From: Paracoccaceae bacterium | GTDB lineage: Bacteria > Pseudomonadota > Alphaproteobacteria > Rhodobacterales > Rhodobacteraceae | Assembly: GCA_027013095.1 (NCBI GenBank) | Contig: JALUYI010000019.1 | Coordinates: forward strand, 62,001 to 126,000 | Direction: 5' to 3' | Length of the DNA stretch: 64,000 nucleotides | Part shown: positions 1 to 64,000 of the stretch, piece by piece | Layout: every line of letters starts with the position of its first letter | Position numbering within the stretch: position 1 is the first letter of the stretch | Translations under genes and position numbers: made by a program | The notes under the pieces: model-generated | What the model was told of the DNA's origin: nothing | Seen by the model: only the letters and a program-made list of their open reading frames with translations | The model's database searches: none

Positions 1-1
1 C

Positions 2-91
2 GGGTTTTGCGACGCGCAAGGGCTGGCCTATGATATGCCGATGCGGGCGCGCCAAGCCCTGCCCGGCGGCGCCGATGTCAACTGGACCTGA
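2..91 (+). CDS. C-terminal end of an unidentified protein (partial)
   Basis: An open frame enters from the left edge and stops at TGA 89-91, giving 29 codons ending in PGGADVNWT. The composition looks like real coding sequence, and the stop lies 8 nt from the convergent metY stop, the tight packing typical of this window. The fragment is too short to assign to a family and the start lies outside the window. Confidence 0.45.
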   Translation, partial: GFCDAQGLAYDMPMRARQALPGGADVNWT

Positions 92-99
92 CGGTTTTG

Positions 100-1392
100 C
101 TAGGCGACCGCCCGCGCCAGCGCTTGATCGAGGTCGCGAATCAGATCGTCGGGGTCTTCGATGCCAATGGAAAAACGCACTACATTCGGGGCGGCTCCGG
201 CGGCCTGCTGTTGCTCGGGGGTCAGTTGCCGGTGGGTGGTCGAGGCGGCGTGGATCACCAGTGAGCGCGTGTCGCCAAGATTGGCCACATGGCTGAATAT
301 CTCAAGGCTGTCCACCAGTTTGACACAGGCCTCATAGCCGCCCTTGATGGCCACGGTAAAAAGGGCCCCCGCTCCCTTGGGACAGATCCGCTGGATCCGC
401 TCGTAATAGGGAGATGATGGCAGCCCGGCGTAGGTCACGAACTCGACCCGGGGATCGGCTTCGAGCCATGTGGCCAGCTTTTGTGCATTGGCCACGTGTT
501 TTTCCATCCGCAGGCTGAGGGTCTCGGTCCCCATCAGTGTGTAGTGGGCGGCCTGCGGGTTCATTGTCATGCCGAGATCCCGCAGCCCCACTGCGATGCC
601 ATGGAACGTATAGGCCAGATTTCCGAATGTTTCATGGAATTTCAGCCCATGATAGGCGGGCTCGGGCTGGCTGAGCGAGGGGAACTTGTCGTTTTTCGAC
701 CAGTCGAAGCGACCTGAATCCACGATGCAGCCGCCGGTGACGGTGCCGTTCCCGGTGAGATATTTGGTGGTCGAATGAACCACCAGCGTCGCGCCGTGCT
801 CAATCGGGCGGCAGAGATAGGGCGTGGCCGAGGTGTTGTCCACGATCAGCGGAATCCCCGCCTCGTCGGCGATGGCTGCAATCGAGTCGAGATCGGTGAT
901 GTAGCCGCCGGGATTGGCAATCGTTTCGCAGAAAACGGCACGGGTATTTTCGTCAATCGCGCCGCGCACCGCATCAAGATCGTCAAAATCCACAAGATTG
1001 GCAGACCAGCCGAACCGCTTGATCGTGTGGCCAAACTGGGTGATCGTGCCGCCATAAAGACGGTTCGAGGACACGATGTTGCACCCTGGGGCCATCAGCG
1101 GAAAGATCGCCATGATCTGGGCCGCATGACCCGAGGAACAGCAGACCGCACCGATTCCCCCTTCGAGGGTGGCAAGACGCTCTTGCAGGACCGCAACCGT
1201 CGGGTTGGTCAAGCGCGAATAGATATAGCCGACCTCTTGCAGGTTGAAGAGGGCCGCCGCATGGTCCGCGTCACGAAAGACATAGGCTGTGGTCTGGTAA
1301 ATCGGGGTCTGGCGGGCACCTGTTGCCGGGTCCGGTCGCGCGCCGGCGTGAATCTGGAGTGTATCAAAGCCGAAATCTGTGGTGTCGCCCAT
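100..1392 (-). CDS. metY: O-acetylhomoserine sulfhydrylase / aminocarboxypropyltransferase
   Basis: PLP enzyme of the Cys/Met metabolism family that makes homocysteine from O-acetylhomoserine and sulfide in the cytoplasm. The 430-residue length fits MetY. The N-terminus has the family motifs FDTLQIHAG and PIYQTTAYVF, and the PLP-binding lysine lies in HSTTKYLTGNGTVTGG. The start ATG at 1392 is preceded by AAAGGA at a good distance. It lies 111 nt downstream of a CoA-binding protein gene on the same strand and converges on an unknown gene at the window edge. I looked for a SAM riboswitch in the 111-nt gap and did not recognise one. Confidence 0.93.
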   Translation of the reverse strand: MGDTTDFGFDTLQIHAGARPDPATGARQTPIYQTTAYVFRDADHAAALFNLQEVGYIYSRLTNPTVAVLQERLATLEGGIGAVCCSSGHAAQIMAIFPLMAPGCNIVSSNRLYGGTITQFGHTIKRFGWSANLVDFDDLDAVRGAIDENTRAVFCETIANPGGYITDLDSIAAIADEAGIPLIVDNTSATPYLCRPIEHGATLVVHSTTKYLTGNGTVTGGCIVDSGRFDWSKNDKFPSLSQPEPAYHGLKFHETFGNLAYTFHGIAVGLRDLGMTMNPQAAHYTLMGTETLSLRMEKHVANAQKLATWLEADPRVEFVTYAGLPSSPYYERIQRICPKGAGALFTVAIKGGYEACVKLVDSLEIFSHVANLGDTRSLVIHAASTTHRQLTPEQQQAAGAAPNVVRFSIGIEDPDDLIRDLDQALARAVA

Positions 1393-1503
1393 GGGTGGTT
1401 CCTTTGGTCATGTTTCTGCAGCAAGGGTAAGAGGGGATTGCGGCGGAGGCAAGAGAGCGCAAGCGACCGCGCCGGGCTTTCCTGCGGCTCGGGACGGGAT
1501 CGA

Positions 1504-1983
1504 TCACAGCTTTGAGGAAATGATCCCGGTGTTGAAGCCGCCCATGCGCAATTCTCCGAACAGCCGCTGATATTCGATTTTCGGACAGCGGTTCTGGATC
1601 ACCTGCAGGCCTTTTTCCGTGGCCATTCGGGCGGCCTCGGGGTTTTCAACGCCGATCTGCATCCACACAGTCTTGAGCCCGGGCAAGACCTGCAGCGCCT
1701 TCTTAACAATCGGGGGGACATGTTCGGACCGGCGGAACAAATCCAGCATATCGACCTTGATATCCTTGGGAATTGCATCCAGATCAGCGCGGATTTCCTC
1801 GCCAAACAGCCGCTCCCCCGCGTGGCCGGGATTGACGGGGATCACCCGAAACCCCTTCATCGACAGATAGCGGGCGACAAAGTAACTGGGGCGCACGGGA
1901 TTTGTGGATACCCCGACGCAGGCTATGGTGCGTGTTTCCCGAAGGATTTTTCGCAACAGATCATCAGAAGGCGTCTTGGTCAT
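1504..1983 (-). CDS. CoA-binding (YccU-type Rossmann) protein
   Basis: A 159-residue small protein of the CoA_binding_2 (YccU-like) family. The N-terminal part shows the Rossmann-type stretch ACVGVSTNPVRPSYFVARYL, then VIPVNPGHAGERLFGE, and near the end QNRCPKIEY, all typical of this family. The biochemical role of stand-alone members is not established; nucleotide or CoA binding is inferred from the fold. The start is ATG 1983, because the N-terminal extension of the longer open frame (to 2295) looks non-coding. It points in the same direction as metY and could be cotranscribed with it. Confidence 0.85.
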   Translation of the reverse strand: MTKTPSDDLLRKILRETRTIACVGVSTNPVRPSYFVARYLSMKGFRVIPVNPGHAGERLFGEEIRADLDAIPKDIKVDMLDLFRRSEHVPPIVKKALQVLPGLKTVWMQIGVENPEAARMATEKGLQVIQNRCPKIEYQRLFGELRMGGFNTGIISSKL

Positions 1984-2125
1984 GGCTGCGTCATAGCAAA
2001 GGTGCAGGCCGGCGAACAGAAAATTTTTCGTAAATTTTCGGGTTTGTGGTAAGATCGCGTCGCTCCCTTGTCGGGTCACCGTTATTCTGGTGAAGCCCGC
2101 GGGGTCTGATGACGGAGTTACAGCT

Positions 2126-2890
2126 ATGATACAGACAGAACAATATCTGGGGGTTCTTCTTGGGGCGCTGCTTCTTTTCGTGCCGCTAGCCGGGCAGGCG
2201 GGTCCAACCCGGCATTTTGTCGACGCAACCAAGGCCCAAGTCAAATCGATCAATACCCTTGTGAAGAAAACGAGGGCACACCGGCGACGGAACAAATATC
2301 AGGCAACGGCAGCGCGCAAATATTCTTCGGGCTTTGATGCAGTTGGCAGATCCATTCAAAATCACGCAAGACGCGACAAGGATAGGATGCACCTGTCGAT
2401 GTCGAAATACGCAAGTTCCAGTAACATCCAGAACGCCATCGATGCCTTCTCGAAAAGGGCCCATGCCCTCAAGAAAATCGAAAAGCGCATTGATACAACG
2501 CTCAAGAAAATCAAGAAGGACAAGAACAGGTGGTGGGAACACAACGGGAAATATTTTGATGGCCGGAATGTCTCCAGAAAAAAGCTGCGCCAACTGGCCT
2601 ATTGGGTTCATGTTTACGGCACCGAAAAGGGCAACTTCTTAGGACAAAAATATCGCACTTCTGTGAAACTGGGTAAAAAGGGTTCGCCGCGCAGCTATAC
2701 TGGGGCCATTGAAGCGGAAAAGACCTATCTGAAAGCACTCAAACGCCATGTCGACGGGGTCCGCTGGATTTACCGGCGATCAATGGCGGCGCTGGAGGCG
2801 CGATTGAAGCAGCACAAACGCGATCTGGCGGCGAAAAAGCACGGCAAACGCAAGGTCAAGCTGTTTGAGCCATCCGAGAACGGGATGTAG
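2126..2890 (+). CDS. Secreted, strongly basic protein of unknown function
   Basis: I do not recognise a family. The 254-residue product starts with a clear signal peptide (hydrophobic core GVLLGALLLFVPLAG, likely cleavage after GQA). The mature part is very rich in Lys and Arg, mostly predicted helical, without cysteines in the mature part, and contains several KK/KR clusters (residues about 45-65 and 105-140). ATG 2126 is preferred over GTG 2090 because GGAG sits 8 nt before it and it places the signal peptide at the N-terminus. It is divergent from the CoA-binding gene and convergent with the ceramidase-like gene. Confidence 0.75.
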   Translation: MIQTEQYLGVLLGALLLFVPLAGQAGPTRHFVDATKAQVKSINTLVKKTRAHRRRNKYQATAARKYSSGFDAVGRSIQNHARRDKDRMHLSMSKYASSSNIQNAIDAFSKRAHALKKIEKRIDTTLKKIKKDKNRWWEHNGKYFDGRNVSRKKLRQLAYWVHVYGTEKGNFLGQKYRTSVKLGKKGSPRSYTGAIEAEKTYLKALKRHVDGVRWIYRRSMAALEARLKQHKRDLAAKKHGKRKVKLFEPSENGM

Positions 2891-2946
2891 GGGATGGCAT
2901 GAAGAATTGCCGTCGGGTTTTCCATGCCGGGCGGCAAAAAGGCCGC

Positions 2947-2980
2947 AAAAAAGCGTCCGCAGCGGGGGAGCGGCGGACGC
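2947..2980 (-). terminator. Rho-independent terminator of the rlmB/ceramidase-like unit
   Basis: A perfect 8-bp stem (GCGTCCGC at 2953-2960, GCGGACGC at 2973-2980) with a 12-nt loop. Read on the minus strand it is followed by six T (2952-2947). It lies about 100 nt past the stop of the minus-strand membrane protein gene. Confidence 0.6.
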
Positions 2981-3080
2981 GAGTGCGGAACGAGGGACAG
3001 TGATGGGAAACGCATGTTCCGTGATCGCGCTTCCTGAATAAATATAGTGTGCCGCAGGGCGATTTAAAGGTCACATGATA

Positions 3081-3800
3081 TTAGTGTGATCGGTTGTGAG
3101 CGGCCCCATCGACTCGGGGGCTGGATAGATGGCGCACCAGGGCCTGCAGCAGCAGCCCGATCATCAGCCCGTTGAGGCTGTGCCAGACGAAATGCGTACC
3201 GATGGGCAGCGGCGTGCAGACGGCCAGATCTACCGTTCTGAAAACCAGCGAGATGGTAAAGACGACGGCGGCCCAGCCCAGCCAGCGCCCGGCGGGGTGG
3301 CGTTGGACAAGCGTGATGGCGGCAAAGATGTACAAGGCCAGAAGGGCCGGCGCGTATTGCTCGGATCCGTTCAGGCCAAGGCGGGTCGCCGAGGTGCCGG
3401 TGCCGCTGAGCAGCACCCCGGAGGTGAACCAGAACACCAGACCGACCAGCGCAAAAATCTTGACTGCGCCAAAGGCCGCCCGGATTAGGCTGCCCCCGGA
3501 CATGGACCAGACAATGACTAGGATCATCCAGACGACAAAGCTCCAGATTGGAATGATATCGGCCAATTCGGACCAGTGGTTGGCAAAGGTATGAAACAGG
3601 AATGAGCCCAGCCCGATCGAGCCGGCCAACAGGATTGCCACCCATATCCGCCCGTTCAGACGTCCCAACCGGCGGGCGCTGGCATACCCCCAATAGGCGG
3701 CCAGAACAAAGGCAATATTGCTAAGCGCATTGAACGGCTCGTTCCAGAGTCCGACCGCAGTGCGCTCGCAATAGATGTCGATCGGGGTGGTCCAGTCCAT
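3081..3800 (-). CDS. Ceramidase-like (CREST superfamily) integral membrane protein
   Basis: A 239-residue protein with about seven hydrophobic segments. The N-terminal motif EPFNALSNIAFVLAA and the central FHTFANHWSELADIIPIW match the ceramidase-domain (PF05875-like) pattern, and a C-terminal FVWHSLNGLMIGLLLQ supplies the last conserved His region. Members of the wider CREST group are putative metal-dependent membrane hydrolases; the bacterial substrate is unknown, so ceramidase activity is only inferred. It begins 3 nt after the rlmB stop, so the two genes are probably cotranscribed. Confidence 0.8.
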   Translation of the reverse strand: MDWTTPIDIYCERTAVGLWNEPFNALSNIAFVLAAYWGYASARRLGRLNGRIWVAILLAGSIGLGSFLFHTFANHWSELADIIPIWSFVVWMILVIVWSMSGGSLIRAAFGAVKIFALVGLVFWFTSGVLLSGTGTSATRLGLNGSEQYAPALLALYIFAAITLVQRHPAGRWLGWAAVVFTISLVFRTVDLAVCTPLPIGTHFVWHSLNGLMIGLLLQALVRHLSSPRVDGAAHNRSH

Positions 3801-3803
3801 GGC

Positions 3804-4604
3804 TTAGTCCTTGTGCTTTTGCATGGTGATATAAAGGCCGACCGCCGCGGCGTTGGACACGTTGAGCGAGCCGAACCCGCGGGCGAACCGGATCTTGGCC
3901 AGGGTATGACAGGTCTCTTTGGTCAGCTTGCGCAGTCCCGGACCTTCGGCCCCCAGCACCAGCGCGGTTGCCACTGGCGGCAGCTTGTCCAGCACGGTTT
4001 CAAGCGTCTCATCCGCGGTGCCGTCCAGACCGATCAGGAAATAGCCCATCTCTTTCAAGGCCCGCATGGCGCTGGCCAGATTCTGGACGCGCAGATAAGG
4101 CTGGCGCTCCAACGCCCCCGAGGCCGTCTTGGCCAGCGCGCCGGTTTCCGGTGCCGAGTGGCGCAAAGGCGCAATCACCGCGCGGGCTCCGAACACCTCG
4201 GCCGAGCGCAGGATGGCCCCGACGTTATGGGGATCCGTCACCCGATCCAACAGCAACAGAAGCGGCGTATCGCCCCGCGGCGCGCACAGTTCCGAGACCG
4301 AGCCCCATTCAAGCGGAAAAACCTCGATTGCCGCCCCCTGATGCACGGATTGCGGCTCCAACGGCGCCGGGAAACGGCGCGGGTCGGCAATTTCGGGCGT
4401 GATTTCCGACCGGGCCACCGCCTCGGCCAGTTTGTCGGCGGCATTCCTGGTCAGGATCAGGCGCAGTTTCTTGCGCTCGGGGTTCAGCAGCGCATCGCGC
4501 ACCGCATGCAGGCCAAAGAGCCACAGCGTGCCGGGGCCTTCGCCCTTTCGGTTGCGCTCTTTTTCAACAACCCATACGGGTTTCTTTCGGTCGCGTGGGG
4601 CCAT
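3804..4604 (-). CDS. rlmB: 23S rRNA 2'-O-methyltransferase, TrmH/SpoU family (RlmB)
   Basis: SpoU-family SAM-dependent methyltransferase. A basic N-terminus is followed by the substrate-binding domain (WLFGLHAVRDALLN, about residues 28-100) and then the knotted catalytic domain. The three family motifs are visible: NVGAILRSAEVFGA, LVLGAEGPGLRKLT and GFGSLNVSNAAAVGLY. The 266-residue length fits RlmB, which methylates G2251 of 23S rRNA in E. coli; the exact target here is inferred. It is divergent from tRNA-Tyr and coupled to the downstream ceramidase-like gene. Confidence 0.9.
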   Translation of the reverse strand: MAPRDRKKPVWVVEKERNRKGEGPGTLWLFGLHAVRDALLNPERKKLRLILTRNAADKLAEAVARSEITPEIADPRRFPAPLEPQSVHQGAAIEVFPLEWGSVSELCAPRGDTPLLLLLDRVTDPHNVGAILRSAEVFGARAVIAPLRHSAPETGALAKTASGALERQPYLRVQNLASAMRALKEMGYFLIGLDGTADETLETVLDKLPPVATALVLGAEGPGLRKLTKETCHTLAKIRFARGFGSLNVSNAAAVGLYITMQKHKD

Positions 4605-4765
4605 GGCCTGTTCCGTTCAAATCCGGCCCAAGCCATGCCACTTGTCCCCAGCAAAAGCAAGCGCGTCGAGGTGCCTGGATTTTGGCTGAATTTCCTGTTG
4701 ACGTGTCCGGCCGCGAACAGTATCCACGCCCTGTTCAACAAGGGCCGGATGGTGCTTGTGCGAAC

Positions 4766-4849
4766 GGGCGACGGGCTGCAAGGTGCGGCAGCGGACTGTA
4801 ACTCCGCCGGGGTGACCCATGCCTGGTTCGATTCCAGGGTCGCCCACCA
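4766..4849 (+). tRNA. tRNA-Tyr (GTA), CCA encoded
   Basis: A complete cloverleaf can be drawn. The acceptor stem is GGGCGAC (4766-4772) paired with GTCGCCC (4839-4845), followed by ACCA 4846-4849. The D stem is GCTG/CAGC, the anticodon stem GCGGA/TCCGC with loop CTGTAAC (anticodon GTA). A long class II variable arm contains GGGT/ACCC, and the T arm is CCTGG-TTCGATT-CCAGG. The long variable arm and GTA anticodon agree with bacterial tRNA-Tyr. Confidence 0.95.
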
Positions 4850-5378
4850 TGCCCCCGGCAAGTGGTCCTGTTACGTGATCCTGCTGACATGATCCTGCCA
4901 CGCGATCCTTTATATGGCCCTACCATGTCGCCCCGCGCGAGGCCCGTGCCTGATCGTTTCCGCCCTTGATCCTTGGCTCTTCGGTCCCGGCGCGATTTGT
5001 GGCGGCTTTGGCGGCTGTTTGATCCCGGCCAATCGGGATGCCAACCGCGGTGCTTGCCGGGGCCACGGCCGGATATTCTTCGTAATCACCGCCTGCCGAT
5101 CCCTTGCCGTTACGGGCAAACCCCGTTACACCCTTGCGGCATGAAACCCATCTTTGACATGGCTGACCACGCACGATTACCCTGGCGGTTTTATGCAGAA
5201 GTGCTGACACTGGTCGCGGCGCGATATCGTGTCCCGGCCAAACGCTGACTCGGCAAAATTCGGCCGGGCGGCTGAGCCTCCTGGTCTTGTGCTGATCGCC
5301 GCGGCGCAGCTGGGCTTTGGCAGGCCAGACGCGTATGAGAAAACCAACCCAATGACATTCACATAGCGGGAGAGAAAC
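4850..5378. other. Intergenic region between tRNA-Tyr and leuC
   Basis: About 530 nt without a convincing gene. It has three GATCCTG-type direct repeats just after the tRNA, no integrase or attachment-site duplication of the tRNA 3' end, and no leader peptide with a run of Leu codons before leuC. The only clear signal is the leuC ribosome-binding site GGGAGAG at its right end. Confidence 0.5.
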
Positions 5379-6800
5379 ATGACCGCCCCCCAGAAAACGG
5401 GTCCCAAGACCCTTTATGACAAGATATGGGATGCCCATGTCGCCCATCAGGACGCTGACGGCACCTGCCTTTTATATATCGATCGACATCTGGTTCACGA
5501 GGTCACCAGTCCGCAGGCGTTTGAGGGCCTGCGCATGGCCGGCCGCCCGGTTCACGCCCCTGACAAAACAATCGCGGTGCCGGATCACAACGTCCCGACC
5601 ACGCTGGACCGCGCCAACGGCATTGAAAACGAGGAAAGCCGCATTCAGGTCGAGGCGCTGGACAAGAACGCGCGCGACTTCGGCGTCGTCTATTATCCGG
5701 TTGATGATATTCGTCAGGGGATCGTCCATATCGTCGGCCCCGAGCAGGGCTGGACCCTGCCGGGAATGACCGTTGTCTGCGGCGACAGCCACACCGCCAC
5801 CCACGGGGCGTTCGGTGCGCTGGCCCACGGCATCGGCACCAGCGAGGTCGAACACGTTCTGGCCACGCAAACCCTGATCCAGAAGAAAAGCAAAAATATG
5901 AAGGTCGAGATCACCGGTCAGTTGCAACCGGGCGTCACCGCCAAGGACATCACCCTTGCGGTGATCGGCGCCACCGGCACCGCGGGCGGCACCGGCCATG
6001 TGATCGAATATTGCGGCGAGGCAATCCGCAGCCTCTCGATGGAAGGCCGCATGACCGTTTGCAACATGGCGATTGAGGGCGGCGCACGCGCGGGCATCAT
6101 CGCCCCTGACGAGACGACGTTCGAATACGTCACGGGTCGCCCCCACGCCCCCAAAGGCGCGACATGGGAAATGGCCGAGGCCTACTGGCGCACCCTTTTC
6201 ACCGATGAAGGCGCCGAATTTGACAAGGTTCTGACACTGCGCGCCGAGGATATCGCCCCCGTTGTCACATGGGGCACCAGCCCTGAAGACGTGCTGCCAA
6301 TCACCGCGGTCGTGCCGAACCCCGACGATTTTGAGGGCGGCAAGGTTGAGGCCGTCAGCCGCTCGCTTGACTACATGGGGCTGAAACCGGGCACGCCGCT
6401 GACGGAAATTCCGGTTGATACGGTTTTCATCGGCTCCTGCACCAACGGCCGGATTGAGGATCTGCGCGCCGCTGCCGCCATCCTCAAGGGGCGCAAGATC
6501 AAAGAGGGGATGCGCGTGATGATCGTTCCCGGCTCGGGCCTTGTGCGCGAACAGGCCGAGGCCGAGGGTCTGGCCGATATTTTCCGCGACGCGGGGGCCG
6601 ACTGGCGCCTTGCGGGGTGCTCGATGTGTCTGGCCATGAACCCCGACCAATTGGCGCCGCAGGAACGCTGTGCCTCAACCAGCAACCGCAATTTCGAAAG
6701 CCGCCAGGGACGCGGCGGCCGTACCCATCTGGTCAGCCCGGCAATGGCCGCCGCCGCTGCGGTGACAGGGCGCCTGACCGATGTAAGGGAGATGATGTGA
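5379..6800 (+). CDS. leuC: 3-isopropylmalate dehydratase large subunit
   Basis: Aconitase-family [4Fe-4S] enzyme subunit that, with LeuD, isomerises 2- to 3-isopropylmalate in leucine synthesis. The 473-residue protein opens with [14 protein letters not shown] and contains [20 protein letters not shown] and [18 protein letters not shown]. The cluster ligands Cys354 (GSCTNGR), Cys414 and Cys417 ([13 protein letters not shown]) are present. The start ATG has GGGAGAG upstream. Its stop overlaps the leuD start by one nucleotide, indicating translational coupling. leuB is not in the neighbourhood shown. Confidence 0.97.
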
Positions 6801-7405
6801 TGGACAAGTTTGAAAAGCTCACCGGCATTGCCGCGCCAATGCCGCTGGTCAATATCGACACCGATATGATCATCCCCAAGCAGTTCTTGAAAACGATCAA
6901 ACGCTCGGGCCTTGGCAAGAACCTGTTTGACGAGATGCGCTATGACCAGAACGGCAACGAGATCGCCGATTTCGTGTTGAACAAACCAGCCTACAGGAAG
7001 GCCGAGATCATTGTTGCCGGCGACAATTTTGGCTGCGGCTCGTCGCGCGAACACGCGCCTTGGGCGCTGCTTGATTTTGGCATTCGCTGTGTGATCTCGA
7101 CCAGTTTTGCCGACATCTTTTACAACAACTGTTTCAAGAACGGTATCCTGCCGATCAAACTGCCCAAAGATCAGGTTGACGCCCTGATGGAGGACGCCGA
7201 ACGCGGTGAAAACGCCCGCATCACGGTGGACCTTGAAAGCCAGACAATCAGTGCCAGCGACGGCACCGAAATCCACTTTGACATTGATCCGTTTCGCAAA
7301 CATTGTTTGCTGAACGGTCTGGATGACATCGCCTTGACGCTTGAAAAAAAGTCGGCAATCGAAACGTTCGAGCAGGCGTATCAGGCCAGAATGCCCTGGG
7401 TTTAA
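6800..7405 (+). CDS. leuD: 3-isopropylmalate dehydratase small subunit
   Basis: A 201-residue swivel-domain partner of LeuC. It shows [19 protein letters not shown] near the N-terminus and the substrate-loop region [20 protein letters not shown], followed by [18 protein letters not shown], the normal LeuD signatures. ATG at 6800 shares its A with the leuC stop TGA, with GGGAGATG just upstream acting as ribosome-binding site. The pair forms one enzyme complex in the cytoplasm. Confidence 0.97.
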
Positions 7406-7414
7406 GGCGGCCTT

Positions 7415-7442
7415 CCGCCCGCGGGGTTTGCTCCGGGGGCGG
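7415..7442 (+). terminator. Possible terminator hairpin after leuD
   Basis: CCGCCCGCGG (7415-7424) pairs with CCGGGGGCGG (7433-7442), with one mismatch and an 8-nt loop. A competing short hairpin GGCGG-CCTT-CCGCC overlaps it (7406-7419). No T-run follows, so termination is only suggested. Confidence 0.3.
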
Positions 7443-7719
7443 CTCTCTCGTGTATGTTTGGTGCCCCTCCTGTGATGACGCCCCGTTTGCCCTGCTCGAC
7501 CGGGCCAGCGGGCGCGGCCCTTTTTGATATGATGCAAACGGGAAACAGATTTTTGGCAAAAAGCGGCAAAAAATCCGCGTGATTCCTCAAGGGGTTGACG
7601 GATTTGTCCAAAACAAGGCAAGATTGCGGCGAAAATGAGGCACCCCGGCACGCAGCGGGGATCATGCGGACACAGGTTTCGGCAATGTATCGGAGTCGGC
7701 CGCAGTGAAGGTGGGCAAA
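7443..7719. other. Intergenic stretch before the membrane protein gene
   Basis: About 280 nt with no supported gene or RNA. I see only the ribosome-binding site AAGG near the right end; a promoter for the following pair must lie here but I cannot place it. Confidence 0.4.
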
Positions 7720-8556
7720 ATGGCGTCTCGGCTATTTGGAGCGGCTATTCGGGCTATTCTGGTTGCGTTGTTGATCGCAACGCCATCGCTGGTGCTTCCG
7801 GGAATCGGGTCAGGCACCAAGGATCTCTCCATGGTGTTTGCGCTGGTGGGGGCGGCTCTGACAATGTTTGAATACGGCTCGACACATCCGGGCCTGATCG
7901 AGTTCCGCTTTGCGCCGCCCTTTAACCGCATCCGTTTCGTGTCGCTGTTTCTGACCGTGATCTTTCTGGCCTTGATGTTCCGCAGCGATGGCAGCGGCGG
8001 AGAGCAGGCCCGCGTGATTCGCCAGATTGGTCTGTTGATCGGGAAGGCGATGGATTTTCCGTTCAGCCCGGTACGGATTCTGACCACGCTACTGACCAAT
8101 GACGGAAGTACCGCGAATACCGAACTGATCCGCTCGGCCGCCGGGCTCAGCTATGTGATCTCACTGATTTCGCTCGCGGTTTTCGCAATATCGATGCGGG
8201 TTCTGTCATGGCCTCTGGGGCGTGGCTCATTCAATATTTGGGTAAATCTGCCGACATTCGATCCGGCCAGCAGCTTTGATGTCGAGGCCCGCCTGACTCG
8301 AGATGCTCGCGTTAACGTAATCTTTGGGTTTACCCTGCCATTCTTGATGCCACTGGTTGCGGAGGTGTCGTCGGCCTACTACGATTTCGCCTCCATTCAG
8401 AGCAGCCAAACCCTGATCTGGACGATGGCAGTATGGTCATTTCTTCCGGCAAGTTTGTTCATGCGCGGGATCGCCATGGGCAAGATTGCGCGCCTTATCC
8501 GGCAAAAGCGGGATCGCCTGCACGCGCCTGCTGTATCGGATTTTGCGCCAGCCTGA
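7720..8556 (+). CDS. Conserved-type integral membrane protein, unknown function
   Basis: A 278-residue protein with about five to six transmembrane segments (for example AIRAILVALLIATPSLVLP, LSMVFALVGAALTMFEYG, VSLFLTVIFLALMF, LSYVISLISLAVFAISM). Between segments 3 and 4 is a soluble loop with RQIGLLIGKAMDFPFSPVRI. I do not recognise a domain. ATG 7720 is chosen over GTG 7705 because AAGG lies 8 nt before it. The gene runs straight into the endonuclease/phosphatase-like gene, so the two are probably cotranscribed and may act together at the membrane. Confidence 0.7.
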   Translation: MASRLFGAAIRAILVALLIATPSLVLPGIGSGTKDLSMVFALVGAALTMFEYGSTHPGLIEFRFAPPFNRIRFVSLFLTVIFLALMFRSDGSGGEQARVIRQIGLLIGKAMDFPFSPVRILTTLLTNDGSTANTELIRSAAGLSYVISLISLAVFAISMRVLSWPLGRGSFNIWVNLPTFDPASSFDVEARLTRDARVNVIFGFTLPFLMPLVAEVSSAYYDFASIQSSQTLIWTMAVWSFLPASLFMRGIAMGKIARLIRQKRDRLHAPAVSDFAPA

Positions 8557-9638
8557 TCTGGCTGCTGCTGCTTGTCGCGGCCAGCGCCGGTGTGGTGCGG
8601 GTGGCCAGCTACAATGTATCGCTGACCCGACGGGGGCCCGGGGTGCTGTTGCGCGACATTCGCGCCGGCAAGGATCGGCAGATTGGCGCGGTTCTGCAGA
8701 TCATCACCCGTGTCAGGCCCGATATTCTGGTTCTAAGCGGCTTTGACTATGATGCCGATCAGGCGGCGCTTGGGGCCTTTGGGCGGGCGTTGAAAAAACG
8801 TGGCGTCGCCTATCCTTATATATTCAGTCGGGCACCGAATTCCGGGCTGCGCAGCGGCGTCGATCTGGATGGCGACGGCAAAACCGATGGTCCGGGGGAT
8901 GCGCAAGGGTATGGACGATTTTTTGGTGCTGGGGGGATGGCGGTGCTGTCCCGCCTGCCGATCATCGCCTCTGAGGTTCAGGATTACACGGCGGGGCTCT
9001 GGCGTGATTTTCCCGGCGCCCTCAAACCCCGCGACGCCCTTGGGCGGATATTCCCGTCGCGGCAGGCGTGGAAAATCCAGCGCCTGTCCTCGACCAATCA
9101 CTGGGTGGTCCCGGTGCGACTCGGGCCGGGACGTCTATTGCACCTTTTGATCTCGCATCCGACCCCGCCGGTTTTTGACGGGGCCGAGGATCGGAACGGG
9201 CGGCGTAACCATGACGAGGTGGCATTCTGGTCGCGCCTGATCGGTCAGGGTGGGGTTTTACCGCCGTTCGTGGTTGCGGGCGATCTGAACATAGATCCTC
9301 TGGACGGGGCCGGGCGCAAGGATGCGATTCAAGGGCTTTTGTCCAGCCGCGTCTTGCAGGATCCCGCGCCCTCCAGCACGGGGGCGATTCTGGCCGTCCG
9401 ACGACAGGGTGGAGCAAATCTCACCCACCGGACCCCTGCCGGTCTTGATACGGTGGATTGGGATGAGCGCAAGGGACCGGGGAACATGCGTGTCGATTAC
9501 GTGCTGCCCTCGGCGGATCTGAAAGTTGTTGCCGCCGGCGTCTTTTGGCCGCCTCCCGGCCGCAAGGCGGCGCGGCTGGTCAGGGCCGCGGCAAAGGGGG
9601 GGACACGGCATCATCTGGTCTGGGTTGACCTGCAGTAA
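8553..9638 (+). CDS. Endonuclease/exonuclease/phosphatase (EEP) superfamily protein
   Basis: EEP-fold phosphoesterase. Visible motifs are VASYNVSL (first Asn), AVLSRLPI, VVAGDLNIDPLDG (Asp-Leu-Asn), MRVDYVLPS and the terminal HHLVWVDL (catalytic His). The N-terminus has a hydrophobic segment (LIWLLLLVAASAGV), so export or membrane anchoring is likely. The start is uncertain: an ATG at 8433 would overlap the previous gene by 124 nt and has no ribosome-binding site, a CTG at 8553 overlaps that gene's stop as CTGA, and a GTG lies at 8592. The position where EEP proteins carry the metal-binding Glu reads LVLSGFDYD, so that Glu seems to be Gly. Confidence 0.75.
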   Translation: MIWLLLLVAASAGVVRVASYNVSLTRRGPGVLLRDIRAGKDRQIGAVLQIITRVRPDILVLSGFDYDADQAALGAFGRALKKRGVAYPYIFSRAPNSGLRSGVDLDGDGKTDGPGDAQGYGRFFGAGGMAVLSRLPIIASEVQDYTAGLWRDFPGALKPRDALGRIFPSRQAWKIQRLSSTNHWVVPVRLGPGRLLHLLISHPTPPVFDGAEDRNGRRNHDEVAFWSRLIGQGGVLPPFVVAGDLNIDPLDGAGRKDAIQGLLSSRVLQDPAPSSTGAILAVRRQGGANLTHRTPAGLDTVDWDERKGPGNMRVDYVLPSADLKVVAAGVFWPPPGRKAARLVRAAAKGGTRHHLVWVDLQ

Positions 9639-9676
9639 TGTGCGCGATGGTTCGGCGGGCTGTTCCTCCTGCGCGG

Positions 9677-10438
9677 TCATTCCCCGCGGGTCAGGTTGCA
9701 AAGCTGGATCGCGCCACTGACCTCATCTGCCATGCGGGTCAGTTTTTCGCCCAGTTTTTCGCGGTAACGGGTCGAAAACTTGCGCGCCGATCCCGTTGCG
9801 CCAACCGAAAAGGTCACCCCTACATTGCCCAGACGCACAGGGGCCGCGACACTGGCAATGCCGGTCTCGATTTCCTGATTGCACTCGGCAAAGCCGCGTT
9901 GAACGACGGCATCCAGCTCGGCGCGGATGTCCGCGGGGCTGGTTTTCGTGTGCTCGGTAAAGCGGGCCAGATCGTCATTGAGCAGCTGCTGCTGAAAGGC
10001 GGGTTCGGCAAAGGCGGCGATGGCCTTGGCGCAGGAACAGGCGTGCAGTGGTCGTCGGCCAAGGCCGGGGTGGATATAGGGCCGCGTCGGATCGTCGGGA
10101 ATTTCCGCGTGGATGATCTCGACCTCGCCACCGCGCAGACGCGACAGAAACACCGTATCACCCAGCTGTGCCGCCGCCTTGCGCAGAACCGGCGCGACCG
10201 CCTGGCAGATATCGGAATCCGACGTCCCCAGCAGGGCAATGCGGATCAGCCGCTCGGCAATCAGGTAACGCCCGTCATTGTTCGGCGCGGCGATCAGCCG
10301 GTGCTGCGCCAGCGTCTGCAGCAGCCGGTAACAGGTCGGCCGCGGCAGGTTCGTTGCCCGTTGCAACTCGGCCACGCTGACCGGCCGGCCAGCCGCAGCG
10401 ATCAGTTCGAGCAGGGCAATAAGCCGTTCAAAATGCAT
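9677..10438 (-). CDS. IclR-family transcriptional regulator
   Basis: A 253-residue regulator. The N-terminal winged helix-turn-helix covers about residues 1-60 (FERLIALLELIAAAGRPVSV, then PRPTCYRLLQTL). The C-terminal IclR effector domain has LHACSCAKAIAAF and ends in ASVAAPVRLG and VTFSVGAT. It is divergent from the DsrE/TusA/flavoprotein/DUF1641 run. Two palindromes in the shared intergenic region (10465-10510) are good operator candidates, so it probably controls that operon, itself, or both. The effector is unknown. It converges on the EEP gene with a 38-nt gap. Confidence 0.9.
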   Translation of the reverse strand: MHFERLIALLELIAAAGRPVSVAELQRATNLPRPTCYRLLQTLAQHRLIAAPNNDGRYLIAERLIRIALLGTSDSDICQAVAPVLRKAAAQLGDTVFLSRLRGGEVEIIHAEIPDDPTRPYIHPGLGRRPLHACSCAKAIAAFAEPAFQQQLLNDDLARFTEHTKTSPADIRAELDAVVQRGFAECNQEIETGIASVAAPVRLGNVGVTFSVGATGSARKFSTRYREKLGEKLTRMADEVSGAIQLCNLTRGE

Positions 10439-10464
10439 GGTGTATTACCCCGTGAGCAGTATTC

Positions 10465-10510
10465 TCATATTATGACGCACCAAGTTGTGGACATTTGTCT
10501 CATTTCATGA
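10465..10510. promoter_or_regulatory. Twin TCAT-N3-ATGA palindromes, likely IclR operator
   Basis: Two copies of the same short palindrome, TCAT-ATT-ATGA at 10465-10475 and TCAT-TTC-ATGA at 10500-10510, each preceded by C and followed by C/T. The centres are 35 nt apart, a little over three helical turns. They lie 27-72 nt upstream of the IclR gene start and upstream of the divergent dsrE gene. Paired sites suit a tetrameric IclR protein; binding by this regulator is inference. Confidence 0.45.
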
Positions 10511-10733
10511 TAGCAAGCATTTCAGCAGCACAGAAGAGAAATCTCGACTGCGCGCTCGCAAAGGGAGGATTTCCCGGCGCGGCGGGGTCTTGTGGGCCGG
10601 CAATTCCCGGATCGGCGGTTTTGCGTCGGGAATGGCCACGATGCTCCCCGTCCAGTGCGTCGCGGGGTGACGATAAAACGATCAATGGCCCGACTCCGGC
10701 AAACAGGAGCGGATACCAAGGGGAGAGACAGAA

Positions 10734-11120
10734 TTGTCAAAAATCAGTATCACGGTGCTTTCGGGTAGCCGCGAAAAGGTGCAGTTCGCCGCGATGGCGG
10801 CGTCGGTGGCCGCGGTTAGCGGTTTTGATGTTACCGTTTTCCTGTCCATGAACGCATTGCCGTTGTTCCTGCGCGAAAATGCGCCGGCGCCGACCAACGA
10901 GGGCGCGTTTGGGGAATTGATGGAGGGCAAGAACATGCCCCCCTATCTGGACCTGTTCGAAAGCGCTGTGGATTTGGGGGACGCCCGCATCTACGCCTGC
11001 TCGATGGCGATGGACGTGATGGAGATCGGCAAAGATGCGCTGCAACCCTTCGTGACCGAGCCGATGGGATTGACGAAATTTCTCAGCGAGGCCGAGGGCG
11101 GCCAGTGCTGGAGCTTCTGA
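10734..11120 (+). CDS. DsrE-family (COG2044-like) sulfur-carrier protein
   Basis: A 128-residue protein of the DsrE/DsrF superfamily, with the pattern [20 protein letters not shown], a flavodoxin-like strand [12 protein letters not shown] and the conserved [15 protein letters not shown]. Cys89 in that motif is the likely persulfide carrier; a second cysteine (Cys125) is near the C-terminus. The start is TTG 10734, with GGGGAGA 7-8 nt upstream. It is the first gene of a run with TusA, a sulfide:quinone-reductase-like flavoprotein and DUF1641, so cytoplasmic sulfur transfer is likely. DsrE-like proteins commonly pass sulfur to TusA. Confidence 0.85.
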
Positions 11121-11134
11121 GCAAAGGGAACATC

Positions 11135-11365
11135 ATGTCAGAACGCAAGATAATTGACGCCCGCGGAACCTATTGTCCGGGGCCGCTGATGGAGCTGATC
11201 GCCGCCATGAAACAGGCTGAGATCGGCGATGAGCTGGAGATTTTGTCGACCGACGAGGGCTCGGTCAACGATGTGCCGGAATGGATCAACAAGGTTGGGC
11301 ACGACATGGTTGAAACCACGCAGGAGGGTGATGTCTGGCACATCATCGTGCGCAAGGCGAAATAG
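11135..11365 (+). CDS. TusA-family sulfurtransferase
   Basis: A 76-residue SirA/TusA-fold protein. The active motif is DARGTYCPGPLMEL, with the persulfide Cys14 and the conserved CPxP. The C-terminal half (VPEWINKVGHDMVETTQEGD) has the usual beta-alpha-beta layout. ATG 11135 follows AAAGGGAA; the longer open frame from 11105 would overlap the dsrE stop. The gene sits 14 nt after dsrE. In sulfur-oxidising and sulfur-trafficking loci TusA shuttles persulfide between DsrE-type proteins and downstream enzymes; that role is inferred here from context. Confidence 0.92.
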   Translation: MSERKIIDARGTYCPGPLMELIAAMKQAEIGDELEILSTDEGSVNDVPEWINKVGHDMVETTQEGDVWHIIVRKAK

Positions 11366-11419
11366 CGCGATAAGTATCGGGTCCAGGGAGCAGTTCCGTG
11401 GATCACCCCGGGGGGTTAC

Positions 11420-11456
11420 ATCCGGGCCGGCGTCGTCGCGCTGCGCGGCGCCGGAT
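11420..11456 (+). other. GC-rich inverted repeat between tusA and the flavoprotein gene
   Basis: ATCCGG (11420-11425) pairs with CCGGAT (11451-11456), enclosing further GC-rich complementary stretches. No T-run follows. It lies within a 200-nt gap that is unusually large for this operon, so it may be an mRNA-processing or stability element. The rest of the gap shows no gene. Confidence 0.3.
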
Positions 11457-11565
11457 ATCAAAATGCAGCGCAAAGACGGCCAGAAAAGAGGTTTAGCACC
11501 CGAACACGGTCGCCCAACACTATCGCAATGACACGGCGCAACAGGGAAACTAGGAGGATTGCAAG

Positions 11566-12696
11566 ATGAAGATTTTGATCGTTGGCGGAGGCATGGGGGG
11601 CACGATCGTGGCCAACAATCTGGCCCGGCGCCTAGAGAGCGAGCTGCGCTCGGGCAAGGCTCAGGTCACGATGTTGTCGGCCTCGGACCAGCATATGTAT
11701 CAGCCCGGGCTGCTTTATACCTCAATCGGTCGCATGGCGCCCGATGAGCTCTATCGCGACCAGCGCAGCCTGCTCGAACCCGAGGTCGAATTCCACGTTG
11801 ATCCGGTCGTGACCTTTGATCTGGACAACAATCAGGTCGTCACCAAATCGGGCAAGACCCACAGCTACGACCAGTTGGTGATCGCCACCGGTTCGCGCGC
11901 GGCACCTGAAACCATCCCCGGGCTGGCCGAAAATTCGGTCAACTGCTATACTGAAGCGGCGGCGCTGGAAATGCTGCGCCAGGTGCGCGACTTCAAGGGC
12001 GGCACGGTTGGTATCGTCGTTGGAGTGCCCCACAAATGCCCGATGATCCCGCTTGAGGTGACCTTTGTTCTGCATGACTATTTCAAGGAAAAGGGCATCG
12101 CCGACAAGGTGCAGTTCCAGTACACCTACCCCATCGGCCGGATTCACGCGCTGGCCCCGGTAGCCGAATGGGCAACCGGCGAATTTGCGCGCCTTGGCAT
12201 CAACACCACCACACTTTTCAACATGAAAGAGGTGGACGGCAACAAGATCGTTCATTCCGAAGAGGGCGAAACCGTCGATGCCGATCTGCTGATTGCGGTG
12301 CCGCCGCATCGGGGCATGCAGGTGATCGAGGACAACAATCTCGGCGGCAACGGCTTTATTCCGACCGACCGGCACAGCCTCAAAATGGATGGTCGCGACA
12401 ACGTCTATATCGTCGGCGACACCACCAACCTGCCGATCTCGAAAGCTGGCTCAACCGCGCATTTCGAGGCCGAGGCCGTGGCCGAGAATCTGGCGGCGCT
12501 GATCAAGTTCGGCACCTCCGTTCGCGACTATGACGGCAAGGTGTTCTGCTTTATCGAAGCGGGCAAGGAACGGGCGACCTACGCCATGTTCGATTATAAC
12601 AACCCGCCCAATCCAAAAGCGCCGAACAAGGCTGTTCACTGGTTCAAGATGGCCTATAACCAACTTTACTGGGCGTCCGCACGCGGACTTCTCTGA
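11566..12696 (+). CDS. Sulfide:quinone oxidoreductase-like FAD flavoprotein
   Basis: A 376-residue FAD/NAD(P)-type disulfide oxidoreductase of the SQR/flavocytochrome c group. The N-terminal dinucleotide site is MKILIVGGGMGGTIVANNLA, the middle motif LVIATGSRAAPETIPGL, and the C-terminal FAD motif VYIVGDTTNLPISKAGSTAH. Cysteines at 127, 158 (HKCPMIP) and 328 are spaced roughly like the three functional cysteines of SQR. AGGAGG-type ribosome-binding site AGGAGGATT precedes the ATG. No signal peptide is seen. It likely transfers electrons from sulfide or bound persulfide to quinone; the downstream DUF1641 protein is a known genomic companion of such flavoproteins. Confidence 0.82.
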   Translation: MKILIVGGGMGGTIVANNLARRLESELRSGKAQVTMLSASDQHMYQPGLLYTSIGRMAPDELYRDQRSLLEPEVEFHVDPVVTFDLDNNQVVTKSGKTHSYDQLVIATGSRAAPETIPGLAENSVNCYTEAAALEMLRQVRDFKGGTVGIVVGVPHKCPMIPLEVTFVLHDYFKEKGIADKVQFQYTYPIGRIHALAPVAEWATGEFARLGINTTTLFNMKEVDGNKIVHSEEGETVDADLLIAVPPHRGMQVIEDNNLGGNGFIPTDRHSLKMDGRDNVYIVGDTTNLPISKAGSTAHFEAEAVAENLAALIKFGTSVRDYDGKVFCFIEAGKERATYAMFDYNNPPNPKAPNKAVHWFKMAYNQLYWASARGLL

Positions 12697-12707
12697 GGAG
12701 TCTGGTC

Positions 12708-13679
12708 ATGGCAAACACAGCAAAGACTTCTCCCGGGGACGGTCCCCGGTCGCGGGCTGAGGCGCTGGTGGATGAGCTGGTCGAAAACGGCGATCTCGAT
12801 AACCTAGTGCATCTGGCCCGGCTGATCGGTTCGGCGCAGGATGCGTTGACCGACGATATGGTCACGCGACTAGCGGGGACGGCGGCTGGCGGCATGGACC
12901 TTTTGGACAAGGCCAACCGCTCAGGTGTTGCCCGCGCGCTGCCGGCGATTTCGGCACTGGTTGAGAACGGCGATCTTGACCGCTTGGTCGAGATGGCGCG
13001 GCTGGTGGGCTCGGCGCAGGATGCGTTGACCGACGACATGGTCACGCGACTGGCGGGGACGGCGGCTGGCGGCATGGACCTTTTGGATAAGGCCAACCGC
13101 TCGGGTGTTGCCCGCGCGCTGCCGGCGATTTCGGCACTGGTTGAGAACGGCGATCTTGACCGCTTGGTCGAGATGGCGCGGCTGATCGGTTCGGCGCAGG
13201 ATGCGTTGACCGACGATATGGTCACGCGACTGGCGGGGACGGCGGCTGGCGGCATGGACCTTTTGGATAAGGCCAACCGCTCAGGCGTTGCCCGCGCGCT
13301 GCCGGCGATTTCGGCACTGGTTGAGAACGGCGATCTTGACCGCTTGGTCGAGATGGCGCGGCTGGTGGGCTCGGCGCAGGATGCGTTGACCGACGATATG
13401 GTCACGCGACTGGCTCGGGTGGCCAGCGAGGGCATGATCCTGATTGACCGGCTGACGCGTTCGGACGGCTTTTTGAACCTGATCCGCCTGATCGAGCGCC
13501 CGGATATCGGCGATACGCTTGCGACCCTTCTGGGGGCCTTGGCCGAGGCGCATGAGGCGGTACGCGAAACCCCTGCAAAGGGCGGCCTTGGCGGCGCGTT
13601 GCGTCTGGTCAACGATCCGGGGACGCAGGACGCCTTGCGTCTGGTCTCGGTGATTGGCAAGGCGTTGAGTGCACGTTAA
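12708..13679 (+). CDS. DUF1641 protein expanded by 60-residue tandem repeats
   Basis: A 323-residue protein. A short N-terminus (SRAEALVDELVENG) leads into almost identical 60-residue units (residues 25-84, 85-144, 145-204 and the partial 205-236), each starting VENGDLDRLVEMARL and containing AQDALTDDMVTRLAG. The unique C-terminal part (LTRSDGFLNLIRLIERPDIG) resembles the end of an ordinary DUF1641 domain. DUF1641 proteins are small companions of SQR-like flavoproteins with no defined reaction. The repeats would form a helical rod or a multivalent platform; this is inference. The start is 11 nt after the flavoprotein stop, and a terminator follows, so it closes the operon. Confidence 0.85.
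   Translation: MANTAKTSPGDGPRSRAEALVDELVENGDLDNLVHLARLIGSAQDALTDDMVTRLAGTAAGGMDLLDKANRSGVARALPAISALVENGDLDRLVEMARLVGSAQDALTDDMVTRLAGTAAGGMDLLDKANRSGVARALPAISALVENGDLDRLVEMARLIGSAQDALTDDMVTRLAGTAAGGMDLLDKANRSGVARALPAISALVENGDLDRLVEMARLVGSAQDALTDDMVTRLARVASEGMILIDRLTRSDGFLNLIRLIERPDIGDTLATLLGALAEAHEAVRETPAKGGLGGALRLVNDPGTQDALRLVSVIGKALSAR
12780..13415 (+). repeat. 180-bp in-frame tandem repeat, about 3.5 copies
   Basis: Period exactly 180 bp: units at 12780-12959, 12960-13139, 13140-13319 and partial 13320-13415. Units 2 and 3 differ at about six positions out of 180. The codons for LIG versus LVG (GCTGATCGGT or GCTGGTGGGC) alternate in units 1/3 and 2/4, which suggests duplication of a 360-bp dimer or exchange between units. 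All copies keep the reading frame. Confidence 0.95.
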
Positions 13680-13745
13680 CGCGTGTTGCGAAAGGCCACG
13701 ACCCGGTTTTTCGCATATAAAACACGCAAATCCAACGGGTTGAAG

Positions 13746-13781
13746 CGGGCTGCAGGGCTGAAAATGGCTGCGGCCCGTTTT
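13746..13781 (+). terminator. Rho-independent terminator after the DUF1641 gene
   Basis: CGGGCTGCAG (13746-13755) pairs with CTGCGGCCCG (13768-13777), a 10-bp stem with one G-U pair, a 12-nt loop and TTTT at 13778-13781. A second hairpin just after the stop codon (GCGTGTTGCGAAA 13681-13693 with TTTCGC and AACACGC up to 13727) lies ahead of it. Between 13782 and the dctP-type gene at 14050 I see only another small hairpin (GCTCCC/GGGAGC, 13845-13866) and no gene. Confidence 0.6.
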
Positions 13782-14049
13782 GCCGCGCGCGACGGGTGTT
13801 CCCTGTTGGCTATGGGTGCCCTACATGATGCCGGAGCCACGGCGCAGCTCCCCCGGGGGCAGGGAGCGGCCGGACAAACACCAAAGCAGCGCGCGCAACC
13901 AGAGGAGTGGTCGGGCAAAACCTCTTGCAATGGATGACGGACCTCTGCCATTCTTCGCCCCGACATGAATGTCGCCTCCGCCCTGCAGAAGTTCGCGCTG
14001 TGGCGCCCACTGCTGCTCCTCCGGGGGGTTTCAACTGGGAGAAAAAAAG

Positions 14050-15018
14050 ATGATGATGAAACATGCCGCGGCCTTTGCCGTCGCTCTCGGGTTGGCCAGT
14101 CCGGCTGTCGCAACCGAATGGAACATGCCCACGCCATATGGCGACACGACGTTCCACACGATCAATATCCACCATTTCGCCAAGGACGTGAAGGCGGCGA
14201 CCAATGGCGCGCTGAACATCACCGTTCATTCGGCCGGATCGCTGTTTCCACATGCCGAAATCAAGAACGCCGTGCGCTCGGGTCAGGTGCAGATCGGTGA
14301 GTTTTTCCTGTCACGCCTCTCGAACGAGGATGCGGCCTTTGGCATTGACAGCCAGCCGTTTGTTGCCACCTCTTATGGCGATGCGGCGCGTCTTTGGGCG
14401 GCGCAAAAGCCGGTCGTGACCAAGCTGTTGGCCAAACAGGGGCTGATGCCGCTGTTTTCCGTGCCGTGGCCGGCGCAGGGCCTTTACACCAAGGGTGAGG
14501 TCAAGACCGTGGCCGATCTTGCAGGCCTGCGTTTTCGCGCCTACAACGCCGCGCTTGAGGAATTTGCGACCCTTGCCAAGGCCTCGCCCGTGCAGATCGA
14601 GGCGCCGAATATCCCGCAGGCATTTGCCACCGGACAGGTGCAGGCGATGATTACCTCGCCCTCGACAGGGGCCAACTCAAAGGCGTGGGATTTCGTTAAT
14701 TATTACACCCCGATCAACGCCTGGGTGCCGAAAAACATCGTGGTGGTGAACAAGGCGGCCTTTGATGCGCTGCCGGCAAACGTGCAAAAGGCAGTGCTGG
14801 ATGCCGCTGCCACGGCCGAAAAGCGCGGCTGGGATATGTCCAAGGCCGAGGCCGCGGCGAAAACCAAGGTGATGGCGGATCACGGCATGAAAATCGTTCA
14901 GCCCTCAGCAGAACTGATGTCGGGTCTGAAAAAGATCGGCGCGACGATGCTGGGCAACTGGAAATCCAAGGCCAGCCCCGATGCGCTGGCGATCCTCAAG
15001 GCCTATCAGGGCGGCTGA
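14050..15018 (+). CDS. TRAP transporter periplasmic substrate-binding protein (DctP type)
   Basis: A 322-residue periplasmic binding protein with signal peptide MMMKHAAAFAVALGLASPAVA. It has the usual DctP landmarks: an early INIHHFAKDVKAATNG helix, VRSGQVQIGEFFLS, and AGLRFRAYNAALEEF, whose Arg residues correspond to the carboxylate-binding region of the family, then VQAMITSPSTGA. The start is ATG 14050, preceded by GGGAGAAAA. It heads a dctPQM unit separated from the sulfur genes by a terminator. The substrate is unknown; most TRAP ligands are carboxylated or sulfonated organic acids. Confidence 0.9.
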   Translation: MMMKHAAAFAVALGLASPAVATEWNMPTPYGDTTFHTINIHHFAKDVKAATNGALNITVHSAGSLFPHAEIKNAVRSGQVQIGEFFLSRLSNEDAAFGIDSQPFVATSYGDAARLWAAQKPVVTKLLAKQGLMPLFSVPWPAQGLYTKGEVKTVADLAGLRFRAYNAALEEFATLAKASPVQIEAPNIPQAFATGQVQAMITSPSTGANSKAWDFVNYYTPINAWVPKNIVVVNKAAFDALPANVQKAVLDAAATAEKRGWDMSKAEAAAKTKVMADHGMKIVQPSAELMSGLKKIGATMLGNWKSKASPDALAILKAYQGG

Positions 15019-15120
15019 GGCGCCATATCCGTCGCCGAAAACTGTTGAAAACGGCGGCGGTGGTGTAACGGATAAAACTGGTCGCTCCCGATGACGGGGG
15101 CGGCCTGATCGGGGGGCTTG

Positions 15121-15648
15121 ATGCGCGTATTTCTTGACCGGCTCTATGCCCTTGCGGGGGGGCTTGCGGCGTTTTTTATCGTGCTGATATGCCTTGTCGT
15201 CTCGGCCCAGATCCTGCTGAATATCCTTGCGCGTCTTGGCGGCCCGTCGCTGGCCTATACGATCCCGTCTTACGCCGATTTCGCCGGTTTTTTTCTGGCC
15301 GCGGCCAGTTTTCTGGGGCTGGCCTATACCCTGCGTCACGGCGCCCATATCCGTGTCAATCTGGTGGTGCAACTGCTGGCGCCGCGTCCACGCCTGTGGC
15401 TTGAGGTGCTGACCCTTGTGGGCGGAGGCGTCATGTCGGGCTATGCCACGTGGTTTGCCGCGTCGCTGCTGGGTCAGAGTTGGCGTTTTGGCGACAAATC
15501 GCCGGGCATCATTGCCATTCCACTGTGGGTGCCGCAGATTTTTATGGTCGCGGGGCTGGGCCTGTTGGCGCTGGCGTTTCTGGATACCGCGCTAGAGACC
15601 TGGCGCAAGGGCGCGCCGGTTTTGGTTGACGAGGGCGGCGTGGAATGA
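15121..15648 (+). CDS. TRAP transporter small membrane subunit (DctQ type)
   Basis: A 175-residue protein with four transmembrane segments (starting LYALAGGLAAFFIVLICLVV), the conserved YADFAGFFLAAASFLGLAYTLRHGAHI region between segments 2 and 3, and a cytoplasmic C-terminus. ATG 15121 is used rather than the adjacent TTG 15118; GGGGGG upstream serves as a weak ribosome-binding site. Its stop overlaps the large-subunit start by 4 nt. It forms the membrane complex with the DctM-type protein that follows. Confidence 0.9.
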   Translation: MRVFLDRLYALAGGLAAFFIVLICLVVSAQILLNILARLGGPSLAYTIPSYADFAGFFLAAASFLGLAYTLRHGAHIRVNLVVQLLAPRPRLWLEVLTLVGGGVMSGYATWFAASLLGQSWRFGDKSPGIIAIPLWVPQIFMVAGLGLLALAFLDTALETWRKGAPVLVDEGGVE

Positions 15649-16946
15649 GCGATCCGATGGTTTTTGCCACCCTCCTCGGGCTGCTTTTGGTGTTGCTCGC
15701 TGCAGGCATGTGGGTGGCGGTGTCGCTGCTGATTGTGGCCTTTGTTGCGATTGTCGCGTTTTCGCCAGCGCCTGTCGGGCTGGTTCTGGCGACGACGTTA
15801 TGGGGGCATAGCCATTCGTGGCCGCTGGCGGCGCTGCCGCTGTTTATCCTGATGGGCGAGATTTTGCTGCGCTCGCGCTTGTCCGAGGATATGTTTTCCG
15901 GCCTTGCGCCGTGGCTGGGCCGCGCGCCGGGGCGTCTGTTGCATGTGAATATTCTGGGCTGTGCGATCTTTGCTGCTGTGTCCGGGTCCTCAGCCGCAAC
16001 GGCGGCCACCATCGGGCGGATGTCGGTGCCGGAACTGACGCGCCGCAAATACCCCGAGTCGTTGATTATCGGCACGCTTGCGGGGTCGGCCACGCTGGGC
16101 CTGTTGATCCCGCCTTCGATCATCCTGATCGTTTACGGGGTTGCGACCGAACAATCCATCGCCCGCCTGTTTATCGCGGGGATTTTGCCGGGGCTAATGC
16201 TGGTGACGCTGTTTGCGGGCTATGTCATGGCGCGCGCGATGATCAATCCCGGCCTTATCCCGCATGAGGATGCCCGCCCCAGCCTTGGCGAGAAACTGGC
16301 CGCCTCAAGGCGCCTGATCCCGGTTATTTTGCTGATCGCGGGGGTGATCGGCTCAATCTATACCGGCGTTGCCTCGCCTACTGATGCCGCCGCGCTGGGG
16401 GTTTTGCTGTCAACCATTCTGGCCGCCTCGTCGGGTAGTTTTGGCTGGCAAAAGGCCCGCGAGGCGCTGATGTCGGCCACACGCACCTCGGTCATGATCT
16501 CGTTCATCCTGCTGGCGGCGGCATTTTTGACGATCGCCATGGGCTTCACCGGCATCCCGCGCAATCTGGCGGCGTGGATCGGGACATTCAACCTCAGCCC
16601 GTTTGAATTGCTGGCCGCGCTGACGGTTTTCTTTATCGTTCTGGGCTGTTTTCTTGACGGGATTTCGGTGGTGGTTTTGACCACCTCGATCATCCTGCCG
16701 ATGGTGCAGGCCGAGGGGATCGATCCGCTCTGGTTCGGAATTTACCTTGTACTGGTGGTCGAGATGGCGCAAATCACCCCGCCGGTCGGTTTTAACCTTT
16801 TCGTTATTCAGGGGCTGACTGGCATCAATATCCTCAGGATCGCCGCCCATGCCCTGCCGTTTTTCATGCTGCTTTTACTTGGCGTTGTCATCATCACCGT
16901 TTTCCCGGCGATCGTCACGGTTCTGCCGGGCCTGATGGGGCGCTAA
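15645..16946 (+). CDS. TRAP transporter large membrane subunit (DctM type)
   Basis: A 433-residue, roughly 12-transmembrane ion-coupled permease. Family stretches include LPLFILMGEILLRSRLSEDM, AVSGSSAATAATIGRMSVPE and TLAGSATLGLLIPPSIILIV, plus a second inverted-repeat half with FLDGISVVVLTTSIILP and MAQITPPVGFNLFVIQ. Together with the DctP and DctQ proteins it forms a Na+-dependent organic-acid uptake system. The start overlaps dctQ (ATGA), and its stop overlaps the end of the convergent cupin gene by 3 nt. Confidence 0.93.
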   Translation: MSDPMVFATLLGLLLVLLAAGMWVAVSLLIVAFVAIVAFSPAPVGLVLATTLWGHSHSWPLAALPLFILMGEILLRSRLSEDMFSGLAPWLGRAPGRLLHVNILGCAIFAAVSGSSAATAATIGRMSVPELTRRKYPESLIIGTLAGSATLGLLIPPSIILIVYGVATEQSIARLFIAGILPGLMLVTLFAGYVMARAMINPGLIPHEDARPSLGEKLAASRRLIPVILLIAGVIGSIYTGVASPTDAAALGVLLSTILAASSGSFGWQKAREALMSATRTSVMISFILLAAAFLTIAMGFTGIPRNLAAWIGTFNLSPFELLAALTVFFIVLGCFLDGISVVVLTTSIILPMVQAEGIDPLWFGIYLVLVVEMAQITPPVGFNLFVIQGLTGINILRIAAHALPFFMLLLLGVVIITVFPAIVTVLPGLMGR

Positions 16947-17317
16947 GCCTGATCAGGGTCGCCGCCCTCATAACAGGGCGGCTGGAATCGCGGTGTGCAG
17001 ATCACCTCAAAGATCAGCTCATCAGAGCCGGTGGCGCGGATGCGCTGCCAACTGCCCGGCGGGATCACAACGCTGTCGCCCGCGCCGACGGCCAGCCATT
17101 TGTTTGAGCCATCGTTCATCTCGCCGGTGCCGCTCTTGATGATATAGACCTCGGTCGTGCCGATCAGGCGGTGCAATTCGGTGGTTACGCCCGGGGCCAC
17201 CCGACATCGCGCCAGCGACATATGCGGGCTGTCGGCATGGTTCAGGATTTCGGTGATATAGCACCGCTCACGCGTATAGAACTCGGTCGGTTTGCGGGCT
17301 TTGATCGGTGTCAGCAT
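16943..17317 (-). CDS. Cupin-domain protein
   Basis: A 124-residue single cupin. Features are TEFYTRERCYITEILN, the metal-site region TELHRLIGTTEVYIIKSGTGEM and the second cupin motif SVVIPPGSWQRIRATGSDEL. ATG 17317 is preferred to ATG 17383 because the extra N-terminus does not look like cupin sequence and GAAAGAGAG precedes 17317. Function is not deducible: small cupins may be isomerases, dioxygenases or ligand sensors. It is divergent from the nucleoside operon and shares its control region. Confidence 0.85.
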   Translation of the reverse strand: MLTPIKARKPTEFYTRERCYITEILNHADSPHMSLARCRVAPGVTTELHRLIGTTEVYIIKSGTGEMNDGSNKWLAVGAGDSVVIPPGSWQRIRATGSDELIFEVICTPRFQPPCYEGGDPDQA

Positions 17318-17369
17318 CGATGCTCTCTTTCTCGTTGCGACTGCGGCCGACAGAAAGCGGCGGTGCAGC

Positions 17370-17402
17370 TTGACAAAATACAAGAGCCTTGACTATTGTC
17401 AA
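17370..17402 (+). promoter_or_regulatory. Putative promoter with overlapping TTGAC-N4-GTCAA palindrome
   Basis: TTGACA at 17370-17375 and TATTGT at 17394-17399 are 18 nt apart and could be the -35 and -10 elements for the nucleoside operon. The palindrome TTGAC-TATT-GTCAA (17389-17402) covers the -10 box. Its shape resembles CRP/FNR-family half-sites (TTGAY-N4-RTCAA). The site lies between the divergent cupin and binding-protein genes. Regulation is inferred. Confidence 0.4.
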
Positions 17403-17516
17403 ACGCAATAAACCGTCCGGGAACAACAGCCGGACCGGCAGCAGTCGGGTGGTGCGGCGGGGCCGTGTCTGTGGCTGCGGCTGTGACAAACCACCAGTAA
17501 TCAACAGGGTGATCAC

Positions 17517-18551
17517 ATGAATATTTTAACGAAATGCAAACACGCGCTGGGCCTTTTGGCGGCGGCTGCTGTCTCGATCTCGCTGGCCGGAGCGGTCCAT
17601 GCGGCCAAGCCTCTCAAGTTCATCTTTGTTTCGCCCGATGCAATCGGCGTCAATGCGTTCCTGAAAATGGGCAAGACCGGAATCGAGGCGGCGGGCAAGA
17701 AATACGGCGCCGAGGTCAAGACATTCGAAAGCGACTCACCCCAGTCGCGCCTTGAAAATGTCAACGCCGCCGTGAACGAGGGGGCGGACGTCGTTGTTGT
17801 GCTGGGGTTTGAGTTCAACGATATTCTGATGGATGTCGCGCCGACCGCACCAAACACGAAATTCCTGATCGTGGACCAGTGCATTTTCAAGGACCGTCCG
17901 GCCAATGTCAGTTGCGCGGTTTTCCGTGAGTATGAGCCATCCTACCTGATGGGTGTCATCGCCGGAATGAACACCAAAACCGGCAAGATCGGTGCCGTCA
18001 GCGCGCTCGATATCCCGTTTCTGCACCGTTATACTGACGGCTTTGCGATGGGTGCGAAAAGCGTCAATCCCAAGGTCGAGGTCGATGTGCGATGGGTCGG
18101 TGGTGCAAACCCGTTTGCCGATCCGGTGCGCGCTAAAGAGCAGGCGCTGGCCCTCCATGCCGCCGGGGCCGATGTGATCTTTGCGGTCACCGCCGGTGGG
18201 GACTTTGGCATTTTTGAAGGCGCCAAGCAGGCCGGCTACAAGGTTCTGTCGGTTGACGTCAACCATTGCCCCAGCGCGCCGGGCAGCATCTATGACAACA
18301 CATTGAAACATGTGGATACGGTAATCGTGAAATCCATCGGCTCAATCCTGTCGGGCAAGGGCGCGCCGATCGTCTCTTATGGTCTGAAAGAGGGAGGCAT
18401 GGGGTCGCTCTCGGTCAGTTCGAACAAGATTCTGGCCGCCAGCCAGTGTCTGGTCGCCAAGGAACCCAAGGTCGTTGCCAAGGTGCGTGCGGTGGCCGAT
18501 GACATCATTTCGGGCAAGCTGAAGATTGCCGATCCGATGTTTGCCAAATAA
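17517..18551 (+). CDS. BMP-family (PnrA-like) nucleoside ABC transporter substrate-binding protein
   Basis: A 344-residue periplasmic protein with a Sec signal peptide (LLAAAAVSISLAGAVHA). Family stretches of the basic membrane protein/PnrA group include ENVNAAVNEGADVVVVLGFE, REYEPSYLMGVIAGM, KIGAVSALDIPFLHRYTDGF and GADVIFAVTAGGDFGIFEGA. PnrA-type proteins bind purine nucleosides. The genes downstream encode the matching ATPase, two permeases and nucleoside-degrading enzymes, which supports a nucleoside substrate. GGGTGA precedes the start. Confidence 0.92.
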   Translation: MNILTKCKHALGLLAAAAVSISLAGAVHAAKPLKFIFVSPDAIGVNAFLKMGKTGIEAAGKKYGAEVKTFESDSPQSRLENVNAAVNEGADVVVVLGFEFNDILMDVAPTAPNTKFLIVDQCIFKDRPANVSCAVFREYEPSYLMGVIAGMNTKTGKIGAVSALDIPFLHRYTDGFAMGAKSVNPKVEVDVRWVGGANPFADPVRAKEQALALHAAGADVIFAVTAGGDFGIFEGAKQAGYKVLSVDVNHCPSAPGSIYDNTLKHVDTVIVKSIGSILSGKGAPIVSYGLKEGGMGSLSVSSNKILAASQCLVAKEPKVVAKVRAVADDIISGKLKIADPMFAK

Positions 18552-18588
18552 TGCACGCGAAAGAGCAGCAAAAAAGCGGTTTACCTTG

Positions 18589-20139
18589 ATGCCTGATCCG
18601 CATCCGCAGAGACCTTTCAACAAGGCGGCTTTGGGCCGCCTTGTTGACGTCAGCCGCGCGTTTGGACCGCTGAAGGCGGTTGATGCCGTATCGGTCGATT
18701 TCTTTGCTGGTGAAATTCTGGCTATCGTCGGGGAAAACGGGGCCGGAAAATCGACCCTGATGAATATCCTTTTCGGGATGCTGGCGCCGGATTCCGGCCA
18801 TGTCGAGGTCGCCGGTCACAAGGTCTCGTTTCGTTCGTCCCGCGACGCCATCAAGGCAGGCCTTGGCATGGTGCATCAGCATTTCATGCTGTTTCCCGGC
18901 CTCAGCGTGCTGGAAAACATTCTGGTGGGGGCCGAGAAAGCGACGCGATCCGGCCTTGTGGATTATCGGGCGCGGCGCGCCGAGGTGCAGGAGCTGATGC
19001 AACAGTTCGACTTTTCACTGTCTCTGGATCAGCCGGTCGGAAAGCTGCCGGTTCATGCGCGCCAGCAGGTCGAAATCATGAAAATGCTGTTTCGCGCCGC
19101 GCGCCTGATCATTCTGGACGAGCCAACGGCGGTTTTGACCCCGCACGAAAAAGATCGGTTGTTCCAGATGCTCGGGCGCTTGCGCGACGACGGGCGCGCG
19201 GTGGTCATAATCACCCATAAGCTGGACGAAGTGATGGAGGTCTCGGATCGGGTGATGATCATGCGCGCGGGCCGGAAGATTGAGGAAACACCGACGCGCG
19301 CGACCTCCCGAGATCAGATCTCGCGCGCGATGATCGGGCGCGAGATTGCTTCGCCCCCGAAAACGGACAGCCGCAAAGCCGGCATTGCCCTTGAGGTCCG
19401 GGGGGTGTCGGTGGCGCGCCCCGAGGGGCCACTGGCGTTGGAAAACCTGTCGCTCAGCCTGCGCGAGGGCGAGGTCTTTGGCATTGCCGGGGTTGCGGGG
19501 AATGGTCAGAAACCATTGGTCGAGGCGCTGGTGGGGCTGGTGCCGCTGAGTGCCGGACAGATTACGCTGGGCGGGGTGGAAATCACCAGTCTCGATGTCG
19601 GAGCCCGGCGCAGGATGGGGCTGGCCTATCTGGCCGAGGACAGGATGCGCGTTGGTCTGGCGGATGCGGCCCGGATTTATGAAAACACCATTGCCGGGCG
19701 CGAGGGCAGCCGGGCATTCTCCCGGCGCGGCTGGCTGCGGATGCGCGCCGCGCGCCAGAGCGGTGCCGAAGTCATCCGCGATTACGACGTGGCTGCAAGC
19801 GGCCCGATGCAGCGGGTCAGCGACCTGTCGGGGGGCAACAAGCAGAAAATCATCGTCGGGCGGGAACTGGCGGCAGAGCCCAGCCTTGTGATCGCGGAAA
19901 ACCCCTCATGGGGGGTGGATGTCGGTGCGATGGCCTTTATTCACCAACGCCTGTTGGCGGCGGCGACCCGGGGGGCGGCGGTCCTGTTGGTCTCAAGCGA
20001 TCTGGAAGAGCTGTTCGCGCTCAGCGACCGGGTGGGGGTTCTCTATGACGGACGCATGAACGGGATTTTTCCTCGTGCCGAACTGGATGCCTATCGGATC
20101 GGCGCGGCCATGGCGGGCAAGATCGGAGGGGCGGCATGA
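18589..20139 (+). CDS. ABC transporter ATPase with two nucleotide-binding domains (BMP/sugar type)
   Basis: A 516-residue double ATPase. NBD1 has Walker A GENGAGKST (Lys54) and Walker B LIILDEPTAVLTP; its signature is the divergent LPVHARQQVEI. NBD2 has a degenerate P-loop GVAGNGQ, normal for this family, and the intact signature LSGGNKQKIIVGREL. Functionally, one composite ATP site (NBD1 P-loop with NBD2 signature) looks complete and the other is degenerate. ATG 18589 is chosen because the upstream extension overlaps the previous gene. It couples ATP hydrolysis to the two permeases that follow, the first overlapping by 4 nt. Confidence 0.93.
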   Translation: MPDPHPQRPFNKAALGRLVDVSRAFGPLKAVDAVSVDFFAGEILAIVGENGAGKSTLMNILFGMLAPDSGHVEVAGHKVSFRSSRDAIKAGLGMVHQHFMLFPGLSVLENILVGAEKATRSGLVDYRARRAEVQELMQQFDFSLSLDQPVGKLPVHARQQVEIMKMLFRAARLIILDEPTAVLTPHEKDRLFQMLGRLRDDGRAVVIITHKLDEVMEVSDRVMIMRAGRKIEETPTRATSRDQISRAMIGREIASPPKTDSRKAGIALEVRGVSVARPEGPLALENLSLSLREGEVFGIAGVAGNGQKPLVEALVGLVPLSAGQITLGGVEITSLDVGARRRMGLAYLAEDRMRVGLADAARIYENTIAGREGSRAFSRRGWLRMRAARQSGAEVIRDYDVAASGPMQRVSDLSGGNKQKIIVGRELAAEPSLVIAENPSWGVDVGAMAFIHQRLLAAATRGAAVLLVSSDLEELFALSDRVGVLYDGRMNGIFPRAELDAYRIGAAMAGKIGGAA

Positions 20140-21158
20140 CCTTGTTCCGACACCGTCTGTTCTGGCCGCTGGCCCTGACGGGGGCGGTCTTGGTCTCACT
20201 GGTGCTGTTCCCGTCCCTCTGGCAGATGGTTCTGGCCTTTCTGGACGGGGCGGCAGGTGGGCGCGGTCATTTCAACTTTTTTTCAACCCTGTCGCGCACC
20301 AGTCTGATCGGCGGCATGGCGCTGTCGGTGTTTTTGTCGTTTCGTGCCGGCCTGATCAATATCGGCGGCGAGGGGCAGTTGGTGATCGGCGGTCTGGTGG
20401 CGGCACTGGTGGGGATATATCTGCCCGGCCCGGGGGTTCTGGTCGGGGTCGTGTCGCTGCTAGCGGCGATGCTGGCCGGAGGGTTGTGGGCGTTGCTCGC
20501 CGGATTTTTTGAGCGCGTCCTGTCGGTGCCGCTGCTGGTCGGCTCGCTGTTGCTAAATTATCCGGCAAGTTTTATCGCCTCCTATCTGGTCTCTCACCCC
20601 TTGCGCGACGTCAACAGCGGTATCGCCCAGAGCCACCGCATTGCGCATGGCGCCTATCTGCCGCGTTTTAGCGGCACGATCCTCGATTATGGGGTGCTGT
20701 TGATGGCTGCCTTTGGCATTGCCATTATTGTTGTCGACCGGTCGCGGGTTTTCGGGTATCGCGCGCGGATGCAGGGGATCAGCCCCGAGTTTGCCCGGGC
20801 CAGTGGTTTCCCGGTGACACGAATGTATTTCCAGATCCTGTTCGGCAGTGGCGCGATTGCCGGAGCGGTGGGGTTTGTCGCGGTGTTTGGCATCGCCCAC
20901 CGCTATGTCGACGGGATGCTGGTGATCCCGCTTTACGCCTGGACCGGGGTGGTGGCCGTCCTTCTGGCGCGGGTCAATCCGCTGTGGGTGCTGCCCGCGG
21001 CATTTCTATTTGCCGCCCTTCAGACCGGTGCGGCGGGGCTGGAACATTCCGCTGGAATCCCGCGCGAAATGGCACAGGTGGTGCAGGGGGTTATTATCCT
21101 GTTTCTGGCCGCGGGCGGGCAACGGTTTTTGCAGAATACGACGGGAGAGGGCGCATGA
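20136..21158 (+). CDS. ABC transporter permease 1 (BMP/nucleoside type)
   Basis: A 340-residue multi-spanning permease of the BPD_transp_2 family. Typical motifs are FRAGLINIGGEGQLVIGGLVAA, LVGSLLLNYPASFIASYLV, and the coupling-helix region ISPEFARASGFPVTRMYFQ. Start and stop overlap the neighbouring genes by 4 nt each (ATGA), showing tight translational coupling. It pairs with the second permease to form the transmembrane pore. Confidence 0.92.
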   Translation: MTLFRHRLFWPLALTGAVLVSLVLFPSLWQMVLAFLDGAAGGRGHFNFFSTLSRTSLIGGMALSVFLSFRAGLINIGGEGQLVIGGLVAALVGIYLPGPGVLVGVVSLLAAMLAGGLWALLAGFFERVLSVPLLVGSLLLNYPASFIASYLVSHPLRDVNSGIAQSHRIAHGAYLPRFSGTILDYGVLLMAAFGIAIIVVDRSRVFGYRARMQGISPEFARASGFPVTRMYFQILFGSGAIAGAVGFVAVFGIAHRYVDGMLVIPLYAWTGVVAVLLARVNPLWVLPAAFLFAALQTGAAGLEHSAGIPREMAQVVQGVIILFLAAGGQRFLQNTTGEGA

Positions 21159-22063
21159 GCGTGTTTCTGGATCCGGCCCTGTTTCAGTCACTGCCACGGT
21201 TTTTCACCCCGATCTTGCTGGCCGCCTTGGGGGGATCTCTGTGCCAGAGGGCAGGGGTTTTCAACATTGCCCTTGAGGGCCTGATGCTGATCGGTGCCTT
21301 TGCTGCGATGGCGGGTTCCTATGCGTTCCAGTCCTGGGAAACGGGGCTGTTGTTTGGCGCGGCAGCCGGTCTTGGCGGGGCGCTGCTGTTTGCGTGGTTT
21401 TCAGTCTGGCGGGGGGGCGACGATATCGTGGTCAGCATCGGCCTCAATATCCTTGCCCTTGGCGGTTCGGCCTATCTATTGCGAGCGGTTTTCGGTGCGC
21501 GCGGCAGTTTTGACAGCCCGCGGATCATTGCCCTGCCCCAGTTTGGCCTGCCGGGGCTACGGGATATTCCAGTGATCGGCGGCGCCTTTGCCGCGCAGTC
21601 CCTGCTGGTCTGGCTGGCGCTTTTTCTGGTGCCGCTGCTGGCAGCGCTACTGGCCAGGCACAGTTTTGGGCTGCGGTTGCGCGCGGCCGGCGAGAACCCG
21701 GTTGCCTTGGCCGCGGCGGGGGTCAACGCCCGCGTCATTCGCACCGAGGCGCTGGTGATCTGCGGCCTTCTGTGCGGTCTGGCCGGGGCGCAGCTGTCGA
21801 TCTCGAACGTTACACTTTTCACCGAGGGGATGAGTTCGGGGCGTGGCTGGATTGCGGTTGTCATCGTTTTGATGTGCAATGCGCGCATGTGGCTGGTGTT
21901 GCTGACCGCGGTCGTTTTCGGCTTTATCGACGCGCTGGGGTTTCGTATTCAGGGGCTTGGAATGCCGCAACAATTCACCGATGCCCTGCCTTACCTGCTG
22001 GCGCTCGGAGTGTTGGCGCTGGCCTATCGCAACCACCGTAACCCGGCTAAGGATCAAGGATGA
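21155..22063 (+). CDS. ABC transporter permease 2 (BMP/nucleoside type)
   Basis: A 302-residue partner permease. It shows FTPILLAALGGSLCQRAGVF followed by NIALEGLMLIGAFAAM, then DDIVVSIGLNILALGGSAYL and the coupling region LRAAGENPVALAAAGVNARV. The start ATG 21155 overlaps the stop of permease 1 and its stop overlaps the amidohydrolase start. As in sugar- and nucleoside-type ABC systems the two non-identical permeases form a heterodimer. Confidence 0.92.
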   Translation: MSVFLDPALFQSLPRFFTPILLAALGGSLCQRAGVFNIALEGLMLIGAFAAMAGSYAFQSWETGLLFGAAAGLGGALLFAWFSVWRGGDDIVVSIGLNILALGGSAYLLRAVFGARGSFDSPRIIALPQFGLPGLRDIPVIGGAFAAQSLLVWLALFLVPLLAALLARHSFGLRLRAAGENPVALAAAGVNARVIRTEALVICGLLCGLAGAQLSISNVTLFTEGMSSGRGWIAVVIVLMCNARMWLVLLTAVVFGFIDALGFRIQGLGMPQQFTDALPYLLALGVLALAYRNHRNPAKDQG

Positions 22064-23397
22064 CACCAAAACCACATCAGATCATCGAGAATGCCCTGAT
22101 CGTCACCTGCGATTGTGATCATACCGTTTTTGCCAAGGGTGCGATGGTGGTTGCAGGGACAGATATCGTCTGGATCGGCCCGCAGGAGGCGTTGCCCGCG
22201 ACCTTTCTGAGCGGAGCTGCGCGGCAGGACGCCGAGGGGCGGATCCTGATGCCGGGGCTGATCAACATGCATGCCCATTGCGGTGACAGCCTGTTTCGCG
22301 GCCTCGTTGAAAACCTGCCGCTCGAGGCGTGGCTGCAAACCGTCTGGACCGCGGAGGGGGCGATCCTTGGTTCCGCCGAAAACTGCCGGATTGGTGCAAG
22401 CCTCGGCTTTGCCGAGTTGCTGCTTGGTGGCACGACCAGCGTGATGGATATGTTCTGGCACGCCGATCAGAGTTTTGCCGCGGCGCGCGATATTGGGATT
22501 TGCCTGGCCTCGGGCGGGATATATTTCGATCCGCCGGGGATGGACGGCTATGGTGCGCAGCGGCGCGAGGCCGATGCCGAGGCGCTGTTTCAGGCTTATG
22601 GCGACGTCGGGCTTGCCTTTGTCGGCACGCTGCCCCACGGCGCCTATACCGTCGGCCCCGAAGGAATTCGTACTGCCTTTGCCCAAAGCCGACGCCACGG
22701 CGGGTTCTTTTCCATTCACGCCGCCGAAACCCGGGTCGAGCAGCAGACCATTGCCGAGCGATACGGCACCAGCGTCATCCGCCACCTTTCGGCACTTGGC
22801 GTTCTATCACCCTACAGCGTACTGGCCCATTGCGTTCATGTTGATGATGCCGAGATGGACCTTTTGGCCGAGACCGGAACCCATGTCGCCCATAATCCCC
22901 TGTCCAACCTCAAGCTGGGCTCGGGCTTTGCGCCGGTTGCCGCGATGCAGGCGCGCGGCATCAATCTGACGCTTGGCACCGATGGGCCGATCAGCGGCAA
23001 TGACATGGATATGTGGCTGGCGATGCGCCTTGCCGCCACCATCCACAAGGGCGCAAGCGAGGATGCCGCTGTGGTCTCAACCCGCGAGGCGTTGCATATG
23101 GCGACGCTGAACGGCGCGCGCGCGCTGGGGGCCGAGGGGCGTTTGGGCTCGCTTGAGGCGGGAAAGCGCGCCGATTTCATCCTGCTGGACATTGACGGGC
23201 CCCACGCCAGCCCGATGTTCGATCCAATCACCCATCTTGTCTTTTCTGCCGGTCGCGGAGACGTCCGGGATGTTTATGTGGCTGGGCGTCGGGTGGTCGG
23301 AGATCACCGTTTGCTGACGAGCGACCTGCCCGCCCTGACCGCTGCCGCCCGTGCCTTGCAAGGGCAGATTACCGCGGCATTGGAGGCCCGCCCATGA
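22060..23397 (+). CDS. Amidohydrolase of the nucleoside/triazine deaminase group (MtaD/TrzA-like)
   Basis: A 445-residue TIM-barrel metal-dependent deaminase. Metal-site residues are in NMHAHCGDSLFRGL (HxH), FSIHAAETRVEQQ, LAHCVHVDDAEMDLL and LGTDGPISGNDMDMW (catalytic Asp). The helix after the first motif (LPLEAWLQTVW) resembles the methylthioadenosine/S-adenosylhomocysteine deaminase group. It sits between nucleoside permeases and a nucleoside phosphorylase, so deamination of an imported adenine-type nucleoside or a purine base is the likely job; guanine or 8-oxoguanine deaminase-like activity is an alternative. Overlaps of 4 nt at both ends. Confidence 0.85.
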   Translation: MTPKPHQIIENALIVTCDCDHTVFAKGAMVVAGTDIVWIGPQEALPATFLSGAARQDAEGRILMPGLINMHAHCGDSLFRGLVENLPLEAWLQTVWTAEGAILGSAENCRIGASLGFAELLLGGTTSVMDMFWHADQSFAAARDIGICLASGGIYFDPPGMDGYGAQRREADAEALFQAYGDVGLAFVGTLPHGAYTVGPEGIRTAFAQSRRHGGFFSIHAAETRVEQQTIAERYGTSVIRHLSALGVLSPYSVLAHCVHVDDAEMDLLAETGTHVAHNPLSNLKLGSGFAPVAAMQARGINLTLGTDGPISGNDMDMWLAMRLAATIHKGASEDAAVVSTREALHMATLNGARALGAEGRLGSLEAGKRADFILLDIDGPHASPMFDPITHLVFSAGRGDVRDVYVAGRRVVGDHRLLTSDLPALTAAARALQGQITAALEARP

Positions 23398-24239
23398 GGC
23401 CCGGGTTTCAGGACCGCGTCATGGCGGCGGTGGCGTCGATCCGGGACAGTTCGGATTTTGCGCATCGGTTTTCACCATCCTTGGCGCTGGTCGCGGGAAC
23501 TGGCCTCGGGCCGATCCTTGACGACATTGCGGTGGGGGCGCGTATCTCATATGCCGAGATCGCCGGCTTTCCCCGCTCGACCGCGCCCTCGCACAAGGGC
23601 GAGCTGATATTGGGGCAGTTGAACGAGCGCGCGGTGGTGGCCCAAAGCGGCCGCTTTCACCTTTATGAGGGTTGGTCCGATGAGGACATCGTGCTGCCGG
23701 TCTATATACTGCGCGCCCTCGGGGCAGCGCGGTTGGTCGTCACCAATGCTGCCGGTGCGCTGAACTCCGACTATCGCGTCGGCGATGCGGTCCTGATTGC
23801 GGATCATCTGAATTTCATCAACCGGCACCCGCTGAAAGGGCCGAATGACGACCGGCTGGGAGTCAGGTTTCCCGATATGTCGAACGTCTATGATCGGGGG
23901 CTGCGACAGGCGGCGCGTCAGGCCGCCGAAACCCTTGGTACACCCTTGCATGAGGGGATTTATGCTGCCGTTCACGGCCCTGAATTCGAGACCAGTGCCG
24001 AGCGGCGGTTCCTCCGCTTGGCCGGAGGCGATCTGGTCGGCATGTCGACAGTGCTCGAGGTGATCGCCGCGGCCCATTGCGGCATGGCGACGCTGGGCTT
24101 TTCCGCGGTCACCAACGTGGCGACCGGCGGCCCCGAGCAACAGCCCGACACGCTGGAGGAAGTTCTGGCCAATGCCGGTCAGGGAGGTGAGAGGATCCGG
24201 CGGATATTGTTGCACATGATCACTGCGGGATCGCTTTGA
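23394..24239 (+). CDS. Purine nucleoside phosphorylase (PNP/MTAP family)
   Basis: A 281-residue trimeric-type PNP. Visible elements are the phosphate-loop LALVAGTGLGPILDDI, SGRFHLYEGWSDEDI, the substrate region LVVTNAAGALNSDYRVGD, AVHGPEFETSAERRFLRLAG, GMSTVLEVIAAAHCGM, and the base-recognition strand FSAVTNVATGG. The Asn in VTN is at the position that selects 6-oxopurines (inosine/guanosine) in PNPs. This fits an upstream deaminase step, followed by phosphorolysis to ribose-1-phosphate and free base. It overlaps the amidohydrolase by 4 nt. Confidence 0.88.
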   Translation: MRPGFQDRVMAAVASIRDSSDFAHRFSPSLALVAGTGLGPILDDIAVGARISYAEIAGFPRSTAPSHKGELILGQLNERAVVAQSGRFHLYEGWSDEDIVLPVYILRALGAARLVVTNAAGALNSDYRVGDAVLIADHLNFINRHPLKGPNDDRLGVRFPDMSNVYDRGLRQAARQAAETLGTPLHEGIYAAVHGPEFETSAERRFLRLAGGDLVGMSTVLEVIAAAHCGMATLGFSAVTNVATGGPEQQPDTLEEVLANAGQGGERIRRILLHMITAGSL

Positions 24240-24250
24240 AAGGGGGCGGC

Positions 24251-25000
24251 ATGACGGCACAAAATAGCGGGGAATTTTCCGGCCGTACTGTTCTTGTCAC
24301 CGGGGCCAGCGGGGGGCTTGGCCAAGAAATCGCCCGCGGTTTTGCCCAAAGAGGCGCGGCGGTGGCGCTGCACTACGCCAAACATCATCCGACCGGCTTG
24401 ATCGATGAGGTCCGCGCCATTGGGGGGCGGGCTTGTGCCTTTCAGGCCGATTTTTCCGCGTCCGGTTTTGCCGCGGGGTTGTTCTCGCAGGTGGAGGCAA
24501 CGCTTGGGCGCGTCGATATTCTGGTGAACGGGGCGGCCAATCAGGCGCTGGACGGGGAGGTTGGGTTCGACCATCTGCTGGCCACCAACGCCGGAGCGGT
24601 GGCCGAACTGTCGCGCGCCTTTTTGCACCAATGTCCTGACGGCGGGGGGGCGATTGTCAATATCTCGTCAATCGAGGCCCGCGCCCCGGCCCCCGGCCAT
24701 CTCGATTACGCGGCCAGCAAGGCGGCACTTGAGGCTCTGACCCGGGGCATGGCCGGCGAATTCGGCCCGCAGGGGGTGCGAATCAACGCCGTGGCGCCGG
24801 GCCTTGTTCTGCGCGCCGGACTAAAGCGCGACTGGCCAGAAGGTCTGGCGCGCTGGGAAAAATCCTGTCCGTTGGGGCGCGCAGGCCTGCCCCAAGAGGT
24901 CGCCAATGCAGTCCTGTTTCTGGCCTCGCCCGCTGCCTCATGGATTACCGGCGCGGTTCTGGCGGTTGATGGCGGCACCAGCGCAACCTCGGCGTGGTAA
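24251..25000 (+). CDS. Short-chain dehydrogenase/reductase (SDR)
   Basis: A 249-residue classical SDR. It has the NAD(P)-binding VTGASGGLGQEIARGFAQRG, NILVNGAAN (in place of NNAG), the catalytic Ser in IVNISSIEA, the YAASK active-site pair and the C-terminal ITGAVLAVDGGTS. ATG 24251 follows AAAGGGGGCG; a TTG at 24236 overlapping the PNP stop is less likely. As the last gene of the nucleoside operon it may act on a sugar product of phosphorolysis or on a modified nucleoside; the substrate cannot be told from sequence. Confidence 0.88.
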   Translation: MTAQNSGEFSGRTVLVTGASGGLGQEIARGFAQRGAAVALHYAKHHPTGLIDEVRAIGGRACAFQADFSASGFAAGLFSQVEATLGRVDILVNGAANQALDGEVGFDHLLATNAGAVAELSRAFLHQCPDGGGAIVNISSIEARAPAPGHLDYAASKAALEALTRGMAGEFGPQGVRINAVAPGLVLRAGLKRDWPEGLARWEKSCPLGRAGLPQEVANAVLFLASPAASWITGAVLAVDGGTSATSAW

Positions 25001-25158
25001 CACCAGATCGCGGACAGTCTTGTGCAGGTTTATGGGGGGGTTATGCCTAAACTTTGGTTTTAGAGGCCGCCGATTTTCCCGCCTAAACGAAAATCCAATT
25101 TCATTGCTGGGCAGCTTGCGGCACAGACGACCTCGCAACCATAGGGGTATATTGAGCC

Positions 25159-25686
25159 GTGACAACGCCACTTCGACTTGTTCTCAAGGAATCGGGGGTC
25201 GCCCTGACGGTGCTGGTGGCAATGCTGGTTCTGGGCGTTGTTCATCCCACACCGGCGCGCGCGGTCAGTGCCGAGAGACAGGCGAAAATCAATCGCGCCG
25301 CGTGGAAGGCAGAATGTTCGGCCTGTCACATGGCCTATCCGGCGGCGCTGATGCCGCGCCGCTCATGGCAACGGATCATGCGGACGCTGGCACGGCATTT
25401 TGGCACCAACGCAGATCTGGATGCGCCCACCCGCCGGGCGATCACCACCTATCTCATGCACCACGCCGCTGATGCCAAGAGGGCGCGGGGCGGTGCAAGA
25501 GATGCCGGGAACGCCTCTATCACACCGGCAATTGCCCCGGCCAGAATCACCGAGTTCACATGGTTCAAGGTCGATCACGGTACGCAGGGCGGTGATGATA
25601 ACAGATACAGGTCACCCAAGGCGATGTCGGATTGTGTGGCCTGTCATAGGGGGGCTTTGCGAGGCGTTTTTTCGCGCGACGGTTAA
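25159..25686 (+). CDS. Diheme cytochrome c (DHC type)
   Basis: A 175-residue secreted cytochrome. The N-terminal signal is VALTVLVAMLVLGVVHPTPARA. Two CxxCH heme sites are at 53-57 (CSACH) and 159-163 (CVACH); the segment WFKVDHG before the second matches the diheme cytochrome c family (PF09626), known from Rhodobacter sphaeroides DHC. GTG 25159 is the start, with a weak upstream AGGGG. DHC is usually a periplasmic electron carrier paired with the oxygen-binding SHP protein, which is not in this window. It lies alone between the SDR and carB. Confidence 0.85.
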   Translation: MTTPLRLVLKESGVALTVLVAMLVLGVVHPTPARAVSAERQAKINRAAWKAECSACHMAYPAALMPRRSWQRIMRTLARHFGTNADLDAPTRRAITTYLMHHAADAKRARGGARDAGNASITPAIAPARITEFTWFKVDHGTQGGDDNRYRSPKAMSDCVACHRGALRGVFSRDG

Positions 25687-25717
25687 AACGCCCGCCAGTT
25701 GACCCTGTGCCCCTCTC

Positions 25718-25749
25718 GGGCCCGGCTTTTCGCCAGAACGGCCGGGCCC
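25718..25749 (+). terminator. Hairpin between the diheme cytochrome gene and carB
   Basis: A perfect 9-bp inverted repeat, GGGCCCGGC (25718-25726) and GCCGGGCCC (25741-25749), with a 14-nt loop, 31 nt after the cytochrome stop. It lacks a following T-run, so it may terminate poorly or act as a boundary element. I could not place the carB promoter in the remaining 140 nt. Confidence 0.35.
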
Positions 25750-25888
25750 ACCCTGACCAAAGCGCCACTTGTCTGCGAATTGACCTTGTAAGGCGCGACC
25801 AGCCGACTATAACCACGACAATTTGCAAATCGCGGAATCGTGGCGCGACCCTCTGACGGGTTCGCGGGCGGACGCATGAGGGGCGGTC

Positions 25889-29194
<3,306 letters not shown>

Positions 29195-29276
29195 GGCCTC
29201 ATTGCGCGCCGACGGGCTGGTCAATCAATTTACGGCCCGTTACAACCCCGGACAGGACAAGAACGGGATTTCAGTC

Positions 29277-30365
29277 ATGGCCCAAAGGATCACCCCCAAG
29301 CCGGGGATCATGGATATCGACCTTTATGTCGGCGGCGACAGCACGCTGGCCGGCACGGCTCCGGTCATAAAGCTGTCCTCGAACGAAAACCCGCTGGGGC
29401 CCAGCCCCCGGGCGATCGCCGCGTTTCGGGACTGTGCGGATCAGTTGGCCCTGTATCCGCCCTCGGACCACGCCGAACTGCGCGCGGCAATCGCCGAGGT
29501 GCACGGGCTGGACCCGGCGCGGATCATTTGCGGCGATGGCTCGGATGAGGTGATCGCCTGGCTCTGCTACGCCTATGCCGGGCCGGGGGATGAGGTCATC
29601 CACACCACGCACGGTTTTTCAATGTACCGGATTTCCTGCCTTGCGGCGGGGGCAACCCCGGTCGAGGTGGCCGAGCAGAACCGCTGTGTCGATGTTGACC
29701 GCATCCTCGCCGCCTGCACGCCACGGACCCGCCTTGTGTTTATTGCCAACCCTGCCAACCCCACCGGCACGATGCTGGAAAAGGCTGCCCTTGCCCGTCT
29801 GGCCAAAGGGTTGCCGGCGCATGTTCTGCTGGTTCTGGACGGGGCGTATACCGAGTTTGCCGAGGGCTATGACGGAGGGCTGTCGCTGGTGGAGAGCCAT
29901 GAAAACGTGTTCATGACGCGGACGTTTTCAAAAATCTACGGGCTGGGGGGGCTGCGCATCGGCTGGGGCTATGGCGCCCGGCAGGTGATCGATGTTCTGA
30001 ACCGGCTGCGCGGCCCGTTCAACCTGACGGGGGCGGCGCTGCAGGCGGCCCGCGCCGCGGTTCTGGATCAGCAGCATGTCGCCCATTGTCGGGCCGAGAA
30101 CGCCCGGCTGCGAGAGCTGTTGCGCGCCGAGCTGAAGGAAATTGGCATTCCGTCCGATCGCTCTTATGCCAATTTCATTCTGGCACGGTTCTCGGATGCG
30201 GCGACCGCCGATGCGGCGGACACGGCGTTGCGCGCGCATCGAATCATCGTGCGCAAGGTCAAGGGCTACAAGCTGCCGCAATGTCTGCGCATCACCATTG
30301 GCACCGAGGCTGCCTGTCAGAGCGTCATCGAGGTCTTGACGGAATTCATGAAAGGGCAGGGGTGA
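29277..30365 (+). CDS. hisC: Histidinol-phosphate aminotransferase
   Basis: A 362-residue fold-type I PLP aminotransferase. Motifs are [52 protein letters not shown], the PLP-lysine site [20 protein letters not shown], and the C-terminal [20 protein letters not shown] 29277 is used since the upstream 25 codons (from GTG-like starts at 29202) do not resemble the family. It overlaps the next gene (prephenate/arogenate dehydrogenase) by one base. HisC enzymes of this group often also act on aromatic amino acids, in keeping with the partner gene. Confidence 0.94.
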
Positions 30366-31282
30366 TGGCAGCGATTTATGACAAGGTCGCGTTTCTGGGA
30401 TTGGGGCTGATTGCCTCGTCAATGGCGCGCGCCATGCGTGAGGCCGGGCTGGCCGGCTGGATGGGTGGCCATGCGCGAACCGAAAAGACGCGCAAAACGG
30501 CGCTGGAACTGGGTCTTGTGGACGCGGTCTTTTCCACTGCTGCCGAGGCGGTCAAGGATGCCGATCTGGTGGTGTTCTGCGTTCCGGTCGGCGCGATGGA
30601 GCAACTGGCGCGCGAGGTTGCCCCGCATCTGAAGGCCGGGGCAACGATCAGCGATGTCGGTTCGGTCAAGGGGGCGGTCATTCGCGCAATCGGCCCGCAT
30701 CTGCCCAAGGACGTGCATTTTGTCCCTGCCCACCCGTTGGCGGGCACCGAACATTCGGGCCCCGAGGCCGGATTTGCCAGCCTGTTTCAGAACCGCTGGT
30801 GCCTGATGACACCACTTCCCGACACTGACGAGGCCGCCATTCGGCGTCTCGGTATGCTTTGGGAAAAGATGGGGGCAAAGGTTGACCGAATGGAGGCTGG
30901 ACATCACGATCTGGTGCTGGCGGTGACCAGCCATGCGCCGCATCTGATCGCCTATACGATGGTCGGGGTGGCCGACGATCTGAAGCGGGTGACCGAAAGC
31001 GAGGTCATCAACTATTCCGCCGCCGGGTTTCGGGATTTCACCCGCATCGCCGCCTCGGACCCGACCATGTGGCGCGATGTGTTTCTGAACAACCGCGAGG
31101 CCACGCTGGAGATTCTGGGCCGCTTTACCGAAGAGCTGTTTGATTTGCAGCGCGCAATCCGGCGTGGTGACGGTCAGCAGCTGTTTGATTATTTTACCCG
31201 CACAAGAGCGATCCGGCGTGGTATCATCGAAGCTGGGCAAGATACCGGAGCGCCGGATTTTGGGCGCGTCGATATCGACTGA
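30365..31282 (+). CDS. Prephenate/arogenate dehydrogenase family protein
   Basis: A 305-residue NAD(P)-dependent dehydrogenase of tyrosine synthesis. It has the Rossmann motif KVAFLGLGLIASSMARAM (the usual third Gly replaced by Ala), VVFCVPVGAMEQL, SDVGSVKGAVIRAIGPHL, the active-site HPLAGTEHSGPEAGFASLF and the C-terminal all-helical domain with VTSHAPHLIAYTMV. The start shares one A with the hisC stop. Whether it prefers prephenate, arogenate or both cannot be read from sequence, so I give no gene symbol. Confidence 0.92.
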   Translation: MAAIYDKVAFLGLGLIASSMARAMREAGLAGWMGGHARTEKTRKTALELGLVDAVFSTAAEAVKDADLVVFCVPVGAMEQLAREVAPHLKAGATISDVGSVKGAVIRAIGPHLPKDVHFVPAHPLAGTEHSGPEAGFASLFQNRWCLMTPLPDTDEAAIRRLGMLWEKMGAKVDRMEAGHHDLVLAVTSHAPHLIAYTMVGVADDLKRVTESEVINYSAAGFRDFTRIAASDPTMWRDVFLNNREATLEILGRFTEELFDLQRAIRRGDGQQLFDYFTRTRAIRRGIIEAGQDTGAPDFGRVDID

Positions 31283-31295
31283 AAAGGGTAAACAA

Positions 31296-32498
31296 ATGCG
31301 CATTGTCGCGGTCCGCTGGCGGCGGGGTGGCCCCGGCTTCAAGTGGGCTATCGAGCTGGGTTTGTGGCTGGGGTTTTGGCTGGTGCTGGCCAGCGTCGCT
31401 CAGGCGGACGCGCCATATATTTCGCCCCGACCGCTGCCGCGCCTGAGCGTCTTGCCCAGGGTTTCGCCAAACGCGGCACCTGCCGCAGCATCTGCTCCTG
31501 CACCCACCGTGATCCCCGAGGGGGCGGTCAACATCCCGGCAGGCTCAATCGGGGTCATGCCGCTGCCCGAGGGGCCTTCGCGCCCCACCATTGTCGTTCA
31601 CTATCGCGCAAAAATCCGCCCGCGCCCGCGCCCGTCCGAACCGGTGATCTCCTTTGTTCCCGATGCTGCCGACACCCTCCCCGGTGGCACGACAGCGGCC
31701 TCGCCCGAGATGCCCAAAGGCGCGCCTCAGGATGCCCCTCAGGATGCGCTTGCCACTGGCCCGCGGGGTTTGGCGGATGCGACCGGGTTTGCCCTTGCCA
31801 GCAGCGCGCCGGTGTTTATTTCCCCGCGCCCACGCCCACGCCCCGGGTTTGCGCCGCAAGGGTTGGGCCAGCGCCGGGTCGGCGGGACGCGATTGTTGCG
31901 CCGCTTGCCGCCCCCAATGGTGCCGCCAGCCGCTCCGTTTCAGTACGATCCCGCCCCGCGGCAAAGTTTCGCCGCTGGCACGGTCTGTGGTGATCCGGCG
32001 ATTCACGGGCAGCGGATTCCCACCATTCAGGGCCGCTTGCCTGGCTGTCGCATTGAAAACCCGGTCAAGATCACCTCGATTGACGGGGTCAGCCTCAGCC
32101 AGCCGTCGATCCTCGATTGCCCGACCGCTCGCACCCTGCGAGGCTGGATCGGCCGCTCGCTCAAGCCGATGTTCCGCGGTCGCGGCGGTGGTATTGCCAA
32201 GCTAACGATCCTGTCCCATTATGCCTGTCGCACCCGCAACAGCCGCCCCGGCGCAAAGCTGTCTGAACACGCCAAGGGGCACGCCATTGATATTGGCGCT
32301 TTCACGACCCGGGACGGAACCCGGATCACAGTGCGTGAGGGGTGGCATAACTGGCGACAAAAACGGCTGTTGCGCCGCCTGCACGACAGCGCCTGTGGGC
32401 CATTTGGCACGGTGCTGGGGCCGGATGCCAACCGCTATCATCAGGATCATTTCCATTTCGACACGGCGCATTACCGTGGTGGGCCTTACTGTCGATAG
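31296..32498 (+). CDS. Extensin-like C-terminal domain protein (exported, M15-like metal motif)
   Basis: A 400-residue protein. A signal/anchor at about residues 15-37 (LGLWLGFWLVLASVAQA) is followed by a roughly 200-residue Pro/Arg/Ala-rich linker with repeated SPRPRPRP-type motifs, then the extensin-like C-terminal domain (about residues 228-400) with VCGDPAIHGQRIP. That domain carries SEHAKGHAIDIGAF and HQDHFHFDTAH, matching the His-x6-Asp ... His metal pattern of DD-peptidase-type enzymes. It is therefore likely a periplasmic cell-wall enzyme, though activity is inferred. It starts 13 nt after the dehydrogenase gene; GAAAAGGG precedes the ATG. Confidence 0.82.
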   Translation: MRIVAVRWRRGGPGFKWAIELGLWLGFWLVLASVAQADAPYISPRPLPRLSVLPRVSPNAAPAAASAPAPTVIPEGAVNIPAGSIGVMPLPEGPSRPTIVVHYRAKIRPRPRPSEPVISFVPDAADTLPGGTTAASPEMPKGAPQDAPQDALATGPRGLADATGFALASSAPVFISPRPRPRPGFAPQGLGQRRVGGTRLLRRLPPPMVPPAAPFQYDPAPRQSFAAGTVCGDPAIHGQRIPTIQGRLPGCRIENPVKITSIDGVSLSQPSILDCPTARTLRGWIGRSLKPMFRGRGGGIAKLTILSHYACRTRNSRPGAKLSEHAKGHAIDIGAFTTRDGTRITVREGWHNWRQKRLLRRLHDSACGPFGTVLGPDANRYHQDHFHFDTAHYRGGPYCR

Positions 32499-32536
32499 GG
32501 GGGAGAATTCCTCGCCCTATTTCCCTCCGACGGGCC

Positions 32537-33535
32537 CTAATTTCTGATGAATCGCGGGGCCGGTCCCAAGGGCACCGGTCCCAGTGACATTTGGCCGTCT
32601 GCAAGGGTCAGCGGTAGGCTCAGCTCATCCGGTTTGCTGGTGCCCGCTGTCATCAGGCCCAATGCGGTCCGGATCGAGGCCTCAAGATTGGCGCTAAAAA
32701 CGCCGGAGGCGCGAAACAGCGCCAACACCCCGCGCCAGTTCCTGATGTCGATACGGATGCGGCCGCTGATGGTGCCGTCCTTTGACACCTGCAACTGCCC
32801 TTGGGCCGCCAGACCCAGTTTTCCCCAGCCAAGCTGCATCTTTCTGATCTCGATCCCCGTGACCTCGGGCGCGCCCTGTTCGATTGCAAGGCGGTCCCAC
32901 GGAGCGTTGAACCCCAGAACTGTGTCCAGATAGATCGTGTCGATAATCTTTGGCAATGTGCCGGCGGGGTCCAGATTATGGCGCAGGCCGTGGGTTGGGC
33001 TGATCCGCTTGATGTCAAACACTACCTCATGCGAAAACGGCGCATTTCCCTGACGGGTTGAAATGGCGATGCTTTTGGCGCCCGAGGTCCAGCCGCTGCT
33101 GCTGATCAGGCTCAGGTCCTTGGCGCGTAAGGTGATCCGCTGGACCGCCAGCTTGGTGTTGGGGGCAAAGACCAGACTGGCCATCATCCGGCTGCTCTTG
33201 ACGCGGATGCGCTCGGCGCCTGTCGTGATGTGCTGGTCCGGGGCAAAGGCCGCAATGATGTGGTTCGGCTGATAGCTGAGGGCCAGAATGTTGAACAACG
33301 GCGCGCGCCAGCCAATCCGGGCCACCGGGTCATAGATGTCGAGATCGCGAAAGCGGCTGTCAAAGCGGTTGGGAAAACCGACCACCCGAAAATCGGAATA
33401 GTTGATGGTCCATCCCGCCGCTCGCCGCTCGGAAATCCAAGCGGACATGGCTGCGTATTTCGCGGATTTCCCCACGAACCAGTAGCCCCCCCACAGCACC
33501 CCGGCCAGCAGAACCAAAATCATGAACCGGCGCAT
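32537..33535 (-). CDS. DUF2125-type exported protein
   Basis: A 332-residue protein with an N-terminal signal/anchor (FMILVLLAGVLWGGYWFVG). It includes the region WTINYSDFRVVGFPNRFDSR followed by a beta-rich body with LSYQPNHIIAAFAPDQHI, which matches the alphaproteobacterial DUF2125 family. No catalytic motif is evident; the fold may resemble lipid-binding or AsmA-like envelope proteins, but this is speculative. It converges on the extensin-like gene and is divergent from the ChaC-type gene with a 65-nt gap. Confidence 0.8.
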   Translation of the reverse strand: MRRFMILVLLAGVLWGGYWFVGKSAKYAAMSAWISERRAAGWTINYSDFRVVGFPNRFDSRFRDLDIYDPVARIGWRAPLFNILALSYQPNHIIAAFAPDQHITTGAERIRVKSSRMMASLVFAPNTKLAVQRITLRAKDLSLISSSGWTSGAKSIAISTRQGNAPFSHEVVFDIKRISPTHGLRHNLDPAGTLPKIIDTIYLDTVLGFNAPWDRLAIEQGAPEVTGIEIRKMQLGWGKLGLAAQGQLQVSKDGTISGRIRIDIRNWRGVLALFRASGVFSANLEASIRTALGLMTAGTSKPDELSLPLTLADGQMSLGPVPLGPAPRFIRN

Positions 33536-33600
33536 GTGGCTATTCCTTTCGTTTTCCTCAAGGTCCGGTTATACACCGCCGACAAACAGGAGCCAGCGGA

Positions 33601-34179
33601 ATGGAACAGAGCGGGATGTGGGTTTTTGGCTATGGCTCGTTGATCTGGCAGCCTGAGTTTCGTTTTGATGCCCGCCACATCGCGCGGCTTGACGGCTTTG
33701 CCCGGTCGTTTTGCATGCGCTCGATCCATCATCGCGGCACGGCTGCTGCCCCGGGCCTTGTTCTGGCCCTTGACCCAAAGCCGGGTTCGGCCTGTGATGG
33801 GCTGGCCTTTCATGTCGCCGCGGAAGATTGCGCGCAGACGCTGGACGACCTGCGCGCGCGTGAGCTGGTCTCGGCGGCCTATCTCGAGCAGATCCACAGG
33901 GTCCGGCTGGAGGATGGGCGACAGGTGCAGGCGGTTTGTTACGTCATGGACCCCGATCACATCCAGTATTGCGGAGCCCTGACGCTGGAAGAGCAGGCGC
34001 AGGTGATTGCCCGCGCGACGGGCGGGCGCGGGGCGAACCGGGATTATCTTTATAACACCGCGGCGCATCTGCGCAGCCTCGGGATCGAGGATTGCGACCT
34101 CAGCTGGCTGGAAACCCGGGTGCGCGATCTCGCCGGGATTGGGGTCGAGGCCGGGCGGACCCATGAGGACGCTTTGTAA
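33601..34179 (+). CDS. chaC: Gamma-glutamylcyclotransferase, ChaC type
   Basis: A 192-residue cytoplasmic enzyme that likely splits glutathione into 5-oxoproline and Cys-Gly. The GGCT signature WVFGYGSLIWQPEF is at the N-terminus, with RSIHHRGTAAAPGLVLAL and the catalytic-acid region LRARELVSAAYLEQIHRV; the C-terminus has NRDYLYNTAAHLRSLGIED. ATG 33601 follows CAGCGGA. It ends directly against the convergent nfeD-like gene. Confidence 0.88.
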   Translation: MEQSGMWVFGYGSLIWQPEFRFDARHIARLDGFARSFCMRSIHHRGTAAAPGLVLALDPKPGSACDGLAFHVAAEDCAQTLDDLRARELVSAAYLEQIHRVRLEDGRQVQAVCYVMDPDHIQYCGALTLEEQAQVIARATGGRGANRDYLYNTAAHLRSLGIEDCDLSWLETRVRDLAGIGVEAGRTHEDAL

Positions 34180-34638
34180 TCAGGCCTCGATATAAAGGGT
34201 CATCCCTTCGGCGCGGGCAACGATCACCTGATCTCCGGGGGCCCCCTTGGCGCCTTCGGGCCAGATTGCTCGCCACCGGATGCCGTCAATCAGGACATAG
34301 CCTTCGGTGCCGGTCCGCTCGATCACCTGCCCCTGCCTGCCGACCATCAGATCGGCGCGTGAATTGATCGTGCGGGCTGCTTCGCCGCCATCGTCCAGAC
34401 GGCTGATCCAGGCGCGCCCGATAAACGTGAGGATAATGGCCAGAATGGCAAATGCCGCGATCTGCACTTCGCCGCTGGTTTGAGGTGCGACCACGAGCAA
34501 CCCGGCGATCAGCCCCGCTGCCAGCGCCGGCCAAATCAGGAAAAACGACATCGTGGCCATTTCCATCGCTCCCAGAAGAACGCCAAACGCCACCCACCAC
34601 CATGGCGATATGCCGACAAGAAACTGGAAAAGCTGCAT
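34180..34638 (-). CDS. NfeD-like membrane protein
   Basis: A 152-residue protein with two or three transmembrane segments (WWWVAFGVLLGAMEMATMSFF, then about 35-80) and a C-terminal soluble OB-fold domain (about residues 90-150) containing GRQGQVIERTGTEGYVLIDG and RWRAIWPEG. This is the short NfeD architecture. It begins 3 nt after the SPFH gene, the usual partner, with which it is thought to form membrane microdomain complexes. Confidence 0.9.
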   Translation of the reverse strand: MQLFQFLVGISPWWWVAFGVLLGAMEMATMSFFLIWPALAAGLIAGLLVVAPQTSGEVQIAAFAILAIILTFIGRAWISRLDDGGEAARTINSRADLMVGRQGQVIERTGTEGYVLIDGIRWRAIWPEGAKGAPGDQVIVARAEGMTLYIEA

Positions 34639-34641
34639 CAG

Positions 34642-35583
34642 CTAGCCCTTTTTGTTGTCGGTGACGGCCTTGGCGATATCCGCGATCCCCGAGATCGAGC
34701 CGATCAGGCCGCTGGCCTCAAGCGGGATCATTACGGTTTTGCTGTTGGGCGAGGCGGCGACATCGCGCAGCGCCTCGGTATAGCGCTGGGCAACGAAATA
34801 GTTGATCGCCTGCACATCTCCCGCCGCGATCGCCTTTGAGACCATCTCGGTTGCCTTGGCCTCGGCCTGGGCCTGACGTTCGCGCGCTTCGGCATCCAGA
34901 AACGCCGCCTCGCGCCGGCCCTCGGCCTCGCGGATCTGCGATTCGCGCTCGCCCTCGGCCTTCAGGATCGCGGATTGCTTTTGTCCCTCTGCTTGCAGGA
35001 TATCGGCCCGCTTGGTGCGCTCGGCCTTCATCTGGCGGGCCATGGCTTCGTTGATGTCGGGCGGTGGCGAAAGATCCTTGATCTCGACTCGCGTGACCTT
35101 GACGCCCCAGGGGTTTGAGGCCTCGTCGATCACCTGCAACAGGCGTGAGTTGATCGCGTCGCGGTTTGAGAGGCTTTCGTCCAGCACCATCGAGCCGATC
35201 ACCGAACGAATATTGGTCATCGCAAGGTTGGTCAGCGCGCGCTCAAGATCGCGCACCTCATAGGCCGCGCGTGCCGCATCGACGACCTGATAGAACGCGA
35301 CCGCATCAGCGGAAACCTGTGCGTTGTCCTTGGTGATGACCTCCTGCTTTTCGATGTCAAGGACGGTTTCCATCATGTTGATGCGTGCGCCCACCTTGTC
35401 CATGATCGGGATCAGGAACCGCAGACCGGGTTTCAGCGTGCGGGTGTAGCGACCAAACCGCTCAACCGTCCACTCCTCGCCCTGCGGGATGGATTTGACC
35501 ATCATCACGATCAGGACGATGGCAAAGACCAGAACCACCAGCGCCGTCATGCCGGTTGAACTTACGGAACCCAAGCTGTTCAT
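34642..35583 (-). CDS. SPFH/stomatin-family membrane protein (QmcA/HflK-like)
   Basis: A 313-residue protein with an N-terminal anchor ([20 protein letters not shown]), an SPFH domain (about residues 25-200: [54 protein letters not shown]) and a C-terminal helical region rich in Ala/Glu/Arg ([20 protein letters not shown]). ATG 35583 follows AGGAG; an ATG at 35616 would add 11 residues lacking family similarity. Together with NfeD it likely builds a membrane scaffold. The 180-nt divergent region upstream serves also the MotA-like gene. Confidence 0.92.
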
Positions 35584-35762
35584 GATTTCTCCTGTTTGTT
35601 CAAGAATTGTGGCCAATGTGTAGCAATTTCCGCAACTATGCTAGTTTATTCACCACTTGTCAGGGGTTTTCATCTATCGCCAAGTCGATTATTGGCAGAA
35701 GGTAGCAAGCGAACTATTGTCCCGCAAACCAGAACAGCACTCGGGAATTCAGGGGCGTCTTA

Positions 35763-37118
35763 ATGCACAGCGCAGAAACGAAAGCTGAGCCAAAGTTTTC
35801 ACAACCGATAAGACAGATTATGACCATGATGGTCATCGTGGCGCTGGTGGGCACCGGGGCGTGGCTGGCCTACAAGCCGATCCTGTCGATCGTGACCGCC
35901 AATATCTATCTGAACGGGGTGATCGTTCTGGTCTTTCTGATTGGTGTGGCCAGCTGTTTCTGGCAGGTCTTTTCGCTGATTTTCTCGGTCAGCTGGATCG
36001 AAGGCTTTGCCATGGGCCGCCCGGGGCACGAAACGATGAAGGTGCCGCGGTTGCTGACGTCGCTGGCCACCTTGCTGAAATCGCGCAGCGCCCGGATGAG
36101 CATCAGCGCCTCGTCCTCGCGCTCGATCCTCGATTCAATGGCGATGCGGCTGGACGAAACCCGGGAGATTACCCGTTACCTGTTGAATTTGCTGATCTTT
36201 CTTGGCCTCTTGGGGACGTTTTACGGTCTTGCAACGACGGTGCCCGCGGTGGTGGAAACGATCCGCTCTCTGGCGCCAAGCGAGGGGCAGGCCGCCAGCG
36301 ATGTTTTCGGCCGCCTGATGACCGGGCTGGAAAAACAGCTTGGTGGCATGGGCACCGCGTTTTCCTCGTCTCTGCTGGGCTTGGCGGGCTCACTGGTGGT
36401 CGGCTTGCTCGACCTTTTCACCGGCCACGGGCAGGCCCGTTTTTACCGTGATCTCGAGGAATGGTTGTCCACCATTACCCGCGTGGGATTTTCCAGCGGC
36501 GACACTGAGGCGGCAAGCGCGGCCGCCGACGGCGACAGCGATCAGTTGGCGCTGGCCTTCCACCGACTGGCCGAGAGCGTCGAGGAGCTGCACAAGACCT
36601 TTATCCGCACCGAGGACATTCAGGCCGAAAACAGCCAACGTATCGAGGTTTTGACCCAATCGCTGACCAAACTGGGCGAGGGCATGGCGGGCTCGGGTGC
36701 CAATGAGGCGATTGCACAGGCCATTGCCGGACAGACGCAGGCGGTCAGCGCACAAACGGAAATTCTGGGCCGGATTGCAGACGATCAAGGTCGGATTGCC
36801 GGCGGCCAGCAGCATATCGTCGAGGGCCAGCAGCGCGTCGCCGAGCTGCTGGAAAAGGTTCGCGAGGTCGAGGAAAAACGCGCCAAGACCGGCGGGGCGG
36901 TTGCAATCGAGTCCGACGATGACGCCATCGACGCGGAATCACGGATGCGCCTGCGCAGCATCGACGTGCAGTTGCTGCGCATCCTCGAGGAAATGTCGGC
37001 CGGTCGTCAGGATACCATCGCCGAGCTGCGCGCCGACATTGCCACCCTGAACAAATCGATCCGCAGCCTCGGACGGCGGCCTCCGACCCAGCCCCAGTCG
37101 GTCCGCGGAAAGGGCTAG
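35763..37118 (+). CDS. MotA/TolQ/ExbB-type proton-channel protein with long C-terminal tail
   Basis: A 451-residue inner-membrane protein. Transmembrane segments are at about 19-37, 49-77, 138-165 and 196-220; the last two carry LIFLGLLGTFYGLATTVPAV and GMGTAFSSSLLGLAGSLVVG, the channel motifs of the MotA/TolQ/ExbB family. Residues 240-451 form a long cytoplasmic tail with predicted helices, a Gln/Ile-rich section (IAGQTQAVSAQTEILGRIAD) and coiled-coil heptads. The next gene, 3 nt on, encodes a MotB-like protein, so the two likely form a proton-driven motor or force-transducing complex. Not the flagellar MotA: no flagellar genes are near. Confidence 0.88.
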   Translation: MHSAETKAEPKFSQPIRQIMTMMVIVALVGTGAWLAYKPILSIVTANIYLNGVIVLVFLIGVASCFWQVFSLIFSVSWIEGFAMGRPGHETMKVPRLLTSLATLLKSRSARMSISASSSRSILDSMAMRLDETREITRYLLNLLIFLGLLGTFYGLATTVPAVVETIRSLAPSEGQAASDVFGRLMTGLEKQLGGMGTAFSSSLLGLAGSLVVGLLDLFTGHGQARFYRDLEEWLSTITRVGFSSGDTEAASAAADGDSDQLALAFHRLAESVEELHKTFIRTEDIQAENSQRIEVLTQSLTKLGEGMAGSGANEAIAQAIAGQTQAVSAQTEILGRIADDQGRIAGGQQHIVEGQQRVAELLEKVREVEEKRAKTGGAVAIESDDDAIDAESRMRLRSIDVQLLRILEEMSAGRQDTIAELRADIATLNKSIRSLGRRPPTQPQSVRGKG

Positions 37119-37121
37119 CTC

Positions 37122-39518
37122 ATGGCAATCATGCGCCGCGGCGGTCGCCAGCAGTTCAGCGCCACGATATGGCCCGGGTTTGTCGATGCGATGACCGCGC
37201 TGCTGATGATCCTGATGTTCGTTCTGACAATTTTCATGATCGTCCAGTTCGTCCTGCAGAAAAAGATCACGACCCAGGACACGCAGCTGAATTACCTCAG
37301 CCAGCAGGTTTCGAGTCTGGCCAAGGCACTGGGCCTCGAGCAGCAGAAATCCGATGGGCTGGAAACGCGGGTTGAGCAGCTCGATAGCAAGCTGAGCAAG
37401 GCAAAATCCGCCGACGAGGTGAAATCGGCGCTGATTGCAACACTCAGCCAGCAAACCAAGTCCCAGCAAAAAAAGCTGCAGCAATATGAGGCGCAGGTCA
37501 CCAGTTTCGAAGCGCAGGTGGCCTCGCTGTTGGCTGAGCAGAAACGCCTGAATGTCAGCAATGCCGATCTTCAGTCAAAGCTGGCAAAGGGGCAAAGCGA
37601 CAATGCTGCGTTGCAGGCGCGCATCTCTGATGTCGAGGCGGAAAAGCTGCGGGTCATGACGCAGAAAGAAGCCTTGCAACTGGCGTTGGCCAAGGCGCGC
37701 GACGAGATTGACGCCAGCGCCGAGGCGGCTCGGCTGGCGGCAGCCAAACGGGCGGCAATGGAGGCCCTGATCGCCCAGACCAAAGCCACGCTGGCCAAGC
37801 GCGAGACCACGTTGCAGACTGCATTGGCGGCGCTCGAGGAAACCCGTGGCGCGTTGGGAAAATCCAAGGGGAACGTCTCGGATCTGGAGGCGCAGTTGAC
37901 CAAATTGGCGGCTGAACTCGATCGGCAGAAAACGGCCCAAGCCAGCGCTGCGGCGGAAAATGCCCAGACAATCGCCGCTCTGCAGGCCCGGATCAATGTT
38001 TTGCAAAAGGGGTTGAGCGACAGCGAAAAGCAGAAACTCGCGGTTCAGGCGGCGGCCAAGGCGCTTCAGGATCGGTTGGCAAAATCGCAGACATCTCTGA
38101 GCGAAGCCGAAAAGAAACGTTTGGCCGAAGCGGCCGCGGCCCAAGCGCTGCGGCAGAAGCTGGCGGACACCAGCGCCCGGCTGACCGAAAAGGAAAAGGC
38201 GCGGCTGGCTGAGGCGGCGGCGGCGCAGGCATTGCGTGAAAAGCTGAAGAACGCCAACGACGAGTTGACGGCAATGACGCTGGCGCTGGAAGAGCAGCGC
38301 AAAAAGGCCGAGGACACGCTGACCCTTCTGGCGGCGGCCCGGGTTGCACGCAAGAAGGTCGATACGCTGCTGGCGGCGGCGTTGCTGGCCGAGGACAAGG
38401 CCAAGGCGGCGACCAAGGCGGCCAAGGACAACGCCGCAGCGATTGAAGCGGACGCCGGCAAAAAAATCGCGGCGCTTCAGGGCGACAAGGCCGCGCTGGC
38501 GGCGCGCGTCGCAACGCTTGAGGGGGACAAATCCCGCATGAAGGACCGCCTTGCCGCGCTGGTTGCCAAGCTCGAGAACAAAGGCAAGGAAACCGCGACA
38601 CTGCAGGCCAACGCCGAAAAGACGCGCAAGGATCTGGAACAGCGTCTGGCCGCCGCCCTTGCCGCCAAGCTGGCCGCCGAAAAGGATGCCTCGGTCATGC
38701 TGAGCAAGGCCGAGCAACGCCGTGTCTTGCTGGCCGAGGCCAACGACCTGTTGCGCAAGGAAAAGGCGTTGAGCGCCGCAGACCAGCGCAAAATCACGCT
38801 GCTGAACCAGCAGACCGCCAGTTTGCACAAGCAGCTGAACGAACTGCAGGGCTTGCTGGATGAGGCCAAGGCCAAGGACAGTGCCGCGCAGGTTCAGATC
38901 AAGGCGCTGGGCTCGAACCTGAATATCGCACTGGCCCGGGTCGCGGCCGAGGAAAAGCGGGTGGCCGAGGAACAACGGCGGGTGGCCGAGGAACAGCGCC
39001 GCCGTGCCCAGTTGGAAGAGGAAAAACGCATACGTCTGGAAAAAGAGGCCAAGAACCTGAAAAAGTTCAAATCCGAATTTTTTGGCAAGATGCGCGATAT
39101 TCTGGCCAATCAGAAAGGCGTCAAGATCGTCGGCGACCGGTTCGTGTTTTCCTCGGAGGTGCTGTTTGCCAAGGGCTCGGCGGATCTGTCCGATGCAGGT
39201 CGTCAGGAGATTGCCAAGATCGCCCGGCTGATCAGTGCCGTAAAGGACAAGATCCCGCCGGACATCGACTGGATCCTGCGGGTTGACGGGCATACCGATG
39301 ACACGCCGCTGAAGGGGAATGGCGAATTCAAGGACAACTGGCAACTCAGTCAGGCGCGGGCGTTGTCCGTGGTGCGCTACATGGTGGACCAGTTGGGGTT
39401 CCCGCCGAACCGTCTGGCTGCAGCAGGGTTTGGGCAATACCAGCCGATAAACCCGGCCCATACCGAGGCGGCGCGGGCGCAGAACCGGCGGATCGAATTG
39501 AAGTTCACCGAACGCTGA
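37122..39518 (+). CDS. Giant coiled-coil MotB/OmpA-like peptidoglycan-binding protein
   Basis: A 798-residue partner of the upstream channel protein. One transmembrane helix (about 18-45) contains Asp22 in WPGFVDAMTALLMILMF, placed as the proton-carrying Asp of MotB/TolR/ExbD. A continuous coiled coil follows from about residue 50 to 650, including three tandem 28-residue units (297-380) and a charged VAEEQRRVAEEQRRRAQLEE stretch. The OmpA-like domain is about 665-798 (LFAKGSADLSDAGRQEIAKI, DGHTDDTPL, NWQLSQARALSVVRYM, QNRRIELKF). The coil could span the periplasm with room to spare. Similar pairs are widespread in alphaproteobacteria; the function is undefined. Confidence 0.88.
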   Translation: MAIMRRGGRQQFSATIWPGFVDAMTALLMILMFVLTIFMIVQFVLQKKITTQDTQLNYLSQQVSSLAKALGLEQQKSDGLETRVEQLDSKLSKAKSADEVKSALIATLSQQTKSQQKKLQQYEAQVTSFEAQVASLLAEQKRLNVSNADLQSKLAKGQSDNAALQARISDVEAEKLRVMTQKEALQLALAKARDEIDASAEAARLAAAKRAAMEALIAQTKATLAKRETTLQTALAALEETRGALGKSKGNVSDLEAQLTKLAAELDRQKTAQASAAAENAQTIAALQARINVLQKGLSDSEKQKLAVQAAAKALQDRLAKSQTSLSEAEKKRLAEAAAAQALRQKLADTSARLTEKEKARLAEAAAAQALREKLKNANDELTAMTLALEEQRKKAEDTLTLLAAARVARKKVDTLLAAALLAEDKAKAATKAAKDNAAAIEADAGKKIAALQGDKAALAARVATLEGDKSRMKDRLAALVAKLENKGKETATLQANAEKTRKDLEQRLAAALAAKLAAEKDASVMLSKAEQRRVLLAEANDLLRKEKALSAADQRKITLLNQQTASLHKQLNELQGLLDEAKAKDSAAQVQIKALGSNLNIALARVAAEEKRVAEEQRRVAEEQRRRAQLEEEKRIRLEKEAKNLKKFKSEFFGKMRDILANQKGVKIVGDRFVFSSEVLFAKGSADLSDAGRQEIAKIARLISAVKDKIPPDIDWILRVDGHTDDTPLKGNGEFKDNWQLSQARALSVVRYMVDQLGFPPNRLAAAGFGQYQPINPAHTEAARAQNRRIELKFTER
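38010..38261 (+). repeat. Three tandem 84-bp (28-residue) coiled-coil repeats
   Basis: Residues 297-324, 325-352 and 353-380 of the MotB-like protein line up without gaps; each has the pattern LS(D/E)xEKxxLAxxAAAxALxxKL. Twenty-eight residues equal four heptads, so each unit preserves the coiled-coil register. The DNA copies have diverged more than the 180-bp repeat in the DUF1641 gene. Confidence 0.8.
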
Positions 39519-39686
39519 AACGCGGCACCCCACCAAATTGCGCGGGCGACAAATTGCATGGGGGCGGGGCGCGTAACGGGTCGGCGAGGGAGACGTGAGC
39601 AATCTGCAGCGTTTCGGCATAAACCTCTTGTCGCCAAAACCCTGCCACGCCTTTGACGTTCCCGGGCTTTTGGCGCTGAGGCTGTC

Positions 39687-39701
39687 TCGACAATTTGTCG
39701 A
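39687..39701. other. Palindrome TCGACAA-T-TTGTCGA between convergent genes
   Basis: A perfect 7+1+7 palindrome only 6 nt beyond the clpA stop and 169 nt past the MotB-like stop. It is too tight for a terminator loop and has no T-run; it may be a protein-binding site. The rest of the 189-nt gap shows only a short AAATTGC direct repeat. Confidence 0.4.
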
Positions 39702-39707
39702 AACGCT

Positions 39708-42029
<2,322 letters not shown>

Positions 42030-42232
42030 GATCAGCCCTCCCATCATAACCCGGGTCCGTAGCCAGACCCGAGACCCATCGCAACAGTGCCATGGATAGT
42101 CTTAAACTTCGGTTTTATTATGGCGCCTTCAAGGTCTTTTTCCTCAAATCTTTTCACGAAATGCGAAAAAGACACCAAATGCCGCATTCTGGCCGCTTGG
42201 GTTTGGCCCCGTGGGGCGGCGGGGGCGGGGGA

Positions 42233-43000
42233 TCAGAAATTATCCTTGCGGCGGCGAATCTCGGCAAAGACCTGCCAGTCCGGCGCGCCCTCCATGCCGA
42301 GGGCCGATTTGACCTCGGGGCGGGCGGCGCGCAGAAAAGGGTTGGTGGCCAGTTCCAGTTCCAGCGTTGCCCCCATGGTCGGTTCGCCCCGCGCCCGCAG
42401 TTCGGAAATCTGCCGGGTGCGCTCGATCAGCGCCCGGTTCTCGGGCTCGATCGACATGGCGAATTTGGCGTTGGCCGCGGTATATTCATGGCCCGAATAG
42501 ATGCGCGTCTGCGCTGGCAGCTCCATCAGCTTTGAGAGCGAGGCCCACATCATCTGTGCATCCCCCTCGAACAGGCGCCCGCAGCCCATCACCATCAGGC
42601 TGTCGCCGGTAAACAGCGCCTCTGCACCGGGATAGTAATAGGCGACATGCCCCTTGGTGTGGCCCGAGACGTCATAGACGTGGACCGGCTCGGTTCCCAA
42701 CGCGAACGTGTCCCCTTCGGAGACCGCCAGTTCCAGCGGCGGCAGTCGGTCCATGTCCGCCCGCGCCCCGATGATCGGGGCCTCGATGGCCTGATGCAAC
42801 AGCTCGACCCCGGCGATGTGATCGTCATGGTGATGGGTCAGCTGGATCTGGTACAGCCCCCAGCCCTTGAACGAGATGGCTCGCAGGATCGGGGCCGCGT
42901 CAGGCACGTCGATCACCGCGGTTTCGCCGCTGTCGCTGTCGTTTATGGCATAGGCGTAGTTATCGCTGAGGCAGGGGATGGTCAGAATTTCAAGAGTCAT
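42233..43000 (-). CDS. gloB: Hydroxyacylglutathione hydrolase (glyoxalase II)
   Basis: A 255-residue metallo-beta-lactamase-fold enzyme that hydrolyses S-lactoylglutathione in methylglyoxal detoxification. The metal motif is [11 protein letters not shown], with [22 protein letters not shown] and the substrate-binding [20 protein letters not shown]. The start ATG 43000 gives the canonical N-terminus [17 protein letters not shown]. It is divergent from the methyltransferase gene; clpA, on the same strand, lies 200 nt downstream. Confidence 0.96.
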
Positions 43001-43068
43001 GGATTTCCTGTCCATTGATTGTTATCCAAGGTCTGGAGGAACAATCCTCTATCCGGGACGCGGATGCA

Positions 43069-43887
43069 ATGCATTTGGACGTGACAGACCTCAGGGCGTT
43101 TTACTACCAAACCGGCCTTGGCCGGCTTGCCCAGCGTGCGGTGCGGGCCCGGGTGCGGGATTTCTGGCCGAGTGTCGCTGGCTTGAACGTGGTCGGCTAT
43201 GGCTTTTCGGTGCCGCTGTTGCGCCCCTATTTGTCCGAGGCGCGGCGAGTCATATCGCTGATGCCAGGGCCGCAGGGGGTGATGGCATGGCCGCACGGGC
43301 GGGCCAATGTCTCGGTTCTAGTCAACGAAACCGACTGGCCGCTTCAGACCGGCTCGGTGGACCGGCTGGTTCTTTTGCACGGGCTGGAAACCTCCGAACA
43401 GCCGGGGGCGTTGCTGAACGAGGTCTGGCGTCTGCTGGCCCCCGAGGGTCGGGCGCTGTTCATTTTGCCCAACCGTTCGGGGCTGTGGTCGCGCCGGGAT
43501 GTCACGCCGTTCGGGCAGGGACGCCCCTACAGTCTGCGCCAGATCGAGACGCAACTGAAACAGCACCGCTTTATCCCCGAGCGTCACGCCGCGGCCCTGT
43601 TCAGCCCGCCCAGCCAAAAGCGGTTCTGGCTGAAGCTCTCGCCGATGTGGGAGCGCGCGGGCAGTGCCATCAGTTCGCATCTGGCCGGTGGCGTGCTGCT
43701 GGTCGAGGCGTCAAAACGCGTCTATGCCCCGACCCAGCGCGGTCTGCCCGAGGCGGTGCGCCGCCCGCTGACGGTGCTTGGCGGCATCGCCCGGCCGCAT
43801 CCGCACCCCGCCTCGGGGCGGGTGTCCCCAACGGCGCGGCGGCCGGATGGGCCCTCGCCTCTGGTCGGGCGCCGGGATCGTGGGTAA
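43069..43887 (+). CDS. SAM-dependent methyltransferase (Methyltransf_11 type)
   Basis: A 272-residue class I methyltransferase-like protein. The SAM-site strand is degenerate ([13 protein letters not shown] instead of a GxGxG loop), but the later motifs [39 protein letters not shown] and [17 protein letters not shown] are typical of this family. ATG 43069 is chosen as the first good Met; no strong ribosome-binding site is seen. It is divergent from gloB with 68 nt between, an arrangement I believe is common in Rhodobacteraceae. The substrate is unknown. Confidence 0.82.
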
Positions 43888-44269
43888 GATCGGACGGCAT
43901 AAGATTGGATTGGGGGGTCGGCTTGCCGATTTGACCGCAGATTTTACGTCAGGGCAGGCGCCTGATCACGCCTTGGATCAGGCTCTGGATTCGGGGGCAA
44001 CGGCTGAAACGAATGCAGATTCCCCCCAAACCGTTGTATTCCCGCCTTTTTTGCAGCTTCAAAGCGTCGCACATTTGTGCTAATCCAATGTAACAAACTG
44101 AAAATAAAGAAATAAAATTAAAGAGCCGGACGGCCTAAGCGGTTGCCAGTCTGCCCAAGCTCTGTTATCACCGCGCCGATTTTGCCGTGCACAGAATTGT
44201 GAACGCTTTCTTCAACCTGCCAGCGTTTTGGCGACATTGCGCTGGAATACAGAAACCGGAAGGGTCACC
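43888..44269. other. Upstream region of the atp operon
   Basis: About 380 nt without a convincing gene. The last 180 nt include an AT-rich tract (about 44085-44125) that is the only AT-rich spot nearby and probably holds the atp promoter, though I cannot assign -35/-10 boxes. GGAAGGG (44259-44265) is the atpH ribosome-binding site. Confidence 0.45.
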
Positions 44270-44829
44270 GTGGCCGAACCAGCCTCAATCTCACTTGGCA
44301 TTGCCCAGCGCTATGCAACGGCCTTGTTTGAACTGGCGAGAGACGCCGGAAAACTTGCCGATGTTGAAACGGACATTGCCGCACTCGCTCAGGCGTTGGA
44401 GGGCAGCACCGATTTTCACGCCCTGATTTCCTCGCCGATCTACAGCCGCACACAGCAGGCCGGGGCAATTGCCGCGATTGCGTCGGCCATGGGCCTTGGC
44501 GACATGGTTGCCAACACGCTGCAACTGATGGCGCAGAAACGCCGCCTGTTTGTGTTGCCCCAGATGATCGAGGCGATGCGCGATCTGATTGCCGACGAAA
44601 AGGGTGAGGTCACTGCCGAGGTCACCTCTGCACGCAAGCTGACCAAGGCGCAGATCACCAAGCTGACCGCGGCACTGAAAAAATCGGTTGGCAAGACAGT
44701 GAATATAAATTCGACCGTGGATGAAAGCCTCATCGGCGGTCTTGTTGTAAAAGTGGGTTCGAAAATGATCGACAGCTCGATTGCCTCGAAACTCTCCAAT
44801 CTTCAAAATGCAATGAAAGAGGTCGGATA

Positions 44830-44830
<1 letters not shown>
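44270..44830 (+). CDS. atpH: F1 ATP synthase delta subunit
   Basis: A 186-residue stalk subunit linking F1 to the peripheral stalk. It begins [20 protein letters not shown] and ends [19 protein letters not shown], both family landmarks. GTG 44270 is chosen because GGAAGGG lies 5 nt upstream and the longer TTG start (44228) adds unrelated residues. It is the first gene of atpHAGDC and its stop overlaps the atpA start by one nucleotide. The Fo genes are not present, as usual for Rhodobacteraceae. Confidence 0.95.
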
Positions 44831-46368
<1,538 letters not shown>

Positions 46369-46403
46369 ATCCGTGGCCTCTGGGAACAAGGAGCTTTGCT
46401 GAG

Positions 46404-47273
46404 ATGGCAAACCTCAAGGACCTTAAAATCAGGATCGAGAGCGTTAAATCAACGCGCAAGATCACGCAGGCCATGCAGATGGTTGCAGCGGCCAAACTCA
46501 GGCGTGCCCAAGAGGCGGCTGAGGCGGGGCGCCCCTATGGCCAGCGCATGGCCGCTGTGATGGCCAATCTCGCCCAAGGTGCCGCGGGGTCAGACTCGGC
46601 ACCTCGTCTGCTGGCGGGGACTGGCAAGGACGACGTCCACCTGCTGGTCGTCGCCACGGCCGAGCGCGGCCTTTGCGGTGGTTTCAATTCCTCCATCGCC
46701 AAACTGGCACGCCAGCACGCCGACGATCTGATTGCCCGCGGCAAGACGGTAAAAATCCTGACGGTCGGCAAGAAGGGGCGCGAACAGATGCGCCGCGAAT
46801 ACGGCGAATATTTTGTCGGGCATGTGGACATGTCGGGGATCAAGCAGCTTGGCTATGACAATGCAAAGGGCATTGCCGATGACATTCTGGCCCGTTTCGA
46901 TGCCGGTGAGTTCGATGTCTGCACGATCTTTTACAGCATCTTCCGGTCGGTCATCGCGCAGATCCCCACCGCCCAGCAGCTCATCCCCGCCGAGGTGGTT
47001 GAGACCGAGGGTGACGTCCCGTTTTACGAATACGAACCGGACGAAACCGAGATTCTGGCCGAATTGTTGCCCCGCGCCATGACCACGCTGGTGTTCACCG
47101 CGCTGCTCGAAAACGGCGCGTCCGAACAGGGGGCGCGCATGTCGGCAATGGACAACGCCACCCGCAACGCTGGCGAAATGATCGACAAGCTGACGATCGA
47201 GTACAACCGCTCGCGTCAGGCCGCGATTACCAACGAATTGATCGAGATTATCTCGGGCGCGGAAGCGCTCTAA
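46404..47273 (+). CDS. atpG: F1 ATP synthase gamma subunit
   Basis: A 289-residue central rotor shaft. The N-terminal helix [20 protein letters not shown] and C-terminal helix [20 protein letters not shown] form the coiled coil that rotates inside the alpha-beta ring; the mid-region has [21 protein letters not shown] precedes ATG 46404. It sits 15 nt from atpD in the operon. Confidence 0.98.
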
Positions 47274-48713
<1,440 letters not shown>

Positions 48714-48729
48714 TCCAAGGAGGCCCTGA

Positions 48730-49125
48730 ATGGCCGATATGATGCAATTTGACCTTGTGTCCCCGGAAAAGATGCTGGCCTCGGCCAAGGTCTCGGCGGT
48801 TGATCTGCCGGGATCCGAGGGGGATATGACCGCTATGCCGGGCCATGCGCCGATGGTGATTTCCTTGCGTCCGGGTGTTTTGCGGGCGGATAGCGGCGGC
48901 GAAATCAGCGAGTTCGTCGTCACCAGCGGTTTTGTTGAAATCAACGCTGGCGCGGTTTCGGTTCTGGCGGAAAAGGCCATCCCACGCGAACTGTGCACGC
49001 GCGAGGAAATTCAGGCGCTAATCGAGGCTGCACGCGAGAAAGCCGCCGCAGCCGAGCCGGACACCCGCGATATCGGGGAAAAACTGGTGGCCGATCTGGT
49101 CCACCTTCTGGATATGATGGATTAA
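48730..49125 (+). CDS. atpC: F1 ATP synthase epsilon subunit
   Basis: A 131-residue subunit with the N-terminal beta-sandwich (MQFDLVSPEKMLASAKVSAV, GDMTAMPGHAPMVISLRPGV) and a short C-terminal helical part with TREEIQALIEAAREK that regulates ATP hydrolysis. The start is ATG 48730, 9 nt after AAGGAGG. It closes the operon, and a strong terminator follows 29 nt after the stop. Confidence 0.97.
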   Translation: MADMMQFDLVSPEKMLASAKVSAVDLPGSEGDMTAMPGHAPMVISLRPGVLRADSGGEISEFVVTSGFVEINAGAVSVLAEKAIPRELCTREEIQALIEAAREKAAAAEPDTRDIGEKLVADLVHLLDMMD

Positions 49126-49153
49126 GACGGGCCCATTTAGGTTCTGTTATGAA

Positions 49154-49181
49154 AACCCCGCCACCGAGGCGGGGTTTTTTT
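49154..49181 (+). terminator. Rho-independent terminator of atpHAGDC
   Basis: A 9-bp perfect stem, AACCCCGCC (49154-49162) and GGCGGGGTT (49168-49176), with a 5-nt loop, running into seven T (49175-49181). This is the clearest terminator in the window. Confidence 0.9.
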
Positions 49182-49255
49182 GTTGTCGCCCTATTTCTTT
49201 CACATTTTGCGCAGATATTCGTGCCGAAACGGAAAATTCATGAAATAAGGGACAA

Positions 49256-49603
49256 ATGCTGAGACTCCGAAACCATCTGATCGGAATTCTGCAGGGCAGC
49301 AAGGTTCTGTTTTCCGATTTTGAAGACGATGGCGAAATGTGGACCGGAACCGGCCCGCGTGAGCGGCGCACTCGCGTGCGCTTCAAGACGCCGTTCAAAA
49401 GCGTCCCCGCCGTGCATGTCTCGCTGGATATGTGGGACATGGACCAGAAAACCAACCAACGCGCGGACATCTCGGCCACCAGCGTGACCGAGAATGGTTT
49501 TACCATCGTGTTCAAGACATGGGGAGATACCAAGGTTGCCCGGGTGCGCGCCTCGTGGATGGCGATTGGTGAGGTCAGGGGCGAGGATGAGTGGACCCTT
49601 TAG
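49256..49603 (+). CDS. H-type lectin domain protein
   Basis: A 115-residue protein consisting of little more than one H-type lectin domain (PF09458-like; family known from snail agglutinin and discoidin). Landmarks are GEMWTGTGPRERRTRVRFKT, FKSVPAVHVSLDMWDMD and GFTIVFKTWGDTKVARVRAS. AAGGGA lies just upstream of ATG 49256; no signal peptide is seen. Bacterial members may bind carbohydrates, but the target is unknown. It follows the atp terminator and converges on the glycosyltransferase gene. Confidence 0.85.
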   Translation: MLRLRNHLIGILQGSKVLFSDFEDDGEMWTGTGPRERRTRVRFKTPFKSVPAVHVSLDMWDMDQKTNQRADISATSVTENGFTIVFKTWGDTKVARVRASWMAIGEVRGEDEWTL

Positions 49604-49661
49604 GGCCGGTTAATGCTGCGCCGCTGGCACATCCGGCCAGCACAACCCCGGGGCGTCGGGT

Positions 49662-51089
49662 TCAGGGTGCGGCGCAGGCCGGCGCATAAGCTGGCAGGGG
49701 GTGGCTGACCTCGGCGACGTAATAGCGCATCAAGGGAGTCTTGCCCTCATGGCGAATAAGGCCCGGCTCTGGGCGCGAGATGCGGAAATAGGGCACTCCC
49801 CCGGCAAAGGCGGTCCGGCTGAGAAACAGCCCTTTCTTGCTGCAGAGGGCCTTTGGAAAAGGCGGGCGGAACAGGTAGCGCGCTCGGCCCGTCATCGAGC
49901 GGACCGGCACGTCCTTTCCCATGTAATGCCAGAGCTGCGCAGTCAGACCATAGGCGTCCGTTGCAATCCAGACCGCGTCGTCAGCCTGCATGCGCCTGGC
50001 GATCTCGTGGCGCAGCTCACGCCAGCCCCGTCCTTGGGTGAATGCATTGTGACCGGGGATGATGACATGCCCGGGCCAGAATCCCACCAGCATCAACGCG
50101 CCGCTCAGCAGAAAGCCTCCGGGGGCCGCCCATTTCTGCAGCCAGCCCTGGGGCGGGGTGCGGCTTGCCGCGAGGACGGCGAGGCTGGGAAATATCGGCA
50201 CCAGCCACTGGCCGCCCGCGGTGGTCTTGATGGCGTGATAGCTGAGGTATAGAACCAGCGGGGCGCTGAGCCAGATCAGCACCTGTGGGTCGTCGGCCCG
50301 GGGGGTGCGGGGCCGGAATATTCCGCGCGCCACCAGCGCAAATGTCAGGGGCGTGACCAGCACCGCAAACGACGCCCAAAAGGTCAGAACCCGCAGGAAC
50401 GAGAACCCCTCGGCCTCGCCCAGACGGCCGAACTGGCGCTGAAAACCAACCCAGCCATTGTGCATGTTCCACAGCAAAAACGGCACCAGCACCAGAATAC
50501 CACACAGCGCACCGGCCCAGACCTGCCAATGGCGCAACCAGCTTCGGCCCTGACGCGTTGCAAACAGCCAGATGAGCAGCGCCAGACCAAAGAAGAAATT
50601 GGTGAATTTCGAGAGCACCCCAAGCCCGGCAAACAGGCCGACCGCCAGCCACCAGTTGGGCGCGCGGCGACTGTTGGCCTCGACCAGCGCCCAGCTTGCG
50701 GCGGTCCAGAACAGCACCGAGGCAGGATCGGGGGTCGCCGCAAAGCCGAACGCAGCCATCGGCACCATCGCCGCCAGATAGAAGGATGCGCGAAAGCCGC
50801 TGTTGCGGTCCTGCCCCAGCACCGTCCCCATGCGAAAGGTCATCAGAAGCACCAGCACCGAAATCCCGATCGAGGCCGCCCGTACGCCCAGATTTCCTGG
50901 CCCAAAGAGCGCCTCTCCGGCGGCGATCAGCCACGCAACCATCGGCGGGTGGTCATAATATCCCGCCGACGGCACGCTGGCCCACATCTGGTAATAGGCC
51001 TCGTCCTCGACCAGCGGCAGGGCGCTGGCCAGCACCGCGTGCACCAGCACGAGGGCCAATATCAACAGCCACAATTTGCGAGAAGTCAT
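49662..51089 (-). CDS. GT39-like membrane glycosyltransferase (ArnT/PMT type)
   Basis: A 475-residue integral membrane protein with about ten or more transmembrane helices. The first periplasmic loop has VEDEAYYQMWASVPSAGYYD, which contains the acidic residues used for catalysis in lipid-linked sugar transferases (PMT/ArnT), followed by HPPMVAWLIAAGEALFG. ATG 51089 is chosen; the longer start (51128) adds a basic tail with no family similarity. It likely transfers a sugar from a polyprenyl carrier to an envelope glycan; acceptor unknown. Divergent from nrdR. Confidence 0.88.
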   Translation of the reverse strand: MTSRKLWLLILALVLVHAVLASALPLVEDEAYYQMWASVPSAGYYDHPPMVAWLIAAGEALFGPGNLGVRAASIGISVLVLLMTFRMGTVLGQDRNSGFRASFYLAAMVPMAAFGFAATPDPASVLFWTAASWALVEANSRRAPNWWLAVGLFAGLGVLSKFTNFFFGLALLIWLFATRQGRSWLRHWQVWAGALCGILVLVPFLLWNMHNGWVGFQRQFGRLGEAEGFSFLRVLTFWASFAVLVTPLTFALVARGIFRPRTPRADDPQVLIWLSAPLVLYLSYHAIKTTAGGQWLVPIFPSLAVLAASRTPPQGWLQKWAAPGGFLLSGALMLVGFWPGHVIIPGHNAFTQGRGWRELRHEIARRMQADDAVWIATDAYGLTAQLWHYMGKDVPVRSMTGRARYLFRPPFPKALCSKKGLFLSRTAFAGGVPYFRISRPEPGLIRHEGKTPLMRYYVAEVSHPLPAYAPACAAP

Positions 51090-51242
51090 CCGGATTCGCC
51101 TTTTCGGTGCCCGCGTGATTATTGCCAATAGATGTTCGGGGTCAAGCCAGCATCTTGTAGCGCAACATACCCTCTACACAAAGAGTTGACAGCCGCCTAT
51201 AGTGGGGCCGTTCAGCAGGCCAACCACAAGGAAATCACGAAT

Positions 51243-51710
51243 ATGCGTTGTCCCTTTTGCGGAAATATCGACACCCAGGTTAAGGACAGCCGTCCGGCAG
51301 AAGATCATGTCGCCATCCGTCGCCGTCGGGCCTGCCCGGCCTGTGGCGGGCGCTTTACCACCTATGAACGGGTGCAGTTGCGCGATCTCGTGGTGATCAA
51401 GAAAAACGGTCGGCGCGAAGAGTTCGACCGCGACAAGCTCGAGCGTTCGATCCGGGTTGCGCTGCAAAAACGCCCGCTCGATCCCGACCGGATTGACCAG
51501 ATGATCTCGGGCATCGTCCGGCGTCTTGAAAGCCTTGGCGAAACCGACATCAAGTCAGACAGGATTGGCGAGATCGTGATGGAGACGCTGGCCCGGATCG
51601 ACACCGTGGCCTATGTGCGTTTTGCCAGCGTTTACAAGAACTTTCAGGCCGCGGATGATTTCGAGGATTTCGTCCACGAGCTGCGTCCGCCCATCCTCGA
51701 CGAAGACTGA
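51243..51710 (+). CDS. nrdR: Transcriptional repressor NrdR
   Basis: A 155-residue regulator of ribonucleotide reductase genes. The zinc ribbon (residues 1-40: [20 protein letters not shown], then [12 protein letters not shown]) has two CxxC pairs, and the ATP-cone occupies about 45-140 ([20 protein letters not shown]). ATG 51243 gives the canonical start with AAGGAAA upstream. ribD starts 2 nt after its stop, a common pairing. No NrdR box is visible in the window. Confidence 0.97.
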
Positions 51711-51712
51711 CC

Positions 51713-52831
51713 ATGACCCACAGCCCCGCCGATCTGCGCTGGATGGCGCTGGCGCTGGCGCTGGGTCGGCGTGCATTGGGACGCAGTTGGCCAAACCCCG
51801 CGGTGGGTGCGGTCGTGGTCCGGGACGGGCGGGTTCTGGGGCGCGGTTGGACCCAGCCCGGCGGGCGCCCCCATGCCGAGACCATGGCCCTGAAGGCCGC
51901 CGACGAGCAGTCGCCCGATGCGACCCGGGGGGCGAGTGTCTATGTCACGCTTGAACCGTGCGCCCACCACGGGCAGACCCCGCCCTGTGCCGAGGCGCTG
52001 ATCCGGGCCGGGGTCGCCCGGGTGGTTACGGCCCTGACCGACCCGGACCCACGGGTGGCGGGGCGCGGGCACCAGATGTTGCGCGCCGCCGGTGTCGCCG
52101 TCACCGAAGGCTGTCGCGCGGCCGAAGCCCGTTTCGATCAGGCCGGTTTTTTGTCTCGGGTCACCCGAAACCGGCCGATGGTCACGCTGAAGTTGGCCAG
52201 CTCATTTGATGGGCGGATTGCGACGGAAAGCGGCGAAAGCCGCTGGATCACCGGCCCCGAGGCACGGCGCTATGTGCATTATCTGCGTGCAACCCATGAT
52301 GCGGTCATGGTCGGCTCGGGCACCAGTCGGGCCGATGATCCGAACCTTCTGGTTCGTGATCTCGGCGAGGTCGGCCAACCGCTGCGGGTGGTCTGCGACA
52401 CGCATCTGGTCTCGAATCCGGACGGGCGTCTGGGGCAGGGGGCAGCCACGAACCCGGTGGTCCTGTGCATTGGTGCGCATGCCGGGGCGGCCGAGCAGGC
52501 GGCTTGGCGGGCCCGGGGGGCGCGGCTGCTGGTTTGCAAGACAACGCCAGTGGGGCATCTTGACCTTGACGACGTTCTGGGCCGGTTGGCAGATCTTGGC
52601 GTGACCCGGGTATTTTGCGAAGGCGGCGGCGGGCTGGCCGCGGGGCTGCTGGGCCGCGGGTTGGTGGATCGTCTGGTTGGGTTCACCGCCGGTCTGGTGC
52701 TGGGGGCAGAGGGGCGGGCGTCAGTGGCGCCGCTGCCCCGCCGTTCACTGGCTGATCACGCGCGCTTTTCCCTTGTGGAAAGCCGGGCTCTGGGGGGCGA
52801 TGTCGTTCACATCTGGGAAAAGCAGGGCTGA
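51713..52831 (+). CDS. ribD: Bifunctional riboflavin deaminase/reductase RibD
   Basis: A 372-residue enzyme of riboflavin synthesis. The N-terminal deaminase domain has the zinc-ligand motifs GRPHAETMALKAAD and LEPCAHHGQTPPCAEALIRA. The C-terminal NADPH-dependent reductase begins VTLKLASSFDGRIATESGES and has SGTSRADDPNLLVRD and RVFCEGGGGLAAGLLG. It starts 2 nt after nrdR. A triplicated 15-bp tail spans its stop codon. I see no FMN riboswitch. Confidence 0.95.
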   Translation: MTHSPADLRWMALALALGRRALGRSWPNPAVGAVVVRDGRVLGRGWTQPGGRPHAETMALKAADEQSPDATRGASVYVTLEPCAHHGQTPPCAEALIRAGVARVVTALTDPDPRVAGRGHQMLRAAGVAVTEGCRAAEARFDQAGFLSRVTRNRPMVTLKLASSFDGRIATESGESRWITGPEARRYVHYLRATHDAVMVGSGTSRADDPNLLVRDLGEVGQPLRVVCDTHLVSNPDGRLGQGAATNPVVLCIGAHAGAAEQAAWRARGARLLVCKTTPVGHLDLDDVLGRLADLGVTRVFCEGGGGLAAGLLGRGLVDRLVGFTAGLVLGAEGRASVAPLPRRSLADHARFSLVESRALGGDVVHIWEKQG

Positions 52832-52859
52832 GAAAAATAGGGCTGGGAAAAACGGGGCC
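52815..52859 (+). repeat. 15-bp imperfect tandem triplet spanning the ribD stop
   Basis: Three units GGGAAAAGCAGGGCT, GAGAAAAATAGGGCT and GGGAAAAACGGGGCC sit head to tail. The first ends the ribD coding sequence (reading WEKQG) and the stop TGA falls at its junction with the second, so the copies after it are the remnants of an in-frame duplication that the stop now excludes. Confidence 0.7.
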
Positions 52860-52963
52860 CAGAGTGAAAATTACTCAGGGCCACCGGGATCAGCCTCGCC
52901 AGCGGCTGACAAGCGGCCGCTTTGACGCCAAAATCACCCCAAAGCGCCCCGGTTGGTAGGGGA

Positions 52964-53506
52964 TCAGCGCGCCGGACCGATCATCATTACCATCTGGCGG
53001 CCTTCCAGTTTTGGCATGTTCTCGACCTTGCCAAGCTCTTCGACATCTGCGGCGACCCGGCGCAACAGCTCCAGCCCGAGGTTCTGGTGCGCCATCTCGC
53101 GACCGCGAAAGCGCATCGTCACCTTGACCTTGTCGCCATTTTCAAGAAACCGGACCACATTGCGCATCTTGACATCATAATCATGCGTATCGGTGTTGGG
53201 CCTGAACTTGACCTCCTTCACCTCGATGGTCTTCTGTTTTTTGCGGGCTTCGGACTCACGCTTTTGTTGCTCGTATTTGAACTTGCCGAAATCCATCACC
53301 TTGCAGACCGGAGGTCTGGCGTTTGGCGAAATTTCGACCAGATCGAGACCGGCCTCTTCGGCCAGCTGCATGCCATGTCTGGGGGTGGTGACGCCGATGT
53401 TTTCGCCCTCGGGGCCAATCAATCGGATTTCGGTTTCGCGGATGCGCTCGTTCACGCGGGGTCCGGTGTCGCGCGTCGGGGGCGCGTTGTGAGGTCTGCG
53501 GGCTAT
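52964..53506 (-). CDS. infC: Translation initiation factor IF-3, apparent AUA start
   Basis: IF3 binds the 30S subunit and proofreads start codons. Reading back from the stop, the frame is open to 53506 and gives a 180-residue protein, the usual IF3 length. The N-terminus is [20 protein letters not shown], after an ATA codon at 53506-53504; the only standard start, GTG 53455, would delete conserved residues and leave 163. AAAAGGA lies 10 nt before the ATA. The rest is normal: [36 protein letters not shown]. In E. coli infC starts with the rare AUU that IF3 discriminates against, giving feedback; here AUA may do the same. Confidence 0.85.
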
Positions 53507-53677
53507 GGGTTTCGAGTCCTTTTGTTGCTTGCGGTTTTTTCGTGTCTCTGTGACGGGGCCAAACTAATGCGCCGGGCCGCCGTGTTCAAGTAGGCTCTTC
53601 AGTCCACGAGATTGGCCGCGACGTCAAGGTTTTCGCTCCGCTTTGCTGACGATTTATCAAGAGAGTGTGACGCTTTG

Positions 53678-53697
53678 AAGGGTTTTGGCCCTTTTTC
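53678..53697 (+). other. Terminator-like hairpin upstream of the cytochrome gene
   Basis: AAGGG (53678-53682) pairs with CCCTT (53689-53693), loop TTTTGG, followed by TTT; the flanks TTGAA and TTCAA extend the stem imperfectly. It lies about 100 nt before the cytochrome start and could be an attenuator in its leader. The remaining gap (53507-53677) shows no gene. Confidence 0.3.
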
Positions 53698-53791
53698 AAG
53701 AAAATGCTTGTTTGTCGCAGTGTCCCGCCGCCAACATCAACCATCAGATGCGGCCCTGTTGTTGGGCGGCGTGAGGGGAAGGGAAGATGCG

Positions 53792-54505
53792 ATGAAGAAT
53801 TTGTCTCTGATTATCATTGTGCTGGTCGTAGGGATTGGCGGGTATACCTATTACGCGAACCAGAATGCCAAGCAGGAGGCGGCGGCGCAAATGGCCGCCG
53901 AGCAGGCCGCGGCGCAGGCGGCGGCGGAAAAGAAAAAGGCGGCAGCTGCGGCGGCAGCCAAGGCCAAGGCGGCCAAGGAAGCGGCGGCGAAAAAAGCGGC
54001 TGAAGCAGCGAAAAAAGCGGCAGCCATGAAACCGCCCTTTGGTAGCAAGGGCGATGTCGGTTTTGCGTCCAAGGTCTGGTCGGCGATGGTCGCACAGCGG
54101 CTGGCAGGCCCGAATGAGATCCACTCGGCGCCCTATGAAGGAACCGAGCCTCACGGCATGATGCTGGAACTGTTTATCACCAAGGCCACCATCGACGGGC
54201 GCACCGGCGATCTGATCGTCAAGCGCAACTTTGGTCCGGCCGGGGTGACCAAGGAGGAGGTCACCAACAATCCCGACAAGCATCTCGGCGCGATTACCGT
54301 CATGTTCCGTCGCGAGGCCGGGTTCGACCCCGAGGACAAGAACTGGTTCTGGGCAAAATTCCTGCCCGATGGCTCGCTGGACAAGAACCCCAAGGGAATG
54401 AGCCTTGCCGGCAAGGTGGCTAAGGGCAAGGACGTGGGCTGCATCGCCTGCCACTCGGCGGCGGATGGGGGCGACATGGTTTACTCGCCGGTCATATTCA
54501 AATAG
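53792..54505 (+). CDS. Membrane-anchored monoheme cytochrome, P460-like C-terminal domain
   Basis: A 237-residue protein. An N-terminal anchor (LSLIIIVLVVGIGGYTYYAN) precedes an Ala/Lys-rich stalk of about 55 residues (from 27 to 80) resembling TolA, then a globular domain with EPHGMMLELFITKATIDGRT, FWAKFLPDGSLDKNPKGMS and one CxxCH heme site (Cys217, Cys220, His221, in CIACHSAADGGDMVYSP). The end resembles cytochrome P460/c'-beta-type proteins. ATG 53792 follows AAGGGA. Electron transfer or detoxification of N-compounds is possible; the function is inferred only from the heme. Confidence 0.75.
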   Translation: MKNLSLIIIVLVVGIGGYTYYANQNAKQEAAAQMAAEQAAAQAAAEKKKAAAAAAAKAKAAKEAAAKKAAEAAKKAAAMKPPFGSKGDVGFASKVWSAMVAQRLAGPNEIHSAPYEGTEPHGMMLELFITKATIDGRTGDLIVKRNFGPAGVTKEEVTNNPDKHLGAITVMFRREAGFDPEDKNWFWAKFLPDGSLDKNPKGMSLAGKVAKGKDVGCIACHSAADGGDMVYSPVIFK

Positions 54506-54521
54506 GTCGCGCCTGACACCA

Positions 54522-54554
54522 AAAAGGGCCGCCAATGTTGCGGCCCTTTTGTTT
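54522..54554. terminator. Bidirectional terminator between the cytochrome gene and thrS
   Basis: AAAAGGGCCGC (54522-54532) pairs perfectly with GCGGCCCTTTT (54540-54550), loop CAATGTT, with T-rich GTTTT after it on the plus strand and A/T ends on both sides. It can serve both convergent genes. Confidence 0.85.
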
Positions 54555-54569
54555 TGCAGGTGCGGGATG

Positions 54570-56516
54570 CTAACGCAAATCCGGCGGTGTCGACTCGGCA
54601 ACCAGCTCGCCCAGCAGCTCGTCAAGCGGGGCGACCCTCGATCCCTTGGATCCCAGACGCCGCATCGACACCGTACCCTCGCCCACCTCTTTCATGCCGC
54701 AGGCCAGAATGACCGGCACCAATGCGTGGGAATGTTCGCGCACCTTGTAATTGATCTTTTCGTTGCGCACATCGGCCTCGGCCCGCAGCCCCGCGGCGCG
54801 CAGCCTGCTTGTGACCTCAAGCACATAGTCATCGGCATCCGACACGATCGAGGCCACCACGATCTGGCGCGGCGCCAGCCACAGCGGAAAGCGCCCGCCG
54901 TAATGTTCGATCAACACGCCGAGGAAGCGCTCGAAACTGCCGAGCGTCGCGCGGTGCAGCATGACGGGCGTGTGCTTGGCCCCATCCTCGCCGATATATT
55001 CGGCCCCCAGACGCCCCGGCAGCACGAAATCGGCTTGCAACGTGCCCAGCTGCCATTCGCGCCCGATCGCATCGGTCAGCTTGAAATCCAGCTTGGGGCC
55101 ATAGAACGCCCCTTCGCCGGGGTCGATCTCGTAAGGCAGGCCCAGCGCCTTGATGGCATTTTCCAGCGCCGCCTCGGCCTGGTCCCAGACCGCATCCGTT
55201 CCGGCGCGCACCTCGGGGCGGGTCGAGAACTTGATGTCGAAACTGTCAAACCCGAGGTCGTTATAGACCCGCGTCAAAAGGTTGATGAATTTCTCGGTCT
55301 CGGATGCGATCTGGCTTTCCATGCAGAAGATATGCGCATCGTCCTGCGTGAACCCGCGCACCCGCATCAAGCCGTGCATGGAGCCCGAGCTTTCATAACG
55401 GTGGCAAGAGCCGAATTCGGCCAGGCGCAACGGCAGGTCGCGATAGGATTTCAGGCCCTGGTTATAGACCTGCACATGGCAGGGGCAGTTCATCGGTTTC
55501 AGGGCATTCACCCGCTTTTCATTGGCATGTTCCTCGTCGATTTCGGTGATGAACATGTTTTCGCGGTATTTGTCCCAATGGCCCGAGGCCTCCCACAGCT
55601 TGCGGTCAACCACCTGCGGGGTGTTGATTTCCTGATAGCCGTCCGCGATCTGCCGGCGGCGCATGTAATCCTGCAATGTGCGATAGAGAACCCAGCCATT
55701 GGGGTGCCAGAACACCATGCCGGGGGCCTCTTCCTGGATGTGGAACAGGTCCATTTCACGGCCCAGCTTGCGGTGGTCGCGCTTTTCGGCCTCTTCCAGC
55801 ATGTTGAGATAGGCCTTGAGTTCGGCCTTGTTGCGAAAGGCCACCCCATAGATGCGCTGCAGCATGGCGTTGTTGCTGTCGCCGCGCCAATAGGCGCCCG
55901 CCACGCTCATCAGCTTGAACGCATCGGCCGGAACCTGCCCCGTATGCACCAGATGCGGGCCGCGGCACAGATCCTGCCAGTCGCCATGCCAATACATGCG
56001 GATCGGTTGCCCCTCGGGGATCATGCCGACCAGTTCCACCTTGTAGGGTTCGTCATTGTCCTCGTAGAAACGGATGGCGCGATCGCGCTCCCAGACCTCG
56101 GTGCGGACGGGGTCGCGCAGATTGATGATCTCGCGCATCTTTTTCTCGATCAGGGCAAGGTCTTCGCTGGAAAAGGGCTCGTCCCGGTCGAAATCGTAAT
56201 AGAAACCGTTGTCGATGACCGGGCCAATGGTGACCTTGGTGTCGGGCCACAGCTCCTGCACGGCGCGCGCCATGATATGGGCGGCGTCGTGGCGGATCAG
56301 CTCCAGCGCCTTGTTCTCGTCCTTCATGGTGTGGATGGCGATTTCGGCGTCTTCCTCGATCGGGCGCGTCAGGTCGCGATGCTCGCCATTGATGCTGCAG
56401 GAAATGGCCGCCTTGGCCAGCGATTTCGAAATGCTGGCCGCCACCTCGGCGCCGGTGGTGCCTACCGGGTAGCTGCGTTTCGATCCATCGGGGAAGGTCA
56501 GGGTGATGTCGGCCAT
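54570..56516 (-). CDS. thrS: Threonyl-tRNA synthetase
   Basis: A 648-residue class II synthetase. The N-terminal TGS domain ([20 protein letters not shown]) is followed by the editing domain with [14 protein letters not shown] and [10 protein letters not shown], so mischarged Ser-tRNA clearance should be intact. The catalytic core has [20 protein letters not shown] with the zinc Cys, [17 protein letters not shown] (motif 2 loop), and [20 protein letters not shown]. The anticodon-binding domain is at the C-terminus. ATG 56516 follows GAGGAG; the longer frame to 56597 has no family similarity. Confidence 0.97.
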
Positions 56517-56637
56517 ATGCGGCGCACTCCTCGGTTTGGCGCCTACGAAACGCCCGGTTGCGGTCAGGGGCTTGATATGGCGCGACCCTTGCGGCAAGTC
56601 AAGGGTACGAGTCTTTCATGAAAACGGAGCAGAACCC

Positions 56638-57402
56638 ATGTCCGAAGTACAATTTCTGACCACGCCGGAAAACCGTCGCATCGCCTATCGCCAAAACCCC
56701 GGAGACGGGCCCGTGATCGTCTTTCTCGGCGGCTTCAAATCGGACATGAACGGCACCAAGGCAACATTTCTGGAGGGCTGGGCCCGGGCGCAGGGGCGCG
56801 GCTTTTTGCGGTTTGATTATTCCGGTCACGGGCAGAGCGAGGGCGATTTTCAGAACGGCAGCATCGGCGATTGGGCGGCAGACGCGACGGCTGTGATCAC
56901 AAAACTGACAACTGGCAAGGTGATCCTTGTGGGCTCGTCCATGGGGGGGTGGATTTCGCTGTTGTTGGCCCGGCGCATGCCTGAACGCGTGGCCGGTCTG
57001 GTGGGGGTCGCCGCAGCGCCGGATTTTACCGAGGACATGATGTGGGCGGGGTTCAGCGAGGCCGAACGCGAGACGCTGGTGCGGGATGGGCGGTTGGAAC
57101 TGCCCAGCGAATATGAAGACGGGCCATATGTGATCACAAAACGCATGATTGATGACGGCCGCAACAATCTGGTTTTGCGCACACCCTTGAATCTGCCTTT
57201 TCCGGTGCGCCTGTTGCAGGGAACGGCGGATCGGGATGTGGAGGTCTCGGTGGCGCTGCGCCTGCTGGATCATGCCGAAGGGGATGACATCCGGCTGACC
57301 TTGGTCAAGGGGGCGGATCACCGTTTTTCCACGGCTCTGAACCTGCGTTTGATCGGGGCGGCGATCCGCTCGGTCGAGCGGGCGGCGGGGCGGACGTTAT
57401 AG
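56638..57402 (+). CDS. Alpha/beta-hydrolase (ABHD10-like)
   Basis: A 254-residue serine hydrolase. The nucleophile elbow is VGSSMGGWISLLLAR; FLGGFKSDMNGTKA and FLRFDYSGHGQSEGDFQNGS match bacterial relatives of ABHD10 and related acyl-esterases. The catalytic Asp is probably in GTADRDVEVSVAL and the His in VKGADHRFS. ATG 56638 follows CGGAG. The divergent thrS gene is 121 nt away and a small membrane protein gene overlaps its end by 6 nt. The substrate is unknown; a thioester or acyl-glucuronide-type ester is possible. Confidence 0.85.
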   Translation: MSEVQFLTTPENRRIAYRQNPGDGPVIVFLGGFKSDMNGTKATFLEGWARAQGRGFLRFDYSGHGQSEGDFQNGSIGDWAADATAVITKLTTGKVILVGSSMGGWISLLLARRMPERVAGLVGVAAAPDFTEDMMWAGFSEAERETLVRDGRLELPSEYEDGPYVITKRMIDDGRNNLVLRTPLNLPFPVRLLQGTADRDVEVSVALRLLDHAEGDDIRLTLVKGADHRFSTALNLRLIGAAIRSVERAAGRTL

Positions 57403-57609
57403 GGCGATCCCGACCACGACCATCATCAGCCCCAGCGCCGACAGGCCGAGGGCGGCCATGTTCAGGGCGACGATGCGTTGCAGGCGGGCCTTCATCTCGG
57501 CATCGGGTAGACCGGCGCGCTTGGCGCTGAAGGCCAGCCAGATGCAATAGCCAAGGCCCAAAAGGCCAAGCCCGGCGACAAAGCTGCCGATATAGATCAG
57601 GATTTCCAT
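57397..57609 (-). CDS. Small two-helix membrane protein
   Basis: A 70-residue protein with two hydrophobic segments (ILIYIGSFVAGLGLLGLGYC and ALNMAALGLSALGLMMVVVG) linked by a charged stretch rich in Ala, Arg and Lys (FSAKRAGLPDAEMKARLQRI). I do not recognise a family. ATG 57609. Its end overlaps the hydrolase stop by 6 nt on the opposite strand, and its upstream region contains a duplicated 13-mer (57619-57646). Confidence 0.6.
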   Translation of the reverse strand: MEILIYIGSFVAGLGLLGLGYCIWLAFSAKRAGLPDAEMKARLQRIVALNMAALGLSALGLMMVVVGIAL

Positions 57610-57618
57610 GTGCGCTCC

Positions 57619-57646
57619 GTGTTTGGCCGCGTGGTGTTTGGCCGCG
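57619..57646. repeat. Direct duplication of a 13-mer, period 15
   Basis: GTGTTTGGCCGCG occurs at 57619-57631 and 57634-57646, directly upstream of the small membrane protein start and about 130 nt before gapR. It is a simple tandem duplication with the same 15-bp spacing seen at ribD. Confidence 0.6.
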
Positions 57647-57773
57647 CGTTTTGACAGGGTGGGGGCGGGATCTGTGCCTGCCTAAAGAAATCGGGCGCTC
57701 TGCGCAAGCGGGGCTTGAATGCGGCCTTTCGGGCGGCTAGGAAAGGAGCTTGTCGAGGCAGAAGGAGAACACC

Positions 57774-58031
57774 ATGGACGACAGTGCAGGCGACGCCACC
57801 TACCGGGTGACCAGCAGCGAACTGCGGGCATTTGTCGAGCGATATGAACGACTTGACGCCGAGAAAAAGGATATTGCCGAGCAACAGAAAGAGGTGATGG
57901 CCGAGGCCAAGTCGCGGGGCTATGATACCAAGGTTCTGCGCAAGATCGTGGCCCTGCGCAAACGCGATCCGGCGGATATTTCCGAGGAAGAGGCGGTGCT
58001 GGAACTCTACAAGGAAGCGCTCGGGATGTAG
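57774..58031 (+). CDS. gapR: GapR-family nucleoid-associated protein (DUF2312)
   Basis: An 85-residue DUF2312 protein. The helical pattern SELRAFVERYERLDAEKKDI followed by QQKEVMAEAKSRGYDTKVLR and KIVALRKRDPADISEEEA is the family signature. GapR of Caulobacter binds overtwisted DNA as a dimer-based clamp and assists replication and chromosome structure; the same role is inferred. ATG 57774 follows AAGGAGA. It is a stand-alone gene here, convergent with the sulfotransferase-like gene. Confidence 0.92.
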   Translation: MDDSAGDATYRVTSSELRAFVERYERLDAEKKDIAEQQKEVMAEAKSRGYDTKVLRKIVALRKRDPADISEEEAVLELYKEALGM

Positions 58032-58094
58032 ACCCGGCGCGGGCACTGGCGAGGCGCCTGCCGCGAGGGTGATTTGACGGGGCGGTTTGGCAGT

Positions 58095-58967
58095 CTATGG
58101 CGAGATGAATTCGACGCCGGGCATGCGCTCAATCTCGAACAGGTCCTCTTCGTAGATGTCGGTCAGCGCGTCGATATAGTCCATCGTCCAGCCGGGGGCC
58201 GAGACATCCTGCGTACCGTCGTCGATCTCGAATTTGTCGAGAAACGCGGACAGGATGCGCCGACGCTGGGTTTCGTTCGCGGGGGGATGGGTTTCAAGAT
58301 AGGCCTCCATCCGCTCCATCCCTTCGGGGATCATGATGGTGGCGAGGTAACCGTCTAGCCCGGCAAGCTGGGTGGCGGGGTCGTGTCCGGTGATCGCCTG
58401 CAGCAATTCGCGCCAGATAAAGGGGGTATCCTCGTTGCTCCAGACCTTCAGTGGCACCTCGGGCAGTTGCGCGCGGATGCGGGCGATGACCTCGGACCAG
58501 CGCAGGCTGATCGGATCGGCGCGACTCAGCAGGTCGGCAAAGCTGCCCTTGGGTCGCTTGGCCTGAACTGCCGGCAGAAATGTCGCCGGGTTGCGGATGC
58601 CGATGCAGAATTCCACCTCGTGGTCGTGAAACAGGTTGAACAGCTTCTGGCACTTTTCTGCCGCATCGGGATAGAGCGTGCCGCCCGCGAGAATGCGCGG
58701 AACGCCGCAGAGAAAGCCGTCGTTCGAGAGGATGACGCGTTTGGGATCATCCTCGGTCAAGATCGAATCCAGAATGGCCTCCTGCGCGGCGGGGGGGGGC
58801 ACGGCGCCGTTCAGCCCCTGCACGGTTTCCCGGATCACCGGGCGGAACTTGCCCGGATGCGGGATAATGATGCCCTCGGTTGCCAGCAGCCGGCGGTTGC
58901 GCGACAGGCAGTATTGGATCTGCCCTTCGTCGGTGCAGTGGACGCCGATGTGATAGACGATTTGCAT
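58095..58967 (-). CDS. Sulfotransferase-like protein without a P-loop, unknown function
   Basis: A 290-residue protein whose N-terminus (HIGVHCTDEGQIQYCLSRNR) looks like the start of sulfotransferase-fold proteins (His-x-Gly-x-His-Lys-Thr-Gly-Thr), but Lys-Thr-Gly-Thr is replaced by Cys-Thr-Asp-Glu, so the PAPS phosphate site is lost. Further on it has EVEFCIGIRNPATFLPAVQA and LRWSEVIARIRAQLPEVPLK, common in these proteins. Either a new activity or a non-catalytic member. It is divergent from the ABC permease with 90 nt between. Confidence 0.6.
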   Translation of the reverse strand: MQIVYHIGVHCTDEGQIQYCLSRNRRLLATEGIIIPHPGKFRPVIRETVQGLNGAVPPPAAQEAILDSILTEDDPKRVILSNDGFLCGVPRILAGGTLYPDAAEKCQKLFNLFHDHEVEFCIGIRNPATFLPAVQAKRPKGSFADLLSRADPISLRWSEVIARIRAQLPEVPLKVWSNEDTPFIWRELLQAITGHDPATQLAGLDGYLATIMIPEGMERMEAYLETHPPANETQRRRILSAFLDKFEIDDGTQDVSAPGWTMDYIDALTDIYEEDLFEIERMPGVEFISP

Positions 58968-59057
58968 GGGAGGCGGGTGCTCGTTCTTTTTGTGATTTGT
59001 GCTGATTATACCGGCTTTTCTGGACAGGGAAACCGCTTTCGGCTATGGGCGGGAGAA

Positions 59058-60713
59058 ATGGTTGAGCAAACAAGTCAGATAAGCGCCGCGAAGCGCCTGC
59101 CGAGGATCGGGGTGTGGACCCTCGTCAGCTTGGTCATCGCGGCGTTCGTGGTGTTGCCGATCCTGTCGGTAGTGTGGATCGCGCTGGGCCCGGGGGGCAG
59201 TGTCTGGCAGCATCTTCTGGCCACGACCCTGCCGCGCTATCTTGGAAATACGCTGATTTTGATGGTCTCGGTCGGCACCCTTAGCGCCATGGTCGGAGTC
59301 GGCGCTGCCTGGCTGGTGGTGATGTATCGCTTTCCGATGCACGGGCTGTTGCAGTGGGCGCTGTTGTTGCCGCTGGCGATCCCGGCCTATATCGGCGCTT
59401 ATGCGTTGGTGGATTTTCTGGAGTACGCCGGGCCAGTCCAAACCACGCTGCGGGCAGTGTTTCATTGGACATCGGCGCGCGATTATGTGTTCCCCGAGAT
59501 TCGGTCGCGTCTTGGGGCAGTCATTGTGCTGTCGGCGGCACTTTATCCTTATGTTTACCTTTTGGCGCGCAACGCCTTTCGCGAGCAGTCTGTCGGGGTG
59601 CTGGATGTGTCGCGGGCGCTGGGATGCGGTCCGTGGAGCAGTTTCTGGCGTGTCGGGTTGCCGCTGGCGCGCCCAGCGATTGCCGCCGGGGTGGCGATCG
59701 TGATGATGGAGACCGCCAGCGATTTTGGCACTGTCGAGTATTTCTCGGTTCAGACCCTGACCACGGGGATTTTTACGGTCTGGCTGGAGGCATCGAACGC
59801 GGGTGGGGCGGCACAGATCGCGCTGGTGGTTCTGGGGTTGGTGTTTGTTCTGGTGGCGGTCGAAAAGGTGGGGCGTCGGCGGGTACGATTTTTCCGAACA
59901 ACCAGTCGGCAGGCGCCGATAGACGCGCGCGGTTTGCATGGGGTCAAGGCGTTGGCGGCGGTTCTGCTCTGTCTTGTTCCGTTTCTGGTCGGGTTTGCGC
60001 TGCCCGCCGGAGTGATCGGCTGGCATGCCATTGAACATGCCGATACCTGGGGAGATCCGGCGCTGCTTCGGGCGCTTTGGAATACGGTTCAGGTGGGAGG
60101 AATTGCGGCGGTGCTGACTGTCGCGGGGGCTGTTTTGATGGTTTATGGCGTGCGTCTCAGTGGGCGAAAGTTGCCGGGTTATATTCTTCCCGCGACGACC
60201 ATTGGATACGCGGCACCGGGGGCGGTTCTGGGGATCGGGCTGCTGATCCCGCTGGCGGGGCTGGACCAGCGGCTGGCTGATTTGGTTGCCGCACTGACCG
60301 GTTATGACCCGGGGCTGTTGTTGACCGGTTCGACCTTTGCCATCGTTTTGGCCTATTTCGTGCGTTTTTTTGCAGTGGCACAAGGGGCGGCCGATGCAGC
60401 GATGGGGCGGATATCGCCCAGCCTGCCAATGGCAGCACGCTCGCTGGGGCAGTCTGCGGTCGGAACGCTGTGGCGGGTCTACCTGCCGATGATCCGGGGT
60501 TCGGTTGCGACGGCGTTGCTGCTTGTTTTTGTGGACAGCGTCAAGGAGTTGCCCGCGACGCTGTTGTTGCGACCGTTCGGCTTTAATACACTGGCGACGC
60601 GTGTTTACGATCAGGCGTCACTGGAGAACCTTACCGATGCGGCGCCTTCGGCGGTGATTGTCATGGCCGTCGGATTTGTTGCTGTGGTGCTGCTGGCACG
60701 TACGTCGCGTTAG
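59058..60713 (+). CDS. Iron(III)-type ABC transporter permease (FbpB/ThiP type), orphan
   Basis: A 551-residue protein with about twelve transmembrane helices in two homologous halves. Each half carries the ABC permease EAA-type loop: DVSRALGCGPWSSFWRVGLP in the first and AARSLGQSAVGTLWRVYLPM in the second. The N-terminus LPRIGVWTLVSLVIAAFVVL is a typical first helix. ATG 59058 follows GGGAG. It resembles FbpB, but neither the binding protein nor the ATPase gene is next to it, so partners must be elsewhere. The end converges on the diguanylate cyclase gene. Confidence 0.85.
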   Translation: MVEQTSQISAAKRLPRIGVWTLVSLVIAAFVVLPILSVVWIALGPGGSVWQHLLATTLPRYLGNTLILMVSVGTLSAMVGVGAAWLVVMYRFPMHGLLQWALLLPLAIPAYIGAYALVDFLEYAGPVQTTLRAVFHWTSARDYVFPEIRSRLGAVIVLSAALYPYVYLLARNAFREQSVGVLDVSRALGCGPWSSFWRVGLPLARPAIAAGVAIVMMETASDFGTVEYFSVQTLTTGIFTVWLEASNAGGAAQIALVVLGLVFVLVAVEKVGRRRVRFFRTTSRQAPIDARGLHGVKALAAVLLCLVPFLVGFALPAGVIGWHAIEHADTWGDPALLRALWNTVQVGGIAAVLTVAGAVLMVYGVRLSGRKLPGYILPATTIGYAAPGAVLGIGLLIPLAGLDQRLADLVAALTGYDPGLLLTGSTFAIVLAYFVRFFAVAQGAADAAMGRISPSLPMAARSLGQSAVGTLWRVYLPMIRGSVATALLLVFVDSVKELPATLLLRPFGFNTLATRVYDQASLENLTDAAPSAVIVMAVGFVAVVLLARTSR

Positions 60714-60790
60714 CGGGTCGAACACTACATTTGAGTCCCACCATGGACGCCAGATATTCCAGGCCCGCAAGTCAAATTTCGTGATAATTT

Positions 60791-60808
60791 GATCTGTCAG
60801 GACAGATC
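60791..60808. terminator. Palindrome between the permease and diguanylate cyclase genes
   Basis: GATCTGTC-AG-GACAGATC is a perfect 8-bp inverted repeat with a 2-nt centre, flanked by AT-rich sequence on the left; a second stem (TCGTGGA 60810-60816 with TCCACGA 60835-60841) follows. Located between two convergent stops, it may terminate the minus-strand gene or bind a protein. No strong T-run. Confidence 0.4.
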
Positions 60809-60845
60809 CTCGTGGACCGAAATGTTGGGTTGGATCCACGAACGC

Positions 60846-62822
60846 TCAGGCGGCGGTGCGTGGGTCATCGCGGGTGGGAGTTGCCTCAGGAGGGACCAGT
60901 TTGTTCTCGACCGGTGTTGTCTTTTGGTTTTCTGCCATTGATCTTGCCGGGTGGCTGGTTGGTTCGGCTACGGGTTTTCGGCGCTGTTTTGGTTTGGCGT
61001 GGTCAGCCGGATTGGGCGCTGCCGAACTGTTCTTGCCTGCAGTCTGAGCTTTGGGAGACGCTGGCGCCGGGTTCAGCTTGGCGCTGGGGATGTCGGCTTC
61101 ACCCGCGCCGGCGACCGAGGTGCGATCGCGCCCGTTTGCCTTGGCGGCGTATAATGCGTTATCCGCGGATTTGATCAGGTCTTGGGGGATTGTCCCGTGG
61201 TTCGGGAACGTGGCTACCCCGAGAGAAATACTAATACGCGGCAGGGTTTTGTCGCCGTATCGCACGCTGATTTCTGAGACCGTCTTGCGTAGTTTTTCGG
61301 CTTTTTTAACCCCATCGGCCAGAGTCGTATTCGGGAGGAGGGCCATGAATTCTTCGCCGCCGATGCGACAGGGCAGCTCATCGCCATCGCACAGGCGATC
61401 CATTGCTGCGCCAACGGCGCGAAGCACCATGTCCCCCGCGTCATGGCCGTGATTGTCGTTGAATCTCTTGAAATGATCCACGTCCACCGAAACCAGCGTG
61501 ACCGGCAGGTTGTCGCGTTGTGCGTGTTCGATGTGACGGCGCAGGGTTTCGGTAAAGTGGCGACGGTTGAACAATCCGGTCAGGGGGTCGCGGATGGACT
61601 GGTGGTGCAACTGGTCACGCAGGCGCACGTTAGCGATGGCCAGGCTGATCTGTTCCGCGCACATCTGCGCCAGTTTGCGGATCTCCTGAAATTTCTTGCA
61701 TTCAGCGTTTTCCGTTGCCATCAGAGACATCAGGCCGACAGTTTCTCCGTGGGCGAGGATCGGAAAGCAGATATAGGGGCGGCCGTCGTCCTGTTTGATA
61801 TGGCCACAGACAAAGTCGATTTCGCTGCTGCCATAGGCATAGGTCCGGCCACGGCGCAGGCCCCAGCAGGCCTCGGGACGTATGTGGTCGTGTAACTCGC
61901 CGCCGTTCCAACTGCATGCGCCGTCCAGAACGTCGCGCGAGTTTGAATAGACGTAGATACTGCCAGCGCAGTTGGGCAACAGTCGGGTCATGAATGCGTT
62001 GACCATATCAAACAATTCTTCGAGCGAGCGGCTGGATTGCAGCCATTCGTTTAATTCGGACAGCAAGCGCACCTCGCGGCCGAGGCGCATCTGTTCATCT
62101 AGCAGCAGTTTTTCCTTTTCGGCCCGCGCGTGTTCGGTCCGGATCCGGCTGCTGCCCGCCATGAATACAGCGGCGATTGCACCCCCGGCGATCAGCGCCC
62201 CCAGCGCTGAAAAAATGGCCAGCACATAACGGACGCGTTGGGAAAAAGTGGCCCGCAGGTTGGTGATGTCGCGGTAAAATTCGGTCGCGCCGATAAATCG
62301 GCCCTGATCAAAGACTGGCATGTAGATTTCGGCAATCAGCCGGGATCGCCCAGGATCCCCGGGCATTGATCGGCTGAGCTCGGGCAGATCGGAAAGGGAG
62401 GTCTGACTGCGTTTGTAATAGCTGTGACCCTGCGCCACGATCGAATGGAAATAGGTTTTTTTGTTCAGTTTTCCGACTTCGGAGACCCGGGTAGCATAGA
62501 ATATCCGGCCGCTTCTGGTGAACATCTTGAAGCGGAACACGTCGCTGCTGGTGGTGAACAGGTCCAGTTTTTCGCCGTCTTTCGGGCTGATGCGACCACT
62601 GATAAAGGCGGTGCGCCCCTTGGAGAGCAGTTTCAGGATGCGCTGGTTCCATTTGGCCGAGGCCTGGATCATGTTGTCGGCCAGCAGGCGGTCGGCGATC
62701 GGGCCGGGCAGAAAGACCACAGCGCCAAAGGCAAAGGCCGAGACGGCAAGAACCATGGCGAGAGGGCGCACCGTGGATTTCAGCACCCTGATGCCCGGGC
62801 GGTTGGCGAGTTTTTTCAGCAT
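60846..62822 (-). CDS. Diguanylate cyclase with periplasmic sensor and GAF domain
   Basis: A 658-residue c-di-GMP synthase. Two transmembrane helices (about 18-42 and 195-220) flank an extracytoplasmic sensor region; a GAF domain follows (about 255-400), and then GGDEF (about 405-575) with LTGLFNRRHFTETL, NDNHGHDAGDMVL and the active GGEEF at 488-492. The I-site RxxD is absent (the matching residues read DGDE), so product inhibition should be weak. The last 80-90 residues are a Pro/Lys/Ala-rich low-complexity tail. The ATG is at 62822. It is divergent from uvrD and shares a control region with a LexA-type box. Confidence 0.92.
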   Translation of the reverse strand: MLKKLANRPGIRVLKSTVRPLAMVLAVSAFAFGAVVFLPGPIADRLLADNMIQASAKWNQRILKLLSKGRTAFISGRISPKDGEKLDLFTTSSDVFRFKMFTRSGRIFYATRVSEVGKLNKKTYFHSIVAQGHSYYKRSQTSLSDLPELSRSMPGDPGRSRLIAEIYMPVFDQGRFIGATEFYRDITNLRATFSQRVRYVLAIFSALGALIAGGAIAAVFMAGSSRIRTEHARAEKEKLLLDEQMRLGREVRLLSELNEWLQSSRSLEELFDMVNAFMTRLLPNCAGSIYVYSNSRDVLDGACSWNGGELHDHIRPEACWGLRRGRTYAYGSSEIDFVCGHIKQDDGRPYICFPILAHGETVGLMSLMATENAECKKFQEIRKLAQMCAEQISLAIANVRLRDQLHHQSIRDPLTGLFNRRHFTETLRRHIEHAQRDNLPVTLVSVDVDHFKRFNDNHGHDAGDMVLRAVGAAMDRLCDGDELPCRIGGEEFMALLPNTTLADGVKKAEKLRKTVSEISVRYGDKTLPRISISLGVATFPNHGTIPQDLIKSADNALYAAKANGRDRTSVAGAGEADIPSAKLNPAPASPKAQTAGKNSSAAPNPADHAKPKQRRKPVAEPTSHPARSMAENQKTTPVENKLVPPEATPTRDDPRTAA

Positions 62823-62907
62823 GGGTCATCCTGTTTGCGATTCGGCATGGGGTGCCGCTTGTCCGGACTGTGGCGGGCAAAGGTTGAGGATTGGTGAAAA
62901 CAGTGTA

Positions 62908-62922
62908 GAACATTTCGGGAAC
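62908..62922. promoter_or_regulatory. LexA (SOS) box GAAC-N7-GAAC
   Basis: GAAC at 62908-62911 and GAAC at 62919-62922, separated by exactly seven bases, form the direct-repeat SOS box used by alphaproteobacterial LexA. It lies 41 nt upstream of the uvrD start, as expected for an SOS gene, and 86 nt from the divergent diguanylate cyclase start. Confidence 0.6.
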
Positions 62923-62962
62923 CGTGCTTTCCCTTGCCGCCGCGATGGGCTAGAACGGCGCC

Positions 62963-64000
62963 ATGAGCAGAGATGACATGACCACCGCGCCGGGCTCGGG
63001 TCTGGCGGCGCAGGCACAGGCGGCGCGACCGCAGCCCTATCTTGATGCGTTGAACCCCGAGCAGCGCGCCGCGGTTGAGACGCTGGACGGTCCGGTCCTG
63101 ATGCTGGCCGGGGCCGGCACCGGCAAGACTCGGGCGTTGACCGCACGGATTGCGCATCTGTTGGTCACCGGGCGGGCGCGCCCCAACGAGATTCTGGCGG
63201 TAACATTCACCAACAAGGCGGCGCGCGAGATGAAGCAGCGGGTCGGGCAGTTGTTGGGTGAAACCGTTGAGGGGATGCCCTGGCTGGGCACGTTTCATGC
63301 GCTGGGAGTCAAGATCCTGCGTCGCCATGCCGAGCTGGCGGGCCTCAAGAGCAGCTTTACCATTCTGGATACCGACGATCAGATCCGCCTGTTGCGGCAG
63401 GTGATTCGGGCCGAAAACATCGACGAGAAACGCTGGACGCCGCGGTTGTTGGCCGGGATCATCGACAACTGGAAGAACCGGGCCTGGACCCCGGACAAGG
63501 TGCCGCTGGCTGAGGCCTCGGCGTTTAATGGTCGTGCGCCCCAGCTTTATGCGGCCTATCAGGCGCGCCTGAAATCCCTGAACGCCGTGGATTTTGGCGA
63601 TCTTCTGCTGCATGTCGTGACGATCTTTCAGACCCATGAGGACATTCTGGCCCAATACCGCCGCTGGTTTCGCTATATTCTGGTGGACGAGTATCAGGAC
63701 ACCAATGTGGCGCAATATCTGTGGCTGCGCCTGCTGGCGGCCGAACATCGAAACATCTGTTGTGTCGGCGATGACGACCAGTCGATCTATGGCTGGCGCG
63801 GGGCCGAGGTGGGCAACATCCTGCGGTTTGAAAACGATTTTCCCGGGGCAACCGTGATCAGGCTAGAGCAGAATTACCGCTCGACCCCGCATATTCTGGC
63901 CGCAGCCTCGGCGGTGATTGCGGCCAATGAGAACCGCCTCGGCAAGACCCTGTGGACGGATCGGGTCGAGGGCGAAAAGCTGCGTCTGATCGGCCATTGG
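62963..64000 (+). CDS. uvrD: UvrD/PcrA-family DNA helicase, N-terminal part (runs off the window)
   Basis: A superfamily 1 helicase for excision repair and replication-associated unwinding. The frame is open from ATG 62963 to the end (346 codons). Helicase motifs seen are Q-motif LNPEQRAAV, Walker A LAGAGTGKTRALT (Lys55), motif Ia AVTFTNKAAREMKQRV, ILVDEYQDTN (motif II), GDDDQSIYGWRGAE (motif III) and LEQNYRSTPHI (motif IV). The start is placed by the N-terminus before the Q-motif; no strong ribosome-binding site precedes it. A LexA box lies upstream. Confidence 0.95.
   Translation, partial: MSRDDMTTAPGSGLAAQAQAARPQPYLDALNPEQRAAVETLDGPVLMLAGAGTGKTRALTARIAHLLVTGRARPNEILAVTFTNKAAREMKQRVGQLLGETVEGMPWLGTFHALGVKILRRHAELAGLKSSFTILDTDDQIRLLRQVIRAENIDEKRWTPRLLAGIIDNWKNRAWTPDKVPLAEASAFNGRAPQLYAAYQARLKSLNAVDFGDLLLHVVTIFQTHEDILAQYRRWFRYILVDEYQDTNVAQYLWLRLLAAEHRNICCVGDDDQSIYGWRGAEVGNILRFENDFPGATVIRLEQNYRSTPHILAAASAVIAANENRLGKTLWTDRVEGEKLRLIGHW

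Follow-up and report, generated by a model that had tools for sequence, protein, structure and literature searches.

What does it mean that the last gene of a small sulfur-carrier cassette is built largely from near-identical 180-bp units, and how might the protein that it encodes serve the redox enzyme encoded next to it? The question is raised by a contig of a Paracoccaceae bacterium (GenBank assembly GCA_027013095.1, contig JALUYI010000019.1), of which we analyzed positions 62,001 to 126,000, a stretch of 64,000 nucleotides hereafter called the window. The cassette is compact and ordered dsrE-tusA-(type III SQR-like flavoprotein)-repeat protein, so that the repeat gene is the fourth and last, at the end of the sulfur-carrier/flavoprotein genes where the original prediction for this locus had placed it. 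The features under discussion are collected in Table 1.

Table 1. Features of the cassette and of its repeat gene, in window coordinates.
Feature	Positions	Strand	Basis or remark
IclR-family regulator, divergent from the cassette	9677..10438	-	Pfam IclR_C 93 bits and HTH_IclR
DsrE-family sulfur-carrier protein, TTG start	10734..11120	+	Pfam DrsE_2 43 bits, DsrE 29 bits
TusA sulfur carrier	11135..11365	+	Pfam TusA 83.6 bits
Type III SQR-like FAD flavoprotein, 376 aa	11566..12696	+	Pfam Pyr_redox_2; NCBIfam SQR_III_seleno 291 bits
Repeat protein, 323 aa, last cassette gene	12708..13679	+	ORF call; in almost all loci a relative comes after the flavoprotein
Repeat unit 1 (IGS type)	12777..12956	+	Unit alignment
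Repeat unit 2 (VGS type)	12957..13136	+	Unit alignment
Repeat unit 3 (IGS type), 6/180 differences from unit 2	13137..13316	+	Unit alignment
Repeat unit 4, partial (VGS type), merging into the unique C-terminal part	13317..13415	+	Tandem Repeats Finder and unit alignment
C-terminal DUF1641-like segment (AKGGLGG...), single copy	13575..13676	+	Lies where PF07849 matches relatives L026, L015 and L078

Within the 323-aa ORF, four units of 60 amino acids (180 bp) lie head to tail and in frame. In the register used here, which begins at 12777, copies 1 to 3 are full, and copy 4 matches up to about base 98 before passing into the unique C-terminal part. Tandem Repeats Finder placed the array at 12814-13414 (period 180, 3.3 copies, 95% matches, 0 indels) with a score of 1118, the second-best array of the window scoring 77. 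The near-identity of the in-frame units had been predicted and was confirmed, copies 2 and 3 differing at exactly 6 of 180 bases; copies 1 and 3 differ at 16 of 180, with 13 of these differences falling within the first 42 bases. The predicted alternation of LIG and LVG variants was also recovered in the codons, which are ATC GGT in copies 1 and 3 and GTG GGC in copies 2 and 4. A 360-bp dimer had been proposed as the duplicating element, and the units are indeed more alike at lag 360 than at lag 180 (over 236 bases, 4 mismatches versus 11; longest stretch of identity, 110 versus 81 bases), but the contrast is weak and falls short of significance (Fisher p = 0.11), and the likeness could equally stem from a short conversion tract. 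On the opposite strand, an ORF of 338 aa (12644-13660, minus strand) runs across the entire repeat gene; it is most probably a shadow ORF that owes its open frame to the repeat and to high G+C.

The assemblies of the two closest relatives are broken at the repeat, with the remainder of the gene on another contig. In one of them, the end of locus L004 and the start of locus L089 (reverse strand) belong to contigs of one MAG that overlap by exactly 127 nt within unit 1, which suggests a branch in the assembly graph, possibly reflecting two alleles in the sampled population; taken at face value this pair amounts to a 3-unit gene, and the other close relative has a gap inside the repeat. The real copy number in the window could exceed four. 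That short-read assembly simply made or lost the copies is nevertheless hardly credible, given that the copies of the window bear distinguishing base differences, that the array sits inside a contig reaching well past the window edges, and that the 60-residue period recurs in about 80 independent assemblies, including isolates and a complete Acidithiobacillus genome (L083).

Relatives were collected by searching the genome collection with the flavoprotein, which returned 80 loci at 66-95% identity; in nearly all of these, a relative of the repeat protein adjoins the flavoprotein, and in alignment the relatives are 40-71% identical to the repeat protein of the window. The distribution of the cassette is patchy. 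Homologs of the repeat protein were absent from nine congeners and from a 395-genome sample of the family, and of 385 genomes from the class, 5 carry the flavoprotein. Sampling 398 genomes across the phylum yielded relatives in 7 other genomes, all as short open frames (178-220 aa), and a tblastn search of plasmids gave no match.

In the 80 closest loci, adjacent units are exactly 60 residues apart in every pair. We define here a 60-residue repeat family of the dsrE-tusA-SQR III cassette, in which at least two units at exact 60-residue spacing are encoded directly downstream of the flavoprotein, as they are in the window. Anchor counts over 84 sequences gave three units in 49, two in 30, one in four and four in the window alone; these counts take in four loci from the same class that are more distant, with a spacing of 64 where two units are seen, as well as a few genes cut at contig ends for which the count is a lower bound. 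Protein lengths are quantized accordingly, with medians of 203 aa for two units and 263.5 aa for three, against 323 aa in the window. Copy number thus varies among relatives, as had been anticipated, and the relatives do not all share one number of diverged copies, an observation that would have spoken against the original prediction. On the other hand, single-unit relatives, which had been assumed to be the ordinary form, are confined to distant loci with about one clear unit, nearly all relatives having two or three. Since the relatives carry two or three units of identical length, the protein gains and loses whole units in evolution. Among the distant alphaproteobacterial cassettes (L085-L088), units lie 64 rather than 60 residues apart or only one of them is clear, possibly a form beyond strict 60-residue repetition.

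The timing of unit turnover can be read from DNA identities. The full units of the window are 96-98% identical with each other (0.90-0.95 at third codon positions). By comparison, its flavoprotein gene and that of the nearest relative (L004/L089) encode proteins 95% identical in amino acids and agree at only 0.65 of third positions, and the units of the window are only about 80% identical in DNA to those of this relative, whose own units share 93% identity among themselves (0.83 at third positions). The likeness within each protein thus exceeds that between the two relatives, which implies that the units became alike after the lineages split. Of 50 multi-unit proteins, 10 have units that are monophyletic, in some cases with low support, and those of the window are the most alike; by contrast, other proteins, for example those of L045, L047 and L051, hold old units that have kept their positions, with orthologous identity above 0.8 versus about 0.63 within a protein. 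Turnover is therefore recurrent, not universal. From these sequence comparisons, we infer that copy number changes by unequal recombination of whole units; gene conversion would be able to yield similar homogenization.

Mapped on the flavoprotein tree, the changes between two and three units number at least 14, of which 11 are forced by well-supported branches, although short-read collapse could have converted some 3-unit counts to 2. Isolates of Acidithiobacillus also differ, with two units in L057 and L072 and three in L082 and in the complete genome L083. Such scattered changes, the step of always one whole unit that recombination would be expected to produce, and the distant relatives that get by with about one clear unit together speak for neutral length tolerance, the main rival to the interpretation that we develop below: the N-terminal part would work with about two units or more, and recombination would let their number drift without functional effect. 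We regard this as somewhat unlikely, because the range is narrow (two or three units in 79 of 84 sequences) and because ten residues (D1, D5, R10, D23, R27, P35, G44, D45, R48 and R54) are kept in 95-100% of 96 units, conservation at unit positions 1-11 being partly set by the way in which units were picked. Residues that are nearly invariant within each unit imply that every unit is under constraint.

The same conserved charged positions, repeated unit after unit in a cassette that holds three potential partners, could also belong to a multivalent scaffold, in which the stoichiometry would follow from unit number, each unit docking a single flavoprotein, DsrE or TusA. This more exciting rival is rather unlikely: the invariant residues could equally serve contacts between units, and ForE, a characterized DUF1641 partner protein, acts in a two-subunit complex (PMC8808070). 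Quite improbable is a reading in which the array would act as a recombination-driven dial of length or valency, moving in whole 60-residue steps within populations and under selection, and tuning either the hold of the flavoprotein at the membrane or the number of carrier or enzyme molecules recruited.

Structural modeling gave a partial picture of the unit. AlphaFold2 predicted an all-helical protein for the window gene, with about three helices per unit (e.g. 109-132, 134-146 and 150-164) and a mean pLDDT of 73, but its pTM was 0.26, and that of a 2-unit relative 0.37. In these models the helices are credible and their packing is not; the predicted amphipathic character of the helices was borne out, while the regular solenoid expected from the repeat was not predicted with confidence. 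No segment of the repeat protein is hydrophobic enough for a transmembrane helix. A Foldseek search with the 4-unit model returned no structural match (best E 4.2), and alignments of the 2-unit model with ESCRT-III, Vipp1 and PspA chains by VIA-align (Z 2-3, rmsd about 27) were dismissed as not meaningful.

The repeated unit had originally been equated with the DUF1641 domain, an assignment that the profile searches place elsewhere in the protein. The PF07849 (DUF1641) model spans 39 positions with a cut-off of 21 bits, and in relatives its match is confined to the C-terminal segment (27.9 bits in L026, 28.0 in L015 and 32 in L078). It is matched at E<0.01 by 28 of 67 aligned relatives; near relatives of the window fall under the cut-off (20.4 bits in L007, 10.2 in L006), and neither the window protein nor its C-terminal 91 aa gave a PF07849 match at E up to 1. 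Its tie to DUF1641 comes instead through homology to the relatives that pass the cut-off, whose matches fall at the corresponding C-terminal position. Judging from these matches, the DUF1641 segment is a single C-terminal copy downstream of the repeat and distinct from the repeated unit. Weak matches to AbiEi_4, TPR_26, TrbH (NF010409) and DUF7691 were rejected, being mostly sums over units whose single stretches fail.

The neighborhood gives the repeat protein a constant context. Wherever a forward-read related locus leaves more than 1.5 kb of space (71 loci), dsrE and tusA are present upstream; the distant reverse-read locus L085 shows tusA only. We call the flavoprotein SQR-like because its score against NF049943 (SQR_III_seleno), a model of the selenoprotein subtype of type III SQR, is 291 bits, under the model cut-off of 525. 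Its Cys158 and Cys328 are kept in 84 of 84 sequences, and from what is known of SQR we take these cysteines to have a redox role. Among the related loci, only the closest three (L004-L006) have the IclR regulator next to the cassette, and there clear similarity to the window stops at this gene. Directly downstream of the cassette, the window carries TRAP transporter genes for DctP, DctQ and DctM (14050-16943, plus strand); neither DctP nor DctM turned up next to the cassette in L006 or L007. A distant second SQR-like flavoprotein, 26% identical, is encoded elsewhere in the same genome (L113, G000:C10:61454-62632).

Taken together, we hold with moderate confidence that the repeat protein is a helical partner that couples the SQR-like flavoprotein to the membrane or to quinone and that bears a modular, recombination-prone N-terminal array. 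In such a scheme, DsrE and TusA would handle protein-bound sulfane sulfur; the flavoprotein, through its two invariant cysteines, would carry out the oxidation and then hand electrons to quinone; and the repeat protein would help to keep the flavoprotein at the membrane or at quinone. The conserved C-terminal GG-x-GG segment would be the coupling part, and the N-terminal part a modular array of all-helical 60-residue units whose number (2-4) would shift by whole-unit unequal recombination. Recent duplication or homogenization by recombination in some lineages, most of all that of the window, would account for near-identical units. A widespread DUF1641 branch, associated with DsrE, TusA and an SQR-like flavoprotein, is modular and built on a strict 60-residue unit, its natural 2-, 3- and 4-unit versions can serve to probe the function of the N-terminal part, and its homogenized units offer a case of concerted evolution within a metabolic accessory gene and not a surface protein.

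The best explanation for these features is that the repeat protein is a relative of the DUF1641 proteins by which soluble redox enzymes are coupled to the membrane or the quinone pool; that such proteins serve soluble quinone-reducing enzymes as coupling subunits is only now gaining recognition. NDH-2, like SQR, is a flavoprotein quinone reductase, and the two share a superfamily. A profile of our family matches the PDB chains 9snk_B (YjlC) and 9pxk_E (named NDH-2 membrane coupling protein) with E-values from 3e-5 to 6e-4. The match to 9snk_B (E 3.1e-5 and 2.9e-4) is weak and limited to the C-terminal region, the best single stretches reaching E 0.006-0.8. YjlC is matched by the family profile across the C-terminal DUF1641 region, but differs from the repeat protein in its length of 140-176 aa and in that repeated units were not noted; it is an NDH-2 partner by its name, its function being the one that the depositors named, and a search of the open literature found no paper on the YjlC structures. 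In Bacillus subtilis, the formate dehydrogenase ForC needs the DUF1641 protein ForE (YjgD/YrhD) to use menaquinone, and the ForC/ForE complex copurifies with menaquinone (PMC8808070). As described there, ForE is, like the repeat protein, small and predicted to lack cofactors, is encoded beside a soluble redox enzyme, and has a DUF1641 segment and no transmembrane helix; unlike it, ForE measures 17-21 kDa, is not reported to have a tandem 60-residue array, and serves a molybdenum formate dehydrogenase instead of an SQR-like flavoprotein (PMC8808070). The open literature mentioning DUF1641, judged mainly by titles and abstracts, does not describe this 60-residue repeat. Closest to the window protein are the repeat proteins of the dsrE-tusA-SQR III cassettes of Acidithiobacillus, Ferrovum, Gallionella, Burkholderiales and others (loci L006-L083), which share with it the cassette, the 60-residue unit and the C-terminal segment. 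They differ in having two or three units, usually more diverged among themselves, and the window protein, with its four units, marks the upper end of the observed series.
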